From contig OMZI01000013.1 in NCBI GenBank assembly GCA_900315485.1, positions 1-57,540 of the forward strand: a stretch of 57,540 nt of DNA. Reading direction: 5' to 3'. The stretch is from an uncultured Eubacteriales bacterium. GTDB taxonomy: Bacteria > Bacillota > Clostridia > Peptostreptococcales > Anaerovoracaceae. Below, piece by piece: positions 1-57,540 of this stretch. The first letter of the stretch is position 1; every line of letters begins with the position of its first letter. The notes under the pieces were generated by a model, which was not told the DNA's origin, searched no databases, and worked only from the letters and a program-made list of their open reading frames with translations. The position numbers and the translations under genes are program-made.

Positions 1-1
1 C

Positions 2-64
2 TCCTCCGACAGAACGATCGACCAGTACAACAATGATATCTGGCATTTGGAGAAAGACTGCTGA
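2..64 (+). CDS. possible C-terminal tail of an unknown protein (partial)
   Basis: An open frame runs from the left edge to a TGA at 62-64 and ends in about twenty residues of ordinary composition (…DQYNNDIWHLEKDC). There is no start in the window. I do not recognise it. It could be the end of a gene cut by the window edge or a chance frame, so it is offered only as a lead. Confidence 0.2.
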   Translation, partial: SSDRTIDQYNNDIWHLEKDC

Positions 65-158
65 CCGCAGGGAACAGAATATCGTGCAGAGAAAACCCCG
101 GAGATCCGTGGTGTGCTACCCGTCAAGAGGACAGTGAAAAATAACAAGTGACTGGATA

Positions 159-188
159 CCGTCAGCTGATGAATGAATCAGCTGACGG
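159..188. terminator. hairpin downstream of the IS3 remnant
   Basis: Two perfect 11-base arms (159-169 CCGTCAGCTGA and 178-188 TCAGCTGACGG) enclose an 8-base loop, directly after the stop of the minus-strand transposase fragment. No long T-run follows, so it may be a weak terminator or a subterminal structure of the insertion sequence. Confidence 0.5.
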
Positions 189-194
189 TTCTCT

Positions 195-424
195 TTATGC
201 TGCAGCCGCGAAAGCTGCATGAAACTCCATCGGGGTCATCCGATAAAGCTTTCTCTGAATCCGTTCGCTGTTGTAGTAGGGGATATATTTCGTAATCATT
301 TCGACAAGTGTTTCCCGTGACGTAAAACGTCTTCCATAATACCTCTCACGTTTCAAAATGCCCCAGAAGCCTTCCATCGGCCCGTTGTCAATACAATGGG
401 CTACTCTGGACATTACAGCTTTGC
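195..424 (-). pseudogene. IS3-family transposase (OrfB), C-terminal remnant
   Basis: The translation carries the last third of an IS3/IS150-type integrase core: the motif SRVAHCIDNGPMEGFWGILK holds the final glutamate of the DDE triad, followed by the usual tail (YYNSERIQRKLYRMTPMEF). The first two catalytic aspartates and the helix-turn-helix partner OrfA are missing, so it cannot be active. Upstream, similarity stops at the 3' end of the ATPase gene, whose stop codon overlaps the fragment. The remnant is therefore joined to that gene through a deletion or insertion boundary near 413-425. The other end of the insertion sequence is not visible. Confidence 0.85.
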
Positions 425-1834
425 CCAAGTCTTATAAAAAGTATCCTGATTTTGTTCTCTCAAATCCCACCATTCATCTCCGGTCATCATGTTTCGTATT
501 TCCATGAGGTGCAGGTTTCGAAAGGCTCTTGGATTATCCCACATCGTCTCCCTGAACCTTCTCAGCGAGCACAGTACTATTTCGCTGTTGTAGAACTTGT
601 TTACAGGAAGAATAGCTTCCTGAATCTTTTCCCAGTCTTTCGGTCCACGTGTCGTATCGAGATCATCCCATATCTTTACAAAAAGCATCTTCTCCCCGTC
701 ACGCTGCACATAATCGAAAGTTACCTCTCCGGCTGTATAGTTAAAGTTTGACTCATCCTTGAACCTGAGAGGTAATGGATGCAGCTTATCGCTATGCTCT
801 TCGATCCATATACCGCAAAGTCTTCTAAAGAAACCAGGGAGAAATTCTTTATCAATACATGAAATGATATCATCACAGAGTTCTGCGCCTGTCTGTCCGT
901 ATTTTCTGTTCATACAGTAACGAATATAAAAGGTCATATATGAGGACTCAAGATAATATCCTCTGCGCGTTCTTCCATCTTCAGAATTTAAGTTGCCTGT
1001 CACCACAAGCCCTTCATCTATCAGTGAACGTAGATACTTGTCGCATTTGTTTGGTGCATATCCGGAGTATTCTGCAAGATCTGTGAGTTTGTGTATCCCT
1101 GTAGCCATACCATACAGGAGTGACGTATAGCTCTCTGGTGTCCGGAAAGCCTCTCTTATTATTTCTTCAGCCGGTCTTAAGAACCGTGATCCCTCTGAGT
1201 ATAACCTGAGCATGTTTTCACGCAGTGTCATATCATGATCGATCATATCAAGAAGCCCCGGTACACCATCAGTCATTGCCTGGATCCTCAAGCGATCAAG
1301 TTCACCGAAACCCGCAAAAGTCTTCGTAATCTCTCCTGCTGTGAGGCGATTCAGGCCAATGATAATATATCCGTCGTTCTCTTCCGGAGGCTTTCTGCTT
1401 GTAAGGATCACAAATACATTTCTTGATTGGTGGCGTTTAAGAAACGCTCTGAGATTTTTTATAAACCCCGGATCCATCCTTTCGAAGTCTACATCTTCAA
1501 ACACAATTGAAGCATAGTAGCGAAAGCCAAGTTTTTCATCAAGCTGAATGAAAAAATCATCCCATGTCCTGCAATTGTTGAATACTTCCGGATATCTTTG
1601 CGTGAAGATCTTCAGGGCAAGGCTATACGATACATTCCTGAACGAAAAATACAGCCCAATCTTTACCGAATCAAGATACTGGCTCATAGCAATTGTCTTA
1701 CCTGTTCCCGGAGGTCCAGTGACCACAAGCGGCCAGGTTATTCTCCAGGATGAACCTGGATCTTCAGCCTTCCCTGCTCTTTTGTACTGCCATTCATATT
1801 TGCCAAGCATCTTAGCGTAGTCTCTTGAGATCAT
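413..1834 (-). CDS. archaeal-type AAA ATPase with C-terminal DUF234-like domain
   Basis: This 473-residue protein has a Walker A motif GPPGTGKT near residues 40-47, a Walker B-like strand (ASIVFEDVDF) near 110, and a TSRKPP segment of the kind that follows strand 4 in PF01637-type ATPases. Residues about 235-310 look like a winged helix (IHKLTDLAEYSG…). The last 130 residues resemble the DUF234 region that accompanies these ATPases. Their cellular role is largely unknown; they are common on mobile and accessory DNA. The gene is divergent from rep, with a poor ribosome site (AAAGGC). Its 3' end abuts an IS3 remnant, so the extreme C-terminus may not be native. It is probably cargo or a maintenance function of the integrated element; that is inference. 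Confidence 0.75.
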   Translation of the reverse strand: MISRDYAKMLGKYEWQYKRAGKAEDPGSSWRITWPLVVTGPPGTGKTIAMSQYLDSVKIGLYFSFRNVSYSLALKIFTQRYPEVFNNCRTWDDFFIQLDEKLGFRYYASIVFEDVDFERMDPGFIKNLRAFLKRHQSRNVFVILTSRKPPEENDGYIIIGLNRLTAGEITKTFAGFGELDRLRIQAMTDGVPGLLDMIDHDMTLRENMLRLYSEGSRFLRPAEEIIREAFRTPESYTSLLYGMATGIHKLTDLAEYSGYAPNKCDKYLRSLIDEGLVVTGNLNSEDGRTRRGYYLESSYMTFYIRYCMNRKYGQTGAELCDDIISCIDKEFLPGFFRRLCGIWIEEHSDKLHPLPLRFKDESNFNYTAGEVTFDYVQRDGEKMLFVKIWDDLDTTRGPKDWEKIQEAILPVNKFYNSEIVLCSLRRFRETMWDNPRAFRNLHLMEIRNMMTGDEWWDLREQNQDTFYKTWAKL

Positions 1835-2148
1835 TATAATTGCCTTTTATTCATATCTAAAGTTGATTAAATCTCATGTTGCTACTATTTTCGCATTAAT
1901 AATGACGTTTCTCAACGCTTATTTCGAAAATCCGTTCATTATTTCTGATGCTTAAGCCCACTATTTTCAAGGTGTTGTGGTTTGCATTGATTTTTATACA
2001 AAAATATTTCTCAAAAACACCCATACATTTGGCTGACGAAATGCCCACAAGTGAAGGGGTTAGGCAAGGTACTTCATCACAACTCGTATCACTCTTTTTT
2101 ACCCTGGTGAAGTCTCTTTATATGCTGCCGGGAGAAAGGACGGAAGAA
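1835..2148. promoter_or_regulatory. divergent intergenic region between ATPase and rep
   Basis: About 310 AT-rich bases hold no convincing gene. An inverted repeat AATAATGA (1898-1905) / TCATTATT (1936-1943) sits between the divergent genes and could be an operator. Further on, TTGCAT…TATTTC-like hexamers suggest a weak rep promoter. I saw no clear iterons, so an origin here is only possible. Confidence 0.4.
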
Positions 2149-3090
2149 ATGAAGAAGATAAGAAAGACTACCATCGCATCTGTTGATGCGCTCTACAATG
2201 TCGAGTTTTCAGGGAATATCATCCCCCACACCTGGTACGGGACGATACAGACTGAGAAAGGTAAGCCGGACATGAACGCGATCGCGATACTATCCGAGAT
2301 ACTGTACTGGCACAGACCGAGAGAGTCCTGCGGAGACGGAGACTCCGGAGAGACAGTACTTGAAAAACGCTTCGCCAGTGACATGTTGCAACTCAGTTAT
2401 GGGCAACTCAACAAGAAATTCCATCTATCAAAGGCACAGTGCAGACGAGCCATGAAGAACCTTGAGCGGCTCGGGGTGATCAAGCGGCATCTTCGGGACT
2501 TAGAAACTGATGCCGGCGACAGTCTCAACAATGTGATGTTCATAGAAATGTTTTCAGACAGGCTGCTGCAGCTCACCTTCCCGGACGAAGCTACCCCTGG
2601 TACAAAAAATGTAACCAGGGTATCAAACGAAATGGATGAGGTCATCGCCTTCGATGAACCAGGTGGTATCGGAAAAGATATGACAAATACAGAGATTTCT
2701 ACAGAGATTACTAGCAAAGATTATCTACCCTATCAATCAGAGCTGGAGCGAGTCAGGGATCAGATAGACTATGGCATTCTCCTCGAAGACATGAAAACTG
2801 ACAAAGGGATCATCGATAACATCGTAGACATCATGGTCGAAATAAACATGTCCCGAAAGAAAACCCTCAACGTGAACAGTGAGACTGTAGCTGCTGATTT
2901 GGTCAAGGCACGCCTGGGATCACTCAATGCGGAGATGATCAAAACGATACTTGATCGTATAAAGAACTCTGTTGTTTCAGTCGGCAACATGAAGGCATAT
3001 CTGGTCACCATACTCTTCAACACTCCGGCAACCTATGAGGCCGAGCTGGCTATGCAGGTCAGCCGGGATATGTACGCTATTTCACATTAA
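2149..3090 (+). CDS. plasmid-type replication initiator with DUF6017-like C-terminus
   Basis: I chose the ATG at 2149 because AAAGGA lies 8 bases upstream; the open frame extends 67 codons further up without a better start. The protein is 313 residues. The N-terminal part (NIIPHTWYGTI…NAIAILSEILYWHRP, then a helix-turn-helix near QLNKKFHLSKAQCRRAMKNL) matches the winged-helix region of RepA_N-like initiators. The last 100 residues (IDYGILLEDM…IVDIMVEIN…NMKAYLVTILFNTP) match the DUF6017 tail seen on such proteins in clostridial plasmids and conjugative elements. It probably starts replication of the element in its circular form. It is followed 16 bases later by parM, consistent with one transcript. 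Confidence 0.75.
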   Translation: MKKIRKTTIASVDALYNVEFSGNIIPHTWYGTIQTEKGKPDMNAIAILSEILYWHRPRESCGDGDSGETVLEKRFASDMLQLSYGQLNKKFHLSKAQCRRAMKNLERLGVIKRHLRDLETDAGDSLNNVMFIEMFSDRLLQLTFPDEATPGTKNVTRVSNEMDEVIAFDEPGGIGKDMTNTEISTEITSKDYLPYQSELERVRDQIDYGILLEDMKTDKGIIDNIVDIMVEINMSRKKTLNVNSETVAADLVKARLGSLNAEMIKTILDRIKNSVVSVGNMKAYLVTILFNTPATYEAELAMQVSRDMYAISH

Positions 3091-3106
3091 GCAGAAAGGA
3101 AAACCT

Positions 3107-4024
3107 ATGACAGAAATCAACAACACCAAAATCATTGCGGTCGACCACGGATACGGAAACATCAAGACCGCTAACACAGTCACACCAACAGGAATAACAG
3201 CATATGACAGTGAGCCTGCTCTCGGCGGCAACATCCTTGAATATTACGGTAAGTGGTACAAAGTCGGAGAAAAGCATAAGGACTTTGTTGCAGACAAGAC
3301 AACGGACGAAGAATACTACCTTCTCACCCTTATGGCAATTGCCAGAGAACTTGGCAGAGAAAAGATCTATGAGGCTGATGTGCATCTCGTATGCGGTCTG
3401 CCACTCAAATGGGTCAGATCCCAGAGAGAAGACTTCAGTTCATATCTCACGAGAAAGAAAAAGCTTTCATTCAGGTATAACGGCAAGGACTTCCGCGTGA
3501 AGCTTACAGGCTGCACAGTGCTCCCTCAGGGCTACCCTGCTGTTGCTCAGTCAGTCGGGAAATATCAGGGTACGCATATGGTCGCAGATATCGGAAACGG
3601 AACCATGAACATCATGTATATCGTCGACAAGAAGCCGATTGAGGAGAAGTGTTGGACCGAGAAGCTTGGGACCAATGAGTGCATGATCAAGGTGCTAAAT
3701 GCTGTGATGGAAGAGACCGGCGCGAGTATCGAGCCCGCTACCGTTGAAAGAGTGCTGAGATTCGGTACAGCAGATATTCCAGAGAAATATCTCTCCATCA
3801 TACGTAAGGTCGCTGAAGAATATGCTGCTGAGATATTCTCAACTCTCAAGAAGTATGAATATAACCCGGATCTTGTAAGACTGCACATTGTCGGAGGCGG
3901 CGCAGTAATCATCAAGAACTTTGGCAAGTATGATTCCGAAAGAGTCGAGATCATAGATGATATCTGCGCCAATGCCAAAGGCTATGAGTATGTGGTTGCA
4001 CTTAGCTGGAGGAACCGCAAATGA
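3107..4024 (+). CDS. parM: actin-like plasmid segregation protein, ParM/Alp family
   Basis: The start at 3107 has AGAAAGGA six bases upstream. The 305-residue protein has the actin-fold nucleotide motifs in order: phosphate 1 (AVDHGYGNIKTA, residues 11-22), phosphate 2 (VADIGNGTMNI, 159-169) and an adenosine-loop VGGGAVII near 274. ParM-type proteins polymerise and push plasmid copies apart when bound to ParR on the centromere. The gene is followed by a small gene overlapping by ATGA, the classic parM-parR arrangement. An actin-type partition system in a chromosomally integrated element implies a circular, multi-copy or unit-copy phase. Confidence 0.85.
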   Translation: MTEINNTKIIAVDHGYGNIKTANTVTPTGITAYDSEPALGGNILEYYGKWYKVGEKHKDFVADKTTDEEYYLLTLMAIARELGREKIYEADVHLVCGLPLKWVRSQREDFSSYLTRKKKLSFRYNGKDFRVKLTGCTVLPQGYPAVAQSVGKYQGTHMVADIGNGTMNIMYIVDKKPIEEKCWTEKLGTNECMIKVLNAVMEETGASIEPATVERVLRFGTADIPEKYLSIIRKVAEEYAAEIFSTLKKYEYNPDLVRLHIVGGGAVIIKNFGKYDSERVEIIDDICANAKGYEYVVALSWRNRK

Positions 4025-4425
4025 GTAAGACAAGAACAGCCAATATACGCTTCGACATGGACAACGAGATGCACCTCAAGGCTTGGCAGCTCCTGCAGAA
4101 CAGGGATAAAAACAGATTCTCATCATACAGCCAGACAGTTATACAGGCTCTGATCGAGCTGCTGTCGGAAGAGACATGTGAATCCGTAAGGAATGCCGAA
4201 AGCATCATTACTCTATCGGATATCTCTGAAACTGTAGAGCGTGCTGCTGAAAAAGCGATTGAACGTACTCTCCCCTCTTTCCTCGCAGGCTATATGGCAT
4301 GCGCTGCAGGATTCACCCCTGAGGGCTATGCGTTCGGACAGATCACTGCCGATACTACAGCTATCGAGGAGAAAGATGAAGATGCTGCAGATGACATTGA
4401 TTTTGACTTCCTAGGGCTGAATTGA
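4021..4425 (+). CDS. ParR-like centromere-binding partner of ParM
   Basis: This 134-residue protein starts inside the parM stop (ATGA overlap). The N-terminus (KTRTANIRFDMDNEMHLKAWQLL…RFSSYSQTVIQALIELL) has the strand-helix-helix pattern of a ribbon-helix-helix DNA-binding domain. The C-terminus is acidic (EEKDEDAADDIDFDFLGLN), as in ParR proteins whose tail contacts the actin filament. Assignment rests mainly on position and architecture. The target centromere is probably one of the inverted-repeat stretches immediately downstream (4451-4545). Confidence 0.7.
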   Translation: MSKTRTANIRFDMDNEMHLKAWQLLQNRDKNRFSSYSQTVIQALIELLSEETCESVRNAESIITLSDISETVERAAEKAIERTLPSFLAGYMACAAGFTPEGYAFGQITADTTAIEEKDEDAADDIDFDFLGLN

Positions 4426-4450
4426 AGCCACAATGTGGACATGTAGGCCT

Positions 4451-4545
4451 GCTACCGATTTGGTATCAAAAGCGTAAAATGCAGCATCAAATCGGTAGCA
4501 TCGCCGCCGGGCAAGGTATCTAAATTGTACCTGGCGGTGGCAAAA
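4451..4545. repeat. inverted repeats, candidate centromere (parC-like)
   Basis: Perfect 12-base arms GCTACCGATTTG (4451-4462) and CAAATCGGTAGC (4488-4499) flank 25 bases. The element TCAAATCGG recurs at 4585-4593. A second imperfect hairpin pairs AGGTA with TACCT and CCGCC with GGCGG around 4502-4540. Position directly after parR suggests a ParR-binding site; a transcription terminator for rep-parMR is the alternative, though no T-run follows. Confidence 0.4.
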
Positions 4546-4594
4546 GGATATCAACTAAGCTGATCATTTGGTGAAAAAAAGTCCTCAAATCGGC

Positions 4595-4760
4595 CATAAA
4601 TGGCGCTAGTACGGGCCAGTACGATTGGAACAAGCACTGCAAATGATCACTCATTTGCGCTTGCTGCCGGTTGCAGCAAGCAGAGGATTTGCGCACTCAC
4701 GGTCCAAATCCAGCCTTGGTGGGTAGACCCCCAAACCCCCGATTGCTTCCCGCAAACTGA
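4595..4760. other. candidate origin of transfer (oriT) upstream of mobC
   Basis: Two perfect inverted repeats stand side by side: GCAAATGA/TCATTTGC with a TCAC loop (4639-4658) and GCTTGCTGC/GCAGCAAGC with a 5-base loop (4659-4681). ATTTGCGC is directly repeated at 4653-4660 and 4687-4694. A C-rich stretch with two runs of five Cs (about 4729-4740) follows. Adjacent perfect inverted repeats just upstream of a MobC gene are typical of oriT regions. No nic site is proven. Confidence 0.45.
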
Positions 4761-4792
4761 TAATGAAACTATCCAAGGAGGAATGGTTAATT

Positions 4793-5161
4793 ATGCGTAC
4801 AAGAAACAACAGAATATCTCTTTATCTCGATGATAAAGAGTTGGAAAGATTCAACAGAAAGTTGAAGCAGACTGGTCTAAACCGCAGCACTTACCTACGC
4901 CAGCTGATTGCTGGATACGGTCCGACACCGATGCCGGACGACAGGTTCTGGTCATATATGAACAGGATCAGTGAGCTTGCAGACAAGATCGACGAGATTG
5001 CATTCAGAATGGGCAAACCTGATGAAATAATCGAAATCCTGAAAGAGACTAAAGCGTGGAGATATCTGCGATGTGAGATCGAAAAATATTATATCGTTCC
5101 AAAGAAGATTGACACTAAACAGATTCTGAAGAGTGGCGCAAAGAACGATGAAAAGGGATAA
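4793..5161 (+). CDS. MobC-type relaxosome accessory protein
   Basis: The 122-residue protein opens with a ribbon-helix-helix signature (NRISLYLDDKELERFNRKLK…GLNRSTYLRQLI) of the small MobC family, which binds oriT and helps the relaxase open the strands. I chose ATG 4793 because AAGGAGG precedes it by 11 bases and the family usually begins with a short basic stretch. The in-frame ATG at 4763 lacks a ribosome site. MobC is normally followed by a MobA-type relaxase, but here an integrase gene follows and no relaxase is visible in the window. Confidence 0.7.
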   Translation: MRTRNNRISLYLDDKELERFNRKLKQTGLNRSTYLRQLIAGYGPTPMPDDRFWSYMNRISELADKIDEIAFRMGKPDEIIEILKETKAWRYLRCEIEKYYIVPKKIDTKQILKSGAKNDEKG

Positions 5162-5225
5162 GTCATAAACCAAACAAGAGGCCATTGTCTCAAAACAACT
5201 TCTGCGGGAAGGAGGATGACGGAGT

Positions 5226-6506
5226 ATGGCATATGCCGGCACTTTAAAAAAGAATATTGCAACTTCGTCATCCTGTTCTCAGGAAGAATTATTGCGATAT
5301 ATTCTTGAGCGTGATAATCTCTCTTTGGATGGTGTAGTTTCAGATTATATGAAAGTAAGAAAGGAGCAGATACTCGCAAATCACCCTTACACTATATTTC
5401 AAAGTAAAGATGGAAGATACCGTACATACATCAAAGATCCATCAATGAGCAGTGGGCGCCGTATGATAGCAAAATCTTCCAGAGGAAAACTGGAAGATGC
5501 TATTGTAGAACAATATAACGCAATGAGCGAAGACCTGATTTCTGCAAATACAACCTTAGCATCTCTATACCCTGACTGGATCGAGTATAAAGCATTGCAC
5601 GTTGAATACACTACCATCAACCGTGTAAAGAAAGATTGGAAAAGATACTATGAAGATGCAGCAATAGTAAGTAAACCTATCTGCAGTATCTCCAAACTCG
5701 ATCTGGATGAATGGATCCATAGGATGATCAAAAAATATGATATGGATTATCATCAGTATGGCAATTTCTCGCTCATACTCAGACAGGAACTGGACTATGC
5801 AGTTGACCGCGGAATCATCGACTCGAACCCATTTCTCTCTGTTAGGATAGACAAGAAAAGAGTCTTGAGAGCCGAACATAAAAAGGCTGATGAAACACAG
5901 GTCTTCACTCCGGAAGAGCTTGAATTCATCTATAGATGCGCAGAGAAAGACTTTTTAGCAAATAACAGACCGAAGCACAAGCTGGTCCCCCTGGCAGTTC
6001 AGTTTCTGTTTCAGACAGGGTTGAGGCTGTGTGAGATAGCATCTTTAAGATACGAGGATATCGATGACGATGAGATCATTGTTCGCAGAATGGTTCGTTA
6101 CCCGGGCGGAGAGATCATTGATTCTACCAAAGGAACGTTCGGAGACCGAAGGGTGCCTCTAACACCGAAAGCTCTTGAACTGATCAGCATCGCCAGAAAA
6201 AAGCAAAAGGACAATGGTCAGGAAGACATGCAGTATATTTTTGTTATGGCAGGTGGCCCTATACACTTATACCTCGCAATTCAAAAGGCATTTGCAAAAT
6301 ACTGCAAGCAGCTTGATATTCAGCAAAGAGGTCCACATAAAGCAAGAAAAACCTATATATCTGAGCTTCTTGACTCCGGCATCAACATCAATACCGTTCG
6401 CTCTGTCGCCGGTCACAAAGACGAGCATACCACTTTTAACAATTATTGTTACGACCGAAAGACTAAAACCGAGCGAAATGCGCAGATAATTGCAGCTATT
6501 CAATAA
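5226..6506 (+). CDS. int: tyrosine recombinase (integrase)
   Basis: The 426-residue protein has the full catalytic set: Arg267 (TGLRLCEIASL), Lys302 (STKG), His371 and Arg374 (HKAR), His397 (AGHKDEHTT) and nucleophile Tyr407 (NNYCYD). Residues about 100-210 look like the SAM-like core-binding domain, and residues 50-95 like an AP2-type arm-binding segment. The start has AAGGAGG ten bases upstream. The gene ends 61 bases from the 3' end of tRNA-Ser, where such integrases usually insert their element. It should catalyse integration and excision of the element to its left. No separate excisionase was seen. Confidence 0.92.
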   Translation: MAYAGTLKKNIATSSSCSQEELLRYILERDNLSLDGVVSDYMKVRKEQILANHPYTIFQSKDGRYRTYIKDPSMSSGRRMIAKSSRGKLEDAIVEQYNAMSEDLISANTTLASLYPDWIEYKALHVEYTTINRVKKDWKRYYEDAAIVSKPICSISKLDLDEWIHRMIKKYDMDYHQYGNFSLILRQELDYAVDRGIIDSNPFLSVRIDKKRVLRAEHKKADETQVFTPEELEFIYRCAEKDFLANNRPKHKLVPLAVQFLFQTGLRLCEIASLRYEDIDDDEIIVRRMVRYPGGEIIDSTKGTFGDRRVPLTPKALELISIARKKQKDNGQEDMQYIFVMAGGPIHLYLAIQKAFAKYCKQLDIQQRGPHKARKTYISELLDSGININTVRSVAGHKDEHTTFNNYCYDRKTKTERNAQIIAAIQ

Positions 6507-6525
6507 GTGTAATCAGGTGTAATCA
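6507..6525 (+). repeat. short direct repeat, possible integrase arm sites
   Basis: GTGTAATCA occurs at 6507-6515 and 6517-6525, one base apart, between the integrase stop codon and the tRNA 3' end. Arm-type sites of tyrosine integrases are short direct repeats in this position. Confidence 0.35.
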
Positions 6526-6539
6526 AAGCAAAAAAGTAA

Positions 6540-6565
6540 GAATCCCTTGAAAAATCAAGGGATTC
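6540..6565 (-). terminator. Rho-independent terminator of tRNA-Ser
   Basis: Perfect 11-base arms (6540-6550 and 6555-6565) with an AAAA loop lie just past the tRNA 3' end. On the minus strand a T-run follows within a few bases (6530-6535). Confidence 0.8.
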
Positions 6566-6567
6566 GA

Positions 6568-6659
6568 TGGCGGAGAGAGGGGGATTTGAACCCCCGCGCC
6601 GGTACTACCGACCTACTGGTATTCGAAGCCAGACCCTTCAGCCACTTGGGTACCTCTCC
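6568..6659 (-). tRNA. tRNA-Ser (anticodon CGA)
   Basis: The minus strand folds into a 92-base class II tRNA with encoded CCA end: acceptor GGAGAGG paired with the CTCTCC segment, a D arm with AAGTGGCTGAAG, an anticodon loop TTCGAAT and a long variable arm (GGTCGGTAGTACC), then GTTCAAATCC. The anticodon CGA reads UCG serine codons. The top pair of the anticodon stem next to the loop is C·A (31-39), a mismatch. The 3' half is the likely attachment site of the neighbouring integrase element. Confidence 0.92.
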
Positions 6660-6671
6660 ACAGCGAATGTG

Positions 6672-6701
6672 ATTATAGCATATCGTCTTACAGGTTTTCA
6701 A
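6672..6701 (-). promoter_or_regulatory. promoter of tRNA-Ser
   Basis: TTGAAA (6696-6701) and a perfect TATAAT (6672-6677) are separated by 18 bases, ending 12 bases before the tRNA 5' end. Confidence 0.7.
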
Positions 6702-6707
6702 CAATTT

Positions 6708-6746
6708 CTGCCGGACGCAGTCAGCTTATTCTGACGGGCCCGGCAG
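6708..6746 (-). terminator. hairpin after dacF
   Basis: CTGCCGG (6708-6714) pairs with CCGGCAG (6740-6746), and inside it GTCAG (6720-6724) pairs with CTGAC (6731-6735). It follows the dacF stop on the minus strand; the T-run is weak (AAATTGTTG). Confidence 0.55.
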
Positions 6747-6763
6747 TTATGTCTTCAGCACAG

Positions 6764-8206
6764 TTAATGCTTGCTTCTGTACTTCTCACGGAGGCGTTTG
6801 CGCGCCTCTTTCTTCTGTCTGCGCCTGCTCGCACCCTTTCTTCCTATAGTGCTCACAAGCAGCAGAAGGAGTATGAACAGTCCGATGACCTTGAGCGCAT
6901 TCATGGTTGCTTTATTGGAGATGTACAGGTATGACGGAAGCCATCCGGTCTTTATATCTTCGGATACAACCAGCTTGTGTTCGCCGATCAGCTCATCGCC
7001 CATATATACCTGGATCTTGCCTGCCTCCTGACCTTTCCTGACAGGCGCTTCGAGTTTCTCAGTCTCTATCTCAGTTCTGATCGATCTCGCCTTGTTGTCA
7101 GCAGGATATGCATATGTAGCGCCGTCTGCTATCAGGTCTACCCTGGTCTTTGCTCCGTGTCTTACCCACACTGTCTTGACATTGCTGCCCGCAGCAGGTA
7201 CGGCATACCCCGGGGTTACGCGGTGCGCGTAATCAGCAAGGATCTTGGCATCCTCTGTTCTGCCCTTTTCGCTGTCTCCGAGGATGACCATGACTTCACT
7301 GAGGCCGTCCTCTGTGAATGATGCAACCAGTCCGCAGTCGTCCTCACTCCAGGATCCCGTCTTGCCGCATGTCATGATGTCGTCATTATCGATAGCGCCA
7401 AGGAACCAGTTCTTCATCTCTCTGGCACTTGTCAGGTTGGTCGCAGGAGCCGTATATGACTTGGTGATGGAGATGTCCATCAGTTCCTTGTTCTCGAGAC
7501 ACTTTGTCGTGATGACAGCCATGTCATGAACTGTAGAATAGTGGTTCTTGTTCTGCCAGCCGTTGGCGTTGACAAAATGAGTATTCTCGCAGCCCCATTC
7601 AGCGACAGTCTTGTTCATTAAGTCGGCAAAATCAGCTTCGCTTCCTGATACTGCTTCACCGAGAGCATACGCTGCGTCGTTGCCGGATTCCATCATCGCG
7701 CCGTATACGAGGTCTATTACACGGATCTTCTCTCCAGGCTTGAGCCAGATAGTCGTTCCCGCCTTGTACTCCTGAGTTGCCTTTTCAGATACTGTCACTA
7801 CTTGTTCCTTGTCAAGATTCTTGAGTGCCAGCCAGCATGTCAGTATTTTGGTAGTGCTGTAAGGATCGATCTTCTTGTCCGCATTCTTGCTGTATACGAA
7901 CTCTCCGAGGTCAAGAGAATACAGCACAGCGCAGTCGGCCTTGATCTCAGGCGCATCTGCATTCAGGTCACCTACAGGATCGACGAGCGTGCCGCCCTTG
8001 CACTTTACGGATTCCCCTGTCGCAGTCATTCCGTGAGCATATTCAGCAGTAGTATTATCCTGAGCAGCTTTCTCTTCAGCCGCAGCCGGATATACCGTTA
8101 CGAGGCTCACCATAAGAATGAGCAGCACTGATGCAGCCGCTGCTCTTCTGATTACGTTGATTACTCTGTTTTTATTTCTTCTGTTTCTTTCCATCTGTAT
8201 CATCAC
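6764..8206 (-). CDS. dacF: D-alanyl-D-alanine carboxypeptidase (PBP5/DacF type)
   Basis: This serine-type carboxypeptidase trims the terminal D-Ala from peptidoglycan stem peptides outside the membrane. It has the three family motifs: STTK at residues 117-120, SGN at 174-176 and KTG at 282-284. An N-terminal signal anchor (about 20-43) precedes the catalytic domain. A beta-rich domain follows, then a C-terminal membrane helix (VIGLFILLLLLVSTIG) and a strongly basic tail, unlike the amphipathic anchor of classic PBP5. Start is GTG 8206 or ATG 8203; a hairpin separates it from the only good ribosome site. It is the last gene of the recJ-to-dacF run. Confidence 0.9.
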   Translation of the reverse strand: MMIQMERNRRNKNRVINVIRRAAAASVLLILMVSLVTVYPAAAEEKAAQDNTTAEYAHGMTATGESVKCKGGTLVDPVGDLNADAPEIKADCAVLYSLDLGEFVYSKNADKKIDPYSTTKILTCWLALKNLDKEQVVTVSEKATQEYKAGTTIWLKPGEKIRVIDLVYGAMMESGNDAAYALGEAVSGSEADFADLMNKTVAEWGCENTHFVNANGWQNKNHYSTVHDMAVITTKCLENKELMDISITKSYTAPATNLTSAREMKNWFLGAIDNDDIMTCGKTGSWSEDDCGLVASFTEDGLSEVMVILGDSEKGRTEDAKILADYAHRVTPGYAVPAAGSNVKTVWVRHGAKTRVDLIADGATYAYPADNKARSIRTEIETEKLEAPVRKGQEAGKIQVYMGDELIGEHKLVVSEDIKTGWLPSYLYISNKATMNALKVIGLFILLLLLVSTIGRKGASRRRQKKEARKRLREKYRSKH

Positions 8207-8235
8207 ACACCGGCGCAGCCGGTGATGCTTCTCCT
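8201..8235 (-). promoter_or_regulatory. ribosome site and start of dacF joined across a hairpin
   Basis: AGGAG (8231-8235) lies about 27 bases from the ATG at 8201-8203. In between is a 7-bp hairpin with a 3-base loop (8208-8224, CACCGGC/GCCGGTG). If folded, the effective spacing becomes about 7-10 bases, which is normal. No other Shine-Dalgarno sequence is near the start. Confidence 0.45.
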
Positions 8236-8245
8236 GATTGAATGA

Positions 8246-9205
8246 TCATGCAAGGACCAGCACCTTTATCGCCTTAGGCTCCACATCGATCCTCAGTGCT
8301 CCGGTCTCAAATATTTCGCCGTCTCCGACAAACTTCATGGTAGGTGCCAGCATTGGCTCGATCAGGATGTTCTTAGCCTGGGTATAAGATGCGATGTCCT
8401 CTACGCCCCTGATGCTGAACAGTTTTCCCGCCTTGTATTTAGGGAAAAGCGCCACGAACTTCCTTCTCGGCAGGTCCTTGATCGCAAGGAGTTCTATAAG
8501 TCCGTCATACAGGTCGGCATTCGGGCAGCTCTGCACACCGCCTCCGCAGAATCCGCCATTGGCAGCTGTCGCAAGGAGCAGCTTCCCTGTATGGAAGTTC
8601 TTTCCGTCGGCCGTTATCCTGAGTTTCTGCCCTTTCTTCCCGGCAAGGTTGGCCGCAACAGCCATAAGATACGAACCCGTTCCCGATACAAGCGGCAGCC
8701 TCTTAAGGCTGTGCGCGAGGATAGCTGTGTTGCCGTCGAATCCTATATTGATGCCGTTGGTGATGAATCTCGTCTTTTCTTCACCCTTCTCTATCCAGGA
8801 CATTCTGATGAGGTCCATCTTAGTGACCATTCCGTCAAGCTGTTCAGGCAGATTGAGGTACCTTTTGCCGCTGCCCTTATTTATTCCCAGCTGGCGGACA
8901 AAATCATTTCCGCTTCCCACAGGTACCACGCCGAGAACTGCGTTATCGTGACCGTACACGCCGTTCGCGACTTCCTGAACGGTGCCGTCTCCGCCGCAGG
9001 CGAAAATGACTATATCATCCCCGGTCATTGCCGCCTCTTCAGCAAGCAGTCCGGAAAGATATGTGGCATCTGTCTCACCTCTCGTGTAATACAGCTTGAT
9101 GTCTCTGTTAGGATTACCTTTGATGAGCTCCTCGATATCTGCAGCTATACCTCTGTCGTGTTTTCCCTGTCCCGAAGCCGGATTGACTATGAAAGCATAT
9201 TTCAT
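8246..9205 (-). CDS. diacylglycerol/lipid kinase family protein (YegS/DgkB-like)
   Basis: The 319-residue protein has the N-terminal lipid kinase fold: FIVNPASGQGK at the start and the nucleotide motif ACGGDGTVQEVANGV near residue 75, then VPVGSGNDFVRQLG. This family phosphorylates diacylglycerol or related lipids at the inner membrane face. I chose ATG 9205, since the frame-extending ATG 9229 has no ribosome site and lies inside the upstream gene, whose stop (9207-9209) it nearly touches. Tight spacing indicates cotranscription with the upstream phosphoesterase. The substrate is not determined. Confidence 0.85.
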   Translation of the reverse strand: MKYAFIVNPASGQGKHDRGIAADIEELIKGNPNRDIKLYYTRGETDATYLSGLLAEEAAMTGDDIVIFACGGDGTVQEVANGVYGHDNAVLGVVPVGSGNDFVRQLGINKGSGKRYLNLPEQLDGMVTKMDLIRMSWIEKGEEKTRFITNGINIGFDGNTAILAHSLKRLPLVSGTGSYLMAVAANLAGKKGQKLRITADGKNFHTGKLLLATAANGGFCGGGVQSCPNADLYDGLIELLAIKDLPRRKFVALFPKYKAGKLFSIRGVEDIASYTQAKNILIEPMLAPTMKFVGDGEIFETGALRIDVEPKAIKVLVLA

Positions 9206-9206
9206 T

Positions 9207-9941
9207 TTACTCTTTTTCCCTTGGTTCATCTGTACTGTCGTATATAAGTTTTGGCTTCGCTCCGAGATAGTCGAGCGCTACCAGCTGGTACTGCACGCCT
9301 CTCAGCTCACCTTTGATCCCTCTTCCGAATGCCGGGAATCCGTGCAGATGCCCGTATATGCATTTCCACACTCCGTATTCTTCAAGGAGATCTGTGAATC
9401 CTGTCTGCCGTCCTCCCGGATCTGACGGAGGATAGTGCAGGCAGGCTATTATTCTGGACTCCGGCGCCTTCGCCTTCGCTGCCTCGAGTCCGAGCCTGAG
9501 ACGCTGCAGTTCCCTTGCATATATCTTCTCATCATGCTCAGTGTATTCTTCGGATCCCGGATACGGCCATCCTCTGGAGGCCACTACCACGATCCCGCTG
9601 CAGTCCGGAACATAGCATTCATTCTGCAGGAAAACTATGTCGTCATAGAGCGAATTAAGATAGGTTATCCTGCCCCACCACAGATCGTGATTGCCCTTGG
9701 ATATTATCTTGGTGCCCGGCAGTGAGTGCAGCCAGTCAAAATCCGCGACGGCCTCCTCAAGCCTGAGTCCCCACGATATATCTCCCGGGATCAGCACAAG
9801 ATCCCCGTCTGAGATCATCTCTTCCCAGGCAGCCTTGAGCCTTTCGGCGTGGTTTTCCCATCCCTCGCCGAATTTATCCATTGGCTTGTCGATATTCTCA
9901 CTGAATGCCAGATGAAGATCTGAGATGGCAAATATCTTCAT
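9207..9941 (-). CDS. calcineurin-like metallophosphoesterase
   Basis: A 244-residue single-domain protein holding the full two-metal site in order: SDLH (residues 7-10), GDISWG (about 52), GNHD (about 80), the histidine in ACLHYPP (about 170) and GHLHG (about 198). There is no signal peptide, so it is cytosolic. Family members hydrolyse phosphodiesters or phosphomonoesters; the substrate here is unknown. It overlaps the tcdA stop by one base (TAATG), and its own stop is followed at once by the lipid kinase start. Confidence 0.85.
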   Translation of the reverse strand: MKIFAISDLHLAFSENIDKPMDKFGEGWENHAERLKAAWEEMISDGDLVLIPGDISWGLRLEEAVADFDWLHSLPGTKIISKGNHDLWWGRITYLNSLYDDIVFLQNECYVPDCSGIVVVASRGWPYPGSEEYTEHDEKIYARELQRLRLGLEAAKAKAPESRIIACLHYPPSDPGGRQTGFTDLLEEYGVWKCIYGHLHGFPAFGRGIKGELRGVQYQLVALDYLGAKPKLIYDSTDEPREKE

Positions 9942-10621
9942 TACTCTTCCCCGAACGCGATCGCTCTTATAACATACCCCGCAAGTGTCAGTCCTGCGGC
10001 CCCCGGGACGTAGCTCAGCGTGCCGAGATCCCCGTCCCTCGGTACCGGCTTCTCCTCAGAATAGACGACCGGCAGGTGTTCTATACCCCTTTCCTTAAGG
10101 CGCTTTCTCATCACTCTTGCGAGAGGACAGACGCTTGTCTTCGCAAGGTCAGCTGCCTTGAATGCTGTTTCTGTTTTGCCTGCAGCTCCCATGGCGGATA
10201 TGATGCTGACGCCGAGCTCCTTCGCCCTGCATATGAGTGCAGTCTTGGCATTGACATCATCTATGGCGTCTATGATCCAGTCATACTGCGTCAGGTCGAG
10301 GTCATCATCCTCACGGTAGAACCTCGGGAGAGCCGTTATCTCTGTGTCAGGATCTATGTCCCTCGCCCTCTCCGCCATTATCTCAGCCTTGTTCCTTCCG
10401 AGTGTGGAAGTCAGTGCGACGAGCTGGCGGTTAAGGTTGCTCGGTGCCGCTGCATCGCCGTCCATGAATGTGACATGTCCCACGCCCGCACGGACTATGG
10501 CCTCAGCGGCATATGAGCCGACTCCACCGTTTCCTATGATTATGACGCTGGCGGCTCTGAGCCTGGCAAGGCCGTCCTCACCGGTCATTTTTACAGTTCT
10601 TGAATAACGTTCATCACTCAT
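9941..10621 (-). CDS. tcdA: tRNA threonylcarbamoyladenosine dehydratase TcdA
   Basis: An E1-like ThiF/MoeB-family adenylating enzyme of 226 residues. It has the nucleotide loop IIIGNGGVGSYAAEAI, the acidic DGDAAAPSNLNRQ segment, DAIDDVNAK, and the late SVCPLARVMRKRL segment followed by VYSEEKP and the P-loop-like LGTLSYVPGAAGL that distinguish TcdA from MoeB and ThiF. It uses ATP to convert t6A37 in tRNA to cyclic ct6A. It overlaps recX by four bases (ATGA). Confidence 0.88.
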   Translation of the reverse strand: MSDERYSRTVKMTGEDGLARLRAASVIIIGNGGVGSYAAEAIVRAGVGHVTFMDGDAAAPSNLNRQLVALTSTLGRNKAEIMAERARDIDPDTEITALPRFYREDDDLDLTQYDWIIDAIDDVNAKTALICRAKELGVSIISAMGAAGKTETAFKAADLAKTSVCPLARVMRKRLKERGIEHLPVVYSEEKPVPRDGDLGTLSYVPGAAGLTLAGYVIRAIAFGEE

Positions 10622-11103
10622 TGATCTTCTCCGCTGCGGCGCCTCAGTTCCTCAAGCACCCTGAATATGTCGCTCCGGGCGAATCCCCTTCCGTCGAGCT
10701 TGCGCCCTATCCTTGCCATTGCCTTTTCATCGGTTCCCGGCTTCAGCTCAAGCTCCTTAAGTGCAACTGCCAGAGCGTCCTCATACTCATCTACCTTCTC
10801 AGAATACAGAAAGTCCTCCCTCGCATTCCTTATGGTCTCCGGATCAATACCTTTTTCAGCGAGCTCTCCCGCAGCTCTTCCCGAGCCGCGTCTCTTCTCC
10901 CTGTTATATTCATAATATCTCAGAGCATACTGGTAGTCGTCAAGATATCTCATTCCGATGAGCTCATTGACAGCTTCGGTTATCTCGTCTTCAGTATAGC
11001 CCTTTTCCTTAAGCCTGCGTTCCACCTCGGCCTTCGTACGCATCCTTGTATCAAGGAATGAGTATGCAGCCTCGATGGCAGACTTCCTGTTCTTTTCATT
11101 CAT
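10618..11103 (-). CDS. recX: regulatory protein RecX
   Basis: The 161-residue helical protein has RecX-type three-helix repeats (FLDTRMRTKAEVERRLKEKGYTEDEI and MRYLDDYQYALRYYEYN). RecX binds RecA filaments and restrains recombinase activity. recA is not in the window; RecX lies instead in the recJ cluster, so DNA-repair genes are grouped. The start overlaps the sfp-like gene by eight bases, and the stop overlaps tcdA by four. Confidence 0.85.
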   Translation of the reverse strand: MNEKNRKSAIEAAYSFLDTRMRTKAEVERRLKEKGYTEDEITEAVNELIGMRYLDDYQYALRYYEYNREKRRGSGRAAGELAEKGIDPETIRNAREDFLYSEKVDEYEDALAVALKELELKPGTDEKAMARIGRKLDGRGFARSDIFRVLEELRRRSGEDQ

Positions 11104-11713
11104 AGTACAATAGTTCCGGTGTCCTCACCGGTATCTGAGTTCCGTCCGAACATACCGCAGCATACAGTCCTGTGCCGGGTATCTTTACGTCCGCAAGGAT
11201 GTACTCAGTATCTCTGAATACAGCAGCATCTCCGTTCACCGCAGGAAAGTCAGTACCCGCGACAGATCCGCCGGCTGCTTTCACAAGAGCTTCTCTCCTG
11301 GCCCACAGGCGGAAGAACACATCCTCTGCTGCGCCCTCTCCTCCGCCGGCCATGGCCTCAGACACCATTTCCGCATCTTCCGGAGCATAGAACCTCTTCG
11401 CAACGGATACAGCTGACGTATTTCTGCGGTACTGGATATCCAGACCGCACCTCTCCGCTCCATCACCTGACTCTGCTATCAGAACAGCCCAGGTATCATT
11501 GCTGTGCGAGATCGAGAAAGGCGCAAAACCGGGGATGACCGGCTTGCCGTATTCTCCTTCGGTGCGGAGTGATGCTGTCAGCGCTGCGCTTTCAGTCTCT
11601 GCGGCATCCCCGCGGTATCCGTTTTCCGTAAGATAACGGGCTATCGCGAGCTGCAGCAGTCTGTGGCTCTCGCCTTTTCTATTGCCGTAACTGTGTGTGT
11701 AATATATGACCAT
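11096..11713 (-). CDS. 4'-phosphopantetheinyl transferase, Sfp type
   Basis: A 205-residue enzyme predicted to move phosphopantetheine from CoA to acyl or peptidyl carrier proteins. It has the motifs SISHSNDTWAVLI, CGLDIQ and RLWARREALVKAAGG. The glutamate in REALVK and the aspartate in LDIQ are the expected metal ligands. The second acidic residue of the usual DIE is a glutamine here, a substitution also tolerated in some relatives. It overlaps the ctpA stop by one base. The carrier protein it serves is not in the window. Confidence 0.85.
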   Translation of the reverse strand: MVIYYTHSYGNRKGESHRLLQLAIARYLTENGYRGDAAETESAALTASLRTEGEYGKPVIPGFAPFSISHSNDTWAVLIAESGDGAERCGLDIQYRRNTSAVSVAKRFYAPEDAEMVSEAMAGGGEGAAEDVFFRLWARREALVKAAGGSVAGTDFPAVNGDAAVFRDTEYILADVKIPGTGLYAAVCSDGTQIPVRTPELLYYE

Positions 11714-12939
11714 CAGTCCTTAAGCTCATCGAGAGCCTTATCCAGGATATCTTCGTTTGTTGCTGCTATATCAGGTTCGATCCCCTTATTCTGAACATGA
11801 TCGCCGTTAGGTGTCAGGTATTCAGTGATCGTCAGCTTGATGGCATAGCCGTCCTGGAACTGATGAGACATCTGTGTGACACCTTTTCCGTAAGTTTTTG
11901 TTCCTATGACCGTGCCTGCTTTGTTGTCCTTGATAGCTGCAGTCAGGATCTCAGATGCACTTGCCGTATTCTCATTGACGAGCACTACCATGTCGAGGTC
12001 TGCAGCGCTCTTCTCGGACTTGTACTCCTTCTCGCTGCCGTCCTTGTCGATCTCAGTCATTATCATGCATTCAGGAAGCAGATAGTCTGCGATATCCAGG
12101 CTTGCCTGGGTGAGTCCGCCGCCGTTATCCCTGAGGTCCAGTATGAACTTATCACAGCCCTTGTCCTGAAGTTCCTCAACAGCGTCCTTGAACTCATCGC
12201 ATGTGTCCTCAGCAAAAATAGCGATCCTTATATATCCGACGTCCGGGTCCTCCTCACTGACTGTGTATGCAACGGAGTCAAGGTTGATGGCAGCTCTCTT
12301 CATCTTAAGGTCGAGCTCTTCCCCGTTTCTTTTTACCGTTACTGTGACCTTCGTTCCTTCTTCACCGGTCATCCTGCTTACAGCGTCGTCTATATTTTCA
12401 GGGACTACATTGTCCACTCTAACGATCTCGTCTCCGGGCTGCATGCCTGCCTTCTGAGCCGGCCCGTCATCATACACCTGCATTACGAACAGGCCCTGAT
12501 CGTTCTGCTCGACGAGGATCCCTATTCCGACATAATCAGCGTTGAAGTTCCTGGTGAACTCGGCATATTCCTCAGGAGTGTAGTATGCTGCGTACGGGTC
12601 TCCGAGATTCTCGACCATCTCCCTGATGGAATCCTCAGAGACTGCTTCAGGAACTTTTTTGACAAGCGGATCACGGTCGATCATTTCCATGATGTTGTTA
12701 TACTTGCCGTAGCGCTCGTTCAGCTTCTCATAGTAATCATAATCGTCCTGCGAGATGATCTTTCCGAGACCGGCCGGATACAGCGCTATTGCAAATACCG
12801 CAAGGCATGCCGCGAAACCTGCAGCGAAAGCAGCGATCAGCTTAATCCGTCCCTTCCTTCTGCTTCTGCCTTCACCGTCACCGGTATCCGCAGTAGTATT
12901 CTCCTCTGTCTCATTGATTATTGTTGTGTTCTCTTCCAT
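11713..12939 (-). CDS. ctpA: carboxyl-terminal processing protease, S41 family
   Basis: The 408-residue protein begins with a charged cytoplasmic stretch, a membrane anchor (AAFAAGFAACLAVFAIALYP, about 34-53), then a PDZ domain (YVGIGILVEQ…AGMQPGDEIVRVD) and the S41 catalytic domain. The nucleophile lies in VNENTASASEI and the general-base lysine in GTKTYGKGVTQ. Such proteases cleave envelope proteins outside the membrane, often peptidoglycan hydrolases. It is in one run with recJ upstream and sfp downstream. Confidence 0.9.
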   Translation of the reverse strand: MEENTTIINETEENTTADTGDGEGRSRRKGRIKLIAAFAAGFAACLAVFAIALYPAGLGKIISQDDYDYYEKLNERYGKYNNIMEMIDRDPLVKKVPEAVSEDSIREMVENLGDPYAAYYTPEEYAEFTRNFNADYVGIGILVEQNDQGLFVMQVYDDGPAQKAGMQPGDEIVRVDNVVPENIDDAVSRMTGEEGTKVTVTVKRNGEELDLKMKRAAINLDSVAYTVSEEDPDVGYIRIAIFAEDTCDEFKDAVEELQDKGCDKFILDLRDNGGGLTQASLDIADYLLPECMIMTEIDKDGSEKEYKSEKSAADLDMVVLVNENTASASEILTAAIKDNKAGTVIGTKTYGKGVTQMSHQFQDGYAIKLTITEYLTPNGDHVQNKGIEPDIAATNEDILDKALDELKD

Positions 12940-12955
12940 GTAACTGCTGTAACTC

Positions 12956-14650
12956 CTATTTCAGTGTCCCTGCAGGGAGCACGTATTTTGCTATCATCTG
13001 GACATGCGTCTCATCTCTCCAGCGGTTGATCTCGACTGTTCCGAGCACATCTGCTCTGCACGCCCCGTCATAACGGTCCGGCGCATCATTATCAGATGTT
13101 ATCGAATCATATGCCTCGGCCGCATCATGGAACAGAAGGCATTCCACACTTTTCTCACCTTCAGTTGCTATGCTGAACCTGGCCATACGGTTCTCTCCCT
13201 TGAGATACCTCCAGTTCTTTATTTCTGCATTTCTTACGGCAAACACCGGCATCTCGTTGTCCCTGCCGCACGGCTCGAGCCATGTTACCGCCTCAGCGAG
13301 GTCAAGATCTATTTCACCGGTCTCTATCTCTGCATCATAGTCATAATCCATGTCGAAGAGACTGCTGTCCTCCTGCAGGAGATCGGCGATGTCCTGATTC
13401 AGTCCCTTTCTGAGCGAGTCTGCCTTGTCCGCTGCGATCGTAAAACCGCAGGCAGCGCTGTGCCCGCCAAAGCTTATAAAGCTCTCCCGGTACTTATCCA
13501 GCATGCTGAACAGGTCTACTGACCTTATCGAGCGGCCGGTGCCCTTATACGTGTCGTTGTTCTTCGATATGACAACGACCGGTCTGTTTATCCTCTCTCT
13601 CAGTTTGCCGGCAACGATACCAAGTACCCCCTCGTGCGAGTCATTGATCTCGACGGTTACGAAGTCACCCTTGGCGAGCTCGTCATCAAGCATCCCGAGA
13701 CCCTTTTCAAATGCATCATCCTGAAGCCGGCGCCTCTCCTGATTGGCATTTATGAGCATGCGGCAGCATTCGTCAGCTTCGGCATCCGTCTCAGCCAGGA
13801 AAAGTCTGACTCCGATCGAAGCATCACCAAGTCTTCCCGATGCATTGATCTTAGGCGCGATACCGAATGATATATCGCTTGCCCTCAGCGTCCTGTAATC
13901 CAGCCCTGACTGATCTATAAGATGTCTCAGGCCACTGTTCCTGCATCCGAGGTGGATCGACCTGAGGCCGCATTTGACTATGGTCCTGTTCTCATCGACC
14001 ATCGGCATGATATCCGCGATGGTTCCGATAGCTGCGAGCTCAAGGATCTCAGCCATGACCGCCTTCGGCACCTCTCTCGTCCTCGCAACTGCCAGCGCCA
14101 GCTTATATGCAACGCCTACGCCTGCAAGGCCCTTGAACGGATAGGTGTCTTCCCGGAGCTTTGGATTGATAACAGTTCCTTCCGCCCTGACATCCGATAC
14201 ATTGTGGTGGTCGGTGACCAGCGTGTCTATGCCGAGTGAATGCGCATAGGCTGTCTCGTCTCTCGAAACCGATCCGCAGTCCACAGTTACTATGAATTCG
14301 CCGCCGTCCTCATGTATCCTGTCAATGGACTCCCTGTGAAGTCCGTACCCTTCATCAAGTCTCGAAGGGATATAGTATGTCACATTATCTGTAAGGGTAC
14401 CGATCACCTTCATCAGAAGAGATGTCGAAGTTATCCCGTCAACATCATAATCCCCGTAGATAACTATCCTCTTTCCGCTGTCGACTGCATCAAGAAGAAG
14501 ATCCACTCCCGTCTTCATTTCCGAAAGCAGAAAAGGATCATAGGCAAGCTGAGGACGTGGGGAGAAGAACTCCTCAGTCATGTCCTCGTCTATGCCTCTC
14601 GCCCTTATTATGTTAAGTATTATCTCCGGTATGTGAACGGATTCATGCAT
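12956..14650 (-). CDS. recJ: single-stranded-DNA-specific exonuclease RecJ
   Basis: RecJ degrades single-stranded DNA 5' to 3' in recombinational and mismatch repair. The DHH-family motifs are clear: IYGDYDVDGITS, TVDCG, TDHHN, and the C-terminal DHHA1 motif GGHSAACGFTI, followed by an OB-like end. I place the start at ATG 14650 (MHESVHIPEI), because an AGGGG lies just before it and the homologous region begins there. The frame stays open for 21 more codons to 14713. Length 564 residues is usual. It is the first gene of the run to dacF. Confidence 0.9.
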   Translation of the reverse strand: MHESVHIPEIILNIIRARGIDEDMTEEFFSPRPQLAYDPFLLSEMKTGVDLLLDAVDSGKRIVIYGDYDVDGITSTSLLMKVIGTLTDNVTYYIPSRLDEGYGLHRESIDRIHEDGGEFIVTVDCGSVSRDETAYAHSLGIDTLVTDHHNVSDVRAEGTVINPKLREDTYPFKGLAGVGVAYKLALAVARTREVPKAVMAEILELAAIGTIADIMPMVDENRTIVKCGLRSIHLGCRNSGLRHLIDQSGLDYRTLRASDISFGIAPKINASGRLGDASIGVRLFLAETDAEADECCRMLINANQERRRLQDDAFEKGLGMLDDELAKGDFVTVEINDSHEGVLGIVAGKLRERINRPVVVISKNNDTYKGTGRSIRSVDLFSMLDKYRESFISFGGHSAACGFTIAADKADSLRKGLNQDIADLLQEDSSLFDMDYDYDAEIETGEIDLDLAEAVTWLEPCGRDNEMPVFAVRNAEIKNWRYLKGENRMARFSIATEGEKSVECLLFHDAAEAYDSITSDNDAPDRYDGACRADVLGTVEINRWRDETHVQMIAKYVLPAGTLK

Positions 14651-14746
14651 TTCATGTACCCCTGAATTATTAGTTCCGGCAGACCTCCTGACATGCGTCT
14701 TCTGAAAGTCCACAGTTTATAATTATACACGATATTTTTTCAATGC

Positions 14747-14770
14747 AAAACCCCGGCCGTGAGGCCGGGG
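14747..14770 (-). terminator. terminator of the M23 peptidase gene
   Basis: A perfect GC-rich 8-bp stem (CCCCGGCC/GGCCGGGG, loop GTGA on the plus strand) is followed on the minus strand by TTTT. Confidence 0.85.
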
Positions 14771-14791
14771 CATGTATTGCGTAGTCTGTCA

Positions 14792-15988
14792 TTAATAGAG
14801 GCTCATCGGGTTGACCGCCGATCCGTTCAGGAATACGGTGAAGTGCAGATGCGGTCCTGTCGAGTTGCCGGTGCTTCCGATATATCCGATAAGCTGGCCC
14901 TTGGTAACGTACTGTCCTTTGCTGCAGTTGTAGCCGCTGAGATGTCCGTACAGCGAGCTGTATCCGCTGCCCGAAGCGAGCTGGATGCAGTTGCCGTATC
15001 CGCCGTACCAGGACGCCCTTGTTATAACTCCGTCTGAAATAGCATATACAGGCGATCCCTTGGTTCCGCTTGTGAGTACGATATCTAAGCCATTGTGGAA
15101 CTCCCTTCCGTGGAACGGGCAGATTCTCCATCCGTAGTTGGATGTGATCTTCCAGTTGCTGTTGGTCGGCCATGCAAAGTCTCCCGTAGCTACCGAAACA
15201 TTTCCGCCGTTCTCAACGATCATGGCCTCCGCAGCTGCCTGCTTGGCTGCAGCCTCGGCTGCGAGCTGCTGACCTTCAGCTTCGAGCTGATCTTCCATCG
15301 CCTTGTACTTGTCAGCCTCTGCCTGGTATTTCTTCTTCAGCTCTTCAGTCTCGACCTGAGCTGCTTCGAGATCTATCTGCTTCTGCTCAAGAGCAGCCTG
15401 CTGCTCTTCGAGATGCTTCTTCATTTCCTTGAGCTCCGCATAGTCCTTCTGGAGCTTTTTGAGAAGTTCCTGGTCGCTCTCAAGGATCTTGTGGACCATG
15501 CCCACGTTGGAAAGGAGATCCTCTACACTCTCGGAGTTCAGGATTACATCCACAAAACCTGCAGTTCCGGTCTTGTACATTGCAGTGAGACGGTTATTGA
15601 GGGCATTGTTCTGCTCCTCTATCTCCTTCTCCTTTTTCTCCATTTTGGCCCTGGTAGCCTCTATCTCAGCCTCGGTGGCAGCGATGTCAGCCTTGGTCTG
15701 CTCTACCTGTCCTGCAAGAGACTCCAGCCTTGCCTCAGCGTCCTCCAGACTCTGAGTTGCTTCAGCAGCCTTCTTTGCAGCGGCTTTCGCCTCTTCCTTC
15801 TTGGCTTCAGCAGCTTCCTTGGCTTTGTCAGCTTCCTTCTGCGCTGCGTCCTTGTCCTCCTGGCTGGTAGCATAGGAATTCAGCATAGCTTCATTGTATG
15901 CTCCGTACCATGACCCTGCGCACAGCGTGAACGCCAGCACGATCACCAGTATTGCTCTTGTTTTTCTTTTTCCGAATAGTTTTTTCAT
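14792..15988 (-). CDS. coiled-coil M23 family peptidase (EnvC/PcsB-like)
   Basis: The 398-residue protein has an N-terminal signal anchor (ILVIVLAFTLCAGSWYGAY), a long Ala/Glu/Lys-rich coiled coil (about 40-250) and a C-terminal LytM/M23 domain with HNGLDIV and the HLHF metal motif. M23 enzymes cut peptidoglycan cross-bridges. Coiled-coil hydrolases of this shape are activated by FtsEX in other bacteria (EnvC, PcsB, CwlO by analogy). ftsE and ftsX lie immediately upstream, so this is probably the hydrolase that complex controls; that is inference from context and architecture. Confidence 0.88.
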   Translation of the reverse strand: MKKLFGKRKTRAILVIVLAFTLCAGSWYGAYNEAMLNSYATSQEDKDAAQKEADKAKEAAEAKKEEAKAAAKKAAEATQSLEDAEARLESLAGQVEQTKADIAATEAEIEATRAKMEKKEKEIEEQNNALNNRLTAMYKTGTAGFVDVILNSESVEDLLSNVGMVHKILESDQELLKKLQKDYAELKEMKKHLEEQQAALEQKQIDLEAAQVETEELKKKYQAEADKYKAMEDQLEAEGQQLAAEAAAKQAAAEAMIVENGGNVSVATGDFAWPTNSNWKITSNYGWRICPFHGREFHNGLDIVLTSGTKGSPVYAISDGVITRASWYGGYGNCIQLASGSGYSSLYGHLSGYNCSKGQYVTKGQLIGYIGSTGNSTGPHLHFTVFLNGSAVNPMSLY

Positions 15989-16037
15989 ACTCTTAACTGT
16001 CCCGGCCGTCTGATGTCTCTGACCCTTTTTTATGCTG

Positions 16038-16928
16038 CTATCTGTCGAGGAATCTCCTGATCGAGATGATACTTCCGCATGTACCTATGCTTACACCCAG
16101 ACACAGGAATATGATCAGAAGATTGGTTGTAAGATACTCTGACGGCACCAGATTTACCGAAAGTATCCTCGAAACATCCGTGCCCACTATGTTCACTATT
16201 TTCTGGTAAATAACATGTGTCAGGCCTGTTGCTATCAGCGCGGAGAACACTCCCACGAATATTCCGCCCCAGATGAACGGTGCTCTTACGAACCAGTCCG
16301 TGGCACCCAGATATTTCATGATGCTGATCTCTTTCTCTCTGTTGAAAACGGTCAGCTTGATGGTGTTTGCTACGATGATGATCGATACGATGATCAGGAA
16401 GCCCATTGTGATGACCGATCCTAGTTCTACGAATCTCGATACCTGAGCGAGCTTCTCTATCGTATCCCGGTAGTAAACGACATCGTCGACTCCTGCTACC
16501 TCAGCAGCTGCTGCCGCTACGGTATTGGCTGCATCCTTGTCTTTGACATACACTGAATATGAGTCAGGGAGCGGGTTCTCCGGAAGGTTCTCAAGGAGGT
16601 ATCCGTTATCTCCCCATCTTGTCTTGAGTGTGCCGAGGGCTTCATCCTTGGTGACGTATGTAATATGATCAACTCCGTCCATTGCCTCGAGCTGGGCACC
16701 TACAGCCTGTACGGTCTCCTGGTTGCTTCCCTTGGCGAGGTATATCTGGATGACGTTGTAGTCCTTCTCAATTGAAGCTGTAAAAAGATTGATGTTGACG
16801 AATGCCACGAAGAACAGTCCGAGTATCAGCATCATGGCTGTGATAGCCATCGTCGATGTGAAATACATACCCTTGTTTCTGTTCATCTGTGAGAAGGACT
16901 GCTTGAGATTGTAACCTACTCTACTCAT
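16038..16928 (-). CDS. ftsX: cell division protein FtsX
   Basis: The 296-residue membrane protein has an N-terminal helix (MAITAMMLILGLFFVAFVNI), an extracellular loop of about 110 residues and three C-terminal helices, the FtsX layout. I chose ATG 16928, which overlaps the ftsE stop and has GGAGG upstream within ftsE, rather than the longer frame to 16949. FtsX carries the FtsE signal across the membrane to a peptidoglycan hydrolase. Confidence 0.9.
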   Translation of the reverse strand: MSRVGYNLKQSFSQMNRNKGMYFTSTMAITAMMLILGLFFVAFVNINLFTASIEKDYNVIQIYLAKGSNQETVQAVGAQLEAMDGVDHITYVTKDEALGTLKTRWGDNGYLLENLPENPLPDSYSVYVKDKDAANTVAAAAAEVAGVDDVVYYRDTIEKLAQVSRFVELGSVITMGFLIIVSIIIVANTIKLTVFNREKEISIMKYLGATDWFVRAPFIWGGIFVGVFSALIATGLTHVIYQKIVNIVGTDVSRILSVNLVPSEYLTTNLLIIFLCLGVSIGTCGSIISIRRFLDR

Positions 16929-17877
16929 ATACGTCCTCCCCTCCGTCAAGATATGTACTGAGCATATCGTCTACAGCAGGATCCGCCATTGTGAGTGTCT
17001 GTGTCTGCTTCATGATCGTGTCTGCAGCATCCTGATCAAGATACATTGTCTGACGTCTCTCTGCTTCAAGTGCCTCTTTAGGATCCGCGCTTCTCGGAAC
17101 GAAGAATGCCTCACTGCTTCCTGTGCTTCCTGCTGATGATACTGCTGCAGCATTGTATCCGAGCCCCGGTATGTAGAGCTCAGGCTCTTCTGTCTTCTGC
17201 TTTCTGTATCCGTAGCTGCCCTCTTCATCACGGACGATGTGACCGTGCTCGATCGCAACTACTCTCTTGTTCATTTTATCTACTATATCCTTGGCATGGG
17301 TTACCATCAGGACTGTGGTTCCCCTGACGTTGATCTGGTCGAGGAGCTCCATGATTTCCATCGCTGTGATCGGGTCGAGGTTACCTGTAGGCTCGTCACA
17401 GATGAGAACTCTCGGCTTGTTGACCAGCGCTCTTGCGATACCGACTCTCTGCTGCTCTCCTGCAGACAGCTCAGCCGGATAGCGTTTTGCCTTGTCTTTT
17501 ATGTCCACGAGGTCGAGTACATACGGTACTCTCTCCCTTATCTCTCTCTTGCTCTTGTGAAGAACTTCCATAGCGAAAGCGACATTCTCATATACCGTCT
17601 TCTTCTCAAGAAGTCTGAAGTCCTGGAATACCATACCTATCTTCTGTCTGATAGCAGGTACTTCTCTTCTTCCGATATGTGTGATGTCCTTGCCTGCAAG
17701 AAGGATCTTGCCCTTGTCAGGCTCTATCTCCTTAAGGATGAGCCTTATGAAAGTCGTTTTGCCGGCGCCGCTCGGACCTACAAGAAAAACAAAGTCGCCC
17801 CTGTTGATATGAACAGAAGCGTCTATGAGTCCGACATTCTCGCCGTATTTCTTGGTAACATTCTTGAATTCTATCAT
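16921..17877 (-). CDS. ftsE: cell division ATP-binding protein FtsE with C-terminal extension
   Basis: The ABC ATPase core is standard: GPSGAGKT (34-41), signature LSAGEQQR (137-144), CDEPTG (160-165) and the FtsE-typical start MIEFKNVTKKYG. FtsE proteins usually end near residue 228, after EHGxIVRDEEG. Here about 95 more residues follow (225-318), rich in Ala, Ser, Glu and Asp and without a recognised domain. I set the start at ATG 17877; the frame remains open upstream to 18105, but that part overlaps the promoter region. The extension is in frame and leads directly into ftsX. Confidence 0.9.
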   Translation of the reverse strand: MIEFKNVTKKYGENVGLIDASVHINRGDFVFLVGPSGAGKTTFIRLILKEIEPDKGKILLAGKDITHIGRREVPAIRQKIGMVFQDFRLLEKKTVYENVAFAMEVLHKSKREIRERVPYVLDLVDIKDKAKRYPAELSAGEQQRVGIARALVNKPRVLICDEPTGNLDPITAMEIMELLDQINVRGTTVLMVTHAKDIVDKMNKRVVAIEHGHIVRDEEGSYGYRKQKTEEPELYIPGLGYNAAAVSSAGSTGSSEAFFVPRSADPKEALEAERRQTMYLDQDAADTIMKQTQTLTMADPAVDDMLSTYLDGGEDVYE

Positions 17878-17952
17878 TTTCTGAAAGCTCTCTTTTCTGC
17901 CGTCCTTGCTCCGGCCTATTCCGGAAATTGTAAAGTCGGCTTGACATTCAAC

Positions 17953-17976
17953 ATTATACACAACCATAACTGTCAA
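17953..17976 (-). promoter_or_regulatory. possible ftsE promoter elements
   Basis: A perfect TATAAT (17953-17958) lies about 75 bases before the ftsE start. TTGACA (17971-17976) is only 12 bases further up, too close for a normal pair, so the -35 element is uncertain. Confidence 0.35.
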
Positions 17977-18012
17977 ATCACATAAACTTAATGAACATTC
18001 AGACTTCATTAA

Positions 18013-18053
18013 TAAAACAACCCGGAATCGCCGTTTTTCACGGTATTTCCGGG
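18013..18053 (-). terminator. terminator of the transketolase genes
   Basis: CCCGGAA (18021-18027) pairs with TTCCGGG (18047-18053), and CCGT with ACGGT inside. The minus strand continues TTGTTTTATT. Confidence 0.8.
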
Positions 18054-18108
18054 CTGTCCTATGCAAAATTCTGTTGTTCAGGGTGTCAGTTTCGTCAGCA
18101 GACAAGTC

Positions 18109-19047
18109 CTATTTCACAAGTCCTTCAGCTGCTTTTACGATGTCATCTGCTGTCATGCCGTACTTCTTCAGAAGTTCTGCAGGCTTGCCTGATTCTCCGA
18201 AGCAGTCATGCTGTCCTACCATGGCGATCCTGCACGGGCACTTCTGAGCAGTTACCTCTGCAACGGCTCCGCCGAGGCCTCCGATAACGGAGTGCTCTTC
18301 AGCTGTGACGATGCCCTTGCATTCCGAAGCAGCCTTGACGATGATGTCCTCATCGAGCGGCTTGATGGTGTGCATGTCGATGACTCTTGCGCTGATCCCT
18401 TCAGCCTCGAGTGTTTCTGCTGCCTTGAGTGCGTCAGCTACGAGGATGCCTGTTGCGATGATGGCAACGTCGTCTCCGTCCTTCAGCTGTGCTCCCTTGC
18501 CGATTTCAAGAGTAGCGTCTTCACTGTAGATAACAGGTACGCCGGCTCTTCCGAGTCTGATATAAGCAGGTCTCTCCTGCTCGAACTCCTGTCTCATGAG
18601 GATCTTGGTGCTGACTGCATCTGCAGGATTCAGCACTACCATGTCAGGCAGCACTCTCATAAGAGCGATATCTTCGAATGTCTGGTGGGAAGCTCCGTCC
18701 TCACCTACTGTGATACCGCCGTGGGTAGCGCAGATCTTGACATTGGCATGTGTGTGCGCGATGGAATTGCGGATGATCTCATAAGCTCTTCCTGCAGCGA
18801 ACATAGCGAATGTGCTGGCAGCTACTACGTGGCCCGAGTGAGCGATGCCTGCAGCCTCTGCGTACATGTCCTGCTCAGAGATACCTGTCTCAACGAATCT
18901 ATCAGGGAATGCCTTTTCAAAAATATCAGTCTTGTTGGAGCCGGAAAGGTCTGCGCTCATCGCGATCAGGTCCTTTCTCTCAGCACCGTATTCAGCAAGG
19001 AACTCTCCGTATGCCTGTCTTGTGGCTATCTTCTTAACATCTGCCAT
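18109..19047 (-). CDS. transketolase, C-terminal subunit
   Basis: This 312-residue protein covers the pyrimidine-binding and C-terminal domains of transketolase (FAEAYGAER…ETGISEQDM, TFAMFAAGRAYE, THGGITVGEDGASHQ, then VIATGILVADALKAAE). With the preceding N-terminal subunit it makes the two-polypeptide transketolase common in Clostridia and Archaea. It transfers two-carbon units in the non-oxidative pentose phosphate pathway using thiamine diphosphate. Its start overlaps the stop of the N-terminal gene (TAATG). Confidence 0.92.
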   Translation of the reverse strand: MADVKKIATRQAYGEFLAEYGAERKDLIAMSADLSGSNKTDIFEKAFPDRFVETGISEQDMYAEAAGIAHSGHVVAASTFAMFAAGRAYEIIRNSIAHTHANVKICATHGGITVGEDGASHQTFEDIALMRVLPDMVVLNPADAVSTKILMRQEFEQERPAYIRLGRAGVPVIYSEDATLEIGKGAQLKDGDDVAIIATGILVADALKAAETLEAEGISARVIDMHTIKPLDEDIIVKAASECKGIVTAEEHSVIGGLGGAVAEVTAQKCPCRIAMVGQHDCFGESGKPAELLKKYGMTADDIVKAAEGLVK

Positions 19048-19868
19048 TACTTGTCACCTCCGAGTTCCTCTATTGCAGCAGCGAGCTGCTCATCGTTTGG
19101 CGCTTTGCCGTGCCATCCGGCCTGGTTCTCCATGAAGGATACGCCCTTGCCCTTTACTGTCTTCGCTACGATGCATACAGGCTTGTCCTCTACAGCCATA
19201 GCCTTGTCATACGCATCGAGAAGTGCCTGCATATCGTGTCCGTCAACTACGAATGTTTCCCATCCGAAAGCAGCGAACTTATCATCAATAGGAGCGACCT
19301 TCTTGACAACATCCACGCAGCCGTCGATCTGGAGGTTGTTCCAGTCAACTACGGCGATGAGGTTGCCGAGCTTGTGCTTGGCAGCTGACAGAGCTGCCTC
19401 CCAGATGAGACCTTCCTGCAGCTCACCGTCGCCTGTTACGACGAAGGTCCTGCGGTCCTTACCGTCTATCTTATCTGCAATTGCCATGCCCACAGCAACA
19501 GAGAATCCCTGTCCGAGGGAACCTGTGGACATCTCGACGCCCGGCAGAAGTTCCATGCTCGGGTGTCCCTGCAGTCTTGAACCCAGCTTTCTCAGAGTCA
19601 GCATCTCAGCAGGATCAAAATATCCTCTGTGTGCAAGAGTTGAATAGAGTGCAGGAGCTGCATGGCCCTTGGAGAGAACGAGTCTGTCTCTTCCTTCCAT
19701 CTTTGGCTCTGCAGGGTCAACATTCATAACGTTGAAATAGAGAGATACGAGTATGTCGGTCACAGAAAGTGATCCGCCCGGATGCCCTGCTCCGGCGGCA
19801 TGGATACCCTTAAGAGCATCGATTCTTACTTTGCGAGCTATTTCATTCAGCTCCTGTACGGTTTTCAA
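19047..19868 (-). CDS. transketolase, N-terminal subunit
   Basis: The 273-residue protein is the thiamine-diphosphate-binding half: GHPGGSLSVTDIL, LSKGHAAPALY, the diphosphate/Mg motif GDGELQEG…NN, and HGKAPN at the end. The start codon is TTG at 19868, with GGAGG eight bases upstream; no ATG or GTG fits better. It is translationally coupled to the C-terminal subunit. Confidence 0.92.
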   Translation of the reverse strand: MKTVQELNEIARKVRIDALKGIHAAGAGHPGGSLSVTDILVSLYFNVMNVDPAEPKMEGRDRLVLSKGHAAPALYSTLAHRGYFDPAEMLTLRKLGSRLQGHPSMELLPGVEMSTGSLGQGFSVAVGMAIADKIDGKDRRTFVVTGDGELQEGLIWEAALSAAKHKLGNLIAVVDWNNLQIDGCVDVVKKVAPIDDKFAAFGWETFVVDGHDMQALLDAYDKAMAVEDKPVCIVAKTVKGKGVSFMENQAGWHGKAPNDEQLAAAIEELGGDK

Positions 19869-20228
19869 AGCGTTTTCCTCCAGTCTTGATAGTTGGGAAT
19901 TGGTCTTATCAATCTTGTCTTATACTTCCTGAAAGCCGTCTAACTACTGAAATACGTGCCTCCCGGAAGTCAGCATCTCATTTTTACATATGAATACTCA
20001 GTAGTCAATGAAATTTGTCGGACATATTGGTAATTATTTTATGTAATATATTATTTCGCCAATTCGCGCACAATTTTGCCTCACTTTTGGTCCTCACGGT
20101 GGACCTGCCGTTCACTTTTGCACGCTCCTTGCTGACGTTTTGGTCCTCCCCGTGGTCCTGTTCTTCTCTTTGCCCGTGATTTGCTGACGTTTTGGTCCTC
20201 CCCGTGGTCCTCAACGGAAAAAGAACAA
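19869..20228. other. long intergenic region with ~52-bp repeats
   Basis: Beyond the leader of the transketolase genes (a weak TTGACT/TAAAAA pair at 19981-20008, minus) this region holds three copies of a ~52-bp repeat, described separately. No reading frame in it resembles a protein. Confidence 0.5.
20075..20215. repeat. three-copy ~52-bp tandem repeat
   Basis: A 31-base block (TTGCTGACGTTTTGGTCCTC plus the next 11 bases) occurs identically at 20129-20159 and 20181-20211. A diverged third copy is at 20085-20106. TTTTGGTCCTC starts at 20085, 20138 and 20190, giving periods of 53 and 52. The linkers also share a TTTGC core. The period is not a multiple of three and frames shift between copies, so it is probably non-coding. 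Confidence 0.75.
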
Positions 20229-20268
20229 TAAAAAGTGCCTGCGCGATGCTGCTGCATCTGCAAGCACT
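20229..20268 (-). terminator. terminator of mgtE
   Basis: AGTGC (20234-20238) pairs with GCACT (20264-20268), and GATGC-type inner pairs complete the stem. TTTTTATT follows on the minus strand. Confidence 0.8.
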
Positions 20269-20300
20269 CATTTTTAACATATTTCAATTATTATGACCCG

Positions 20301-21698
20301 TCAGATATGCAGGAACACTCCCGCCATTATGAAGTATGTGCACAGGGATATCATATCGGTGATCGACGCCATCATAGGTCCCGCCATGAGGGCCGGGTCG
20401 ATTCCGATCTTCTTCGCCAGCATCGGCAGCATGGAGCCGATGAGCTTGGCGATGATCACTATGAGGATCATCGCGCAGCATACCGTCAGTGCGACCAGCG
20501 GAGGATTGTGATCGAGGTAAACTATCCTGAAATAGTTCAGTATGCTGAGGCACACGCCCACGATGATACCTACGCGGATCTCCTTCCATGCTACCTTGAG
20601 GAAGTCTTTCAGTTCGATCTCACCGGTCGCCATACCACGGATGATAAGTGTCGACGACTGTGATCCCGAGTTACCGCCCGTACCCATCAGCATAGGCATG
20701 TATATTACAAGAGCGATCACCTTGGACATCGCATCCTCAAAGGATGCAAGGATGCCTCCTGTGATGAAATACGAGCACATCAGCAGGAAGAGCCACGGCA
20801 GTCTCGCCTTCACGTGCTGGAATACTGACTGGTCGAGGTATTCTCTGTCTGATGTATCGATGATACCACCCATACGCTCGATATCCTCGGTCGTCTCTTC
20901 TTCGATGACGTCGAGGATGTCGTCTACGGTTACGATACCGACAAGCCTGAACTCATTATCCACGACCGGGATGGCCAGATAACCGAACCTTGTGAACAGG
21001 TCCGATACCTCCTCCTGGTCATCATCCACATGTGCGACCACCGGGTCGTCATGCATGATGTCTGAAACGAGCAGGCTGTCATCAGATATGACAAGTGATT
21101 TCAGTGAGACTACGCCTATCAGCTTGCGGCCTCTGTCGAGAACGTAGCATGTATAGATAGTCTCCGAGTCAAGACCTACATCCTTGATGTGGTCAAGCGC
21201 TTCCCTTACTGTACTGTTCTTGCTGAGATTGATGTAGTACGGGGTCATCAGCGAGCCCGCACTGTCTTCCTTATATTTAAGGAAGGTGTTGATCATCCTT
21301 CTCTCGCTCTTAGGTGTCTTGTCGATTATCTTGTCTACAATGTTCGAAGGCAGCTCTTCAAGGACGTCGATCATATCATCGAAGTCGAGCTCGTCAAGGA
21401 TGTACTTGAGCTCGGGGTCCGTGATGATATCTATGATGTCAAGCCTGTCGTCAGTGCTGAGTTCGGCAAAAACGTCAACGCTGACATCCTTAGGCAGAGC
21501 GCGGAAGAGAACGACCATGCGCTGGAGATCGAATTTTCGTCGGATATCTACCAGCATTTCTGCGATCTCTACTTCGTTATGCTTGAGCAGCTCGTCCCTG
21601 CACCTGAAGTACTTCTTGTCTTCAAGCAGTTCGAATATCTTCTCGAGCGACTCATCATAAGCCTGATCCATATCGACGATGATATTGGTATTCTCCAT
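20301..21698 (-). CDS. mgtE: magnesium transporter MgtE
   Basis: The 465-residue protein has the MgtE order: an N-terminal superhelical domain (ELLKHNEVEIAEMLVDI…PKDVSVDVFAEL), two CBS domains (about 135-255, MTPYYINLSKNSTV and SDIMHDDPVVAHVDDD), a plug helix and five membrane helices carrying GTGGNSGSQSSTLIIRG. It imports Mg2+ and closes when the cytosolic domain binds Mg2+. It is downstream of ligA, with GAGGAAGAG before the start and its own terminator. Confidence 0.93.
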   Translation of the reverse strand: MENTNIIVDMDQAYDESLEKIFELLEDKKYFRCRDELLKHNEVEIAEMLVDIRRKFDLQRMVVLFRALPKDVSVDVFAELSTDDRLDIIDIITDPELKYILDELDFDDMIDVLEELPSNIVDKIIDKTPKSERRMINTFLKYKEDSAGSLMTPYYINLSKNSTVREALDHIKDVGLDSETIYTCYVLDRGRKLIGVVSLKSLVISDDSLLVSDIMHDDPVVAHVDDDQEEVSDLFTRFGYLAIPVVDNEFRLVGIVTVDDILDVIEEETTEDIERMGGIIDTSDREYLDQSVFQHVKARLPWLFLLMCSYFITGGILASFEDAMSKVIALVIYMPMLMGTGGNSGSQSSTLIIRGMATGEIELKDFLKVAWKEIRVGIIVGVCLSILNYFRIVYLDHNPPLVALTVCCAMILIVIIAKLIGSMLPMLAKKIGIDPALMAGPMMASITDMISLCTYFIMAGVFLHI

Positions 21699-21751
21699 GG
21701 GTCTCTTCCTCCTTTCTGATATAACATCTGAAGCAGCTACTTATCTGATGT

Positions 21752-23716
21752 TTATTCTGCAAGCCCGAGCATCTCGCGGACCTGATCTTCTGTGATGATC
21801 TCTATGCCGAGCTCTCTCGCAGCTCTGTTCTTGGCTGAGCCTGAACCCGGATTGTTTGTGATAAGGTAATCAGTCTTTTCGGAGACTGTACCGGTCGTCT
21901 TGCCGCCTTCCGCGATGATCTCGGCCTGCAGCTCCTTGCGGTTGGAGTAGTGCTCAAGACTGCCGGTGATGACGAACGTTTTGCCCTCGACTCTTGTGCC
22001 TGCAGCCTCGTAGCTTTCATCTATGTCCAGCATAGTGAGAAGTTCACTGATCATGGCCTTGTTGTCTTCATCTGCGAAGAAGGCCGTATAGTCTGAAGCC
22101 ATGACAGCGCCTACACCGTCGATATCCTTCAGGGCGTCCTCGTCAAGGTTCTGGATCTCATTCCAGTTGTTGCGGCATGCTCTTGCGATGACTCCGGAGG
22201 TCGCAACGCCTATTCCCGGCACTCCGAGTCCGTACAGCAGCCTTGCAGGCGTGGTGTGCGAAGCCCTCTCAGCTGAGGCAACAAGATTATCATAGGACTT
22301 CTCGCCGAATCCCTCAAGGCTTACGATCTCATCCCTGTGGTTCTCCAGTCTGAAGAGATCCGGGAATCTCCTGATCGCACCTGTACCGATCAGCTTGAGC
22401 AGCCCTGATTCCGACAGACCCTCGATATTGAGAGCGTCCCTTGATACGAAGTGCTCAAAACTCTTGACGTGCTTGGCGAGGCAGTCCGGGTTGGTGCAGA
22501 TGAGAGTCTTCGTTCCCTCATCATCCCTGATCCTTGTAGGTCCGCCGCATACCGGGCACACCTCAGGTATCTCTATGTTTCCGCTTCTTGTGAGGTTGTC
22601 ACTGAGCTGAGGAATGATCATGTTGGCCTTGTAGACACGCACGGTGTCGCCGATGCCCAGCGCCAGATCCTCCATTATATTAATGTTATGTACCGATGCC
22701 CTGGATACCGTAGTGCCCTCGAGCTCGACCGGATCGAAGATAGCCACAGGATTCAGGAGTCCTGTCCTCGACGGGCTCCATTCGATCTCTCTGAGCACGG
22801 TCTCCGCGTTCTGGTCGCGCCACTTGAACGCGATCGAGTCCTTAGGATACTTGGCTGTCTCGCCGAGCGTCTTCGCGTAGCCCGAGTCCTCGAGTGTCAG
22901 CACCAGTCCGTCCGAAGGAATGTCAAAATCCGGTATCGCGGCCTCGTACTTATCTATCTCATCGAGCAGGTTGTTCCTGTCGACCATCACATAGTCGACT
23001 ACATCGAATCCCTGCGTCCTCATCCACTCCATCTTATCTCTTCTGCTGTTCATGTCCACGCCCTCAGAGAGCGTAAGCGTGAACGCATAGAATCTCACAT
23101 GCCTCTCTGCGGTGACGGCCGGATCCAGCTGGCGGATGCTGCCGCTGCAGAGGTTCCTCGGATTCTTGTACTTGGCATCGGTATCATCGATGGCTTCGTT
23201 TATCTTCTCAAAGTCTGAATATCTGATGACCGCCTCGCCTCTTACGATGACCCTGCCCTTATGAGGGATCGTCTTAGGTATGTTCTCACATACCAGGGTA
23301 TTGGCGGTTATGAGTTCACCCTCTACTCCGTTTCCTCTTGTAACTCCCTGGACCAGTCTGCCGTTCTCATAGGTGAGCCCGACTGTAAGTCCGTCGAGCT
23401 TCCATGACAGGAGCCCCGTCTGGTCTCCGAGCCATTCTCTCAGCTCGTCCCTGTCCTTGGTCTTGTTGAGAGACAGCATCTTGATCTCATGCACTATCTT
23501 AGGAAGACCGGCAGCGGTCTCATATCCTACATTTATAGAAGGGCTGTCCTCTCTGATATAGCCCGTCTCATCCTCAAGTGCGAGGAGCTCGTCGTACATC
23601 TCATCATATTCAAAATTGGTGATGATCTCTATGCCGTCAGCATAATACGCCCTCGATGCTTCATTCAGCTTGTCTGACAGCCAGTCTATCCTGTTTCTCT
23701 TTTCCTCAAGCGTCAT
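21752..23716 (-). CDS. ligA: NAD-dependent DNA ligase LigA
   Basis: The 654-residue protein has the NAD-binding Ia region, the adenylation motif WKLDG (near residue 111), an OB fold, a zinc finger (CPVCGG…CTNPDC), helix-hairpin-helix repeats and a C-terminal BRCT domain (GKTFVITGSL). It seals nicks in replication and repair. It lies 36 bases downstream of pcrA in the same orientation, a common Firmicute pair. Confidence 0.95.
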   Translation of the reverse strand: MTLEEKRNRIDWLSDKLNEASRAYYADGIEIITNFEYDEMYDELLALEDETGYIREDSPSINVGYETAAGLPKIVHEIKMLSLNKTKDRDELREWLGDQTGLLSWKLDGLTVGLTYENGRLVQGVTRGNGVEGELITANTLVCENIPKTIPHKGRVIVRGEAVIRYSDFEKINEAIDDTDAKYKNPRNLCSGSIRQLDPAVTAERHVRFYAFTLTLSEGVDMNSRRDKMEWMRTQGFDVVDYVMVDRNNLLDEIDKYEAAIPDFDIPSDGLVLTLEDSGYAKTLGETAKYPKDSIAFKWRDQNAETVLREIEWSPSRTGLLNPVAIFDPVELEGTTVSRASVHNINIMEDLALGIGDTVRVYKANMIIPQLSDNLTRSGNIEIPEVCPVCGGPTRIRDDEGTKTLICTNPDCLAKHVKSFEHFVSRDALNIEGLSESGLLKLIGTGAIRRFPDLFRLENHRDEIVSLEGFGEKSYDNLVASAERASHTTPARLLYGLGVPGIGVATSGVIARACRNNWNEIQNLDEDALKDIDGVGAVMASDYTAFFADEDNKAMISELLTMLDIDESYEAAGTRVEGKTFVITGSLEHYSNRKELQAEIIAEGGKTTGTVSEKTDYLITNNPGSGSAKNRAARELGIEIITEDQVREMLGLAE

Positions 23717-23752
23717 TTCAGTCCCTCTTTTAAGTTGATTGCTTCTGATGTG

Positions 23753-26092
23753 TCACTGCACCTTTTCCATTTTGACAAAACCCTTGCCAAGCTTCTTCTG
23801 TCCGAAGTCGTCGAACATGACTGTCATCGTCTTCTCGTCCTGTTCGATGACCATGCCCTCTCCGAATTTCGGGTGCCTGACTATATCACCATTCTCAAAC
23901 TCGTCTGAGATCTTCTCTTTATTATGGACAGCCTTTCTTGCAGCGCTTAGCCCGTCAAAAGGCCTTGCCGCCGGTTCGCCGGCGTATCCGTCTGCAGTTC
24001 CGAAGCTGCGTCCGCTGAATATGTAATCTCCGAGCAGTCCTCCGCGTCCGCGAAGGCCGTCTTCGTTCTTAAGCTTGTCCTTTACGGTGCTGTCTCCGTC
24101 GAGGCAGTCCTTGTCCATCTCATCGAGGAACACTGACTCTGTCTGCCAGTCAGTCCTTCCGTACATCGTCCTCATCTGGGCGCCCGTAAGGTACAGCTTC
24201 TTCATGGCCCTTGTGATGCCTACATAGCAGAGTCTTCTCTCCTCTTCCATTTTTGATGTCTCATCGAAAGCAGCAACTCCCGGGAACATACCGTTCTCCA
24301 TGCCAGGCATGAAAACTACAGGGAACTCGAGTCCCTTCGCCGAGTGAAGAGTCATCAGAACTACCGCATCCTCTTCCTCATCATGGTTGTCTATATCCGA
24401 CATCAGTGTGATCTGTTCAAGGAATGTGCTGAGAGCCGATGTCTCCTCCGCCGGAAGGCCTTCTCCGAGAAGCGCGAGCCTCTCTGCTCTCATCTCCTCC
24501 TGCATGGCAGCAACAGTCCCGTCATTAAGGCCCTTCTCGAACTCGGCGATGACCGACTTGAACTCCATGATGTTCTCTATCCGTCCGTCAGCCTCTACAG
24601 TGTTAGCGTCCTCAAGAGCCTTCAGATATCCCGACCTGCTGAGCAGGTTGTCATATATATCCGAAAGAGTCAGATTGTCCTGCTCGTCTCTCAGGTCGCC
24701 GATCATCTCAGTCATTTCGCGCACGGCTGCCCTGGCCTTATTGCCCAGTGATCCGAGCAGCTGCTCATCGCAGAGAGCTTCATACAGGCTCATCCCGTAT
24801 GAGGATGCATATCCCTCGATCCCGGCCATGGTCTTGGCGCCGATGCCGCGCTTCGGCTCATTTATTACCCTGCGCATGCTCTCATTGTCGCCCGGATTGG
24901 CGATGAGTCTGAGGTATGCCATGACATCCTTTATTTCCTTGCGGTCATAATACCTGAGCCCCGCCAGCACCCTGTACGGTATGCCGCGGAAGCTGAACTT
25001 CTCTTCGAAGTTTCTCGACTGGGCATTCTTCCTGTACAGGATCGCGATGTCCCTGTAGTTGTAGCCTTCATCTCTGAGGCGGTCTATCTCGGCGCCGATC
25101 CAGTAGGCCTCCTGCTTGTCATCATCAAGCCGCCTGTATGTTATCTTCTCCCCATCGGACCGGTCAGTCCACAGAGCCTTGCTCTTGCGGCTCGTGTTGT
25201 TCTTTATTACTGAATTCGCCAGTTTGAGAATATTGCCGTCAGATCTGTAGTTCTGCTCCAGTCTTACGGTAAAAGCACCGGCAAAATCATTCTCAAAGTC
25301 GAGGATATTCCGGATGTCGGCTCCTCTCCACTGGTATATACACTGGTCATCATCGCCGACAACACAGAGGTTGCCGTGATGCGAAGCCAGCATGCTGATC
25401 AGCTTGTACTGCAGGTAGTTGGTATCCTGGTACTCATCGACCATGATATACCTGAACCTCTCAGAATAATATCTGAGTACCTCAGGCTCCTTCTCAAGCA
25501 GCTTTACGCCGTTCCACAGAAGATCATCGAAGTCCATCGCATTGTCAGTCATCAGTTCTTCCTGATACCTGCTGTAGACCTGATATATCATCTTATCCTG
25601 CGGCAGGCCCTTGCTGGTCGCCAGATACTCTTCCGGGCCTTCTTCGTTCTCCTTGCACTTGCTGATCACTGCTATGAGGAGAGCCACCGGAGTGATCTTC
25701 TCATCAACTCCCAGGTCCTTGCATATCCTCTTAATAAGAGCCTTCTTGTCAGTCTCATCATAAACAGTGAAACCCGGCCTGTAGCCCAGCGCTTCGCCTG
25801 AATATCTGAGCATGCGAAGACACATCGCATGGAAGGTCATGATCCACATGCCGTAAATGTCACCGACCAGGTCTGCGACACGGCTCCGCATCTCATTTGC
25901 CGCCTTGTTCGTAAAAGTCACGGCAAGTATGCTGCGCGGATCTATGCCCTGCTGCACCATGTACGCGATACGGTGGGTCATGGTAGCCGTTTTGCCCGAC
26001 CCCGCACCCGCAAGGATCAGGACCGGTCCCTCGATCTGCTTCACCGCCTTACGCTGCTCACTGTTAAGTTCGACTCTGTTTCTGTCTGCCAT
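23753..26092 (-). CDS. pcrA: ATP-dependent DNA helicase PcrA (UvrD/Rep family)
   Basis: The 779-residue superfamily 1A helicase shows all motifs: AGAGSGKT (Ia/Walker A, about 30), VDEYQDTN (II), GDDDQCIYQWRGA (III), LEQNYRS (IV), TLHSAKGLEFPVVF (V) and CYVGITRA (VI). The C-terminal 50 residues (GDIVRHPKFGEGMV…KLGKGFVKMEKVQ) form the Tudor-like RNA-polymerase-binding module typical of PcrA. It starts the pcrA-ligA-mgtE unit. Confidence 0.93.
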   Translation of the reverse strand: MADRNRVELNSEQRKAVKQIEGPVLILAGAGSGKTATMTHRIAYMVQQGIDPRSILAVTFTNKAANEMRSRVADLVGDIYGMWIMTFHAMCLRMLRYSGEALGYRPGFTVYDETDKKALIKRICKDLGVDEKITPVALLIAVISKCKENEEGPEEYLATSKGLPQDKMIYQVYSRYQEELMTDNAMDFDDLLWNGVKLLEKEPEVLRYYSERFRYIMVDEYQDTNYLQYKLISMLASHHGNLCVVGDDDQCIYQWRGADIRNILDFENDFAGAFTVRLEQNYRSDGNILKLANSVIKNNTSRKSKALWTDRSDGEKITYRRLDDDKQEAYWIGAEIDRLRDEGYNYRDIAILYRKNAQSRNFEEKFSFRGIPYRVLAGLRYYDRKEIKDVMAYLRLIANPGDNESMRRVINEPKRGIGAKTMAGIEGYASSYGMSLYEALCDEQLLGSLGNKARAAVREMTEMIGDLRDEQDNLTLSDIYDNLLSRSGYLKALEDANTVEADGRIENIMEFKSVIAEFEKGLNDGTVAAMQEEMRAERLALLGEGLPAEETSALSTFLEQITLMSDIDNHDEEEDAVVLMTLHSAKGLEFPVVFMPGMENGMFPGVAAFDETSKMEEERRLCYVGITRAMKKLYLTGAQMRTMYGRTDWQTESVFLDEMDKDCLDGDSTVKDKLKNEDGLRGRGGLLGDYIFSGRSFGTADGYAGEPAARPFDGLSAARKAVHNKEKISDEFENGDIVRHPKFGEGMVIEQDEKTMTVMFDDFGQKKLGKGFVKMEKVQ

Positions 26093-26463
26093 CTATCTCA
26101 TTCCTGCAGCACGCAGCCGCAGGATCTGTTTCTCCTTATTATTATCCCTGTGCAGAGCGCATTAAAACATACAGGCACTGCCCATAGATACTTGATTGTA
26201 CCACATTACGGCCTGTAATACCCGATTTTAACCGACGCGAATTTCAAAAAATACTCACGCCGGAAAATACGCATTTGTGCCGTCAGACAATGAAAAGTAT
26301 TCTTCATATGCATCCGTAAATGTACAAATAAAATACCAAATCTTCACATCTCCCGGATGTCTGAGATGTTGACATTTCAATCGCAAGTGATAGAATTTAT
26401 GCGTAGGTGTTTTCACCGCAAAAACTTTTATTTAATTTACATTGCATAAGGAGAGTGATACCA
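26093..26463. promoter_or_regulatory. divergent intergenic region between pcrA and gdh
   Basis: About 370 bases without a gene. It holds the gdh promoter and leader described separately; toward pcrA it is C/T-rich with an AGGA nine bases before the pcrA start. I saw no riboswitch-like pattern. Confidence 0.5.
26369..26396 (+). promoter_or_regulatory. promoter of gdh
   Basis: A consensus TTGACA (26369-26374) and TAGAAT (26391-26396) are separated by 16 bases. The leader to the ATG is about 60 bases and ends in AAGGAGAG. Confidence 0.75.
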
Positions 26464-27831
26464 ATGGCAAATTATGTAGAAAGAGTCATCGAGCAGTGCA
26501 AGAAGAACAACCCTGGTGAGGTTGAATTCCACCAGACTGTAGAAGAAGTACTTTCTTCCCTTCAGCCTGTAGTTGAGCAGCACCCTGAGTATGAAGAGTG
26601 CGCACTTCTTGAGAGACTCGTTGAGCCTGAAAGAGGAGTTACTTTCAGAGTTGTATGGGTTGACGATGAAGGTAAAGTTCAGGTTAACAAGGGTTACAGA
26701 TATCAGTTCAGCAGCGCAATCGGACCTTACAAGGGCGGTCTGAGATTCGCTCCAAACGTATATCCTGGAATCATCAAGTTCCTCGGATTCGAGCAGATCT
26801 TCAAGAACTCCCTGACAGGACTGCCAATCGGCGGCGGCAAGGGCGGTTCCGACTTCGATCCTAACGGAAAGAGTGATGCTGAAGTTATGAGATTCTGCCA
26901 GGCATTCATGACAGAGCTCTACAGACACATCGGACCTAACACTGACGTTCCTGCTGGTGACCTCGGTGTTGGCGCAAGAGAGATCGGATTCCTCTTCGGA
27001 CAGTACAAGAGAATCGTTGACAGATATGAAGGCGTTCTCACAGGTAAGGGAATCCCTTACGGCGGACTGCTCGGAAGAACAGAAGCTACAGGATTCGGTA
27101 TCGTATGGTATGCTGAGGAAATGCTCAAGGCTAACGGCGAAGAGATCAAGGACAAGGTCGTTGCTATCTCCGGATTCGGTAACGTATCCTGGGGTACTGC
27201 ATGGCAGCTCCAGAGACTCGGCGCTAAGCTCGTAACAATCTCCGGACCAGACGGATACATCTATGACCCAGAAGGAATCAGCACAGACGAGAAGGTTGCT
27301 TACCTCCTCGAGCTCAGAGGCTCCGGAAAGAACATCTGCGCACCTTATGCTGAGAAGTTCCCAGAAGCTACATTCTTCCCTGGCAAGAAGCCTTGGGGCG
27401 TATTCCAGGATACAGGATGCAAGGTTGACATGTTCATCCCATGCGCTATGCAGAACGACGTTCACATGGAGCATGCTAAGCAGATCGTTGAGGGTGGCTG
27501 CAAGTTCTACTGCGAAGGAGCTAACATGCCTACAACTAACGACGCTCTTAAGTATCTCATGGATAACTGCATCGCAGTTGGTCCTGCTAAGGCTGCTAAC
27601 GCTGGCGGCGTTGCTTGCTCCTGCATCGAGATGGGACAGAACGCTGGTCACACAGTATTCCAGCACGAGGACGTTTATGCACAGCTCCACCAGATCATGA
27701 AGAACATCTACAATGCATGTGCTAATGCTGGTGAGAAGTACTATGGCAACAAGAACGCTCTGGTACAGGGTGCTAACATCGCTGGATTCGAGAGAGTTGC
27801 TGAGGCTATGATGGCTCAGGGTCTTGTATAA
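26464..27831 (+). CDS. gdhA: glutamate dehydrogenase, hexameric GdhA type
   Basis: The 455-residue enzyme interconverts glutamate with 2-oxoglutarate and ammonia. Motifs include KGGLRFAPNVYPGIIKFLGF, GGGKGGSDFDPNGKSD with the catalytic lysine, PAGDLGVGAREIG and the Rossmann GFGNVSWG. Start ATG 26464 has AAGGAGAG upstream. Codon choice is much narrower than in neighbours (many GCT, GTT, AAG, ATC, AGA), which suggests very high expression and amino-acid fermentation as a main metabolism. It stands alone, with its own promoter and terminator. Confidence 0.95.
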   Translation: MANYVERVIEQCKKNNPGEVEFHQTVEEVLSSLQPVVEQHPEYEECALLERLVEPERGVTFRVVWVDDEGKVQVNKGYRYQFSSAIGPYKGGLRFAPNVYPGIIKFLGFEQIFKNSLTGLPIGGGKGGSDFDPNGKSDAEVMRFCQAFMTELYRHIGPNTDVPAGDLGVGAREIGFLFGQYKRIVDRYEGVLTGKGIPYGGLLGRTEATGFGIVWYAEEMLKANGEEIKDKVVAISGFGNVSWGTAWQLQRLGAKLVTISGPDGYIYDPEGISTDEKVAYLLELRGSGKNICAPYAEKFPEATFFPGKKPWGVFQDTGCKVDMFIPCAMQNDVHMEHAKQIVEGGCKFYCEGANMPTTNDALKYLMDNCIAVGPAKAANAGGVACSCIEMGQNAGHTVFQHEDVYAQLHQIMKNIYNACANAGEKYYGNKNALVQGANIAGFERVAEAMMAQGLV

Positions 27832-27880
27832 TCGAAAGATTATCGGGAACTCGTTTGACTCTTTATAATCAAACATGAAA

Positions 27881-27907
27881 AGAGGCCGCTTCGGCGGTCT
27901 CTTTGTT
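27881..27907 (+). terminator. terminator of gdh
   Basis: AGAGGCCGC (27881-27889) pairs with GCGGTCTCT (27894-27902) around a TTCG tetraloop, followed by TTGTTTT. Confidence 0.9.
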
Positions 27908-27936
27908 TTCCTGTTTTACATCATTGATCAGCTATG

Positions 27937-28034
27937 AAAGATGCTGCAGCTTATCCTGCTCACGTCCTCGGAACCACCGCATTACTGTCCGGTGGTTCCT
28001 GCGGAATATTCGCAGTACAAGCTGCGGCATCTTT
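27937..28034. repeat. 98-bp nested palindrome between gdh and flavoprotein gene
   Basis: Outer 16-base arms (27937-27952 and 28019-28034) match with one mismatch. Inside, perfect 10-base arms GGAACCACCG (27970-27979) and CGGTGGTTCC (27990-27999) enclose a 10-base loop. A third small stem TGCG/CGCA is at 28000-28014. The RNA of either strand would fold into a branched structure. It is separate from the gdh terminator. Confidence 0.7.
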
Positions 28035-28051
28035 CTCCTGAGATCTAATTA

Positions 28052-28678
28052 TCAAAGCCCATCAGGAAAGCTCGTGAACGCCTCAGCCTCCACAGCCGGC
28101 ATTCCGTACTTCTCCTTGGCGTCTGCTATTGCTCTGATCATGAATGCCATATTGTGCGCGAGGTTCCTCATGGTCTGCAGTCCTTCGAGGTCCTTCTTCA
28201 CATCATCCGCTGTGAATCCGTGTACCTGATTCCAGTAAGTCGATGTAGCTATAGGCATGCCGCTGATGCTGAAGTACTTGTTCAGCACATCGAACGAAGC
28301 GGAGTTGCCGCCCCTTCTGGCACTGACCACTGCCGCGCCGACCTTCATGTGCATGTCATATGGAGCACTGTAGAACAGTCTGTCCATGAACGATATGATA
28401 GTTCCGTTAGGCGATCCGTAATACACCGGGCTTCCGACTACAAGGCCGTCTGCGTCTTTCAGCTTGGCCGATACTTCATTCACCAGGTCTTTAACTACAC
28501 AGCCTTCGCCCTTCTCACAGTATCCGCAGCTGACACATCCGCGGATGGACTTGTTACCTACATGTATCACCTCGGTCTCAATGCCCTCTTCATTGAAGAC
28601 CCTGACCATCTCGTCGAGTGCTGTCGCAGTGCATCCTTCAGCCTTAGGGCTGCCGTTGAGTAATATTACCTTGCTCAT
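28052..28678 (-). CDS. iron-sulfur flavoprotein / NADPH-dependent FMN reductase family
   Basis: A 208-residue flavodoxin-like protein: LLNGSPKAEGCTATALDEM binds FMN phosphate, and GSPVYYGSPNG contacts the ring. A cysteine cluster (CVSCGYCEKGEGC, about residues 48-60) resembles the compact cluster motif of archaeal and clostridial iron-sulfur flavoproteins. It probably handles electron transfer or quinone/oxygen reduction. ATG 28678 is preferred over 28681 because of spacing from GAGGG. It is downstream of the nucleotidase gene. Confidence 0.8.
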   Translation of the reverse strand: MSKVILLNGSPKAEGCTATALDEMVRVFNEEGIETEVIHVGNKSIRGCVSCGYCEKGEGCVVKDLVNEVSAKLKDADGLVVGSPVYYGSPNGTIISFMDRLFYSAPYDMHMKVGAAVVSARRGGNSASFDVLNKYFSISGMPIATSTYWNQVHGFTADDVKKDLEGLQTMRNLAHNMAFMIRAIADAKEKYGMPAVEAEAFTSFPDGL

Positions 28679-28722
28679 CATCTTCCCTCTTCTTTCTCTG
28701 TTTACTGTCCTGTTGTATCACG

Positions 28723-30228
28723 CTATTCGTACTTCTTTCCGCGGAATGTTCCGTGGAGCATGAATCTGTTATCTATAGGTCCGCCCATATTCGGATTATC
28801 TCTGAAGTAATCCTGCAGCAGTCCGAATGCATCCGGAGCTGCTACCTTCAGCCTGCCATTGCCGATAAGTTCCTCAGGGCCTATGCCGAACCCTATATCC
28901 GAGCTGGTGTAGTAGAATTCCTGCATTCCGATCGTATACATCTTATCCAGCTCGACAGGCACTCCTCTGAAGGTGAGTGTGAGATCCGCCGCATCCCTGT
29001 CGTAGTCAATATGCAGGTCCCTCGACGTATGGAAGAAGACATCCTCCCAGTCATCAAGAACAGCCGGCCTCAGCATGTGCCATATCATTCTGTACAGCGT
29101 CTCTCCCGTCACCTTGAACGCTACTATCTTTCCGTCATACGGATATGCCTCGCGCAGGTCCTGCAGAGTCACGGTCATGTCGAGAGAATAGCACCTGAGG
29201 CTGGATGCGGCAAGCATGAATATGTCGACATCCAGTGAATCAGCAAAAGCATCTGCGAACAGCTGCCCCACTTCCGTGGCATTGCCCCTGCCGTAGTTGT
29301 CGAGAGTCCTCCTGAGTCTGGTAATGACCGCACCGTACTTCTCATCGATATCCAGTACATATGTGTTGACCATGGCACGCACGAAATTGTCAGTCGGGCA
29401 ATGCTCATCATCGACAGGGACCATCTCCCATGTCCAGTTCGAGATCTTCCTCTCCTCCCGGTCGTAGTCTATATCCAGCCTTCCGAGATGTGTGTTCTCC
29501 ATGCCGGCCTGAACGATGATGATATCGTTCACTACTGCAGGCTCTTCAAGATAGGTATGTGAGTGGCCTCCGACAATAATGTCCACGCCGAGGTCCGCCG
29601 GAAGCGACTTTGCAAGTTCAAGGTCTGCCTCATATCCTATGTGGGTCAGCAGCACGGTCAGGTCAGGGTCGAATCCCTTTACCTCCACGGCCCTTTCCTT
29701 TGCCCTTCTTATCTCATTCTCCGCATCCTCAACGCTGACGAAAGTTCCTACGATCCCTTCCGCCCTGGCCATGTCAAGGATATCCTGCGTGATCAGTCCG
29801 ATGAAAAGAACATCGAGGTCCCCCAGCTTCACAACAGCATGCGGTCTGAAGAGATGCCTCTGGTTGGAGCTAACGAGGAAGTTCGCATTGACTATAGGAA
29901 AGTCAGCATACCTCGATACGAACAGCATGTGAGAGATACCGTAGTCCAGCTCGTGATTGCCGAGCGACATGACATCGATATCCATCAGATTGAGGATCTG
30001 CATCGTGGACAGCCCGAGAAAATCGCTGTCTATCAGCGATCCCTGGAACATATCTCCGGCGTTGCAGTATATGGTGTCAGGGTTCTCGGCCTTGGCCTTC
30101 GAAATGTATCCGGAAAGCTGTGCAAGGCTTCCTTTTACATGCCCTTCATCATCCGTCGTACCGGTGAACTGCCCGTGTATGTCATTGGAGTGAAGTATTG
30201 TGATTTTACGTATATTGTCTTTCTTCAT
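28723..30228 (-). CDS. 5'-nucleotidase / UDP-sugar hydrolase family protein, cytosolic form
   Basis: The 501-residue protein has the N-terminal metallophosphatase domain (LHSNDIHGQF, GNAGDMFQGS-like NAGDMFQG, GNHELDYG, GGHSHTYLEEP) and the C-terminal 5'-nucleotidase domain (GNATEVGQLFADAF…YPYDGKIVAFKVTGETLY). It lacks a signal peptide, unlike the lipoprotein paralogue at 52878-54590. It probably dephosphorylates nucleotides or nucleotide sugars inside the cell. It starts nine bases after the addA stop, so it is cotranscribed with addA. Confidence 0.85.
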   Translation of the reverse strand: MKKDNIRKITILHSNDIHGQFTGTTDDEGHVKGSLAQLSGYISKAKAENPDTIYCNAGDMFQGSLIDSDFLGLSTMQILNLMDIDVMSLGNHELDYGISHMLFVSRYADFPIVNANFLVSSNQRHLFRPHAVVKLGDLDVLFIGLITQDILDMARAEGIVGTFVSVEDAENEIRRAKERAVEVKGFDPDLTVLLTHIGYEADLELAKSLPADLGVDIIVGGHSHTYLEEPAVVNDIIIVQAGMENTHLGRLDIDYDREERKISNWTWEMVPVDDEHCPTDNFVRAMVNTYVLDIDEKYGAVITRLRRTLDNYGRGNATEVGQLFADAFADSLDVDIFMLAASSLRCYSLDMTVTLQDLREAYPYDGKIVAFKVTGETLYRMIWHMLRPAVLDDWEDVFFHTSRDLHIDYDRDAADLTLTFRGVPVELDKMYTIGMQEFYYTSSDIGFGIGPEELIGNGRLKVAAPDAFGLLQDYFRDNPNMGGPIDNRFMLHGTFRGKKYE

Positions 30229-30237
30229 TTCCGCCCC

Positions 30238-33200
30238 TCAGTGGTCCATTCTCAGTGCCTCTCCCGAAGAGAAGAGATACAGATATGCTTCGCTTACTTC
30301 AAGCCCTGTCCCTTTCAGAACAGCCTCTGAATACAGGTCTATCTGCACCCTGTACTCATGCTGTATCCTCTCAAGTTCCGCTTCGCAGTCCCTTCCCGGC
30401 TTAATGAAATTAGATTTGTAATCTATGAGAACCATGCTGCCGTCTTCCTCATAGCAGCAGTCTATAACACCCTGTACAAGGACCTGCCTTCTCCGGCTCC
30501 CGTCTGCGCCGCTGTCTGCAGCAGTCCTGAGAGTGAACGGCTTTTCCTTGCTGAGAGCCCCCCGTCTTGCGGCACCGGCTGCCCTTCTGCCGATGTCCGA
30601 TCTGAAGAATCCCGCGATCCTGTCAGTATCTATCTCAGCGAATACCTCATCGCTTATCGCTCCGTTATCGTGAAGGAGCTGCGCGCATCCGCTTATATAC
30701 TCCTCATCGACGCTTCCGTCTTCCCTGCAGGCAAGGGCAAAATCCGCGAATTCCATTATGCGGTGATACCCGGTGCCTATGTCTGCAGCACTCGCGGCAG
30801 TACGTTTTCTGCGTGGTTTTGCCGCACTCGCAGTCTGCTTTTCTGCTCCGCCGGCATCCTCCCTGTCTTCCTCTGCTGCCGCCTTCGCCTCTGCATCAAG
30901 CGCCGCTCTGCGAAGCTCGCTTACCGAATACTTGGCCTTGGCAGTAAGAAGATCGCTGTCCGGATATCTGTATGAGAATCTGCGCTCTATCTCCCTGAGC
31001 ATCTCCGTCTCTTCAGGTGTGAGCTCGATGCTGTCAGGATCAGGTATCCTCAGCTTTCTCTTGGCTGCCTCGGCAGCTGAGACCGGAAGCGGTTTTATAT
31101 AGTATCTGTTGAATCCGGTCTTAATGACATCCTGCATCACCTTGAGATAGCAGTCCGGCCGTGCGGAATACTTCTCAAGCTTTTCAGCACTGTCATATGT
31201 TCCGACCATGATCAGTCTGTTTCTCGCCCTTGTCATGGCGACATAGAGGACCCTCAGCTCCTCACTGTAGCCGTCCCTTCTTGACTTGGCATTGATCGCT
31301 CTCTGGATAAGTGTCGACCTCCAGTATTTTCTGGAAGGGTCTATGTACGGCAGGCCTGCGCCTATGGAGGAGTCAAAACTGAATCCCTTCTCATTGTTGT
31401 CTTTTCTGAACCGGTGACCGAGTCCGCCGACTATTACGAACGGATACTCAAGGCCCTTGCTCTTGTGTATCGTGGAGATGCATATGACATCGTCCCCTGC
31501 CGCAGCAGGCGTCTGACCGGTGCTTATCTTCTTCTGTCTCATCACGTCAACGAATGTGATGTATGAGCTGAGAGAAGCGACCGTCTCCTGACTGTACTTC
31601 GCAGCTCTGTCAGCGAGAGTTCTGAGGTTGGCCTGTCTCCTTGCACCTCCGTGCATGGCTCCCGCCATCCTGTAATATCCCGAATCCGTCAGCACGTACC
31701 ATATAAAGTCCTCAAGAGGCATCATATGCGACAGTCTCCTCCAGCCGAGCAGCCTGTCTGCAGCATATACCGCCTTATCCTTAAGTTCTCCTTCAGGTCC
31801 GTCCTCACGGTACCATTTCATCGCTTCCCAGAATGCAGGCCTTCCCGATCTGCCCTTCTCTCTGAGATGCTCCATATGCGCGATCCTTATCTCAGCGAGT
31901 TCAGCCGGAGCCCATCCGAACACCTCGGAATGCAGGGTCGCTATCAGCGGGATATCCCTCTTCATATTGTCAATGCAGGACAGCAGAGACATCGCTACGC
32001 CGATCTCCACCGTGTCAAAATAATCGTCCGACTCTTCGACATGCGGCTCGATACCGCGCCTTCTGAGCGCGGCCGCCATGACATCCCCGCGCGTTTTGAC
32101 CGCACGGAACAGGATCACTATATCCCTGGCCTCAGCCTTCCTTATCTCACCTGTCTTGGTATCATGGAACTCGGTCCCTATTAGGTCCGCCGCGAGTCCT
32201 GCGATGTATTCGGCCTCGGCCTCTTCCTTGCTGAGTTCAGCCGTCTCATCGTCTTCCTCACTCACTTCCGTCTCACCGGCAGTCAGTATGTGCACCTCAG
32301 GGATGAAGTCGTATTCAGGATCACAGTCCGCTCCCGTGTACAGCCTGGCCCTGTCATCATAGCCTTCCATGACATCTTCGAAAACGCGGTTTATGTAATT
32401 GATGGTGGCTCCGTTCGACCTGAAGTTCATGCTCAGATCGATCGCCGTTCCGTCAGGCTCCTCACCACCCGAGAACTTCCTGTACATCTCCTGGAATATC
32501 TCCGGCTCGGCCTGCCTGAACTTGTATATGCTCTGCTTGACATCACCTACCCTGAACACATTGTCAGGCCTTGCGATGCTGCTTATGAGCTCCTCCTGGA
32601 TGCGGTTGGTATCCTGGTACTCATCCACGAATATGTAGTGAAAACGCCTGCGGAGAGTCTCTGCCGCCTCTCTGTTCCGGAGTATGCGGACAGCGATGTG
32701 CTCCATATCTGCAAAATCCATGACACGGCGTTCGCGCTTCTTCTCAGAATACCTTCTCTCGAATTCCTCGAGCATCCTGATGTAGTACACCGTGTACTTA
32801 TATGTGGCATTCATCTCATCGAGACGCGTCTTAAGATCGGGCGTCATGTATTTGGTGTTCCACCCGTTGATTTCTTTCTTGTAAGCATCTCTGAGAGCCG
32901 TCACTTCATCCCTGATCGTGCTGTAGGCCTCTTTCTGATCCTTGCCTGCCGCCAGCCTTACGAAAGAGACCGCAGTAATTCTCTCCAGAAGCTCCATGCT
33001 GAGATCTCCCTCAGCGACCTCGTCCCTGAAGTCATGCAGCATCTGCACCTCAGAAGCGAGCTTCTCCTCGTACATGTCCTCCAGCCCGGCATCCGAGAAC
33101 AGCTCTCTTATGCGGTCCGCGGAGTTGCACGCCGCAGTAAAAGTCTCTGCAGCATCAGCCGCCATCGCGGCCTGCAGCCCTGATCCCTCGAAGTTCTCTT

Positions 33201-33876
33201 CCGTCACATTCAGCTGCTCAGCCTTCCCGTATGCCCACTCAAAATAGTCAGGCACAGAGCGGAGTCCCGCATATGCACTCAGCATCCTGTCCTTGAACGA
33301 GTCCTCCTGGCGTTCCTCGCTGTACAGCCTCATGAATTCCCTGAATCCGACGCTGTTAACAGCATCAGTGATTTCTCCCGAATATGGGTGTGACGCAGCC
33401 TCTTCAGCTGTTATATCCAGAATACGGTCATTTTCGAAGCCCTCCTCGAACAGCTCGCTCAGGGCTTCACGCCTCATCAGTTCTCCCTGCACCTCGTCGC
33501 AGGCCTTAAAGTCCGGGTCAGCGTCCGTCTCATAGAAGAACTCCCTTATGACTCTCAGGGCAAAACTGTCTATTGTTGTTATATACGCACGATAAAGCCG
33601 CGAGAGCTGCTCCTTCAGACGTCCTGTATCTTCAGGGTTCTCCCGCATCCTTTTTCTTATCGCCGATGCAAGCCTCAGCTTCATCTCGGAAGCTGCAGCA
33701 TTAGTGAAGGTCACCACGAGGAGCTCATCAACATTCGCTTTGCCCTCGAGGATTATCCGCAGGATCCTCTCGACGAGGATCGCTGTTTTGCCCGACCCCG
33801 CCGCAGCGGATACCAGCACCGACTTATCAAGTGTTTCTATCGCCTGTATCTGTTCAGGCGTGTATTTAACTGCCAT
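30238..33876 (-). CDS. addA: ATP-dependent helicase/nuclease subunit AddA
   Basis: The 1212-residue protein joins a UvrD-type helicase (SAAAGSGKTAILVERI, FVDEYQDTNRIQ, GDVKQSIYKFRQAEP, LSMNFRS, IHKSKGLEYPFVIV, YVAMTRARNRL) to a C-terminal RecB-type nuclease (GVIDCCYEEDGSMVLIDYKSNF). AddAB processes double-strand breaks for RecA. AddB normally lies just upstream, but here the upstream neighbour is divergent gpmI. There is no Shine-Dalgarno; a TGTTAAAAT extended -10 element ends six bases before the ATG, suggesting a leaderless mRNA. Confidence 0.93.
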   Translation of the reverse strand: MAVKYTPEQIQAIETLDKSVLVSAAAGSGKTAILVERILRIILEGKANVDELLVVTFTNAAASEMKLRLASAIRKRMRENPEDTGRLKEQLSRLYRAYITTIDSFALRVIREFFYETDADPDFKACDEVQGELMRREALSELFEEGFENDRILDITAEEAASHPYSGEITDAVNSVGFREFMRLYSEERQEDSFKDRMLSAYAGLRSVPDYFEWAYGKAEQLNVTEENFEGSGLQAAMAADAAETFTAACNSADRIRELFSDAGLEDMYEEKLASEVQMLHDFRDEVAEGDLSMELLERITAVSFVRLAAGKDQKEAYSTIRDEVTALRDAYKKEINGWNTKYMTPDLKTRLDEMNATYKYTVYYIRMLEEFERRYSEKKRERRVMDFADMEHIAVRILRNREAAETLRRRFHYIFVDEYQDTNRIQEELISSIARPDNVFRVGDVKQSIYKFRQAEPEIFQEMYRKFSGGEEPDGTAIDLSMNFRSNGATINYINRVFEDVMEGYDDRARLYTGADCDPEYDFIPEVHILTAGETEVSEEDDETAELSKEEAEAEYIAGLAADLIGTEFHDTKTGEIRKAEARDIVILFRAVKTRGDVMAAALRRRGIEPHVEESDDYFDTVEIGVAMSLLSCIDNMKRDIPLIATLHSEVFGWAPAELAEIRIAHMEHLREKGRSGRPAFWEAMKWYREDGPEGELKDKAVYAADRLLGWRRLSHMMPLEDFIWYVLTDSGYYRMAGAMHGGARRQANLRTLADRAAKYSQETVASLSSYITFVDVMRQKKISTGQTPAAAGDDVICISTIHKSKGLEYPFVIVGGLGHRFRKDNNEKGFSFDSSIGAGLPYIDPSRKYWRSTLIQRAINAKSRRDGYSEELRVLYVAMTRARNRLIMVGTYDSAEKLEKYSARPDCYLKVMQDVIKTGFNRYYIKPLPVSAAEAAKRKLRIPDPDSIELTPEETEMLREIERRFSYRYPDSDLLTAKAKYSVSELRRAALDAEAKAAAEEDREDAGGAEKQTASAAKPRRKRTAASAADIGTGYHRIMEFADFALACREDGSVDEEYISGCAQLLHDNGAISDEVFAEIDTDRIAGFFRSDIGRRAAGAARRGALSKEKPFTLRTAADSGADGSRRRQVLVQGVIDCCYEEDGSMVLIDYKSNFIKPGRDCEAELERIQHEYRVQIDLYSEAVLKGTGLEVSEAYLYLFSSGEALRMDH

Positions 33877-33882
33877 ACGGAT

Positions 33883-33891
33883 ATTTTAACA
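33883..33891 (-). promoter_or_regulatory. extended -10 of addA, leaderless start
   Basis: TGT-TAAAAT (33883-33891, minus) is followed after six bases by the addA ATG, so transcription should begin at or next to the start codon. The -35 is weak (TTAACT, 19 bases away). Confidence 0.45.
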
Positions 33892-33917
33892 CAATTAGTC
33901 TCTTTGCAGTTAATATG

Positions 33918-33985
33918 TGATACAATAACGACTGTCACGATAAGAGGGATAATTACACCCCGGGGCTTACGGCCCCAATAAGGAG
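33918..33985 (+). promoter_or_regulatory. gpmI promoter, 5' hairpin and ribosome site
   Basis: TGA-TACAAT (33918-33926) is an extended -10 element. The leader carries a small hairpin GGGGC/GCCCC (33962-33976), followed four bases later by AAGGAG (33980-33985) and, at good spacing, the ATG 33995. Confidence 0.55.
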
Positions 33986-33994
33986 AAATAAAAC

Positions 33995-35509
33995 ATGAAA
34001 CACAGACCAGCAATGCTGATGATCCTCGATGGTTTCGGGATCAGAAAAGAAACGTACGGCAACGCGATTGCCGCAGCGAACACACCTGTACTCGATGAGA
34101 TGTTCGCAAAATATCCGTTTATGACGATCGAAGCAAGCGGCGAGCCTGTAGGTCTTCCTGCAGGACAGATGGGCAACTCCGAAGTCGGCCACCTCAACAT
34201 CGGCGCCGGCAGCGTCATCTATCAGAACCTCCTGAAGATCACCAGATCGATCCAGTCAGGAAAGTTCTTTGAGAACCCTGCACTTCTCGGTGCAATGAAG
34301 AACGCAGCAGCAGGACACACACTCCATGTGATGGGCCTTGTATCCGACGGCGGCGTGCACAGCCACTTTGAGCACCTCAAGGCTGTTATCGACATGGCCA
34401 AGAAGAACGGAGTTGAGGATGTAGTCGTACACTGTTTCCTCGACGGAAGAGACGTTCCGCCTAAGAGCGCTATGACATGGCTCGGAGCACTCGAGGAGTA
34501 CATGAAAGAAGAAGGCGTAGGCCGCATCGGTGTAATCTCCGGCAGATTCTACGCAATGGACAGAGACAAGAGATGGGAGAGACTTGTAAGAGCATATGAC
34601 GCACTGACTCTCAGCGAGGGACTCCACGCTTCATGCTCGCAGGAAGCTATCGACGCTTCCTACGCTAAGGATGAGACTGACGAGTTCGTTCAGCCTACAG
34701 TAGTCAATGCCGCACCTATCATGACAGGCGACTCGGTCATCTTCATCAACTTCAGACCTGACAGAGCCCGCGAGATCACAAGAGCTCTTGTAGACCCTGA
34801 TTTTGACGGATTCGAGAGAAAGTCCTTCCCTGAGAATCTTACATACGTATGCATGGCTGAGTACGATGCGACCATGCCTAACGTATCAGTCGCATTCCCG
34901 CCTGAGGATGTCGATCCGACACTCGGAAAGACTATCGCAGACCTCGGCCTCAGACAGCTGAGGATCGCCGAGACAGAGAAGTATGCTCACGTAACATTCT
35001 TCTTCAACGGCGGAGTCGAGGAGCCTAACAAGGGTGAGGACAGGATACTGATCCCGTCACCTAAGGTAGCGACATACGACCTGCAGCCTGAGATGAGCGC
35101 ACCGCTCGTAGCAAGCACAGTCATCGAGAAGATCAACGAAGGCACATACGACCTGATCATCCTTAACTTCGCCAACCCTGACATGGTAGGCCACACCGGT
35201 GTATTCGATGCGGCAGTAAAGGCGATCGAGACACTCGACGGTCTCGTAGGTCAGATCGCAGAAGCCATCCTCGCTCAGGACGGGCAGATCCTCCTGACTG
35301 CCGATCACGGAAACGCAGACACCATGCTCGATGAGAACGGAAACGTTGTCACCAAGCACAGCACTGCAGAGGTTCCTCTCTGCCACATCTGCAACGAGCC
35401 TGTACCGTTCAGGAAGACAACAGGCAAGCTCGCAGATCTCGCACCTACACTCCTGACCCTCATGGGACTCGAGGTGCCTGCGGGCATGGAAGGCGACGTG
35501 CTCGTATAA
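33995..35509 (+). CDS. gpmI: 2,3-bisphosphoglycerate-independent phosphoglycerate mutase
   Basis: The 504-residue enzyme interconverts 3- and 2-phosphoglycerate in glycolysis through a phosphoserine. Metal and catalytic motifs are intact: LMILDGFG at the N-terminus, GNSEVGHLNIGAG with the nucleophilic serine, DGGVHSH, DGRDVPP, NFRPDRAREI, NFANPDMVGHTG and TADHGNAD. Codon use is more biased than in neighbours, in line with high expression. It is monocistronic, with its own promoter and terminator. Confidence 0.96.
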   Translation: MKHRPAMLMILDGFGIRKETYGNAIAAANTPVLDEMFAKYPFMTIEASGEPVGLPAGQMGNSEVGHLNIGAGSVIYQNLLKITRSIQSGKFFENPALLGAMKNAAAGHTLHVMGLVSDGGVHSHFEHLKAVIDMAKKNGVEDVVVHCFLDGRDVPPKSAMTWLGALEEYMKEEGVGRIGVISGRFYAMDRDKRWERLVRAYDALTLSEGLHASCSQEAIDASYAKDETDEFVQPTVVNAAPIMTGDSVIFINFRPDRAREITRALVDPDFDGFERKSFPENLTYVCMAEYDATMPNVSVAFPPEDVDPTLGKTIADLGLRQLRIAETEKYAHVTFFFNGGVEEPNKGEDRILIPSPKVATYDLQPEMSAPLVASTVIEKINEGTYDLIILNFANPDMVGHTGVFDAAVKAIETLDGLVGQIAEAILAQDGQILLTADHGNADTMLDENGNVVTKHSTAEVPLCHICNEPVPFRKTTGKLADLAPTLLTLMGLEVPAGMEGDVLV

Positions 35510-35532
35510 GACTTATTTACCGCAAACTAAAG

Positions 35533-35568
35533 GCGCTGTACTTCCCGGAAAGGGAGCACAGCGCTTTT
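35533..35568. terminator. bidirectional terminator between gpmI and aroQ
   Basis: GCGCTGT (35533-35539) pairs with ACAGCGC (35558-35564), and CCC with GGG inside. TTTT follows on the plus strand; on the minus strand CTTTAGTTT follows. It serves the convergent gpmI and aroQ. Confidence 0.8.
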
Positions 35569-35580
35569 CTATGCAATTGA

Positions 35581-36018
35581 TTATTTATGATTCACGAAGT
35601 CGCTCAGGAGGTCAATGGCTTCGACATATCCGTCGAACCCTTTGCCTGCGATGGTTCCGATCGCTGCCGTTCCTGTATATGTGTGGTGGCGGAAATCCTC
35701 GCGGAGCAGAGGCTCTACAAGATGAACTTCGACTACAGGGGTCCTCACTGCTCTCATTGCATCCATTATTGCAATGCTGGTATATGCATAGCCTCCCGCA
35801 TTGAGCACGATCCCGTCGTAGTTCTCGAAATAAGCCTGATGGATCTCGTCTATGATATCCCCTTCATGATTGGTCTGAACGAATTTCAGCTCGTTCTCTT
35901 CCCCTCTCTGCTCTCTTATGAAGTCTACGAGCTCCTCGTATGTACCTGTTCCGTAGATCTCAGGTTCCCTTACTCCGAGCAGATTCATATTAGGTCCATT
36001 TATTATCAGCAATTTCAT
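35581..36018 (-). CDS. type II 3-dehydroquinate dehydratase-like protein (divergent AroQ)
   Basis: The 145-residue protein has the flavodoxin-like AroQ fold: NGPNMNLLGVREPEIYG contains the expected Asn, Arg and Tyr, and VEVHLVEP keeps the Glu and catalytic His. Differences from the usual family are clear. The NPGAYTHTS motif is NAGGYAYTS here, so the substrate-contact His is Tyr, and the SNxHAR stretch after EVH reads VEPLLRE. AroQ dehydrates 3-dehydroquinate in the shikimate pathway. The start overlaps the upstream AroE-AroK gene by 29 bases, so translation is coupled. Either a divergent AroQ or an enzyme with a related substrate. Confidence 0.8.
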   Translation of the reverse strand: MKLLIINGPNMNLLGVREPEIYGTGTYEELVDFIREQRGEENELKFVQTNHEGDIIDEIHQAYFENYDGIVLNAGGYAYTSIAIMDAMRAVRTPVVEVHLVEPLLREDFRHHTYTGTAAIGTIAGKGFDGYVEAIDLLSDFVNHK

Positions 36019-37399
36019 TCAGATACCTCTCGATTTTTCTGGCTATGTAATACACAAAGCCTTTGAGTTCATAGTTATATGTGTTGCCTTCCCCTGTCTT
36101 CGCTCTCCGTTCACCGAAGATCCTTGAGTTGAGGATGGACATATCAGCTGTTCTGCGGTATATCCGGTCTCTTGCATTGAAGAACTCTGCGAGCCCCTTG
36201 TTGATGCTTATCTGACGCCCTCTCTTGTCGAGCTTGTCAAGCGGCCTTCTGACATATACGACTATGCCGTTCGCTCTCAGCAGATCCCTGTTCAGAGGGT
36301 TGAGTGCAGTGCTGCCGCCTGTCGCAATGACCGCACCGCGGCTCTTGCAGGCTTCCTTGACAGCAAGGTGCTCCATAGCCTTGAAGTAATCTTCGCCGAG
36401 CCCCGGTTCTGTCAGCACATCTGCTATCTTCTCGCCCATGAGCTTCTCCGTCTCTTCATCTGTATCGATGAATTTGAGGCCCAGCTCATAGGCATATCTT
36501 CTCATTATGGTCGTCTTGCCGCTTCCCGGCATCCCGACCGCGATCACGTTGAGCTGCTCCTGAAGCAGTCTTCTCTTGATCGGGGTTATGAATCTCTTGT
36601 CCTGATCAGTTTCATCCGGCTTGCCGAGCCAGATGTTTCTCGATGCAATAGCCCTGAAGATCAGCATCTCTACGCCTGACTTTATATGGCATCCTGTCAG
36701 ACGTCTCGCATCCTGAAGGAATTTGGTCCTGTACGGATCATATATGAGATCGACAGCCAGCTCCAGCCCGCTGAACATCCTCATCGTGAGCCTGTGATCC
36801 GTGAGCGGTGAGTGCTCGACATCCGGTGACTTGCCTGATGGAGTGCAGTTGATGACCACATGGGCATCATAGTGCAGATGCAGTCTGTCATATCCGGTCA
36901 CCTTGTATATGTCTCCGAGTCTCACCTTCTCCCCGTCAGGGTCAGGGATCAGTTTAGCGGCTGCCTCCTCAGGATCTCTGGAAACTATTACTATATCCGA
37001 TGCACCCAGGTCCTTAAGCGTCCTTGCCGAAGCAGTTGCGGCGCCGCCGCTGCCGAAGATCAGGCATTTCCTATCCTCAACATAGCCTTCGACCATGTAT
37101 CTGAATGCAGCCATTTCGGTGTTGAATCCTCTGAGCCGCCCGTCAGGCAGTCTCATGACAACATCAACCGCCCCTGCCCGTCTGGAGTCATCACTTATCT
37201 CATCGAGGTACTGTATGACCTCGACCTTGTATGGATGAGCGATGTTGTACCCGCTGTATCTTGTATCCTTCAGCGCCCTCTCCAGCTCAGCAGAGTCATT
37301 GACATCAAGTTCCACATATTCATAATCCGCGATCTGCTCATGGACACGTCTGAACTGATTGTATCCACGGGTACCGCCTATCAGTGCATATCTTGGCAT
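35990..37399 (-). CDS. fused shikimate dehydrogenase-like and shikimate kinase-like protein
   Basis: The 469-residue protein joins an AroE-like half (about 1-255) to an AroK-like half (about 285-469). The AroE half has NIAHPYKVEV with the catalytic Lys and a Rossmann loop FGSGGAATASA. The usual Ser-x-Ser motif is replaced by GYNQFRR, GAVNT by GAVDV, NTD by NTE, and the C-terminal Gln by Arg. The kinase half has GMPGSGKTT and DTDEE, but FR is FK and TGGG is TGGS. ATG 37399 is preferred because a good promoter lies between it and the open-frame start at 37516. It is coupled to the AroQ-like gene. Confidence 0.8.
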   Translation of the reverse strand: MPRYALIGGTRGYNQFRRVHEQIADYEYVELDVNDSAELERALKDTRYSGYNIAHPYKVEVIQYLDEISDDSRRAGAVDVVMRLPDGRLRGFNTEMAAFRYMVEGYVEDRKCLIFGSGGAATASARTLKDLGASDIVIVSRDPEEAAAKLIPDPDGEKVRLGDIYKVTGYDRLHLHYDAHVVINCTPSGKSPDVEHSPLTDHRLTMRMFSGLELAVDLIYDPYRTKFLQDARRLTGCHIKSGVEMLIFRAIASRNIWLGKPDETDQDKRFITPIKRRLLQEQLNVIAVGMPGSGKTTIMRRYAYELGLKFIDTDEETEKLMGEKIADVLTEPGLGEDYFKAMEHLAVKEACKSRGAVIATGGSTALNPLNRDLLRANGIVVYVRRPLDKLDKRGRQISINKGLAEFFNARDRIYRRTADMSILNSRIFGERRAKTGEGNTYNYELKGFVYYIARKIERYLNEIADNKWT

Positions 37400-37447
37400 T
37401 CCAACGGTCAGTTTCCACGAAAATGCTGTTTTTTCTGTACTTTGACC

Positions 37448-37476
37448 ATCATATATCACCACATCTGCCTTTTCAA
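37448..37476 (-). promoter_or_regulatory. promoter of the AroE-AroK/AroQ pair
   Basis: TTGAAA (37471-37476) and TATGAT (37448-37453) with exactly 17 bases between. This lies inside the longer open frame and so supports the internal start 37399. Confidence 0.65.
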
Positions 37477-37499
37477 ATTTCGTTAAATAATTGTCATGC

Positions 37500-37528
37500 A
37501 AAAAAGGAGACGGCAACCCGCCGTCTCC
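37500..37528 (-). terminator. terminator of yicC-gmk-rpoZ
   Basis: A perfect 9-bp stem GGAGACGGC/GCCGTCTCC (37506-37528) with a 5-base loop is followed by six Ts on the minus strand. Confidence 0.9.
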
Positions 37529-37587
37529 TGCTTTTCATCCGGAAATCATGCAGCTGTCATAGGCTGCATTTGCAGTCCGTGGCTGAC

Positions 37588-37794
37588 TTACAGCTCCTCT
37601 TCTTTGCGTTTATAGGTGATGAGATCTTCTGCTACTTCCTTTGCAGCCTGGCTGACAGGTCTCTCGCTCTCCTCTTCTGTGAGGACCGGCTTGCCGTCGA
37701 TGATGTCTCTTGCTCTCTTGGCTGTAAGGATAACCAGTGAATATCTGCTGTCTGTCTTCTCCTGAAGCTTGTTTACTGATGGATAAAGTAACAT
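37588..37794 (-). CDS. rpoZ: DNA-directed RNA polymerase omega subunit
   Basis: The 68-residue protein has the omega core SRYSLVILTAKRARDI and a C-terminal AAKEVAEDLITYK. Omega helps assemble RNA polymerase and contacts beta-prime. It follows gmk by five bases, the standard gmk-rpoZ order. Confidence 0.9.
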   Translation of the reverse strand: MLLYPSVNKLQEKTDSRYSLVILTAKRARDIIDGKPVLTEEESERPVSQAAKEVAEDLITYKRKEEEL

Positions 37795-37799
37795 TGATC

Positions 37800-38423
37800 T
37801 TATTCTCCCTTCTCTTCCTGTTCGTATTTTCTGATGACCGGCATTACCTTTTCAGGCACCTTTGCGTTCTCGGCCTTCATTATGCTGCGCGCGAGGTCTG
37901 CTGCCTCTTCAAGCACGTCATTCACAACGATGTAGTCGTATTCGCCGATCAGTTTGATTTCATTTACCGCTTTGCTGAGCCTCTTCTCGATGACTTCCTG
38001 CGTCTCTGTTCCGCGTCCTTCGAGTCTGCTCCTCAGAACAGCAAGGCTTGGCGGAAGTATGAATATGAGCACCGCTTCAGGCATCACTGCCTTGACCTGC
38101 AAGCCGCCCTGGACATCGATATCGAGGAGGACGTTGCGTCCGCGCTCGAGCCTTTTGATGACCATATCCTTAGGCGTTCCGTAATAATTGTCAAATACAG
38201 TGGCATGCTCGAGAAAATTCCCTCTTTCCACATGCTCAAGGAACTCTTCCTTTGACACGAAGAAGTAGTCCTTTCCGTGCACCTCTCCTTCGCGCGGAGC
38301 ACGCGTTGTCATAGATACCGAGAATTCGTTCCGGTTATCTTTGAGCAGCTCCTTGCAGATGGTTCCCTTGCCCGTTCCGGACGGACCTGAGATGACATAG
38401 AGTTTTCCTCTGTTCTGGCTCAT
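37800..38423 (-). CDS. gmk: guanylate kinase
   Basis: The 207-residue protein phosphorylates GMP to GDP. It shows the P-loop SGPSGTGKGT, the GMP-binding SMTTRAPREGEVHGKDYFFV and DIDVQGGLQVK. ATG 38423 is chosen with GGGAGG upstream; the frame-extending GTG 38429 lies inside that ribosome site. Confidence 0.95.
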   Translation of the reverse strand: MSQNRGKLYVISGPSGTGKGTICKELLKDNRNEFSVSMTTRAPREGEVHGKDYFFVSKEEFLEHVERGNFLEHATVFDNYYGTPKDMVIKRLERGRNVLLDIDVQGGLQVKAVMPEAVLIFILPPSLAVLRSRLEGRGTETQEVIEKRLSKAVNEIKLIGEYDYIVVNDVLEEAADLARSIMKAENAKVPEKVMPVIRKYEQEEKGE

Positions 38424-38472
38424 AAGCACCTCCCATGCAAAATCGCATTATAACATATTAACGAGCCGATTG

Positions 38473-39363
38473 CTACTCTATATTCTGCACCTGCTCTCTG
38501 ATTTTCTCGATCTCAGCCTTGAGGTCGAGCATCATCGAGGTGATTTCCTTGTCATTGGACTTTGAACCGATCGTATTGGCTTCCCTGTTCATCTCCTGGA
38601 TCAGGAAGTCTATCTTCTTTCCGATGGAGTCCTCCTTACCCTTCAGGAACTCTCTGAGCTGCATGACATGGCTGTCGAGTCTTACGAGTTCTTCCGTTAT
38701 ATTGGCCTTGTCAGCGAATACTGCTGCTTCGAGAGCAACTCTCTCTTCAGGTACCTCGTATACTCCGTCGAGAAGCTCCTCGATCCTTGCCCTGAACTTG
38801 GCTGCATACTCCTTCTCAAGCTGAGGTGCCCTCTCTTCGATCCTTGATCTTATGTCTGCGATGATGTCAGCTCTCATTGAGATGTCCTCTACGAGCTTTG
38901 CGCCCTCAGTCTCTCTCATCGAGCATATGTCATCGACCGCTTTGTCCGTCGCATCGAGCAGGCATGCAAGCATTACCTCTTCATCCTCTTCGGCAGGTGC
39001 AGTCCTGATGACATCCGGCATCTTGGCCAGCAGGCTGAGTGACGGTCCTGTCAGTTCGTCGATTTCGAACGTTTCACTCAGCTCATTCAGAGCCTTCATA
39101 TACTTGCCCGCAAGGTCCTTGTCGAGCCTTACATCAGCATCACTCACGCCGAAGTTGTCCACGGATACAGACACCTCGATTTTGCCCCTCGACATCCTGT
39201 TCTTGATGACGGACTTGATCTTCTCCTCTGCGAAGGAATACTTCCTCGGCATCTTGATGTAGATATCGCAGTAACGGTGGTTGACCGCCCTGATCTCTAC
39301 GGTGACCTTTCTCACGTCATCAACGTATTCGCCTCTTCCGAAGCCTGTCATGCTCTTAATCAT
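38473..39363 (-). CDS. yicC: YicC/YloC family endoribonuclease
   Basis: The 296-residue protein has the family's opening MIKSMTGFGR and closing KAEIEKIREQVQNIE, plus NHRYCDIYIKMPRKY and EMNREANTIGSKSND. E. coli YicC takes part in RNA decay. The gene is the usual first member of a yicC-gmk-rpoZ run; GGAGG precedes its start by ten bases. Confidence 0.92.
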   Translation of the reverse strand: MIKSMTGFGRGEYVDDVRKVTVEIRAVNHRYCDIYIKMPRKYSFAEEKIKSVIKNRMSRGKIEVSVSVDNFGVSDADVRLDKDLAGKYMKALNELSETFEIDELTGPSLSLLAKMPDVIRTAPAEEDEEVMLACLLDATDKAVDDICSMRETEGAKLVEDISMRADIIADIRSRIEERAPQLEKEYAAKFRARIEELLDGVYEVPEERVALEAAVFADKANITEELVRLDSHVMQLREFLKGKEDSIGKKIDFLIQEMNREANTIGSKSNDKEITSMMLDLKAEIEKIREQVQNIE

Positions 39364-39417
39364 TGTTCCGAAAGCCTCCTGTTATATATTATGATCTCTT
39401 CTGATCTTTCGTGTCTG

Positions 39418-40083
39418 TTATTTCCTGCCGGACTTCCCGCCTTTGCTGCGGGTGTTCTTCCGTCCGCTCCTGCCCGTGCGCGCGCTGCCTTTTCCTGATT
39501 CAGCGGCACGTCTCTTTGCCGTTTTCGGCTTCATGATCGAATAGCCGAAGAACCCGAGCGCCTCAGGTCTCATCCTGTAGTATTTACCGTGGCTGAACGA
39601 AACGAGGTCCATGGCACCGTAGTCATACGCTCCGTTCTCATCCACATATTTCTCATCCACATGGACAGCCACTATCTCGGCGATGAACATGTCATGCGAC
39701 GGGAACTCCTTCACCTCCATGACCCTGCACTCAAGATTGACAGGTGATTCAGCGATCATAGGAGCCGCAACCTCGTCTCCGGCCTCCCTTGTGAGCTTCA
39801 TCTCGCTGAACTTGTCTACATCGCGCCCTGACTTCACTCCGCAGTAGTCCATCGCCTTCACGAGGTCCGTGCTTGTGAGGTTGATGACGAACTCGCCTGT
39901 CTCAGCGATGATATCGTGCGAGTATCTTTCCTTTCTGACCGATACATATGTTATCGGGGGATGCGAGTTGATTATCCCTGTCCACGCTACCGTGACTATA
40001 TTGCTGTTATCCATGTCGCCGCAGCTGACCATCACCGCAGGAAGCGGTGCCGTCAGAGGGCCCGGTTTTGAACTTATCTTCAT
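39418..40083 (-). CDS. flavin reductase domain protein with basic C-terminal tail
   Basis: The 221-residue protein carries a flavin reductase-like (split-barrel FMN-binding) domain: PLPAVMVSCGDMDNSNIVTVAW, PPITYVSVR, YSHDII, GEFVINL and a CRVMEV strand. Reductases of this group bind FMN and are often electron-transfer or NADH:flavin enzymes. The last ~37 residues are rich in Lys, Arg, Gly and Ser (KTAKRRAAESGKG…KSGRK), atypical for the family and possibly nucleic-acid or membrane associated. The substrate is unknown. Confidence 0.8.
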   Translation of the reverse strand: MKISSKPGPLTAPLPAVMVSCGDMDNSNIVTVAWTGIINSHPPITYVSVRKERYSHDIIAETGEFVINLTSTDLVKAMDYCGVKSGRDVDKFSEMKLTREAGDEVAAPMIAESPVNLECRVMEVKEFPSHDMFIAEIVAVHVDEKYVDENGAYDYGAMDLVSFSHGKYYRMRPEALGFFGYSIMKPKTAKRRAAESGKGSARTGRSGRKNTRSKGGKSGRK

Positions 40084-40116
40084 CGGTTGTCTTCAGTATT
40101 ACTTTCCGTTGTCTTT

Positions 40117-41178
40117 CTATCTTCCTTCCCTCAGGTGTCCGAGCACTTCTTCGAAAGCCTCCGGAAGGTCTGAATGGAATTCCATGTACTCCCCTGTTGC
40201 AGGGTGTACGAATCCGAGCGTTCCCGCATGCAGGAGCTGTCCGCTCACCTTGACGCCGGCGACACTGCCGGTCTGCTTCTTAGGCCCGTACAGCTCATCT
40301 CCCGCAAGCGGATGATGGATGTATGCCATGTGCACCCTTATCTGATGCGTGCGTCCGGTCTCGAGGCGGGCTCTTATGAGAGTATATTTCCCGAACCGCT
40401 CCAGCACGCTGACATGTGTGACTGCATTGCGGCTTCCTGACCCGTTGACGGCATGACGCATCCTGTTGCGGACATCACGACCTATAGGTACATCAACCGT
40501 TATGACCTCGCCGTTTTCACCCTCACGTGTCACACCGCTTACGCCGAACGTGCCGTCCTCAGGTATGTTGTCAAGGCAAAGCGCCGTATACTCTCTCGTC
40601 ACGGAGTGGACTCTCAGCTGCTCTGCCAACGATTCGTGAGCGCGGTCATTCTTCGCGATCATCAGAAGACCGCTTGTGTCCTTGTCTATCCTGTGGACTA
40701 TGCCCGGCCTTATGACCCCGTTTATAGTCGAAAGCGACTGTCCGCAGTGATGCATCACAGCGTTCACAAGGGTCCCCGACCAGTTGCCCGGTCCCGGGTG
40801 GACCACCATGCCGCGCGGCTTGTTGACCACGAGCACATCGTCATCCTCATATACGATCTCAAGCGGAATGTCCTCTGGCTTTACATCGAGCACCTCAGGT
40901 TCAGGCAGATCAATGACCACCTCATCGCCCTCATTGAGAGTCGACTTTTTGGAAGTGACCGCTTTGCCGTTCACTGTGACTCTGCCCTTTTCGATCAGCC
41001 TGACTGCGTAGCTCCTGGACAGCTCGTCCGTATTCCAGCCGATGAACGCATCGAGCCTTGCCCCGGCATCGTCTGCCCCGGCTGTCAGCCCGATAACACT
41101 GCTGTCCTCCTCACGGAGCTCCGGCAGATCACTCCGGATATCTTCATTCAGTTGCTCATTGTCTTTCAGTCTGATCAC
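40117..41178 (-). CDS. rluD: RluD-type 23S rRNA pseudouridine synthase
   Basis: The 353-residue protein has an S4 RNA-binding domain (ARLDAFIGWNTDELSRSYAVRLIEKGRVTVNG) and the catalytic domain with RIDKDTSGLLMIAKND, the aspartate being the nucleophile, then GRTHQIRVHMAYIHHPLAGD. It isomerises uridines of 23S rRNA. About 35 residues precede the S4 domain, more than usual. The start overlaps the lspA 3' end by 23 bases. Confidence 0.88.
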   Translation of the reverse strand: MIRLKDNEQLNEDIRSDLPELREEDSSVIGLTAGADDAGARLDAFIGWNTDELSRSYAVRLIEKGRVTVNGKAVTSKKSTLNEGDEVVIDLPEPEVLDVKPEDIPLEIVYEDDDVLVVNKPRGMVVHPGPGNWSGTLVNAVMHHCGQSLSTINGVIRPGIVHRIDKDTSGLLMIAKNDRAHESLAEQLRVHSVTREYTALCLDNIPEDGTFGVSGVTREGENGEVITVDVPIGRDVRNRMRHAVNGSGSRNAVTHVSVLERFGKYTLIRARLETGRTHQIRVHMAYIHHPLAGDELYGPKKQTGSVAGVKVSGQLLHAGTLGFVHPATGEYMEFHSDLPEAFEEVLGHLREGR

Positions 41179-41629
41179 TTTTGCTTTCTTTTCTCATTTC
41201 AAGAATCAGGTACAGGATAGTAAGTGCGCATCCGCACGTAACCGCTATGTCAGCCACATTGAATACGGCAAAATTCCCGCAGGATATCATGTCCGTAACA
41301 TATCCGAGTGTCAGCCGGTCTATCATGTTGGAAACACCTCCGGCTATAACGAACGTAAGGAGGAGTGAGATCACCTTCGATCCTCTCCTGGCCTCATGTA
41401 TAACGTATATAAGGCAGGCAATTATCAGAACAGTCGTGAATACGACCGTTATCCACTTATTGCCGGCGAACATGCTGAAAGCCGTACCTGTATTCCTGAC
41501 ATAGAGCAGACGAAACCAGCTGCCGATGAGAGGTATGCTCTCTCCCGGCTGCATGTTTGCTCTTACAAGGTATTTTGTCAACTGATCGAGGGCTATAACG
41601 GCCGCTGCGATCACTGGGTACAGTATCAT
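41156..41629 (-). CDS. lspA: lipoprotein signal peptidase (signal peptidase II)
   Basis: The 157-residue membrane protein has four predicted helices and the two catalytic aspartate motifs, NMIDRLTLGYVTD and FNVADIAVTCG, as well as the NTGTAFSMF loop. It cleaves prolipoproteins after diacylglyceryl transfer; one client in this window is the lipobox nucleotidase at 52878-54590. It is coupled to rluD, the common Firmicute lspA-rluD pair. Confidence 0.94.
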   Translation of the reverse strand: MILYPVIAAAVIALDQLTKYLVRANMQPGESIPLIGSWFRLLYVRNTGTAFSMFAGNKWITVVFTTVLIIACLIYVIHEARRGSKVISLLLTFVIAGGVSNMIDRLTLGYVTDMISCGNFAVFNVADIAVTCGCALTILYLILEMRKESKSDQTERQ

Positions 41630-41646
41630 CTGTGTATTATCCTCTT

Positions 41647-43368
41647 TTACTTCTTTACTGCATCATCCGGCAGCTTCGGGTCGACGTAGACCGTCTGGTT
41701 GTGAGTGAATATGACCATTCCCGGCTTGGCGCCGTTAGGCTTCTTGACATACCTTACAGGTACGTAGTCGACCGGCACATTCGTGCTGCCCGCTGCCTTG
41801 CTGTGCCAGGCAGCGATCGAAGCTGCCTCGTATATAAGCTCCGCAGACAGGTCATTCACATTCCTGCCGTCCTCCATCTTCACGATCACGTGTGATCCCG
41901 GGATGTCCTTGGTATGCATCCAGACATCAGTCTTGGAAGCATGCTTCATCGTAAGCCAGTCGTTCTCAATATTGTTCCTGCCGACCAGCACCTGAGTTCC
42001 GTCGCTCAGGGTATATCTGAGAGGCTCCGGTTTTGCCGGTTTTCTCTTCCTCTGTGCAGCCTTGGCTCTTCTCCTGACGTAACCCGTGCTCTCAAGCTCA
42101 TCACGTATCGACTCCAGCAGAGGCACACTGTCTGCCGCCTCGATGTTCCTAATTACAGACTCAAGGTAAGCGATATCCCTGTCGTTATCCTCGAGCTGCG
42201 CCTGTTTTTCATGGATCGCAGTCCTCGCCTTGGAGTACTTCTTGAAGTATCTCTGGGCGTTGGCACTCGCTCCTATCTTCTCATCCAGCGGGATATCTAT
42301 AAGGCTGCCGTCATAGTAATTGGTGACCGTCACCTTGCGCGCTCCCGGCCTGACAGCATGTATATTCGCCGTAAGCAGTTCCCCGTACAGCCTGTACTTA
42401 TCCGAATTCTCCGCATTCAGAAGGTCTTCCGACAGTTTCTTCTTCTTGAGCAGAGCCTTGCTCAGCGATGTCTGCACGGACTTCAGGAGAGGCATGGACT
42501 TCTGTCTTACCAGATTGGATGCCTCGCGGTTGCTGAAGAAGAACTCAACACACTCAGACAGACTGGCAAAATCAGTTCTGTCAAGCTCCTCATATTCCGT
42601 AAGACCGGTAATGTGGAACTCGCGCGGGGTACCGTCATCCGAATAGATCCTCGGCACACATGTGCCGTCATCCACCGACCTGATGATCTCAACTATCCTC
42701 TCCGCAGGCTCTGTGGACTTTACCCTGATATCATTGACCACGCTGCAGCGGCTGAGGAGCTCTCTGCTTATCGCCGGGGATATGCCCGCGACACGGCTCA
42801 TGAGCGCCTTGTCATCATGCGGCAGCTCGGTGTCTGCAGTGATCTCCCTGAACGGGATCTTGTCCTGTTCAGGCGGATACTGATACACGATGCCCGGCAG
42901 CAGCTGCCTGTATCTGTTGACATCGATCGATATCCTTTTGATCGAGTCTATGATCTTTCCCGACTCTATATCCACAAGCACGATATTGCTGTGCTTGGCC
43001 ATTATCTCAACTATAAGGCGCCTGCTGACCGAGAATTCCAGCTCATTCTGAGCCTCTATATCTATCTCGATGATCCTCTCTGAACCCTTCTGCCTCACCT
43101 CTGTGATGCGGCCTCCCTGCAGGTGCTTTCTGAGCAGCATGCAAAAAGTCGGCGGCTGATCCGGGTTCACATATGTCCCGGTAGTCAGACATACCCTCGC
43201 CGACTGGCTGTTGCACGAAATAAAGAGACGGACATTGCCGTTTCTTGTATGTATGTGTAAGAGCAGCTCCTCGGACCCCGGCTGATAGACCTTCTCTATC
43301 TTGCCCAGAGTTATCCTTTCCGCCAGCTCTTTCGTTATTGCATATGTAATGATTCCATCGTAAGCCAT
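41647..43368 (-). CDS. rqcH: Rqc2 homologue RqcH (NFACT protein)
   Basis: The 573-residue protein has an NFACT-N domain at the start (MAYDGIITYAITKELAERI…GKIEKVYQPG), helix-hairpin-helix and coiled-coil regions (about 270-420), and the NFACT-R domain near the end (NDWLTMKHASKTDVWMHTKDIPGSHVIV). RqcH adds alanine tails to stalled nascent chains on the large subunit; in some species the family binds fibronectin. The ATG has no Shine-Dalgarno, and a TAAAAT element lies eight bases upstream, so the mRNA may be leaderless. Confidence 0.92.
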   Translation of the reverse strand: MAYDGIITYAITKELAERITLGKIEKVYQPGSEELLLHIHTRNGNVRLFISCNSQSARVCLTTGTYVNPDQPPTFCMLLRKHLQGGRITEVRQKGSERIIEIDIEAQNELEFSVSRRLIVEIMAKHSNIVLVDIESGKIIDSIKRISIDVNRYRQLLPGIVYQYPPEQDKIPFREITADTELPHDDKALMSRVAGISPAISRELLSRCSVVNDIRVKSTEPAERIVEIIRSVDDGTCVPRIYSDDGTPREFHITGLTEYEELDRTDFASLSECVEFFFSNREASNLVRQKSMPLLKSVQTSLSKALLKKKKLSEDLLNAENSDKYRLYGELLTANIHAVRPGARKVTVTNYYDGSLIDIPLDEKIGASANAQRYFKKYSKARTAIHEKQAQLEDNDRDIAYLESVIRNIEAADSVPLLESIRDELESTGYVRRRAKAAQRKRKPAKPEPLRYTLSDGTQVLVGRNNIENDWLTMKHASKTDVWMHTKDIPGSHVIVKMEDGRNVNDLSAELIYEAASIAAWHSKAAGSTNVPVDYVPVRYVKKPNGAKPGMVIFTHNQTVYVDPKLPDDAVKK

Positions 43369-43376
43369 ACAGAGTT

Positions 43377-43406
43377 ATTTTATCATTCATGCGAGTCCGC
43401 ATGCAA
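43377..43406 (-). promoter_or_regulatory. rqcH promoter with leaderless start
   Basis: TTGCAT (43401-43406) and TAAAAT (43377-43382) are separated by 18 bases. The ATG begins nine bases past the -10, the usual place of the transcription start. Confidence 0.5.
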
Positions 43407-43425
43407 CATCTGCGGTTCCGCAAAT

Positions 43426-43488
43426 AAAGAGAAAAGAAGTGAGCCCCTCACATTTTCCAATGGAAGGAGTCACTTCCTGAGTCTCTTT
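43426..43488 (-). terminator. long hairpin, probable terminator of the division operon
   Basis: Nested arms AAAGAGA/TCTCTTT (43426-43432, 43482-43488), GAAGTGA/TCACTTC (43436-43442, 43470-43476) and TTCC/GGAA at the tip. The minus strand exits through TCTTTATTT. Confidence 0.55.
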
Positions 43489-43541
43489 TGCCTATACTAT
43501 TATGCTTAAGCTTTTGTATTTAAGCTTTAAGACATTAAGTT

Positions 43542-43613
43542 AATTCGCGAGCTTGTCGAGCGAATTAGAAGGTTTCCGACCTTACGGCAACGCCGTAAAC
43601 TCCGGAGGAAACC
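43542..43613 (-). repeat. two stacked hairpins abutting the divIVA stop codon
   Basis: First hairpin: GGTTTCC/GGAAACC (43571-43577, 43607-43613) enclosing TTACGGC/GCCGTAA (43582-43588, 43592-43598); it touches the divIVA stop codon at 43614-43616. Second: AATTCGC/GCGAATT (43542-43548, 43560-43566). Neither is followed by a clear T-run. Confidence 0.6.
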
Positions 43614-44324
43614 TTACTTGAGGATAATAGTATCTCCGATCGATGCAGGCTCTTCTGCCATCTTCTTGAGTCCCTCGGAGAGGTCGGAAATGGTAGCGTG
43701 GCCAGGATCGGTAACAGGCTCTGAAGCAGGGATATCCATTACAGGCTTGTCGCTTACTACGATAGTTGCTGAGCTTGCTGCAGCAGGTACCTCAGCGGTT
43801 ACAGCCGGAGCAGCAGAAACATCGAGTCCGAGCTCTTTATCGATCGAAGCAACGTCGCTTCTGTCGAGGTCATCAAGGAGTCCGTAAACATCATCATTCA
43901 GGCTCTGCAGCTCTGCCTCAAGCATCTTCTTGAAGTTAGCTCTGAGTCTCTGTACCTTGTTGCTGAGGATAACGTGCTCGTCGCTCAGCTGTCTTACGGT
44001 TACCTTAGCGTCGAGAAGCATGTTCTCAGTCTCGAGCTCAGCATCTCTCATCATGAGCTCAGCTCTTCTCTCAGCGCTTGCGGAGATGTCAGCCATGAGC
44101 TTCTTTGCTGTCTCGAGAGTATCGAGCATAGCGTTGTCATCCTTCTGAGCCTCTTCGAGCTGCTTCTCCAGAGCTTTGATCTTGTGAGCCATGGATCTGT
44201 TGTCGTTGAGGATCTTCTCATAATCTGCAACGATGATGTCGAGGAACTCGTCAACTTCTCTTGAATTGTATCCTCTCTTGTCGCGGCTGAATTCTTTCTT
44301 ATCGATATCAATAGGCATTATCAT
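43614..44324 (-). CDS. divIVA: DivIVA domain-containing protein
   Basis: The 236-residue protein opens with the DivIVA membrane-binding motif (MPIDIDKKEFSRDKRGYNSREVDEFLDIIVADYE), followed by coiled coil to about residue 165. The tail is rich in Ala, Pro, Val and Ser. DivIVA senses negative curvature and recruits division or growth proteins to septa and poles. It is the last gene of the hlyD-like/yggS/sepF cluster; the usual intervening ylmG and ylmH are absent. Confidence 0.9.
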   Translation of the reverse strand: MIMPIDIDKKEFSRDKRGYNSREVDEFLDIIVADYEKILNDNRSMAHKIKALEKQLEEAQKDDNAMLDTLETAKKLMADISASAERRAELMMRDAELETENMLLDAKVTVRQLSDEHVILSNKVQRLRANFKKMLEAELQSLNDDVYGLLDDLDRSDVASIDKELGLDVSAAPAVTAEVPAAASSATIVVSDKPVMDIPASEPVTDPGHATISDLSEGLKKMAEEPASIGDTIILK

Positions 44325-44352
44325 AGTGTCAGCACCTTACCTTTCTTTTCTA

Positions 44353-44886
44353 CTATTTCCACGGATTAGCATTGGCAGGCTTTCCTGCCTCTGTCGCTCT
44401 GTCGACCATAGCCTTGATGTCTACGTTCTTAGGAGCGAAAATGTATATATTCTGGTTGATTCTCTGAACGGTTCCGGACAAAGCATAAGTAGCACCGCCG
44501 AGGAAGTCGAACATCTTGCGTGCAAGGTCAGTCTCAACTCTCTCAAGGTTGATGATGACCGGCTTGCGTGCTCTCAGATTGTCTACCAGCTTGCGGCACT
44601 CATCGAGACTCTTAGGCTCGATCACGACCATCTTGAACTGACCGGACTGATTCATAGAATCCTTCATGTCCGGAGCAGCCTTAGGCATAGCTGTCATCGG
44701 AGGTTCCACTCCGCCAAAACCGAGCGGCCTGATGTTTGAGCTGCTTTCCTCTGCAGGAGCCGGGCTTGCCGACGATCCCATACTCTTCTTGTAGTTTTCG
44801 ATTTCTTCCTGAGTGATATCGTCGAAATCTTCGTCTCCCTCGTAGTCAATGCCCACGAGATCTCTCATTTTGTCCATGAAACTCAT
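44353..44886 (-). CDS. sepF: cell division protein SepF
   Basis: The 177-residue protein has an N-terminal amphipathic helix (MSFMDKMRDLVGI) for membrane attachment, an acidic linker, and the SepF domain (MVVIEPKSLDECRKLVDNLRARKPVIINLERVETDLARKMFDFLGGATYALSG). It bundles FtsZ filaments at the division site. It lies 16 bases after yggS. Confidence 0.94.
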   Translation of the reverse strand: MSFMDKMRDLVGIDYEGDEDFDDITQEEIENYKKSMGSSASPAPAEESSSNIRPLGFGGVEPPMTAMPKAAPDMKDSMNQSGQFKMVVIEPKSLDECRKLVDNLRARKPVIINLERVETDLARKMFDFLGGATYALSGTVQRINQNIYIFAPKNVDIKAMVDRATEAGKPANANPWK

Positions 44887-44902
44887 TGTTGATGCATCCT
44901 CC

Positions 44903-45607
44903 CTATCTGTAGTTACGCGGCCCGAATATCGAGCTCCCGACTCTGACTATTGTTGAACCTTCTTCTATTGCTACCTCGAAGTCCCCCGACATTCCCATTG
45001 ACAGTGTGTCCGGGCAAAATCTCTCTGCCGGCAGGTCCCAGGTCTTCATCTCTTCGAACATCATGCGTGCCTCGCGGAAGTACGGTCTCGCGTCCTCCGG
45101 CTCTGCCGCCATCGGCGGTATGCACATTATTCCTCTTATGCGGACATTGCTGCATTCCGAGGTGATCTCTTCAGTAAGAGCCCTTAGATCCTCTGCAGCT
45201 ATTCCCGACTTGGTCTCCTCCATCGCGGAGTTGATCTCGATCAGGATGTCCATTACCTTTCCGGCGTTGCCGGCCCTCTTGTCTATTTCCCTGGCGAGTC
45301 TGATCGATTCGACGGAATGGATCATAACGACCTTGTCTATGATACTCTTGACCTTGTTGGTCTGAAGGTGTCCTATGAGATGCCATCTGACAGGGCTTAC
45401 CTTGTCATACTTCTCAAGCATCTCCTGGACACGGTTCTCCCCGATGTCCGTCGCACCTGCGCTGACCGCCTGATTGATCTCATCCGCGCTATGTGTCTTG
45501 GTGACCGCCATCAGAACGACATCCTCAGGCGCTCTGCCGCTTCTTACCGCTGCTGCATTCTTGCGGTCCTCGATCTCTCTGTATCTTTCAGCTATGCTTT
45601 TATCCAT
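44903..45607 (-). CDS. yggS: YggS family pyridoxal-phosphate homeostasis protein
   Basis: The 234-residue protein has the N-terminal barrel motifs: VLMAVTKTHSADEI with the PLP lysine, GATDIGENRVQEM, WHLIGHLQTNK and SMGMSGDFEVAIEEGSTIVRVGSSIFG. It binds PLP without known catalysis and influences vitamin B6 and amino-acid pools. Its place before sepF is conserved in Firmicutes. Confidence 0.93.
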   Translation of the reverse strand: MDKSIAERYREIEDRKNAAAVRSGRAPEDVVLMAVTKTHSADEINQAVSAGATDIGENRVQEMLEKYDKVSPVRWHLIGHLQTNKVKSIIDKVVMIHSVESIRLAREIDKRAGNAGKVMDILIEINSAMEETKSGIAAEDLRALTEEITSECSNVRIRGIMCIPPMAAEPEDARPYFREARMMFEEMKTWDLPAERFCPDTLSMGMSGDFEVAIEEGSTIVRVGSSIFGPRNYR

Positions 45608-45609
45608 TG

Positions 45610-46926
45610 TTATCCTTCGCCGTCCTGTGAGCTGACGTCCTCAGTGTCAGGCTCTTCTGCTGCTTCGCCGCCTTCACCTTCCTGTCCGGTTTCAGCCGCT
45701 GCCTCGGCCTCAGCCTTTGCTGCCTCTGCTTCTGCCGCTTCCATCGCGGCCTTTGCGGCTGCTTCCTTCTCTTCAGCCTCCTTCTTGGCCTTTTCCTCGG
45801 CTTCCTTCCTGGCCTTCTCGGCAGCTTCCTTTTCCGCCTGCTTCTGCAGCTCTGCGACTTCTTCCTCGCTCGGCTCGGCTACTATCTCATCATACGTCTT
45901 GACGGTCTCAACATAGTTGCCGCCTTCATCTACATATATATCCGAAAATACAACACAGCGTTCTCCGTCATCAGCCTTGATAGATATAGGCTTGAACTTG
46001 TGCTCTCCGAGCTTGTTCTTGACGAAAACGCCTGGCTGATCCCCCTTCATGACGATGCTCGAGTCCTGCAGCATCAGCCCTTCAGCGCTCGCTACAGTTA
46101 TCGTGGTATCGAGGCGCCTCTCCTTGAGGAATCCCTCGAAGAACATTTTGCATGAGAGAGTGACCTTGGTAGTCGACTTTCCGACCTGCACCTGAGCAAC
46201 GGTGACCGGAACACTCTTCCCGGCTATATCCACTGAAACCGTGCGGCCTTCGGAATACTTCTCTCCTGCCTTGTTATCTATATAAAATACGAGGTACCAC
46301 TTCTTGTTGCTGGTAACCTTGAAGATCGGATCACCCTTGCCGCACTCCTTGTCAGGAGTCTCAAGCGCTTTCAGCTGAGTCAGAGACTCATAGTCGGACT
46401 TGCTTATATCCGCAAGTCTGTCTGTTGCAAACACCGGCTCCACACCGTCGACGTAGTAGCTGATATATCCTGCCTGTCTGGTGTATCCCTCATCTGTGGA
46501 GCGCACATTGTCTCCGAGGTCCTCCATCACCTTGACATACTTACGCGATATGTTGTCGGGAGCCTCCTCATTGGCAGCAGCCGCAGCCTCTGCCTCCTCC
46601 TGGGTCGCATCAGGCCCGGCCTCTCCGGCCGCCGCTGCGTCCTCATCGACTATAGGTGTAAGCTCAACGACGCGGGTGCCTGCCTTGACCAGTTTGTCAG
46701 ACTTGGCGACCCTTTTGATCTTGCTGTTCTGTGCTGCGACATAAACTGTTTCATCACGCACAATATAGGCAGAGACCTCATCAGTGATATCGATCTTACC
46801 GTATTCAGTCACATATGTTTTCTCGAGCATGCCCCTGAGAGAAGGAACAGCATATATTACTGCAATGCACATTACGAGCAGTGCAAGATAGATTATTACT
46901 GCTGCAATCCACTTCTTTTTCATCAT
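45610..46926 (-). CDS. membrane-anchored HlyD-like protein of the division cluster
   Basis: The 438-residue protein has one N-terminal membrane helix (AAVIIYLALLVMCIAVIYAV), then an extracytoplasmic part with a lipoyl-like half-motif (VTEYGKIDITDEVSAYIVRDETVYVAAQNSKIKRVAKSDKLVKAGTRV split by insertions) and beta-rich segments. It ends in a charged Ala/Glu/Lys coiled coil (about 355-415) and an acidic tail. It resembles HlyD-type adaptor proteins found next to sepF in other Clostridia, but no transporter accompanies it, so its function is unknown. It stops three bases before the yggS start. Confidence 0.7.
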   Translation of the reverse strand: MMKKKWIAAVIIYLALLVMCIAVIYAVPSLRGMLEKTYVTEYGKIDITDEVSAYIVRDETVYVAAQNSKIKRVAKSDKLVKAGTRVVELTPIVDEDAAAAGEAGPDATQEEAEAAAAANEEAPDNISRKYVKVMEDLGDNVRSTDEGYTRQAGYISYYVDGVEPVFATDRLADISKSDYESLTQLKALETPDKECGKGDPIFKVTSNKKWYLVFYIDNKAGEKYSEGRTVSVDIAGKSVPVTVAQVQVGKSTTKVTLSCKMFFEGFLKERRLDTTITVASAEGLMLQDSSIVMKGDQPGVFVKNKLGEHKFKPISIKADDGERCVVFSDIYVDEGGNYVETVKTYDEIVAEPSEEEVAELQKQAEKEAAEKARKEAEEKAKKEAEEKEAAAKAAMEAAEAEAAKAEAEAAAETGQEGEGGEAAEEPDTEDVSSQDGEG

Positions 46927-46954
46927 GGGTCCTCTCCGTGCAATTATACAATAT

Positions 46955-46990
46955 AAAAGGCCCGGAGTACAATATGTATTTACTCCGGGC
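46955..46990 (-). terminator. terminator of the ylxM-trmD operon
   Basis: A perfect 10-bp stem GCCCGGAGTA/TACTCCGGGC (46960-46969, 46981-46990) is followed on the minus strand by TTTTATA. Confidence 0.85.
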
Positions 46991-47029
46991 AGGCAAAATT
47001 ACTACATTTTGTGCTTCGTAAAGTACACT

Positions 47030-47758
47030 TTACCTGTACTTATCGAGTACTGCACGCTCTTTTCTGGTCAGTTCTTCATGAGGCTTGTCGAGGTACTCTT
47101 TCATGAGATCCGGGCGCCTCTCTGCAGTGAGTTCAAGCGACTGTTCCCACCGCCATCTGGCTATCTCCTTATGGTTGCCGGACAGCAGCACCTCAGGCAC
47201 CCCCATGCCCTCGTATTCTCTCGGCTTGGAGTACTGCGGATACTCGAGCAGTCCCGAATACACTGATTCATCCAGAACGGACTCCTCGCTGGCCAGGACC
47301 CCGTCAAGGAATCTTGCAACCGTATCGATCAGCACCATTGCAGGCAGCTCGCCGCCGGTCAGAACATAGTCTCCGATGGACACCTCTTTCGCCTCAAGTG
47401 CATCGAGAGCTCTCTGATCAACGCCCTCATAATGGCCGCAGAGGATCGTTATCTCTTCCTCCTGAGCGAGGTCATGCGCGAGCCTGCCGCTCAGCATCTC
47501 TCCTCTCGGTGACATGTACAGCACCTTGCCGCCGTAACCCTGCGCCCTGAAAGCATCAAGAATCGGCTGGACCTGCATCACCATGCCTGCACCCCCGCCG
47601 TAAGGCGTGTCGTCGACCCTGTTGTGCCTGTCCAGCGTATAGTCTCTGATGTCAGTAACGCTGACCTCGATTATTCCGTTTTCCATCGCTCTTCCCAGCA
47701 TGCTTGCCCTGAGAGGCTCAAACATTTCCGGAAAGATGGTAAGAATATTTATCTTCAT
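47030..47758 (-). CDS. trmD: tRNA (guanine-N1)-methyltransferase TrmD
   Basis: The 242-residue SPOUT enzyme makes m1G37 in tRNA to prevent frameshifting. Motifs are YGGGAGMVMQVQPI, LCGHYEGVDQRALD and the knot region SIGDYVLTGGELPAM, then a C-terminal domain ending GNHKEIARWR. It starts two bases after the rimM stop. Confidence 0.95.
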   Translation of the reverse strand: MKINILTIFPEMFEPLRASMLGRAMENGIIEVSVTDIRDYTLDRHNRVDDTPYGGGAGMVMQVQPILDAFRAQGYGGKVLYMSPRGEMLSGRLAHDLAQEEEITILCGHYEGVDQRALDALEAKEVSIGDYVLTGGELPAMVLIDTVARFLDGVLASEESVLDESVYSGLLEYPQYSKPREYEGMGVPEVLLSGNHKEIARWRWEQSLELTAERRPDLMKEYLDKPHEELTRKERAVLDKYR

Positions 47759-47759
47759 A

Positions 47760-48314
47760 CTACAGAAATCCCGGAATCAGCTCCAGCTCGATCACTCCGT
47801 TCTCGTCGTCGAATCTTTTCAGGAAAGCATCGACTGCCGGAACGAGTATCTGCCTGCCGTCTGCTCCCTCGATGTCGAGAACGTTCTGGGCTGTGTTCTG
47901 TATAACGTCTTTCAGCACTCCGACTTCGGTGCCGGTCGCAAGGTCTATCACCTTATATCCGATGATGTCTCTCACATAGTGCTGTCCCTCAGGCAGCGCC
48001 TCGAGCTGGTCCTCGCGGATGTATATCTCCATCCCGCGCAGCTCATCAGCCATATTCCTGTCGGTGATGCCCTCGAGTTTTATGACCGGTCTGTCCTTCT
48101 GGAGCCTTACCCCCGTGCATTTTGCCTCGAGTTCCCGCACGCCGCTTCCTGCGGTGCCCGCAGTTTTGCCCGCATGCTTAAGAAGGAGGACCTTGCCCTC
48201 CTTCAGATTGACGGAATCAGGGGAATACAGTGTGACCCGGACTTCACCTCTGAGGCCTACACTGCTCCCGATCTTTCCGATGTTGATAAGTTCGTCAGTA
48301 TCTCTTTTTTTCAT
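47760..48314 (-). CDS. rimM: 16S rRNA processing protein RimM
   Basis: The 184-residue protein has the N-terminal RimM barrel (IGKIGSSVGLRGEVRVTLYS) and the PRC-barrel half (HYVRDIIGYKVIDLATGTEVGVL…LVPAVDAFLKRFD). It assists maturation of the 30S head. It overlaps khpA by four bases. Confidence 0.93.
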   Translation of the reverse strand: MKKRDTDELINIGKIGSSVGLRGEVRVTLYSPDSVNLKEGKVLLLKHAGKTAGTAGSGVRELEAKCTGVRLQKDRPVIKLEGITDRNMADELRGMEIYIREDQLEALPEGQHYVRDIIGYKVIDLATGTEVGVLKDVIQNTAQNVLDIEGADGRQILVPAVDAFLKRFDDENGVIELELIPGFL

Positions 48315-48544
48315 TCTTCAACGATCTCAACCGTTACTCTGAGATTCTGTTTGATTGCTGCAGCCTTGACTACTGTCCTGATTGCTTTAGCAATGCGGCC
48401 TGACTTGCCGATTATCTTACCGATATCTTCGTCAGCTACCTGCAGCTTAACAAGGACTTCCTTGCCGTCTGTTTCTTCAGTAACTCTAACTTCGTCAGGC
48501 CTGGACACAAGAGCTCTGGCAATTACTTCAACTAGGCTTCCCAT
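48311..48544 (-). CDS. khpA: KH-domain RNA-binding protein KhpA
   Basis: The 77-residue protein is a single KH domain with GKIIGKSGRIAKAIRTVVKA, the GxxG loop that grips RNA. KhpA pairs with KhpB to bind many mRNAs and sRNAs in Firmicutes. The position between rpsP and rimM is conserved. Confidence 0.94.
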   Translation of the reverse strand: MGSLVEVIARALVSRPDEVRVTEETDGKEVLVKLQVADEDIGKIIGKSGRIAKAIRTVVKAAAIKQNLRVTVEIVEE

Positions 48545-48571
48545 TTTCTTGTCTCCTTCCCAGCAGGACTA

Positions 48572-48814
48572 TTATTCGATAGCGCCTGACTTCTTGAGAA
48601 GAGCTCTTACTGTATCAGTCGGCTGTGCACCGTTGTCAAGCCACTTCTTTGCAGCTTCGTTGTCGATCTTGATCTCAGCAGGATCCTTCAGCGGATCATA
48701 AGTTCCGATCTCTTCGATGAACTTTCCGTTTCTCGGTGTTCTTGAATCTGCAACAACTACTCTGTAGAAAGGCTTCTTGTGAGCTCCCATTCTCTTAAGT
48801 CTGATCTTAACCAT
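48572..48814 (-). CDS. rpsP: 30S ribosomal protein S16
   Basis: The 80-residue protein is a complete S16: [18 protein letters not shown] at the N-terminus, [22 protein letters not shown], and [16 protein letters not shown] near the end. GGAGG precedes the start. It is part of the ffh-rpsP-khpA-rimM-trmD unit. Confidence 0.97.
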
Positions 48815-48858
48815 TTTTTCCTCCTAGAATTATAGATAAAATTAATTGATAACTGCTT

Positions 48859-50202
48859 CTAGAATCCCATGTTGCGCATCATCGCACGCGCCTTCTTGGA
48901 ATTCGGATTGGCGATGACCTTGGTCATCTTCTTCATCTCTTCGTACTTCTTCATGACCTGGTTGACTTCCTGAACCGTTACACCGGAGCCGGCAGCTATC
49001 CTCTTACGTCTTGAAGCGTTGAGGACGTTAGGTCTGCGTCTCTCTTCAGGAGTCATGGACAGGATGATGGCTTCCATCTTCTTCAGGTCTTTCCTGCCCT
49101 GCTCAAGGTCGAGATTCTTCTTGTCAGCAGCAGAGATACCAGGAATCATATCGATTATCTTGCCGAGACCTCCGAGCTTGTTGATCTGTCTCATCTGGGA
49201 CAGGAAGTCCTCGAGATCGAACTTGTTCCTTCTGATCTTCTCTTCGAGCTTTCTTGTCTCCTCTTCATCGAAGGCGTTCTCAGCCTGCTCGATGAGGGAC
49301 ATGACATCGCCCATTCCGAGGATCCTGGACGCGATCCTGTCAGGATAGAACGGCTCGAGAGCGTTGTACTTCTCGCCGGTACCCATGAACTTGATCGGCT
49401 TGCCCGTTACAGCCTTGACTGACAGAGCAGCACCGCCTCTTGAGTCACCGTCCATCTTGGTCATGATGATGCCGTCAACGCCGAGAGCGTCATTGAATCC
49501 GCTCGCGATGTTTACAGCGTCCTGACCTGTAAGAGCATCGACTACGAGGAGTATCTCGTGAGGCTTTATCTGGCTCTTGAGATCCTTCAGCTCGTTCATC
49601 AGCTGCTCATCTATCTGCAGACGTCCCGCCGTATCCACGATCAGGACATTGCATCCTTTCTTCTGCGCCTCAGCTACCGCGTCCTGAGCTATCTTCACAG
49701 CATTGTGTGATTCTCTGTCCACATATACAGGTGTGTTGACAGCTTTTCCCACGATCTCGAGCTGATCGATAGCGGCCGGCCTGTATATATCGCAGGCAGC
49801 GAGCATCGGATGCTTGCCTGTCTGCTTGAGCCATGCTGCAAGCTTTCCGGCAGTCGTCGTCTTACCTGTACCCTGAAGACCTACCAGCATCAGCACGGTA
49901 AATCCGCTCGGTGAGTAGGTAAGCTTGGAGCCGGTGCTCCCCATCATCTCGACCATCTCGTCCTTGACGATCTTGACTACCATCTGATCCGGTGTCAGAC
50001 TGTTCAGGACGCCTGCGCCAAGCGCCTTGTCCTTGATGGTGGCGACAAAATCCTTTACGACCTTGAAGTTGACGTCGGCCTCGAGCAGTGCCATTTTGAC
50101 CGCCCTCATGGCGTTGTCAAAATCCTTCTCGGTTACGACGCCCTGGCCCTTGAGGTCCTTGAATGCACTCTGTAATTTTTCCGAAAGTCCTTCGAATGCC
50201 AT
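48859..50202 (-). CDS. ffh: signal recognition particle protein Ffh
   Basis: The 447-residue GTPase has the N and G domains (GLQGTGKTTTAGKLA, DTAGRLQIDE, TKMDGDSRGG, GTGEKYNALEPF) and the methionine-rich M domain (QMRQINKLGG…SGVTVQEVNQVMKKYEEMKKM…MMRNMGF), which binds signal peptides and the 4.5S RNA. It is cotranscribed with ylxM. Confidence 0.97.
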   Translation of the reverse strand: MAFEGLSEKLQSAFKDLKGQGVVTEKDFDNAMRAVKMALLEADVNFKVVKDFVATIKDKALGAGVLNSLTPDQMVVKIVKDEMVEMMGSTGSKLTYSPSGFTVLMLVGLQGTGKTTTAGKLAAWLKQTGKHPMLAACDIYRPAAIDQLEIVGKAVNTPVYVDRESHNAVKIAQDAVAEAQKKGCNVLIVDTAGRLQIDEQLMNELKDLKSQIKPHEILLVVDALTGQDAVNIASGFNDALGVDGIIMTKMDGDSRGGAALSVKAVTGKPIKFMGTGEKYNALEPFYPDRIASRILGMGDVMSLIEQAENAFDEEETRKLEEKIRRNKFDLEDFLSQMRQINKLGGLGKIIDMIPGISAADKKNLDLEQGRKDLKKMEAIILSMTPEERRRPNVLNASRRKRIAAGSGVTVQEVNQVMKKYEEMKKMTKVIANPNSKKARAMMRNMGF

Positions 50203-50220
50203 ATTGTCTCCGTAATGATA

Positions 50221-50619
50221 TTACTCAGTTAACTCTTCGATTATTGAGAGCAGCTCCTCGCTGCCCTTAGAGCCGATCGCCTTCTGCGATCCGGCGATTA
50301 TCTTTCTGGCCCGCTCAGCGAGCTCCTGATTCCGGTGATACTCTGCAACAAGCCCCAGCTTGTCTTCATAACCGTTCAGTGCTTTCTCTGCTTTCTTGAG
50401 TGTGTAGTGGACAGCCTGCCTGCTCATGCCGAGATCTTCAGCGATCTCTGACAGGCTCAGATTGTCTTCGTGATACAGCGCCATGACTTCGTTCTGGCTC
50501 TCATTCAGAAGCGCTCCGTAGAAGTCGAACAGAAGACTCTGAAACTCGATATTAGCAATGTCATTTTGCGTGCCGGCAGCCGTATTAGCTCCGGCGGATT
50601 TTCTGATGTCTTCAGCCAT
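50221..50619 (-). CDS. ylxM: YlxM family DNA-binding protein
   Basis: The 132-residue helical protein has the YlxM helix-turn-helix: FDFYGALLNESQNEVMALYHEDNLSLSEIAEDLGMSRQAVHYTLKKAEKAL. YlxM accompanies ffh in Firmicutes and is thought to modulate the SRP pathway. I chose ATG 50619, although AGAGG lies directly against it. The frame upstream (to 50667) overlaps the -10 element. The N-terminus is about 25 residues longer than the usual family start. Confidence 0.88.
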   Translation of the reverse strand: MAEDIRKSAGANTAAGTQNDIANIEFQSLLFDFYGALLNESQNEVMALYHEDNLSLSEIAEDLGMSRQAVHYTLKKAEKALNGYEDKLGLVAEYHRNQELAERARKIIAGSQKAIGSKGSEELLSIIEELTE

Positions 50620-50648
50620 TCTGCCATCCTCTTTTTTACACCTGTAAT

Positions 50649-50677
50649 AAGATAGCACAGAGGCCACTGCCTGTCAA
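50649..50677 (-). promoter_or_regulatory. promoter of the ylxM-ffh operon
   Basis: TTGACA (50672-50677) and TATCTT (50649-50654) with 17 bases between, ending 29 bases before the ylxM ATG. Confidence 0.75.
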
Positions 50678-50727
50678 ACATTTTATTTGACAGTACATGT
50701 TCTTTATGTCAAACAATTTGCTTGACA
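50672..50727. promoter_or_regulatory. two 21-bp palindromes over the ylxM promoter
   Basis: Both sites read TGTCAAACA, five or so variable bases, then TTGACA: one at 50672-50692 (TGTCAAA/TTTGACA) and one at 50707-50727 (TGTCAA/TTGACA). Their starts are 35 bases apart. The first contains the -35 hexamer, so a bound dimer would block transcription. Confidence 0.55.
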
Positions 50728-50770
50728 GCCTTCCTGCCCGCTGCTGCCCTCTGCCGGTCTTATGAATGGC

Positions 50771-50791
50771 AAAACCCCGGCTACCCGGGGT
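50771..50791 (-). terminator. terminator of the surface protein remnant
   Basis: CCCCGG/CCGGGG stem (50775-50780, 50785-50790) with a CTAC loop and TTTT on the minus strand. Confidence 0.8.
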
Positions 50792-50884
50792 CCTGCCTGC
50801 GGAATTATCCGTATTTATATTGAGGAGTTATGAAGAATTGTTTTTGTTATTAGCTCGTATCACCGTTTTTCTGCTGCCTGCTGA

Positions 50885-51532
50885 TTACATCTCAGCTGCG
50901 ACTGCTTCAGCTTCTGCCTCTTCATCGTCTTCGCTTTCGCAAGCCTTCTTGACGAGTGCTGCAGATACTGCCTGTACTGCGAGGATGATGATCATCAGGA
51001 TGGTCCATCTGTCAGTGAGTACCATCGGGAGGCTCATGTCCTCTGTGAGGAAGAATGCGATCATTGATACTGCTCCGGCGAGAAGTCCTGCTGCCTTAGC
51101 TGCTCTTACTCTGCCCATGTTTCTGTTTTCATCGTCCTCTTCAGCGTTATCTTCGTTCTCTTCCTTTTTGCGGAAGGATGCTATGATTGATCCTACTACT
51201 GCTGCGATCATTGCGATCAGGTTGATGAGTGCCCAGTTATGCTCAGGTGCTGCGAGCGGTGCTGCTGGTGTCTCATTATCTGTTGATGGGATGATTTCTT
51301 CTTCCGGAACAACTTCTTCTTTGATCTCTGTGAATCTTGCGAATACGTTGATCACTGCTGCGCCTGCCTTCATGGCTGTGATTGCCGGTGCGCTCATGAC
51401 TGCATCGTCATTGATTCTGTCTCCGTCCTCGATCTTTCCGGAATCGCCGTACCATCCGCTGAATCTGTAGTCTTCATCATTGAGAGTCATATTCTGTGCA
51501 AATCTGGTGTTTGACCGCGGCAAGCAAAACAT
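50885..51532 (-). pseudogene. C-terminal remnant of a cell-surface repeat protein
   Basis: The 215-residue frame begins inside a repeat-like segment (NMTLNDEDYRFSGWYGDSGKI…VINVFARFTEI), similar to InlB-type B-repeats, followed by a Glu/Pro linker and three C-terminal membrane helices (NWALINLIAMIAAVVGSIIA; AAGLLAGAVSMIAFFL; WTILMIIILAVQAVSAALV) with an acidic tail. No signal peptide and no ribosome site are present, and a stop codon lies at 51551-51553. The gene therefore looks 5'-truncated, the N-terminal adhesin part having been lost. It still has a good terminator. Confidence 0.6.
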
Positions 51533-51825
51533 ATAGTTCCCCCAACAGAATCATAGCGCGAAATGCGTCATATATAGTGTCATTATAAGCTATGATTTTG
51601 CTGAATCCCGGATGCTGCAACGCATAGTTCCGTCACCGGTATTATACGTTCAATGTCGTCATGTATTCCGTCATTTATTTGTTAATTCTTGCAGAGACTC
51701 CTTGATATTAGCGCATTATTTCGCCACTCGAATTTTAGCCTCCGGAGCGTCATATAATGCGTCATTCCTGGAGGATGTGTGATACTGCTCCTTACCGGAG
51801 TCAGCTCACATAAAAATTATGCAAT
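51533..51825. other. intergenic remnant region
   Basis: About 290 bases with no supported gene. AATGCGTCAT occurs at 51562-51571 and 51756-51765, and GCGTCATATA at 51565-51574 and 51747-51756, with several other GTCAT words between. It may be decayed coding sequence of the truncated surface gene. Confidence 0.4.
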
Positions 51826-51881
51826 AAAAAAGACCACCCGGAAGTCCCTGCCGCTGTGCGGACAGAGCCTTCCGGATGGTC
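51826..51881 (-). terminator. terminator of the EamA transporter gene
   Basis: Thirteen-base arms (51832-51844 and 51869-51881) pair with one mismatch; six Ts follow on the minus strand. Confidence 0.85.
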
Positions 51882-51901
51882 AATCATTTCAAATTGTTAT
51901 A

Positions 51902-52786
51902 TCAATCCTTTCCTCCTGCTGCAGTTGATGCTGCCACACATACTATAATGATCACCGCACCTGCTATACCGGCCGGAGATAGTCTCTCTCCCAGCAGGAA
52001 GAATGCAAAACACGCTGTCATTACCGGGCACAGTGTCTGCAGTAATGCGACAGACCGCTCGGATATTTTCGTCAGTGCCAGATTCTGCATAAGATATCCG
52101 AGGAACGTACAGGCTATTGCAAGATACAGGATGATAAGCCAGGCTATAGGAGTAGTTCTCTCCATGTGGATACCGCCCTTAAATATGAGGCTTCCACCGA
52201 GAGCGAGCGCTGCCGAGCACCCTGCCTGCAGCGCCGTAAGGCTCACCGGGTCTACCATCTCTATGTATCCCTTGGTAAATACCAGAGCTCCAGCTGCGAA
52301 GGCGGCTGCCGCCAGAGTCACTATCTCCCCTGCTCCGAATCCTGACAGCCCTCCTCTTACACACAGAAGATACAGCCCCGGCAGAACCATTATCTGCAGG
52401 ATTATATGCAGCCTGCTGTAATGTGTACGGTACAGCAGATATGCGAATACAGGGGTTATAACGACAGAAAGAGATCTCAGGAAAGCAACTGATGTTGCAT
52501 CTGTCAAAGACAGCGCTACGTTGTTCAGAAGGTATGTCAGGCCGATGCACAGACCCGGAATCAGCCATGCTTTGACAGGAACGGTCCTTACTGTACGGAT
52601 GATCCTTTTATGAAAGAGTACAAAGCACACTAAGAAGGCGATCGAATACCGTACAGTCATCATTGAGTATACCGGTGTCACTTCGAACGCGATCTTGGAT
52701 ATGGGATCTCCGAAGCCGTACACCACTGACTGCAGTATGATCAGCATCTCAGGCCATCTTGCGAATTTTGCACTTTTCTTGTCCAT
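51902..52786 (-). CDS. EamA/DMT-family transporter
   Basis: The 294-residue protein has about ten hydrophobic helices in two EamA halves (start MLIILQSVVYGFGDPISKIAF; second half VSLTALQAGCSAALALGG…RSVALLQTLCPVMTACFAFFLLGERLSPAGIAGAVIIIVC). The PVMTACFAFFLLGERLSPAG stretch is typical of drug/metabolite transporters, often amino-acid or metabolite exporters. The substrate cannot be told. It is monocistronic. Confidence 0.88.
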   Translation of the reverse strand: MDKKSAKFARWPEMLIILQSVVYGFGDPISKIAFEVTPVYSMMTVRYSIAFLVCFVLFHKRIIRTVRTVPVKAWLIPGLCIGLTYLLNNVALSLTDATSVAFLRSLSVVITPVFAYLLYRTHYSRLHIILQIMVLPGLYLLCVRGGLSGFGAGEIVTLAAAAFAAGALVFTKGYIEMVDPVSLTALQAGCSAALALGGSLIFKGGIHMERTTPIAWLIILYLAIACTFLGYLMQNLALTKISERSVALLQTLCPVMTACFAFFLLGERLSPAGIAGAVIIIVCVAASTAAGGKD

Positions 52787-52830
52787 CGCAGTATTCTTGT
52801 CAGTCCCTCAGCATTTTTATCAGATATTTA

Positions 52831-52859
52831 AAAAGGCAGCCGAATAAGACTCAGCTGCC
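52831..52859 (-). terminator. terminator of the lipoprotein nucleotidase gene
   Basis: GGCAGC (52835-52840) pairs with GCTGCC (52854-52859); TTTTT follows on the minus strand. Confidence 0.8.
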
Positions 52860-52877
52860 CCTCACTAATATTATATT

Positions 52878-54590
52878 TTATTCTACTGCAGTTATCCTTC
52901 CGTGGCCATATGGATCTGCATATTCTTCTCCGACTACACCATTCAGGGTCTCTTCGATGTATTTCATCACGGATTCGTTATCTACCATTACCGTTCTTAC
53001 AACATTCTCTTCACTGAACATCGTAAACCCGTCGCCCTGCTCCGTGATATGGTACAAATCGGATGCCAGAGTGTATGTTCCGGCAGGATCGATTGGTTTA
53101 TCTCCGACCATTACATTCTTCACGCGTCGCTCGCCGTCGGCTCCGGCAAACAGGCCGTTCTCATCAGCCGTGCAGGAGCTCGGGACGCTCATGTCTATCT
53201 CATATGACATACCTGACACCTGCATGAAGCCTCCGAATTCATCCGGCATCTTATGTACTCCCCACTCCAGAGCATCAAGTATCTGCTGTCCGGTCACTTC
53301 GCAGACGCACAAGTCCTCAGTGAATGGCATGGCACTGAGCACATCTCCTTTGGTGATATCTCCTGCAGGAATATCTGCTCTGATAGTACCTCCCCCGGCA
53401 ATGGCAACATCTGCACCAGTCTGAGCGCGGTAGGAATCTGTTACAAGGTCAGCAAGATTGGTCTCCGCCCTGCGCACTAAGCGTACCTGCTGTCCGTCAT
53501 CAGTCTCAGTCTTCGGGTCGAATATCGTGAGGTCTACAGTAGTTTTGCCTATCACCTTGGCCAGCTTCTTTTCAACATCCTCCATTGAAGCGGCTACTGC
53601 CTTGCTCATGTCGTTGTCAAGGCCGAGAAGCTCAGTCGCGCTGACGTCGTTGCTCCAGTTGTACAGGCCTGTACTAAGTGACCCGTCCTCACCGCTGATG
53701 CGAAGCCAGCCAATGCTCTTCATCTTCGTGCCGCAGGCGGAACGCGGTATCTCAGCACCATCCTTGTTCTTTACCATGACCTGGTCAGAATCATGACTGT
53801 GCCCGTCGAGGATGGCATCTATGCCGCTGGTGTTCGCTGCTACTGAGGCATAATCCCATGGTGCATCTGCCGCATACATGCCGAGATGTCCGAGCAGAAT
53901 GACATAATCCGCTCCTTCAGCATGCGCATTGTCAGCACTCTTCTGGATCGCATCGTAAACAGCCTGCCCTGTTTGGTCTGTCTGAAGGAAATCATATATG
54001 AAATTGCCGTTCTCATCCTGGAAGTACTTCGGTGTCGAACTGGTAATGGTTCTCGGTGTTGTGACACCGATGAAAGCGATCTTCTTTCCGCCTTTATCAA
54101 AGACCATGTACGGCTCAAGTACTGTCGCTCCGTCTTTCATAAGGTTGCAGCAGATGTACGGAAAAGTTGAGTTCCCGGCGATCTCAAGGAAGTTCTCCAT
54201 GCCATAGTCGAATTCGTGATTGCCCGGGATCGCGACATCATAGCCTGCCTTGTCCATAAGTTCCGCAACAGCTTTGCCTGACGAAAGTGTTCCTATAGCC
54301 TCCCCCTGGATAGCATCGCCGTTATCTACCAGCAGAACCTGGTCGCCCTTAGCCTCAAGAGTGTTCCTGATCTGCTCCAGGCCGGCATATCCCCAGCCCT
54401 GATCCACACCGCAGTGGACGTCGCTGGTGAACAGGACGACTATATCACCGGATGCAGCGGTTTCCTCAGCTGCGGTATCCGTATCATCCGTCCCACTGCT
54501 GTTCTGGCTGCAGCCTGCTAGGCAGAGCATGCAAAATGACATGGTCAGTGCGAGCAGTATCGCGGTTATCTGCTTGTATTTATACTTCAT
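52878..54590 (-). CDS. lipoprotein 5'-nucleotidase / UDP-sugar hydrolase family
   Basis: The 570-residue protein begins with a lipoprotein signal (ILLALTMSFCMLCLAGCSQ, Cys near residue 28), a Ser/Thr/Asp linker, the metallophosphatase domain (VVLFTSDVHCGVDQGWGY, LLVDNGDAIQGEAIG, GNHEFDYGMENF, LGHLG, DGHSHDSD) and the 5'-nucleotidase domain (ETNLADLVTDSYRAQTGADVAI…VCEVTGQQILDALEWG). It is exported and tethered outside, releasing phosphate and nucleosides. A cytosolic paralogue lies at 28723-30228. Confidence 0.9.
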   Translation of the reverse strand: MKYKYKQITAILLALTMSFCMLCLAGCSQNSSGTDDTDTAAEETAASGDIVVLFTSDVHCGVDQGWGYAGLEQIRNTLEAKGDQVLLVDNGDAIQGEAIGTLSSGKAVAELMDKAGYDVAIPGNHEFDYGMENFLEIAGNSTFPYICCNLMKDGATVLEPYMVFDKGGKKIAFIGVTTPRTITSSTPKYFQDENGNFIYDFLQTDQTGQAVYDAIQKSADNAHAEGADYVILLGHLGMYAADAPWDYASVAANTSGIDAILDGHSHDSDQVMVKNKDGAEIPRSACGTKMKSIGWLRISGEDGSLSTGLYNWSNDVSATELLGLDNDMSKAVAASMEDVEKKLAKVIGKTTVDLTIFDPKTETDDGQQVRLVRRAETNLADLVTDSYRAQTGADVAIAGGGTIRADIPAGDITKGDVLSAMPFTEDLCVCEVTGQQILDALEWGVHKMPDEFGGFMQVSGMSYEIDMSVPSSCTADENGLFAGADGERRVKNVMVGDKPIDPAGTYTLASDLYHITEQGDGFTMFSEENVVRTVMVDNESVMKYIEETLNGVVGEEYADPYGHGRITAVE

Positions 54591-54768
54591 TTTTTCCTCT
54601 CCGGTTATTGCATGAATTGCACCTGATCCTTATCAGATGCACAGCACAATAACGCCCAAAACGAATCTGTATCGTTTTAATTCTAATTTAGAACCGCTCT
54701 CTAATCAATATATGCATTTTCATTGTTTGGCATTGTTATCAAAGGAAATAAGAGTATTTATTTCGAGA
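54591..54768. other. intergenic region before the nucleotidase gene
   Basis: AT-rich, with no supported gene. It should hold the nucleotidase promoter; I could not settle a hexamer pair. Confidence 0.3.
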
Positions 54769-54797
54769 AAAAAGGAAGACGGTTTTACCCGTCTTCC
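54769..54797 (-). terminator. terminator of the YhgE-like gene
   Basis: A perfect 9-bp stem GGAAGACGG/CCGTCTTCC (54774-54782, 54789-54797) is followed by six or more Ts on the minus strand. Confidence 0.88.
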
Positions 54798-54834
54798 TGA
54801 TCGTTGTGTTTGTATTTACTTCGCTGTAAGGCGA

Positions 54835-56997
54835 TTATGCTTCCTTGGATGCGAAGTGTGCGATTGCATGTACTGCAGCTACAGCTGCCAGGATGCCGAA
54901 TGCGATCCATGGAGTAGCTCCTACTGCAGAACCTGCGATGCTGGAGAATTCCATTCCAGCGCTTGTGCCTGCTGCGATTCCTGCACCACCTGCTGCTGCA
55001 GAAAGAAGTGCGCATACGCCGGATCCTTTATTCTTCTTGAGGAAGGAAAGAATTGCAGCGAGTACTGCGAGAGCTCCTGCGCCGAGTCCTGCTGCAGTAC
55101 CGATAGCTCTGTTAGTGATCTCCTTAGTGATGAGCTCACCGGAGTCAGCCTGATATCCTCTACCAACGTCTACTGCATCGAGACCTTCATCAAGATCAAG
55201 GTGCTCATCTCCGTTGTCGAAGTCATCATCGCCGCTGCGTCTGTCGAGAATGCTCTCAAGTCCGCCGTTAGCCTCTGTACCCATCAGAGTAGCAAGACCA
55301 TCTCTTACCTGCTGCTCACCATCTTCGTACTCAGCCAGCTTGTCCTTACCGGCAGCCAGCTCTTTACGTCCGTCCATGAGCTTCTGGAGACCTTCTGCAA
55401 GAGCAGCTCTACCAGCAGCCAGCTTTCCAGGAGCAGCCTTGTAGTCAGCATAGCCCTTGTTCAGTTCTTTCTGACCTGCCTTAACCTGCTTCTTACCAGC
55501 ATTCAGAGTCTTGGACCCATCGGAAGCCTTGTTCTTCAGTGCAGGAAGGACCTTCTTGAAGCCATCTTCGATCTTATTCATATCGTTATAGAAGTTTTCA
55601 AGCTTTGATCCGGATGCCATATCCTTAGCAAGTTTTGATGAAGCAACTGTCGCGAAATCCTTAGGTGTGAACCCTGCAGCCGATGCAGCCTTATTCATAC
55701 CGCTTATCAGTTCATCATTCTTGCTGGCAAGTACGCCGCCGATGATCTGAGCTACACCGCCAACGAGAGTCTTCTGACCCTTTACAGCCTTGCCACTTGG
55801 ATCAGAAATTGCTGCGTATCCATTTATCCACTGTGTAAGCAGACCACTATTGTCATTAGTGTATCCGTCAATCATTGCCTGGAAGGTTGCTATTTCAGTA
55901 TGAATATTTGCAAGAATCGATCTGACATCCCCAATGGCTGAAGCTACGGATGCAGCGTCATTATAGTCAGACGCAGATGATATGGCTGCTACGGCAGATG
56001 CGAGCGTCCCTAAATCTTTCTCATCAAAGTTCTCGACGAGTTTTTGCAGTTTACCTGCCTGACCGCCAAGCACAGTCTTCACCTGCGAAACGATGTCAGT
56101 CTTAGCATCATGGCCAAAACCAATCAGAGTTTTTTCTTCCATTTTGGCAATTTGCTCTGGTGTAGCACCATTTTTAGCAGCAACAGACATGCCGAGAGTT
56201 TTATCATCAGTAGATAATGCTTTCTCGATATCTGAAAGCGTCTGGCTATCTTTATTGACCGGGCCATCCTTGATGCCCATTACTTCAGTATCTATTGATG
56301 CAAGTACAGGCTTACATGCATTTAAAGCAACCTTGAGGTCTTTAAGCGCAGCATCGAAATTTTCATAATCTTCATTTGTATATCCAATATTTCCAGCCTG
56401 TGCCTGAAGAGTTTTACTAGCACTTCCGAGTTTTTTCAGAGATGCCATATCACCAGCCTCTGTAAGAAGTGTCTGAATCTTTCCTAGCATAGGAGTTAAA
56501 GATGGCACTTGCTTAAGAACTTTATCAACTCTTCCATTTCTCAGCTGCTCATAACCATCTTTCCACTCAGGATATCCATCAAGAACCTGCTCGATACCAT
56601 CAATAAGAGTGTTCAGACTTGCAAGGTCTTTCTCACCCTTTGCAATAGCTGCTTTACCTGCAGCAAGCTTCTTCTCGCCTGCTCTCAGTTTAGCAGGAGC
56701 TGCTGCGTAGTCTGCTTCGCCCTTTGCGAGTGTAGCCTGACCTTCTGCATAGTCTGCTTCACCCTGAGCGAGAGCATCTTCACCATCAGCGACTGCATCG
56801 AGGCCGTCGAGATATGCCTGTTCGTTATCCTTCAGTTGATTAAGTCCATCTTCGAGCTTATTCATGTCAGCTGTGGATCTTTCACCTTCTTCTTCCCAGT
56901 AGTCCTTGCAGGCAAGTACGTCGTTCAGATTAACGGCTCCGCCGTAGAATCCGAAGAGTGCTGCAGCTATGAGAAGAACACTCAATCCTTTTTTCAT
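54835..56997 (-). CDS. YhgE/Pip-like coiled-coil membrane protein
   Basis: The 720-residue protein has an N-terminal signal anchor (GLSVLLIAAALFGFYGGAV), then two regions of repeats of the form LxxGxxxLxxGxxxYxxG (about residues 45-120 and 510-575) around a long helical middle. It ends in three membrane helices (AAGLGAGALAVLAAILSFL; VCALLSAAAGGAGIAAGTSAG; ATPWIAFGILAAVAAVHAIAHF). The Leu/Gly repeats match the extracellular part of YhgE/Pip proteins, which serve in type VII secretion or as phage receptors, though the membrane topology differs. ATG 56997 with GGAGAGGAAAGG upstream is preferred over the open-frame start 57048. Function unknown. Confidence 0.65.
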   Translation of the reverse strand: MKKGLSVLLIAAALFGFYGGAVNLNDVLACKDYWEEEGERSTADMNKLEDGLNQLKDNEQAYLDGLDAVADGEDALAQGEADYAEGQATLAKGEADYAAAPAKLRAGEKKLAAGKAAIAKGEKDLASLNTLIDGIEQVLDGYPEWKDGYEQLRNGRVDKVLKQVPSLTPMLGKIQTLLTEAGDMASLKKLGSASKTLQAQAGNIGYTNEDYENFDAALKDLKVALNACKPVLASIDTEVMGIKDGPVNKDSQTLSDIEKALSTDDKTLGMSVAAKNGATPEQIAKMEEKTLIGFGHDAKTDIVSQVKTVLGGQAGKLQKLVENFDEKDLGTLASAVAAISSASDYNDAASVASAIGDVRSILANIHTEIATFQAMIDGYTNDNSGLLTQWINGYAAISDPSGKAVKGQKTLVGGVAQIIGGVLASKNDELISGMNKAASAAGFTPKDFATVASSKLAKDMASGSKLENFYNDMNKIEDGFKKVLPALKNKASDGSKTLNAGKKQVKAGQKELNKGYADYKAAPGKLAAGRAALAEGLQKLMDGRKELAAGKDKLAEYEDGEQQVRDGLATLMGTEANGGLESILDRRSGDDDFDNGDEHLDLDEGLDAVDVGRGYQADSGELITKEITNRAIGTAAGLGAGALAVLAAILSFLKKNKGSGVCALLSAAAGGAGIAAGTSAGMEFSSIAGSAVGATPWIAFGILAAVAAVHAIAHFASKEA

Positions 56998-57034
56998 AAC
57001 CTTTCCTCTCCTCTTGTTTTTCAACAAAGTAATA

Positions 57035-57059
57035 AGTCTGTCACACATTTACGCAGACT
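57035..57059 (-). promoter_or_regulatory. leader hairpin of the YhgE-like gene
   Basis: AGTCTG (57035-57040) and CAGACT (57054-57059) pair around 13 bases in the 5' leader, between the promoter and the ribosome site. Confidence 0.35.
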
Positions 57060-57134
57060 ATCAATATTGACTATATTTTATCATCTGTGTGATAAACTAT
57101 CAATATTGACTATATTTTATCATCTGTGTGATAA
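57057..57134. repeat. perfect tandem duplication of a 39-bp promoter/operator unit
   Basis: Bases 57057-57095 are repeated exactly at 57096-57134. Each unit contains the palindrome TTATCATCTGTGTGATAA (57078-57095 and 57117-57134), a -10 TAAAAT (57075-57080 and 57114-57119, minus) and TTGATA. For the proximal promoter TTGATA (57098-57103) and TAAAAT (57075-57080) are 17 bases apart. Confidence 0.8.
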
Positions 57135-57389
57135 CTTTGTGAATATTTATTAAGGAAAGAATGCTCAAAAAATGTACTAATTTCGATGCACACTTACCGA
57201 TTGTACAGAAATAAAACAAAAGTCATTTTTCGAAAACGATCTAGTGGGTAGGTTTTTGCTCAGTAGTATCAAAAGCCAAAATAAAACGGATAAGGAATAA
57301 TGAGATTAAGAGCAACCAACTATAACTGACATTCGGGCAGTCAGAGTTATTATGTAGAATTGTGTAACTGATAGTCTACCTCTCGCAAC
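57135..57389. other. intergenic region between 5S rRNA terminator and YhgE-like gene
   Basis: About 250 AT-rich bases; no gene or known RNA was recognised. Confidence 0.4.
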
Positions 57390-57419
57390 AAAAAAGGCAA
57401 CAGGATCATACCCATTGCC
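57390..57419 (-). terminator. terminator of the rRNA operon
   Basis: GGCAA (57396-57400) pairs with TTGCC (57415-57419), with further GG/CC pairs inside; six Ts follow on the minus strand. Confidence 0.7.
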
Positions 57420-57446
57420 ATCAGGTTTTTTATACAAAAGAAAAAA

Positions 57447-57540
<94 letters not shown>

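Follow-up and report, generated by a model that had tools for sequence, protein, structure and literature searches.

A plasmid-like element with no relaxase detected in the window, integrated in a tRNA-Ser gene of a rumen bacterium

Here, we report a plasmid-like element integrated in the tRNA-Ser(CGA) gene of a rumen bacterium; sequence analysis of the window (the whole 57,540-nucleotide stretch of DNA) confirmed this arrangement and detected no relaxase there. We consider it, with a probability of about 0.8, an integrative mobilizable element (IME) in the 3' end of the tRNA gene that is mobilized in trans ("iOriT"/MGI) and has its own partition genes. Topic-based rather than sequence-based searching of open-licence papers yielded no paper that we recognized as describing such an element.

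Gene content of the element

The window begins at base 1 of contig C13, so the left end of the element cannot be read in it; the contig breaks just past an IS3-family remnant. The following features were identified (positions are those of the window).

92 to 428, minus strand: IS3-family remnant, with the C-terminal 77 aa of a transposase at 195-428 (rve_2, 2e-15; transpos_IS3, 6e-21)
About 92 to 148, minus strand: apparent IS end, a stretch repeated at the end of contig C23
413 to 1834, minus strand: ATPase, 473 aa (AAA_22/AAA_16 matches weak, under the Pfam cut-off)
2152 to 3090, plus strand: Rep-like protein, DUF6017 (77.9 bits, cut-off 27; PHROG replication initiation, 1e-9)
3107 to 4024, plus strand: ParM-type actin-like partition ATPase (ALP_N, 53.8 bits, cut-off 26.3; PHROG partition protein, 4e-35)
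4021 to 4425, plus strand: ParR-like protein, named from position and conservation, with no family match
4450 to 4537, no strand: candidate centromere parC, predicted from a pair of hairpins and from a direct repeat that contains GGTATC (4462-4476, 4515-4529); z -5.0
4630 to 4739, plus strand: oriT-like region; each of its two half-sites, CAAGCACTGC at 4631 and CAAGCAGAGG at 4677, has a separate inverted repeat
4763 to 5161, plus strand: MobC, NikA-like ribbon-helix-helix relaxosome accessory protein (32.7 bits, cut-off 27; RHH_1)
5226 to 6506, plus strand: tyrosine integrase (Phage_integrase, 68.8 bits, cut-off 27.1)
6507 to 6525, plus strand: pair of GTGTAATCA repeats, presumably arm sites of the integrase; the C29 core is flanked by the same repeat
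6540 to 6565, minus strand: perfect 11-bp hairpin preceding a run of T residues, carried by the element
6566 to 6591, no strand: attachment core, 26 bp, equal to the tRNA-Ser 3' end
6568 to 6659, minus strand: tRNA-Ser(CGA), the integration target

An earlier sequence-only reading had named rep, parMR, mobC and int in this order, and each was found as claimed, preceded by the ATPase (by profile matches or, for the ParR-like protein, by position and conservation). Its start of the element at 413, taken as the end of rep, was wrong, since 413 is the end of the ATPase gene. An ATPase homologue (46% identical) occupies the equivalent position of a relaxase-bearing element in another genome (G016:C80). 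G+C content is 44.2% in 429-6506 versus 50.9% in 6660-57540. Within the window, no type IV secretion genes were found in the element, and a PADLOC search with six of its proteins returned no match at E <= 0.01.

Rep-like homologues adjoin relaxases in relatives; the listed open reading frame (ORF) of the window copy starts at 1948. Its structure model was poor (mean pLDDT, 60) and matched winged-helix structures only weakly, at E values all above 0.001, with the initiator chains 4pt7 and 5kbj among the matches; a scan of named genomes with Rep matched RUG13350 only. ParM is 58% identical to that of a 518-kb Monoglobus replicon and matches solved ParM chains at 7e-7, as expected of the actin-like ATPase of a ParMRC locus. 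The ParR-like ORF (no Pfam match; structure model poor, mean pLDDT, 51) aligns with nine homologues adjoining parM. A plasmid DNA search returned only a 58-bp ParM match; in IMG/VR, no relative of the window ParM was confirmed and no exact oriT match was found.

Attachment site and copies in other genomes

The integrase abuts tRNA-Ser(CGA), as had been read from the sequence: its stop codon and the 3' end of the tRNA are 61 bp apart, and between the two sits the hairpin, which presumably acts as the terminator of tRNA-Ser. The second attachment core foreseen by that reading exists (26 bp, C29:10091-10116), on a contig other than C13. An integrase beside its target and a duplicated attachment core, here with the cores on separate contigs, characterize a tRNA-site integrative element. 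Some relatives also have the tRNA-Ser(CGA) site with no detected recombinase, the kind of locus that the reading had proposed to look for. Nineteen tRNA-Ser loci were fetched from 18 of the matching genomes and searched for recombinases with the window integrase as query; three were unusable because their contigs end within 120 bp. Six of the 16 usable loci had no detected recombinase, and the remainder held a related integrase within 1.5 kb (6/16), another tyrosine recombinase (2/16) or remnants (2/16).

The C29 core lies between GTGTAATCA repeats matching those beside the window integrase and borders a second, relaxase-bearing element (element B, the C29 neighbour), which makes a tandem arrangement of the two probable; from this other contig, we would place the left end of the window element on C29. 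The C29 integrase has GTGTATCCA in place of GTGTAATCA, and in G001 it is element B that adjoins tRNA-Ser directly (96% identity across 3.2 kb). The left-end pattern is present in only 3 of 36 genomes (the bacterium's own, G016 and G008). The core-to-core segment of G008:C37 has GTGTAATCA at its left end and GTGTAGTCA at the integrase, so the repeat does not strictly mark a single element. Taken by itself, the pair of GTGTAATCA in the window carries little weight, as 5 of 100 shuffles reach two.

Inside the presumed left end of the element, 0.8 kb from the C29 core, lies a mal (malto-oligosaccharide) cluster whose malQ is 99-100% identical in 11/36 genomes, including the bacterium's own. The cluster may be cargo of the element; it was rejected as proven cargo, given that other neighbours were read in relatives and that homology ends at about C29:9335.

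Three species-level genomes carry near-identical elements at tRNA-Ser, and the flanks of these copies have diverged. The G067 copy differs from the window by 2 substitutions between 3430 and the tRNA (about 3.1 kb), versus 86.6% identity past the tRNA (6768-9999), and the G016 copy by 1 of 6,253 element bases versus 35 of 1,394 past the tRNA; in both, the step in identity is sharp at the tRNA. To judge from these alignments, the element is mobile and has moved recently between species-level genomes, and the copies suggest that it still moves, using the enzyme of a helper.

The genomes are drafts (the bacterium's own is 85.6% complete), and G016 matches a metagenome-assembled record. A chimeric assembly at the common sequence could mimic the G067 junction; transduction and transformation are other ways in which the element could have moved.

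oriT-like region and possible sources of a relaxase

A conserved oriT-like sequence, which also holds one conserved TGGTGG..CCCCC segment, lies upstream of mobC. The oriT pattern has 28 exact matches in 16 of the 36 genomes of the genus (reversed control, 0), and a MobP-type relaxase lies 316-456 bp downstream in 23 of them; three are too close to a contig end for a relaxase call, and only two, in the window and in G016, have no downstream relaxase. Likewise, mobC is followed directly by a relaxase in 23/27 examined places (37 mobC places were listed, 14 of them outside the mobC-relaxase adjacency count); in the window, the integrase occupies that place. The claim that the element carries no relaxase held for the window, where tblastn (E <= 0.01) found no match to four queries (two MobP-type, one MobA/MobL and one that we take to be MobV-like), a set that other relaxase families could escape.

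Two MobP-type relaxase ORFs (447 and 446 aa) with matching oriT are encoded in the same genome, on C17 and C23. C42 carries one TraG P-loop gene and two genes for coupling proteins; no MobP relaxase of the C17/C23 kind was found in C42:1-60000, and no type IV system was seen adjoining the C17 or C23 relaxase locus. The proposal that helper machinery mobilizes the element gains indirect support from the conserved oriT-like sequence that it shares with relaxase loci elsewhere in the genome. The relaxase of element B is not favoured as cognate helper. The MobC of element B, as encoded on G016:C55, resembles that of the window weakly at best. G016:C55 covers 573 bp upstream of that mobC and contains no match to the oriT pattern; C29 ends at the relaxase start and is uninformative on the mobC and oriT of element B.

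As a trans-mobilized IME, the element would have retained oriT and the MobC accessory protein and lost its relaxase. The integrase would recombine the 26-bp tRNA end, restoring the tRNA gene and providing a terminator. After excision, oriT would be nicked by a MobP relaxase from another element, and a helper type IV system would take the element to the next cell, where it would re-enter tRNA-Ser; Rep and ParM-ParR would prevent loss of the excised circle through replication and partition. The earlier reading had proposed, from parMR, a stable extrachromosomal phase. Neither a circular form nor an attP junction was observed.

The oriT-like region of G067 is missing 46 bp (4631-4676), which in the window and G016 copies supply an additional half-site and the inverted repeat belonging to it; by this addition, oriT appears to carry half-site variants of both the C17 and C23 relaxase loci. 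A speculative extension, which we hold to be rather unlikely, is that a relaxase-less lineage keeps its partition genes, swaps its integrase from one tRNA target to the next (tRNA-Ser in the window and tRNA-Val in G068) and, through this composite oriT, may accept either helper.

It is improbable that the element is instead an IME in decay that, after losing the relaxase, is now stuck or is carried along only in cis, as one component of a composite that includes the tandem neighbour (CIME-like accretion). Such decay would agree with the probable tandem with a relaxase-bearing element, with remnants at similar sites in the genus (in G030, two cores lie 2.27 kb apart with no integrase match) and with the G067 copy, in which a 20-bp insertion disrupts parM, so that partition is not intact in every copy. 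However, the window preserves a complete oriT pattern together with intact ORFs for the integrase, MobC, ParM and the ParR-like protein, and near-identical copies with diverged flanks stand at tRNA-Ser. A ParM clade in which no relaxase was seen also contains G068 (near tRNA-Val, with a different integrase), so the relaxase-less state may have persisted.

The unassembled left part could, in principle, encode the relaxase of a self-sufficient, ordinary IME, and relaxases do occur on the C29 neighbour and on C41. We regard this as highly unlikely, as a cognate relaxase usually comes directly after mobC (the 23/27 places above). The part of C29 inside the presumed left end (C29:1-10090) contains an IS remnant and a cluster for sugar uptake, with relaxase matches on C29 only beyond the core, on the side away from the element. 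Of the earlier suggestion that a relaxase lies to the left, the relaxase of the presumed tandem neighbour survives, and one belonging to the element does not seem likely. Least credible, and to a very small degree, is an integrated ex-plasmid that no longer moves, its near-identity due to very recent common descent or assembly error: the assemblies are drafts and rep and par genes are as in plasmids, but same-contig flanks in G067 diverge by 13% versus 2 substitutions in the element, with the step at the tRNA.

Related elements and meaning

iOriT elements and non-canonical relaxase-less IMEs (MGIs) are described as having an integrase and oriT and relying on another element for relaxase and mating apparatus (PMC11389934, PMC5704250). 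The window element likewise has an integrase, and an oriT-like sequence, with no relaxase found in the window; it differs in belonging to Clostridia, in its combination of a tyrosine integrase with Rep-like and ParMR genes, and in that its helper is presumed. The relaxase-less rows read in one table are proteobacterial islands, among them MGIVchHai6 and MGIVmi1 with one accessory factor each, or the small Firmicutes DDE-transposase elements MTnSag1 and tISCpe8 (PMC5704250). The SGI1 family, listed with relaxase "None", has a tyrosine recombinase and its own replication gene (PMC6414798, PMC5704250), but is described with IncA/C helpers, mating-pore genes and a trmE integration site. SXT/R391 ICEs share a ParM-type partition locus (srpMRC) on an integrated element, but are self-transmissible with their own relaxase (PMC4489591), whereas the window element has no detected relaxase or type IV genes and its partition is predicted from genes.

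Closest in layout are MobP IMEs of the same genus (e.g., G015:C16 and G003:C17), in which ParM, ParR, oriT and MobC follow in the identical order; in contrast to the window, a relaxase comes after mobC, and the integrase, where seen, is another one. A CIME has lost its integrase and kept its att sites, whereas the integrase ORF of the window is intact.

Genomic islands without recognizable transfer genes are common, and their transfer route is often unknown. Here, relaxase-bearing sisters, relaxase-less copies with diverged flanks and likely helper relaxases come together in one genus and partly in one genome, so that the question of who moves whom is testable with few defined sequences. The element also raises the question of whether partition genes compensate for lost relaxase-driven replication.

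Gene content and attachment site

The source genome is a draft (2.52 Mb, 59 contigs, 85.6% complete); the closest named relative found was RUG13350, a metagenome-assembled uncultured Clostridiales bacterium. Window position 1 is base 1 of contig C13, and the left part of the element lies beyond it. Between the first base of C13 and tRNA-Ser(CGA) lie an IS3 remnant, a minus-strand ATPase gene and plus-strand genes for a Rep-like DUF6017 protein, ParM, a ParR-like protein, MobC and a tyrosine integrase, matching the order rep, parMR, mobC, int given by the sequence-only reading. The ParR and Rep assignments are tentative, drawn from context and weak matches. G+C content is 44.2% (429-6506) against 50.9% beyond the tRNA. 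The features used below are as follows.

4630-4739, plus strand: oriT-like region
4763-5161, plus strand: mobC
6566-6591: 26-bp attachment core (tRNA-Ser 3' end)
6568-6659, minus strand: tRNA-Ser(CGA)

These genes form an integrated element. An exact 26-bp copy of the tRNA 3' end was found on contig C29 of the same assembly (10091-10116). Two copies of GTGTAATCA lie 3' of the window's integrase, and two exact copies plus a third close copy lie beside the C29 core. Two exact copies on C29 were reached in 0 of 200 shuffles; the window's count, reached in 5 of 100 shuffles of the 57.5 kb, is weak by itself. Across 20 fetched loci (328 kb), GTGTAATCA occurred five times, four of them in the copies of the window and C29 places in related genome G016. 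Among eight integrase ends compared, GTGTAATCA was at the window's alone, GTGTATCCA at four (C29, G006, G020, and G001), GTGTAGTCA at two (G012 and G016:C5), and no clear repeat at one (G008:C24). On these grounds, the C29 core resembles the left end of an element that is recombined by the window's integrase. The left-end pattern was present in 3 of 36 genomes, and G008:C37 has a left end of this type (90% identity over 102 bp). One segment there has GTGTAATCA at its left core and GTGTAGTCA at its integrase end, a mismatch that speaks against a strict repeat-integrase rule. That locus (L140, 606-17526) has three core copies (606, 15735, and 17504), and the first two enclose 15.1 kb with a 3,814-aa ORF and a truncated integrase. 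The core at the integrase end is not followed by a tRNA, which suggests an array of elements.

A second element, with an integrase and a relaxase gene, adjoins the C29 core on its left in window orientation. In the source genome a stop splits the relaxase gene, and C29 ends there; on a longer G016 contig this relaxase is intact and preceded by mobC. In G001 the neighbor sits directly at tRNA-Ser (96% identity over 3,169 bp), followed by the core and tRNA end, where 56 bp including the core are identical to the window and the contig stops. The sequence-only reading had proposed a search for a second tRNA-end copy left of position 1. A second copy exists, on C29; the assembly does not join C29 and C13, so we infer both its position there and the simplest history, namely that the window's element entered between neighbor and tRNA and the two now stand in tandem. 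C29 also carries a malto-oligosaccharide uptake and malQ cluster (L007, 532-9335), which adjoins the core only in the source genome and G016 among the loci read; malQ is 99 to 100% identical in 11 of 36 genomes, and dacA proteins of the same genus are often only about 50% identical.

Occupancy was sampled at 19 fetched tRNA-Ser(CGA) loci from 18 related genomes, a subset of the genomes matched; three contigs end within 120 bp of the tRNA, leaving 16 usable loci. At six of these a related integrase lies no more than 1.5 kb away, at two there is another tyrosine recombinase (24 to 25% identity), and two hold remnants (G022 and G030). At the remaining six, a search with the window's integrase detected no recombinase, as would be seen at the empty sites that the sequence-only reading proposed to look for in relatives. 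The G030:C5 segment (L084, 6687-8984) at tRNA-Ser has two cores separated by 2.27 kb and a single 581-aa ORF; no integrase was matched there, and it looks like a decayed CIME. A second tRNA-Ser(CGA)/dacA locus in the G016 assembly (L074, G016:C5), with another integrase, may be contamination. A search of 60 genomes gave integrase relatives (E ≤ 1e-40) in 24, the source genome among them; all 24 belong to its genus. At G000:C18 (L143) and G006:C28 (L086), related integrases lie near AAA-type ATPases and relaxases that we take to be MobV-like; this family of integrases apparently goes with several modules for replication and mobilization.

Missing relaxase and oriT-like region

Within the window, the reported lack of a relaxase held up: tblastn with four relaxase queries gave nothing in the 57.5-kb window at E ≤ 0.01. 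Relatives of mobC were found at 37 places in 18 of 36 genomes, and 27 places were examined (23 of those 37 and four others). A MobP-type relaxase starts beside the mobC end in 23 of the 27, three of which have only 235, 505, and 566 bp after mobC; in four it does not, namely the three copies of the window's element and G068. Pfam confirmed PF03432 in three relaxases (C17, G015:C16, and the C29 neighbor's in G016).

Conserved upstream of mobC are CAAGCA plus CTGC, GAGG or GAGC, an inverted repeat, and then TGGTGG..CCCCCARACCCC. All 27 places have the half-site, and 23 fit the full pattern when it is slightly relaxed. Exact matches to the strict pattern numbered 28 and came from 16 of 36 genomes; the reversed pattern (control) gave none in the 36 genomes, nor did the strict pattern in 200 simple shuffles of the window. 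A relaxase lies 316 to 456 bp downstream in 23 of the 28, three have under 250 bp of contig left, and two (window and G016) have no relaxase within 1,500 bp. From position and architecture, we call this sequence oriT-like. The source genome has the pattern on C13, C17, and C23, the latter two adjoining relaxase ORFs of 447 and 446 aa. The window and G016 contain a 46-bp segment (4631-4676) that G067 lacks. Beside the half-site of GAGG type, this segment supplies a second one, CAAGCACTGC, together with a separate inverted repeat; the two variants are those of the C23 and C17 loci. Contig C42 carries genes for two coupling proteins and for one TraG P-loop protein, presumably VirB4-like; no MobP relaxase of the C17/C23 kind was found in C42:1-60000, and no complete helper locus was seen in these draft genomes.

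Sister elements and recent transfer

Of 47 genomes, 18 have ParM relatives. The order parM, parR, oriT, mobC, relaxase was seen at ten of 18 fetched loci, at one of which parM is split in two. Two more have a relaxase with some of the other four undetected, G067:C57 and G068:C24 have none, and the last four break off too early to tell. When 17 ParM sequences were placed in a tree, those of the window, G016, and G068 grouped as a single clade (support, 0.999) with no relaxase seen; each of the others has one, apart from three at which the contig ends. In G068 the integrase is a different one, located near tRNA-Val, and mobC is only 30% identical to the window's; its lack of relaxase is less certain because the contig ends 2.3 kb after mobC.

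G016 differs from the window at 1 of 6,253 aligned bases (315-6567) and at 35 of 1,394 beyond the tRNA. The G067 contig begins at window position 3430, with two substitutions from there to the tRNA and 86.6% identity over 6768-9999; its parM is disrupted by a 20-bp insertion. The identity step falls at the tRNA, with both sides on one contig, and the element appears to have moved recently. G067 has the same mobC-integrase junction as the window, and therefore, on this comparison, the relaxase-less form is what moved.

Proposed mobilization and known systems

Tyrosine integrases recombine tRNA ends, MobC-type proteins are relaxase helpers, and ParM filaments with ParR segregate low-copy DNA. 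The element would excise from tRNA-Ser, with Rep and ParMR maintaining the circle; a helper relaxase would nick at 4630-4739, and transfer and reintegration would follow. Counting against this reading are the disrupted parM of G067, the unlike end repeats of G008:C37, the failure to see a complete helper locus, and the tentative ParR and Rep assignments.

In SXT/R391, a ParM-type locus is described as stabilizing an ICE (PMC4489591), which gives a precedent for partition genes on integrated DNA. IMEs that lack a relaxase have been described, as has their accumulation in tandem with other IMEs (PMC5704250), and iOriT names an oriT-only integrative class (PMC11389934). The window's element is alike in plan, and to belong fully it would need a foreign relaxase acting on its oriT. 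Its host group is different, and it combines MobC, Rep-like, and ParMR genes of its own.
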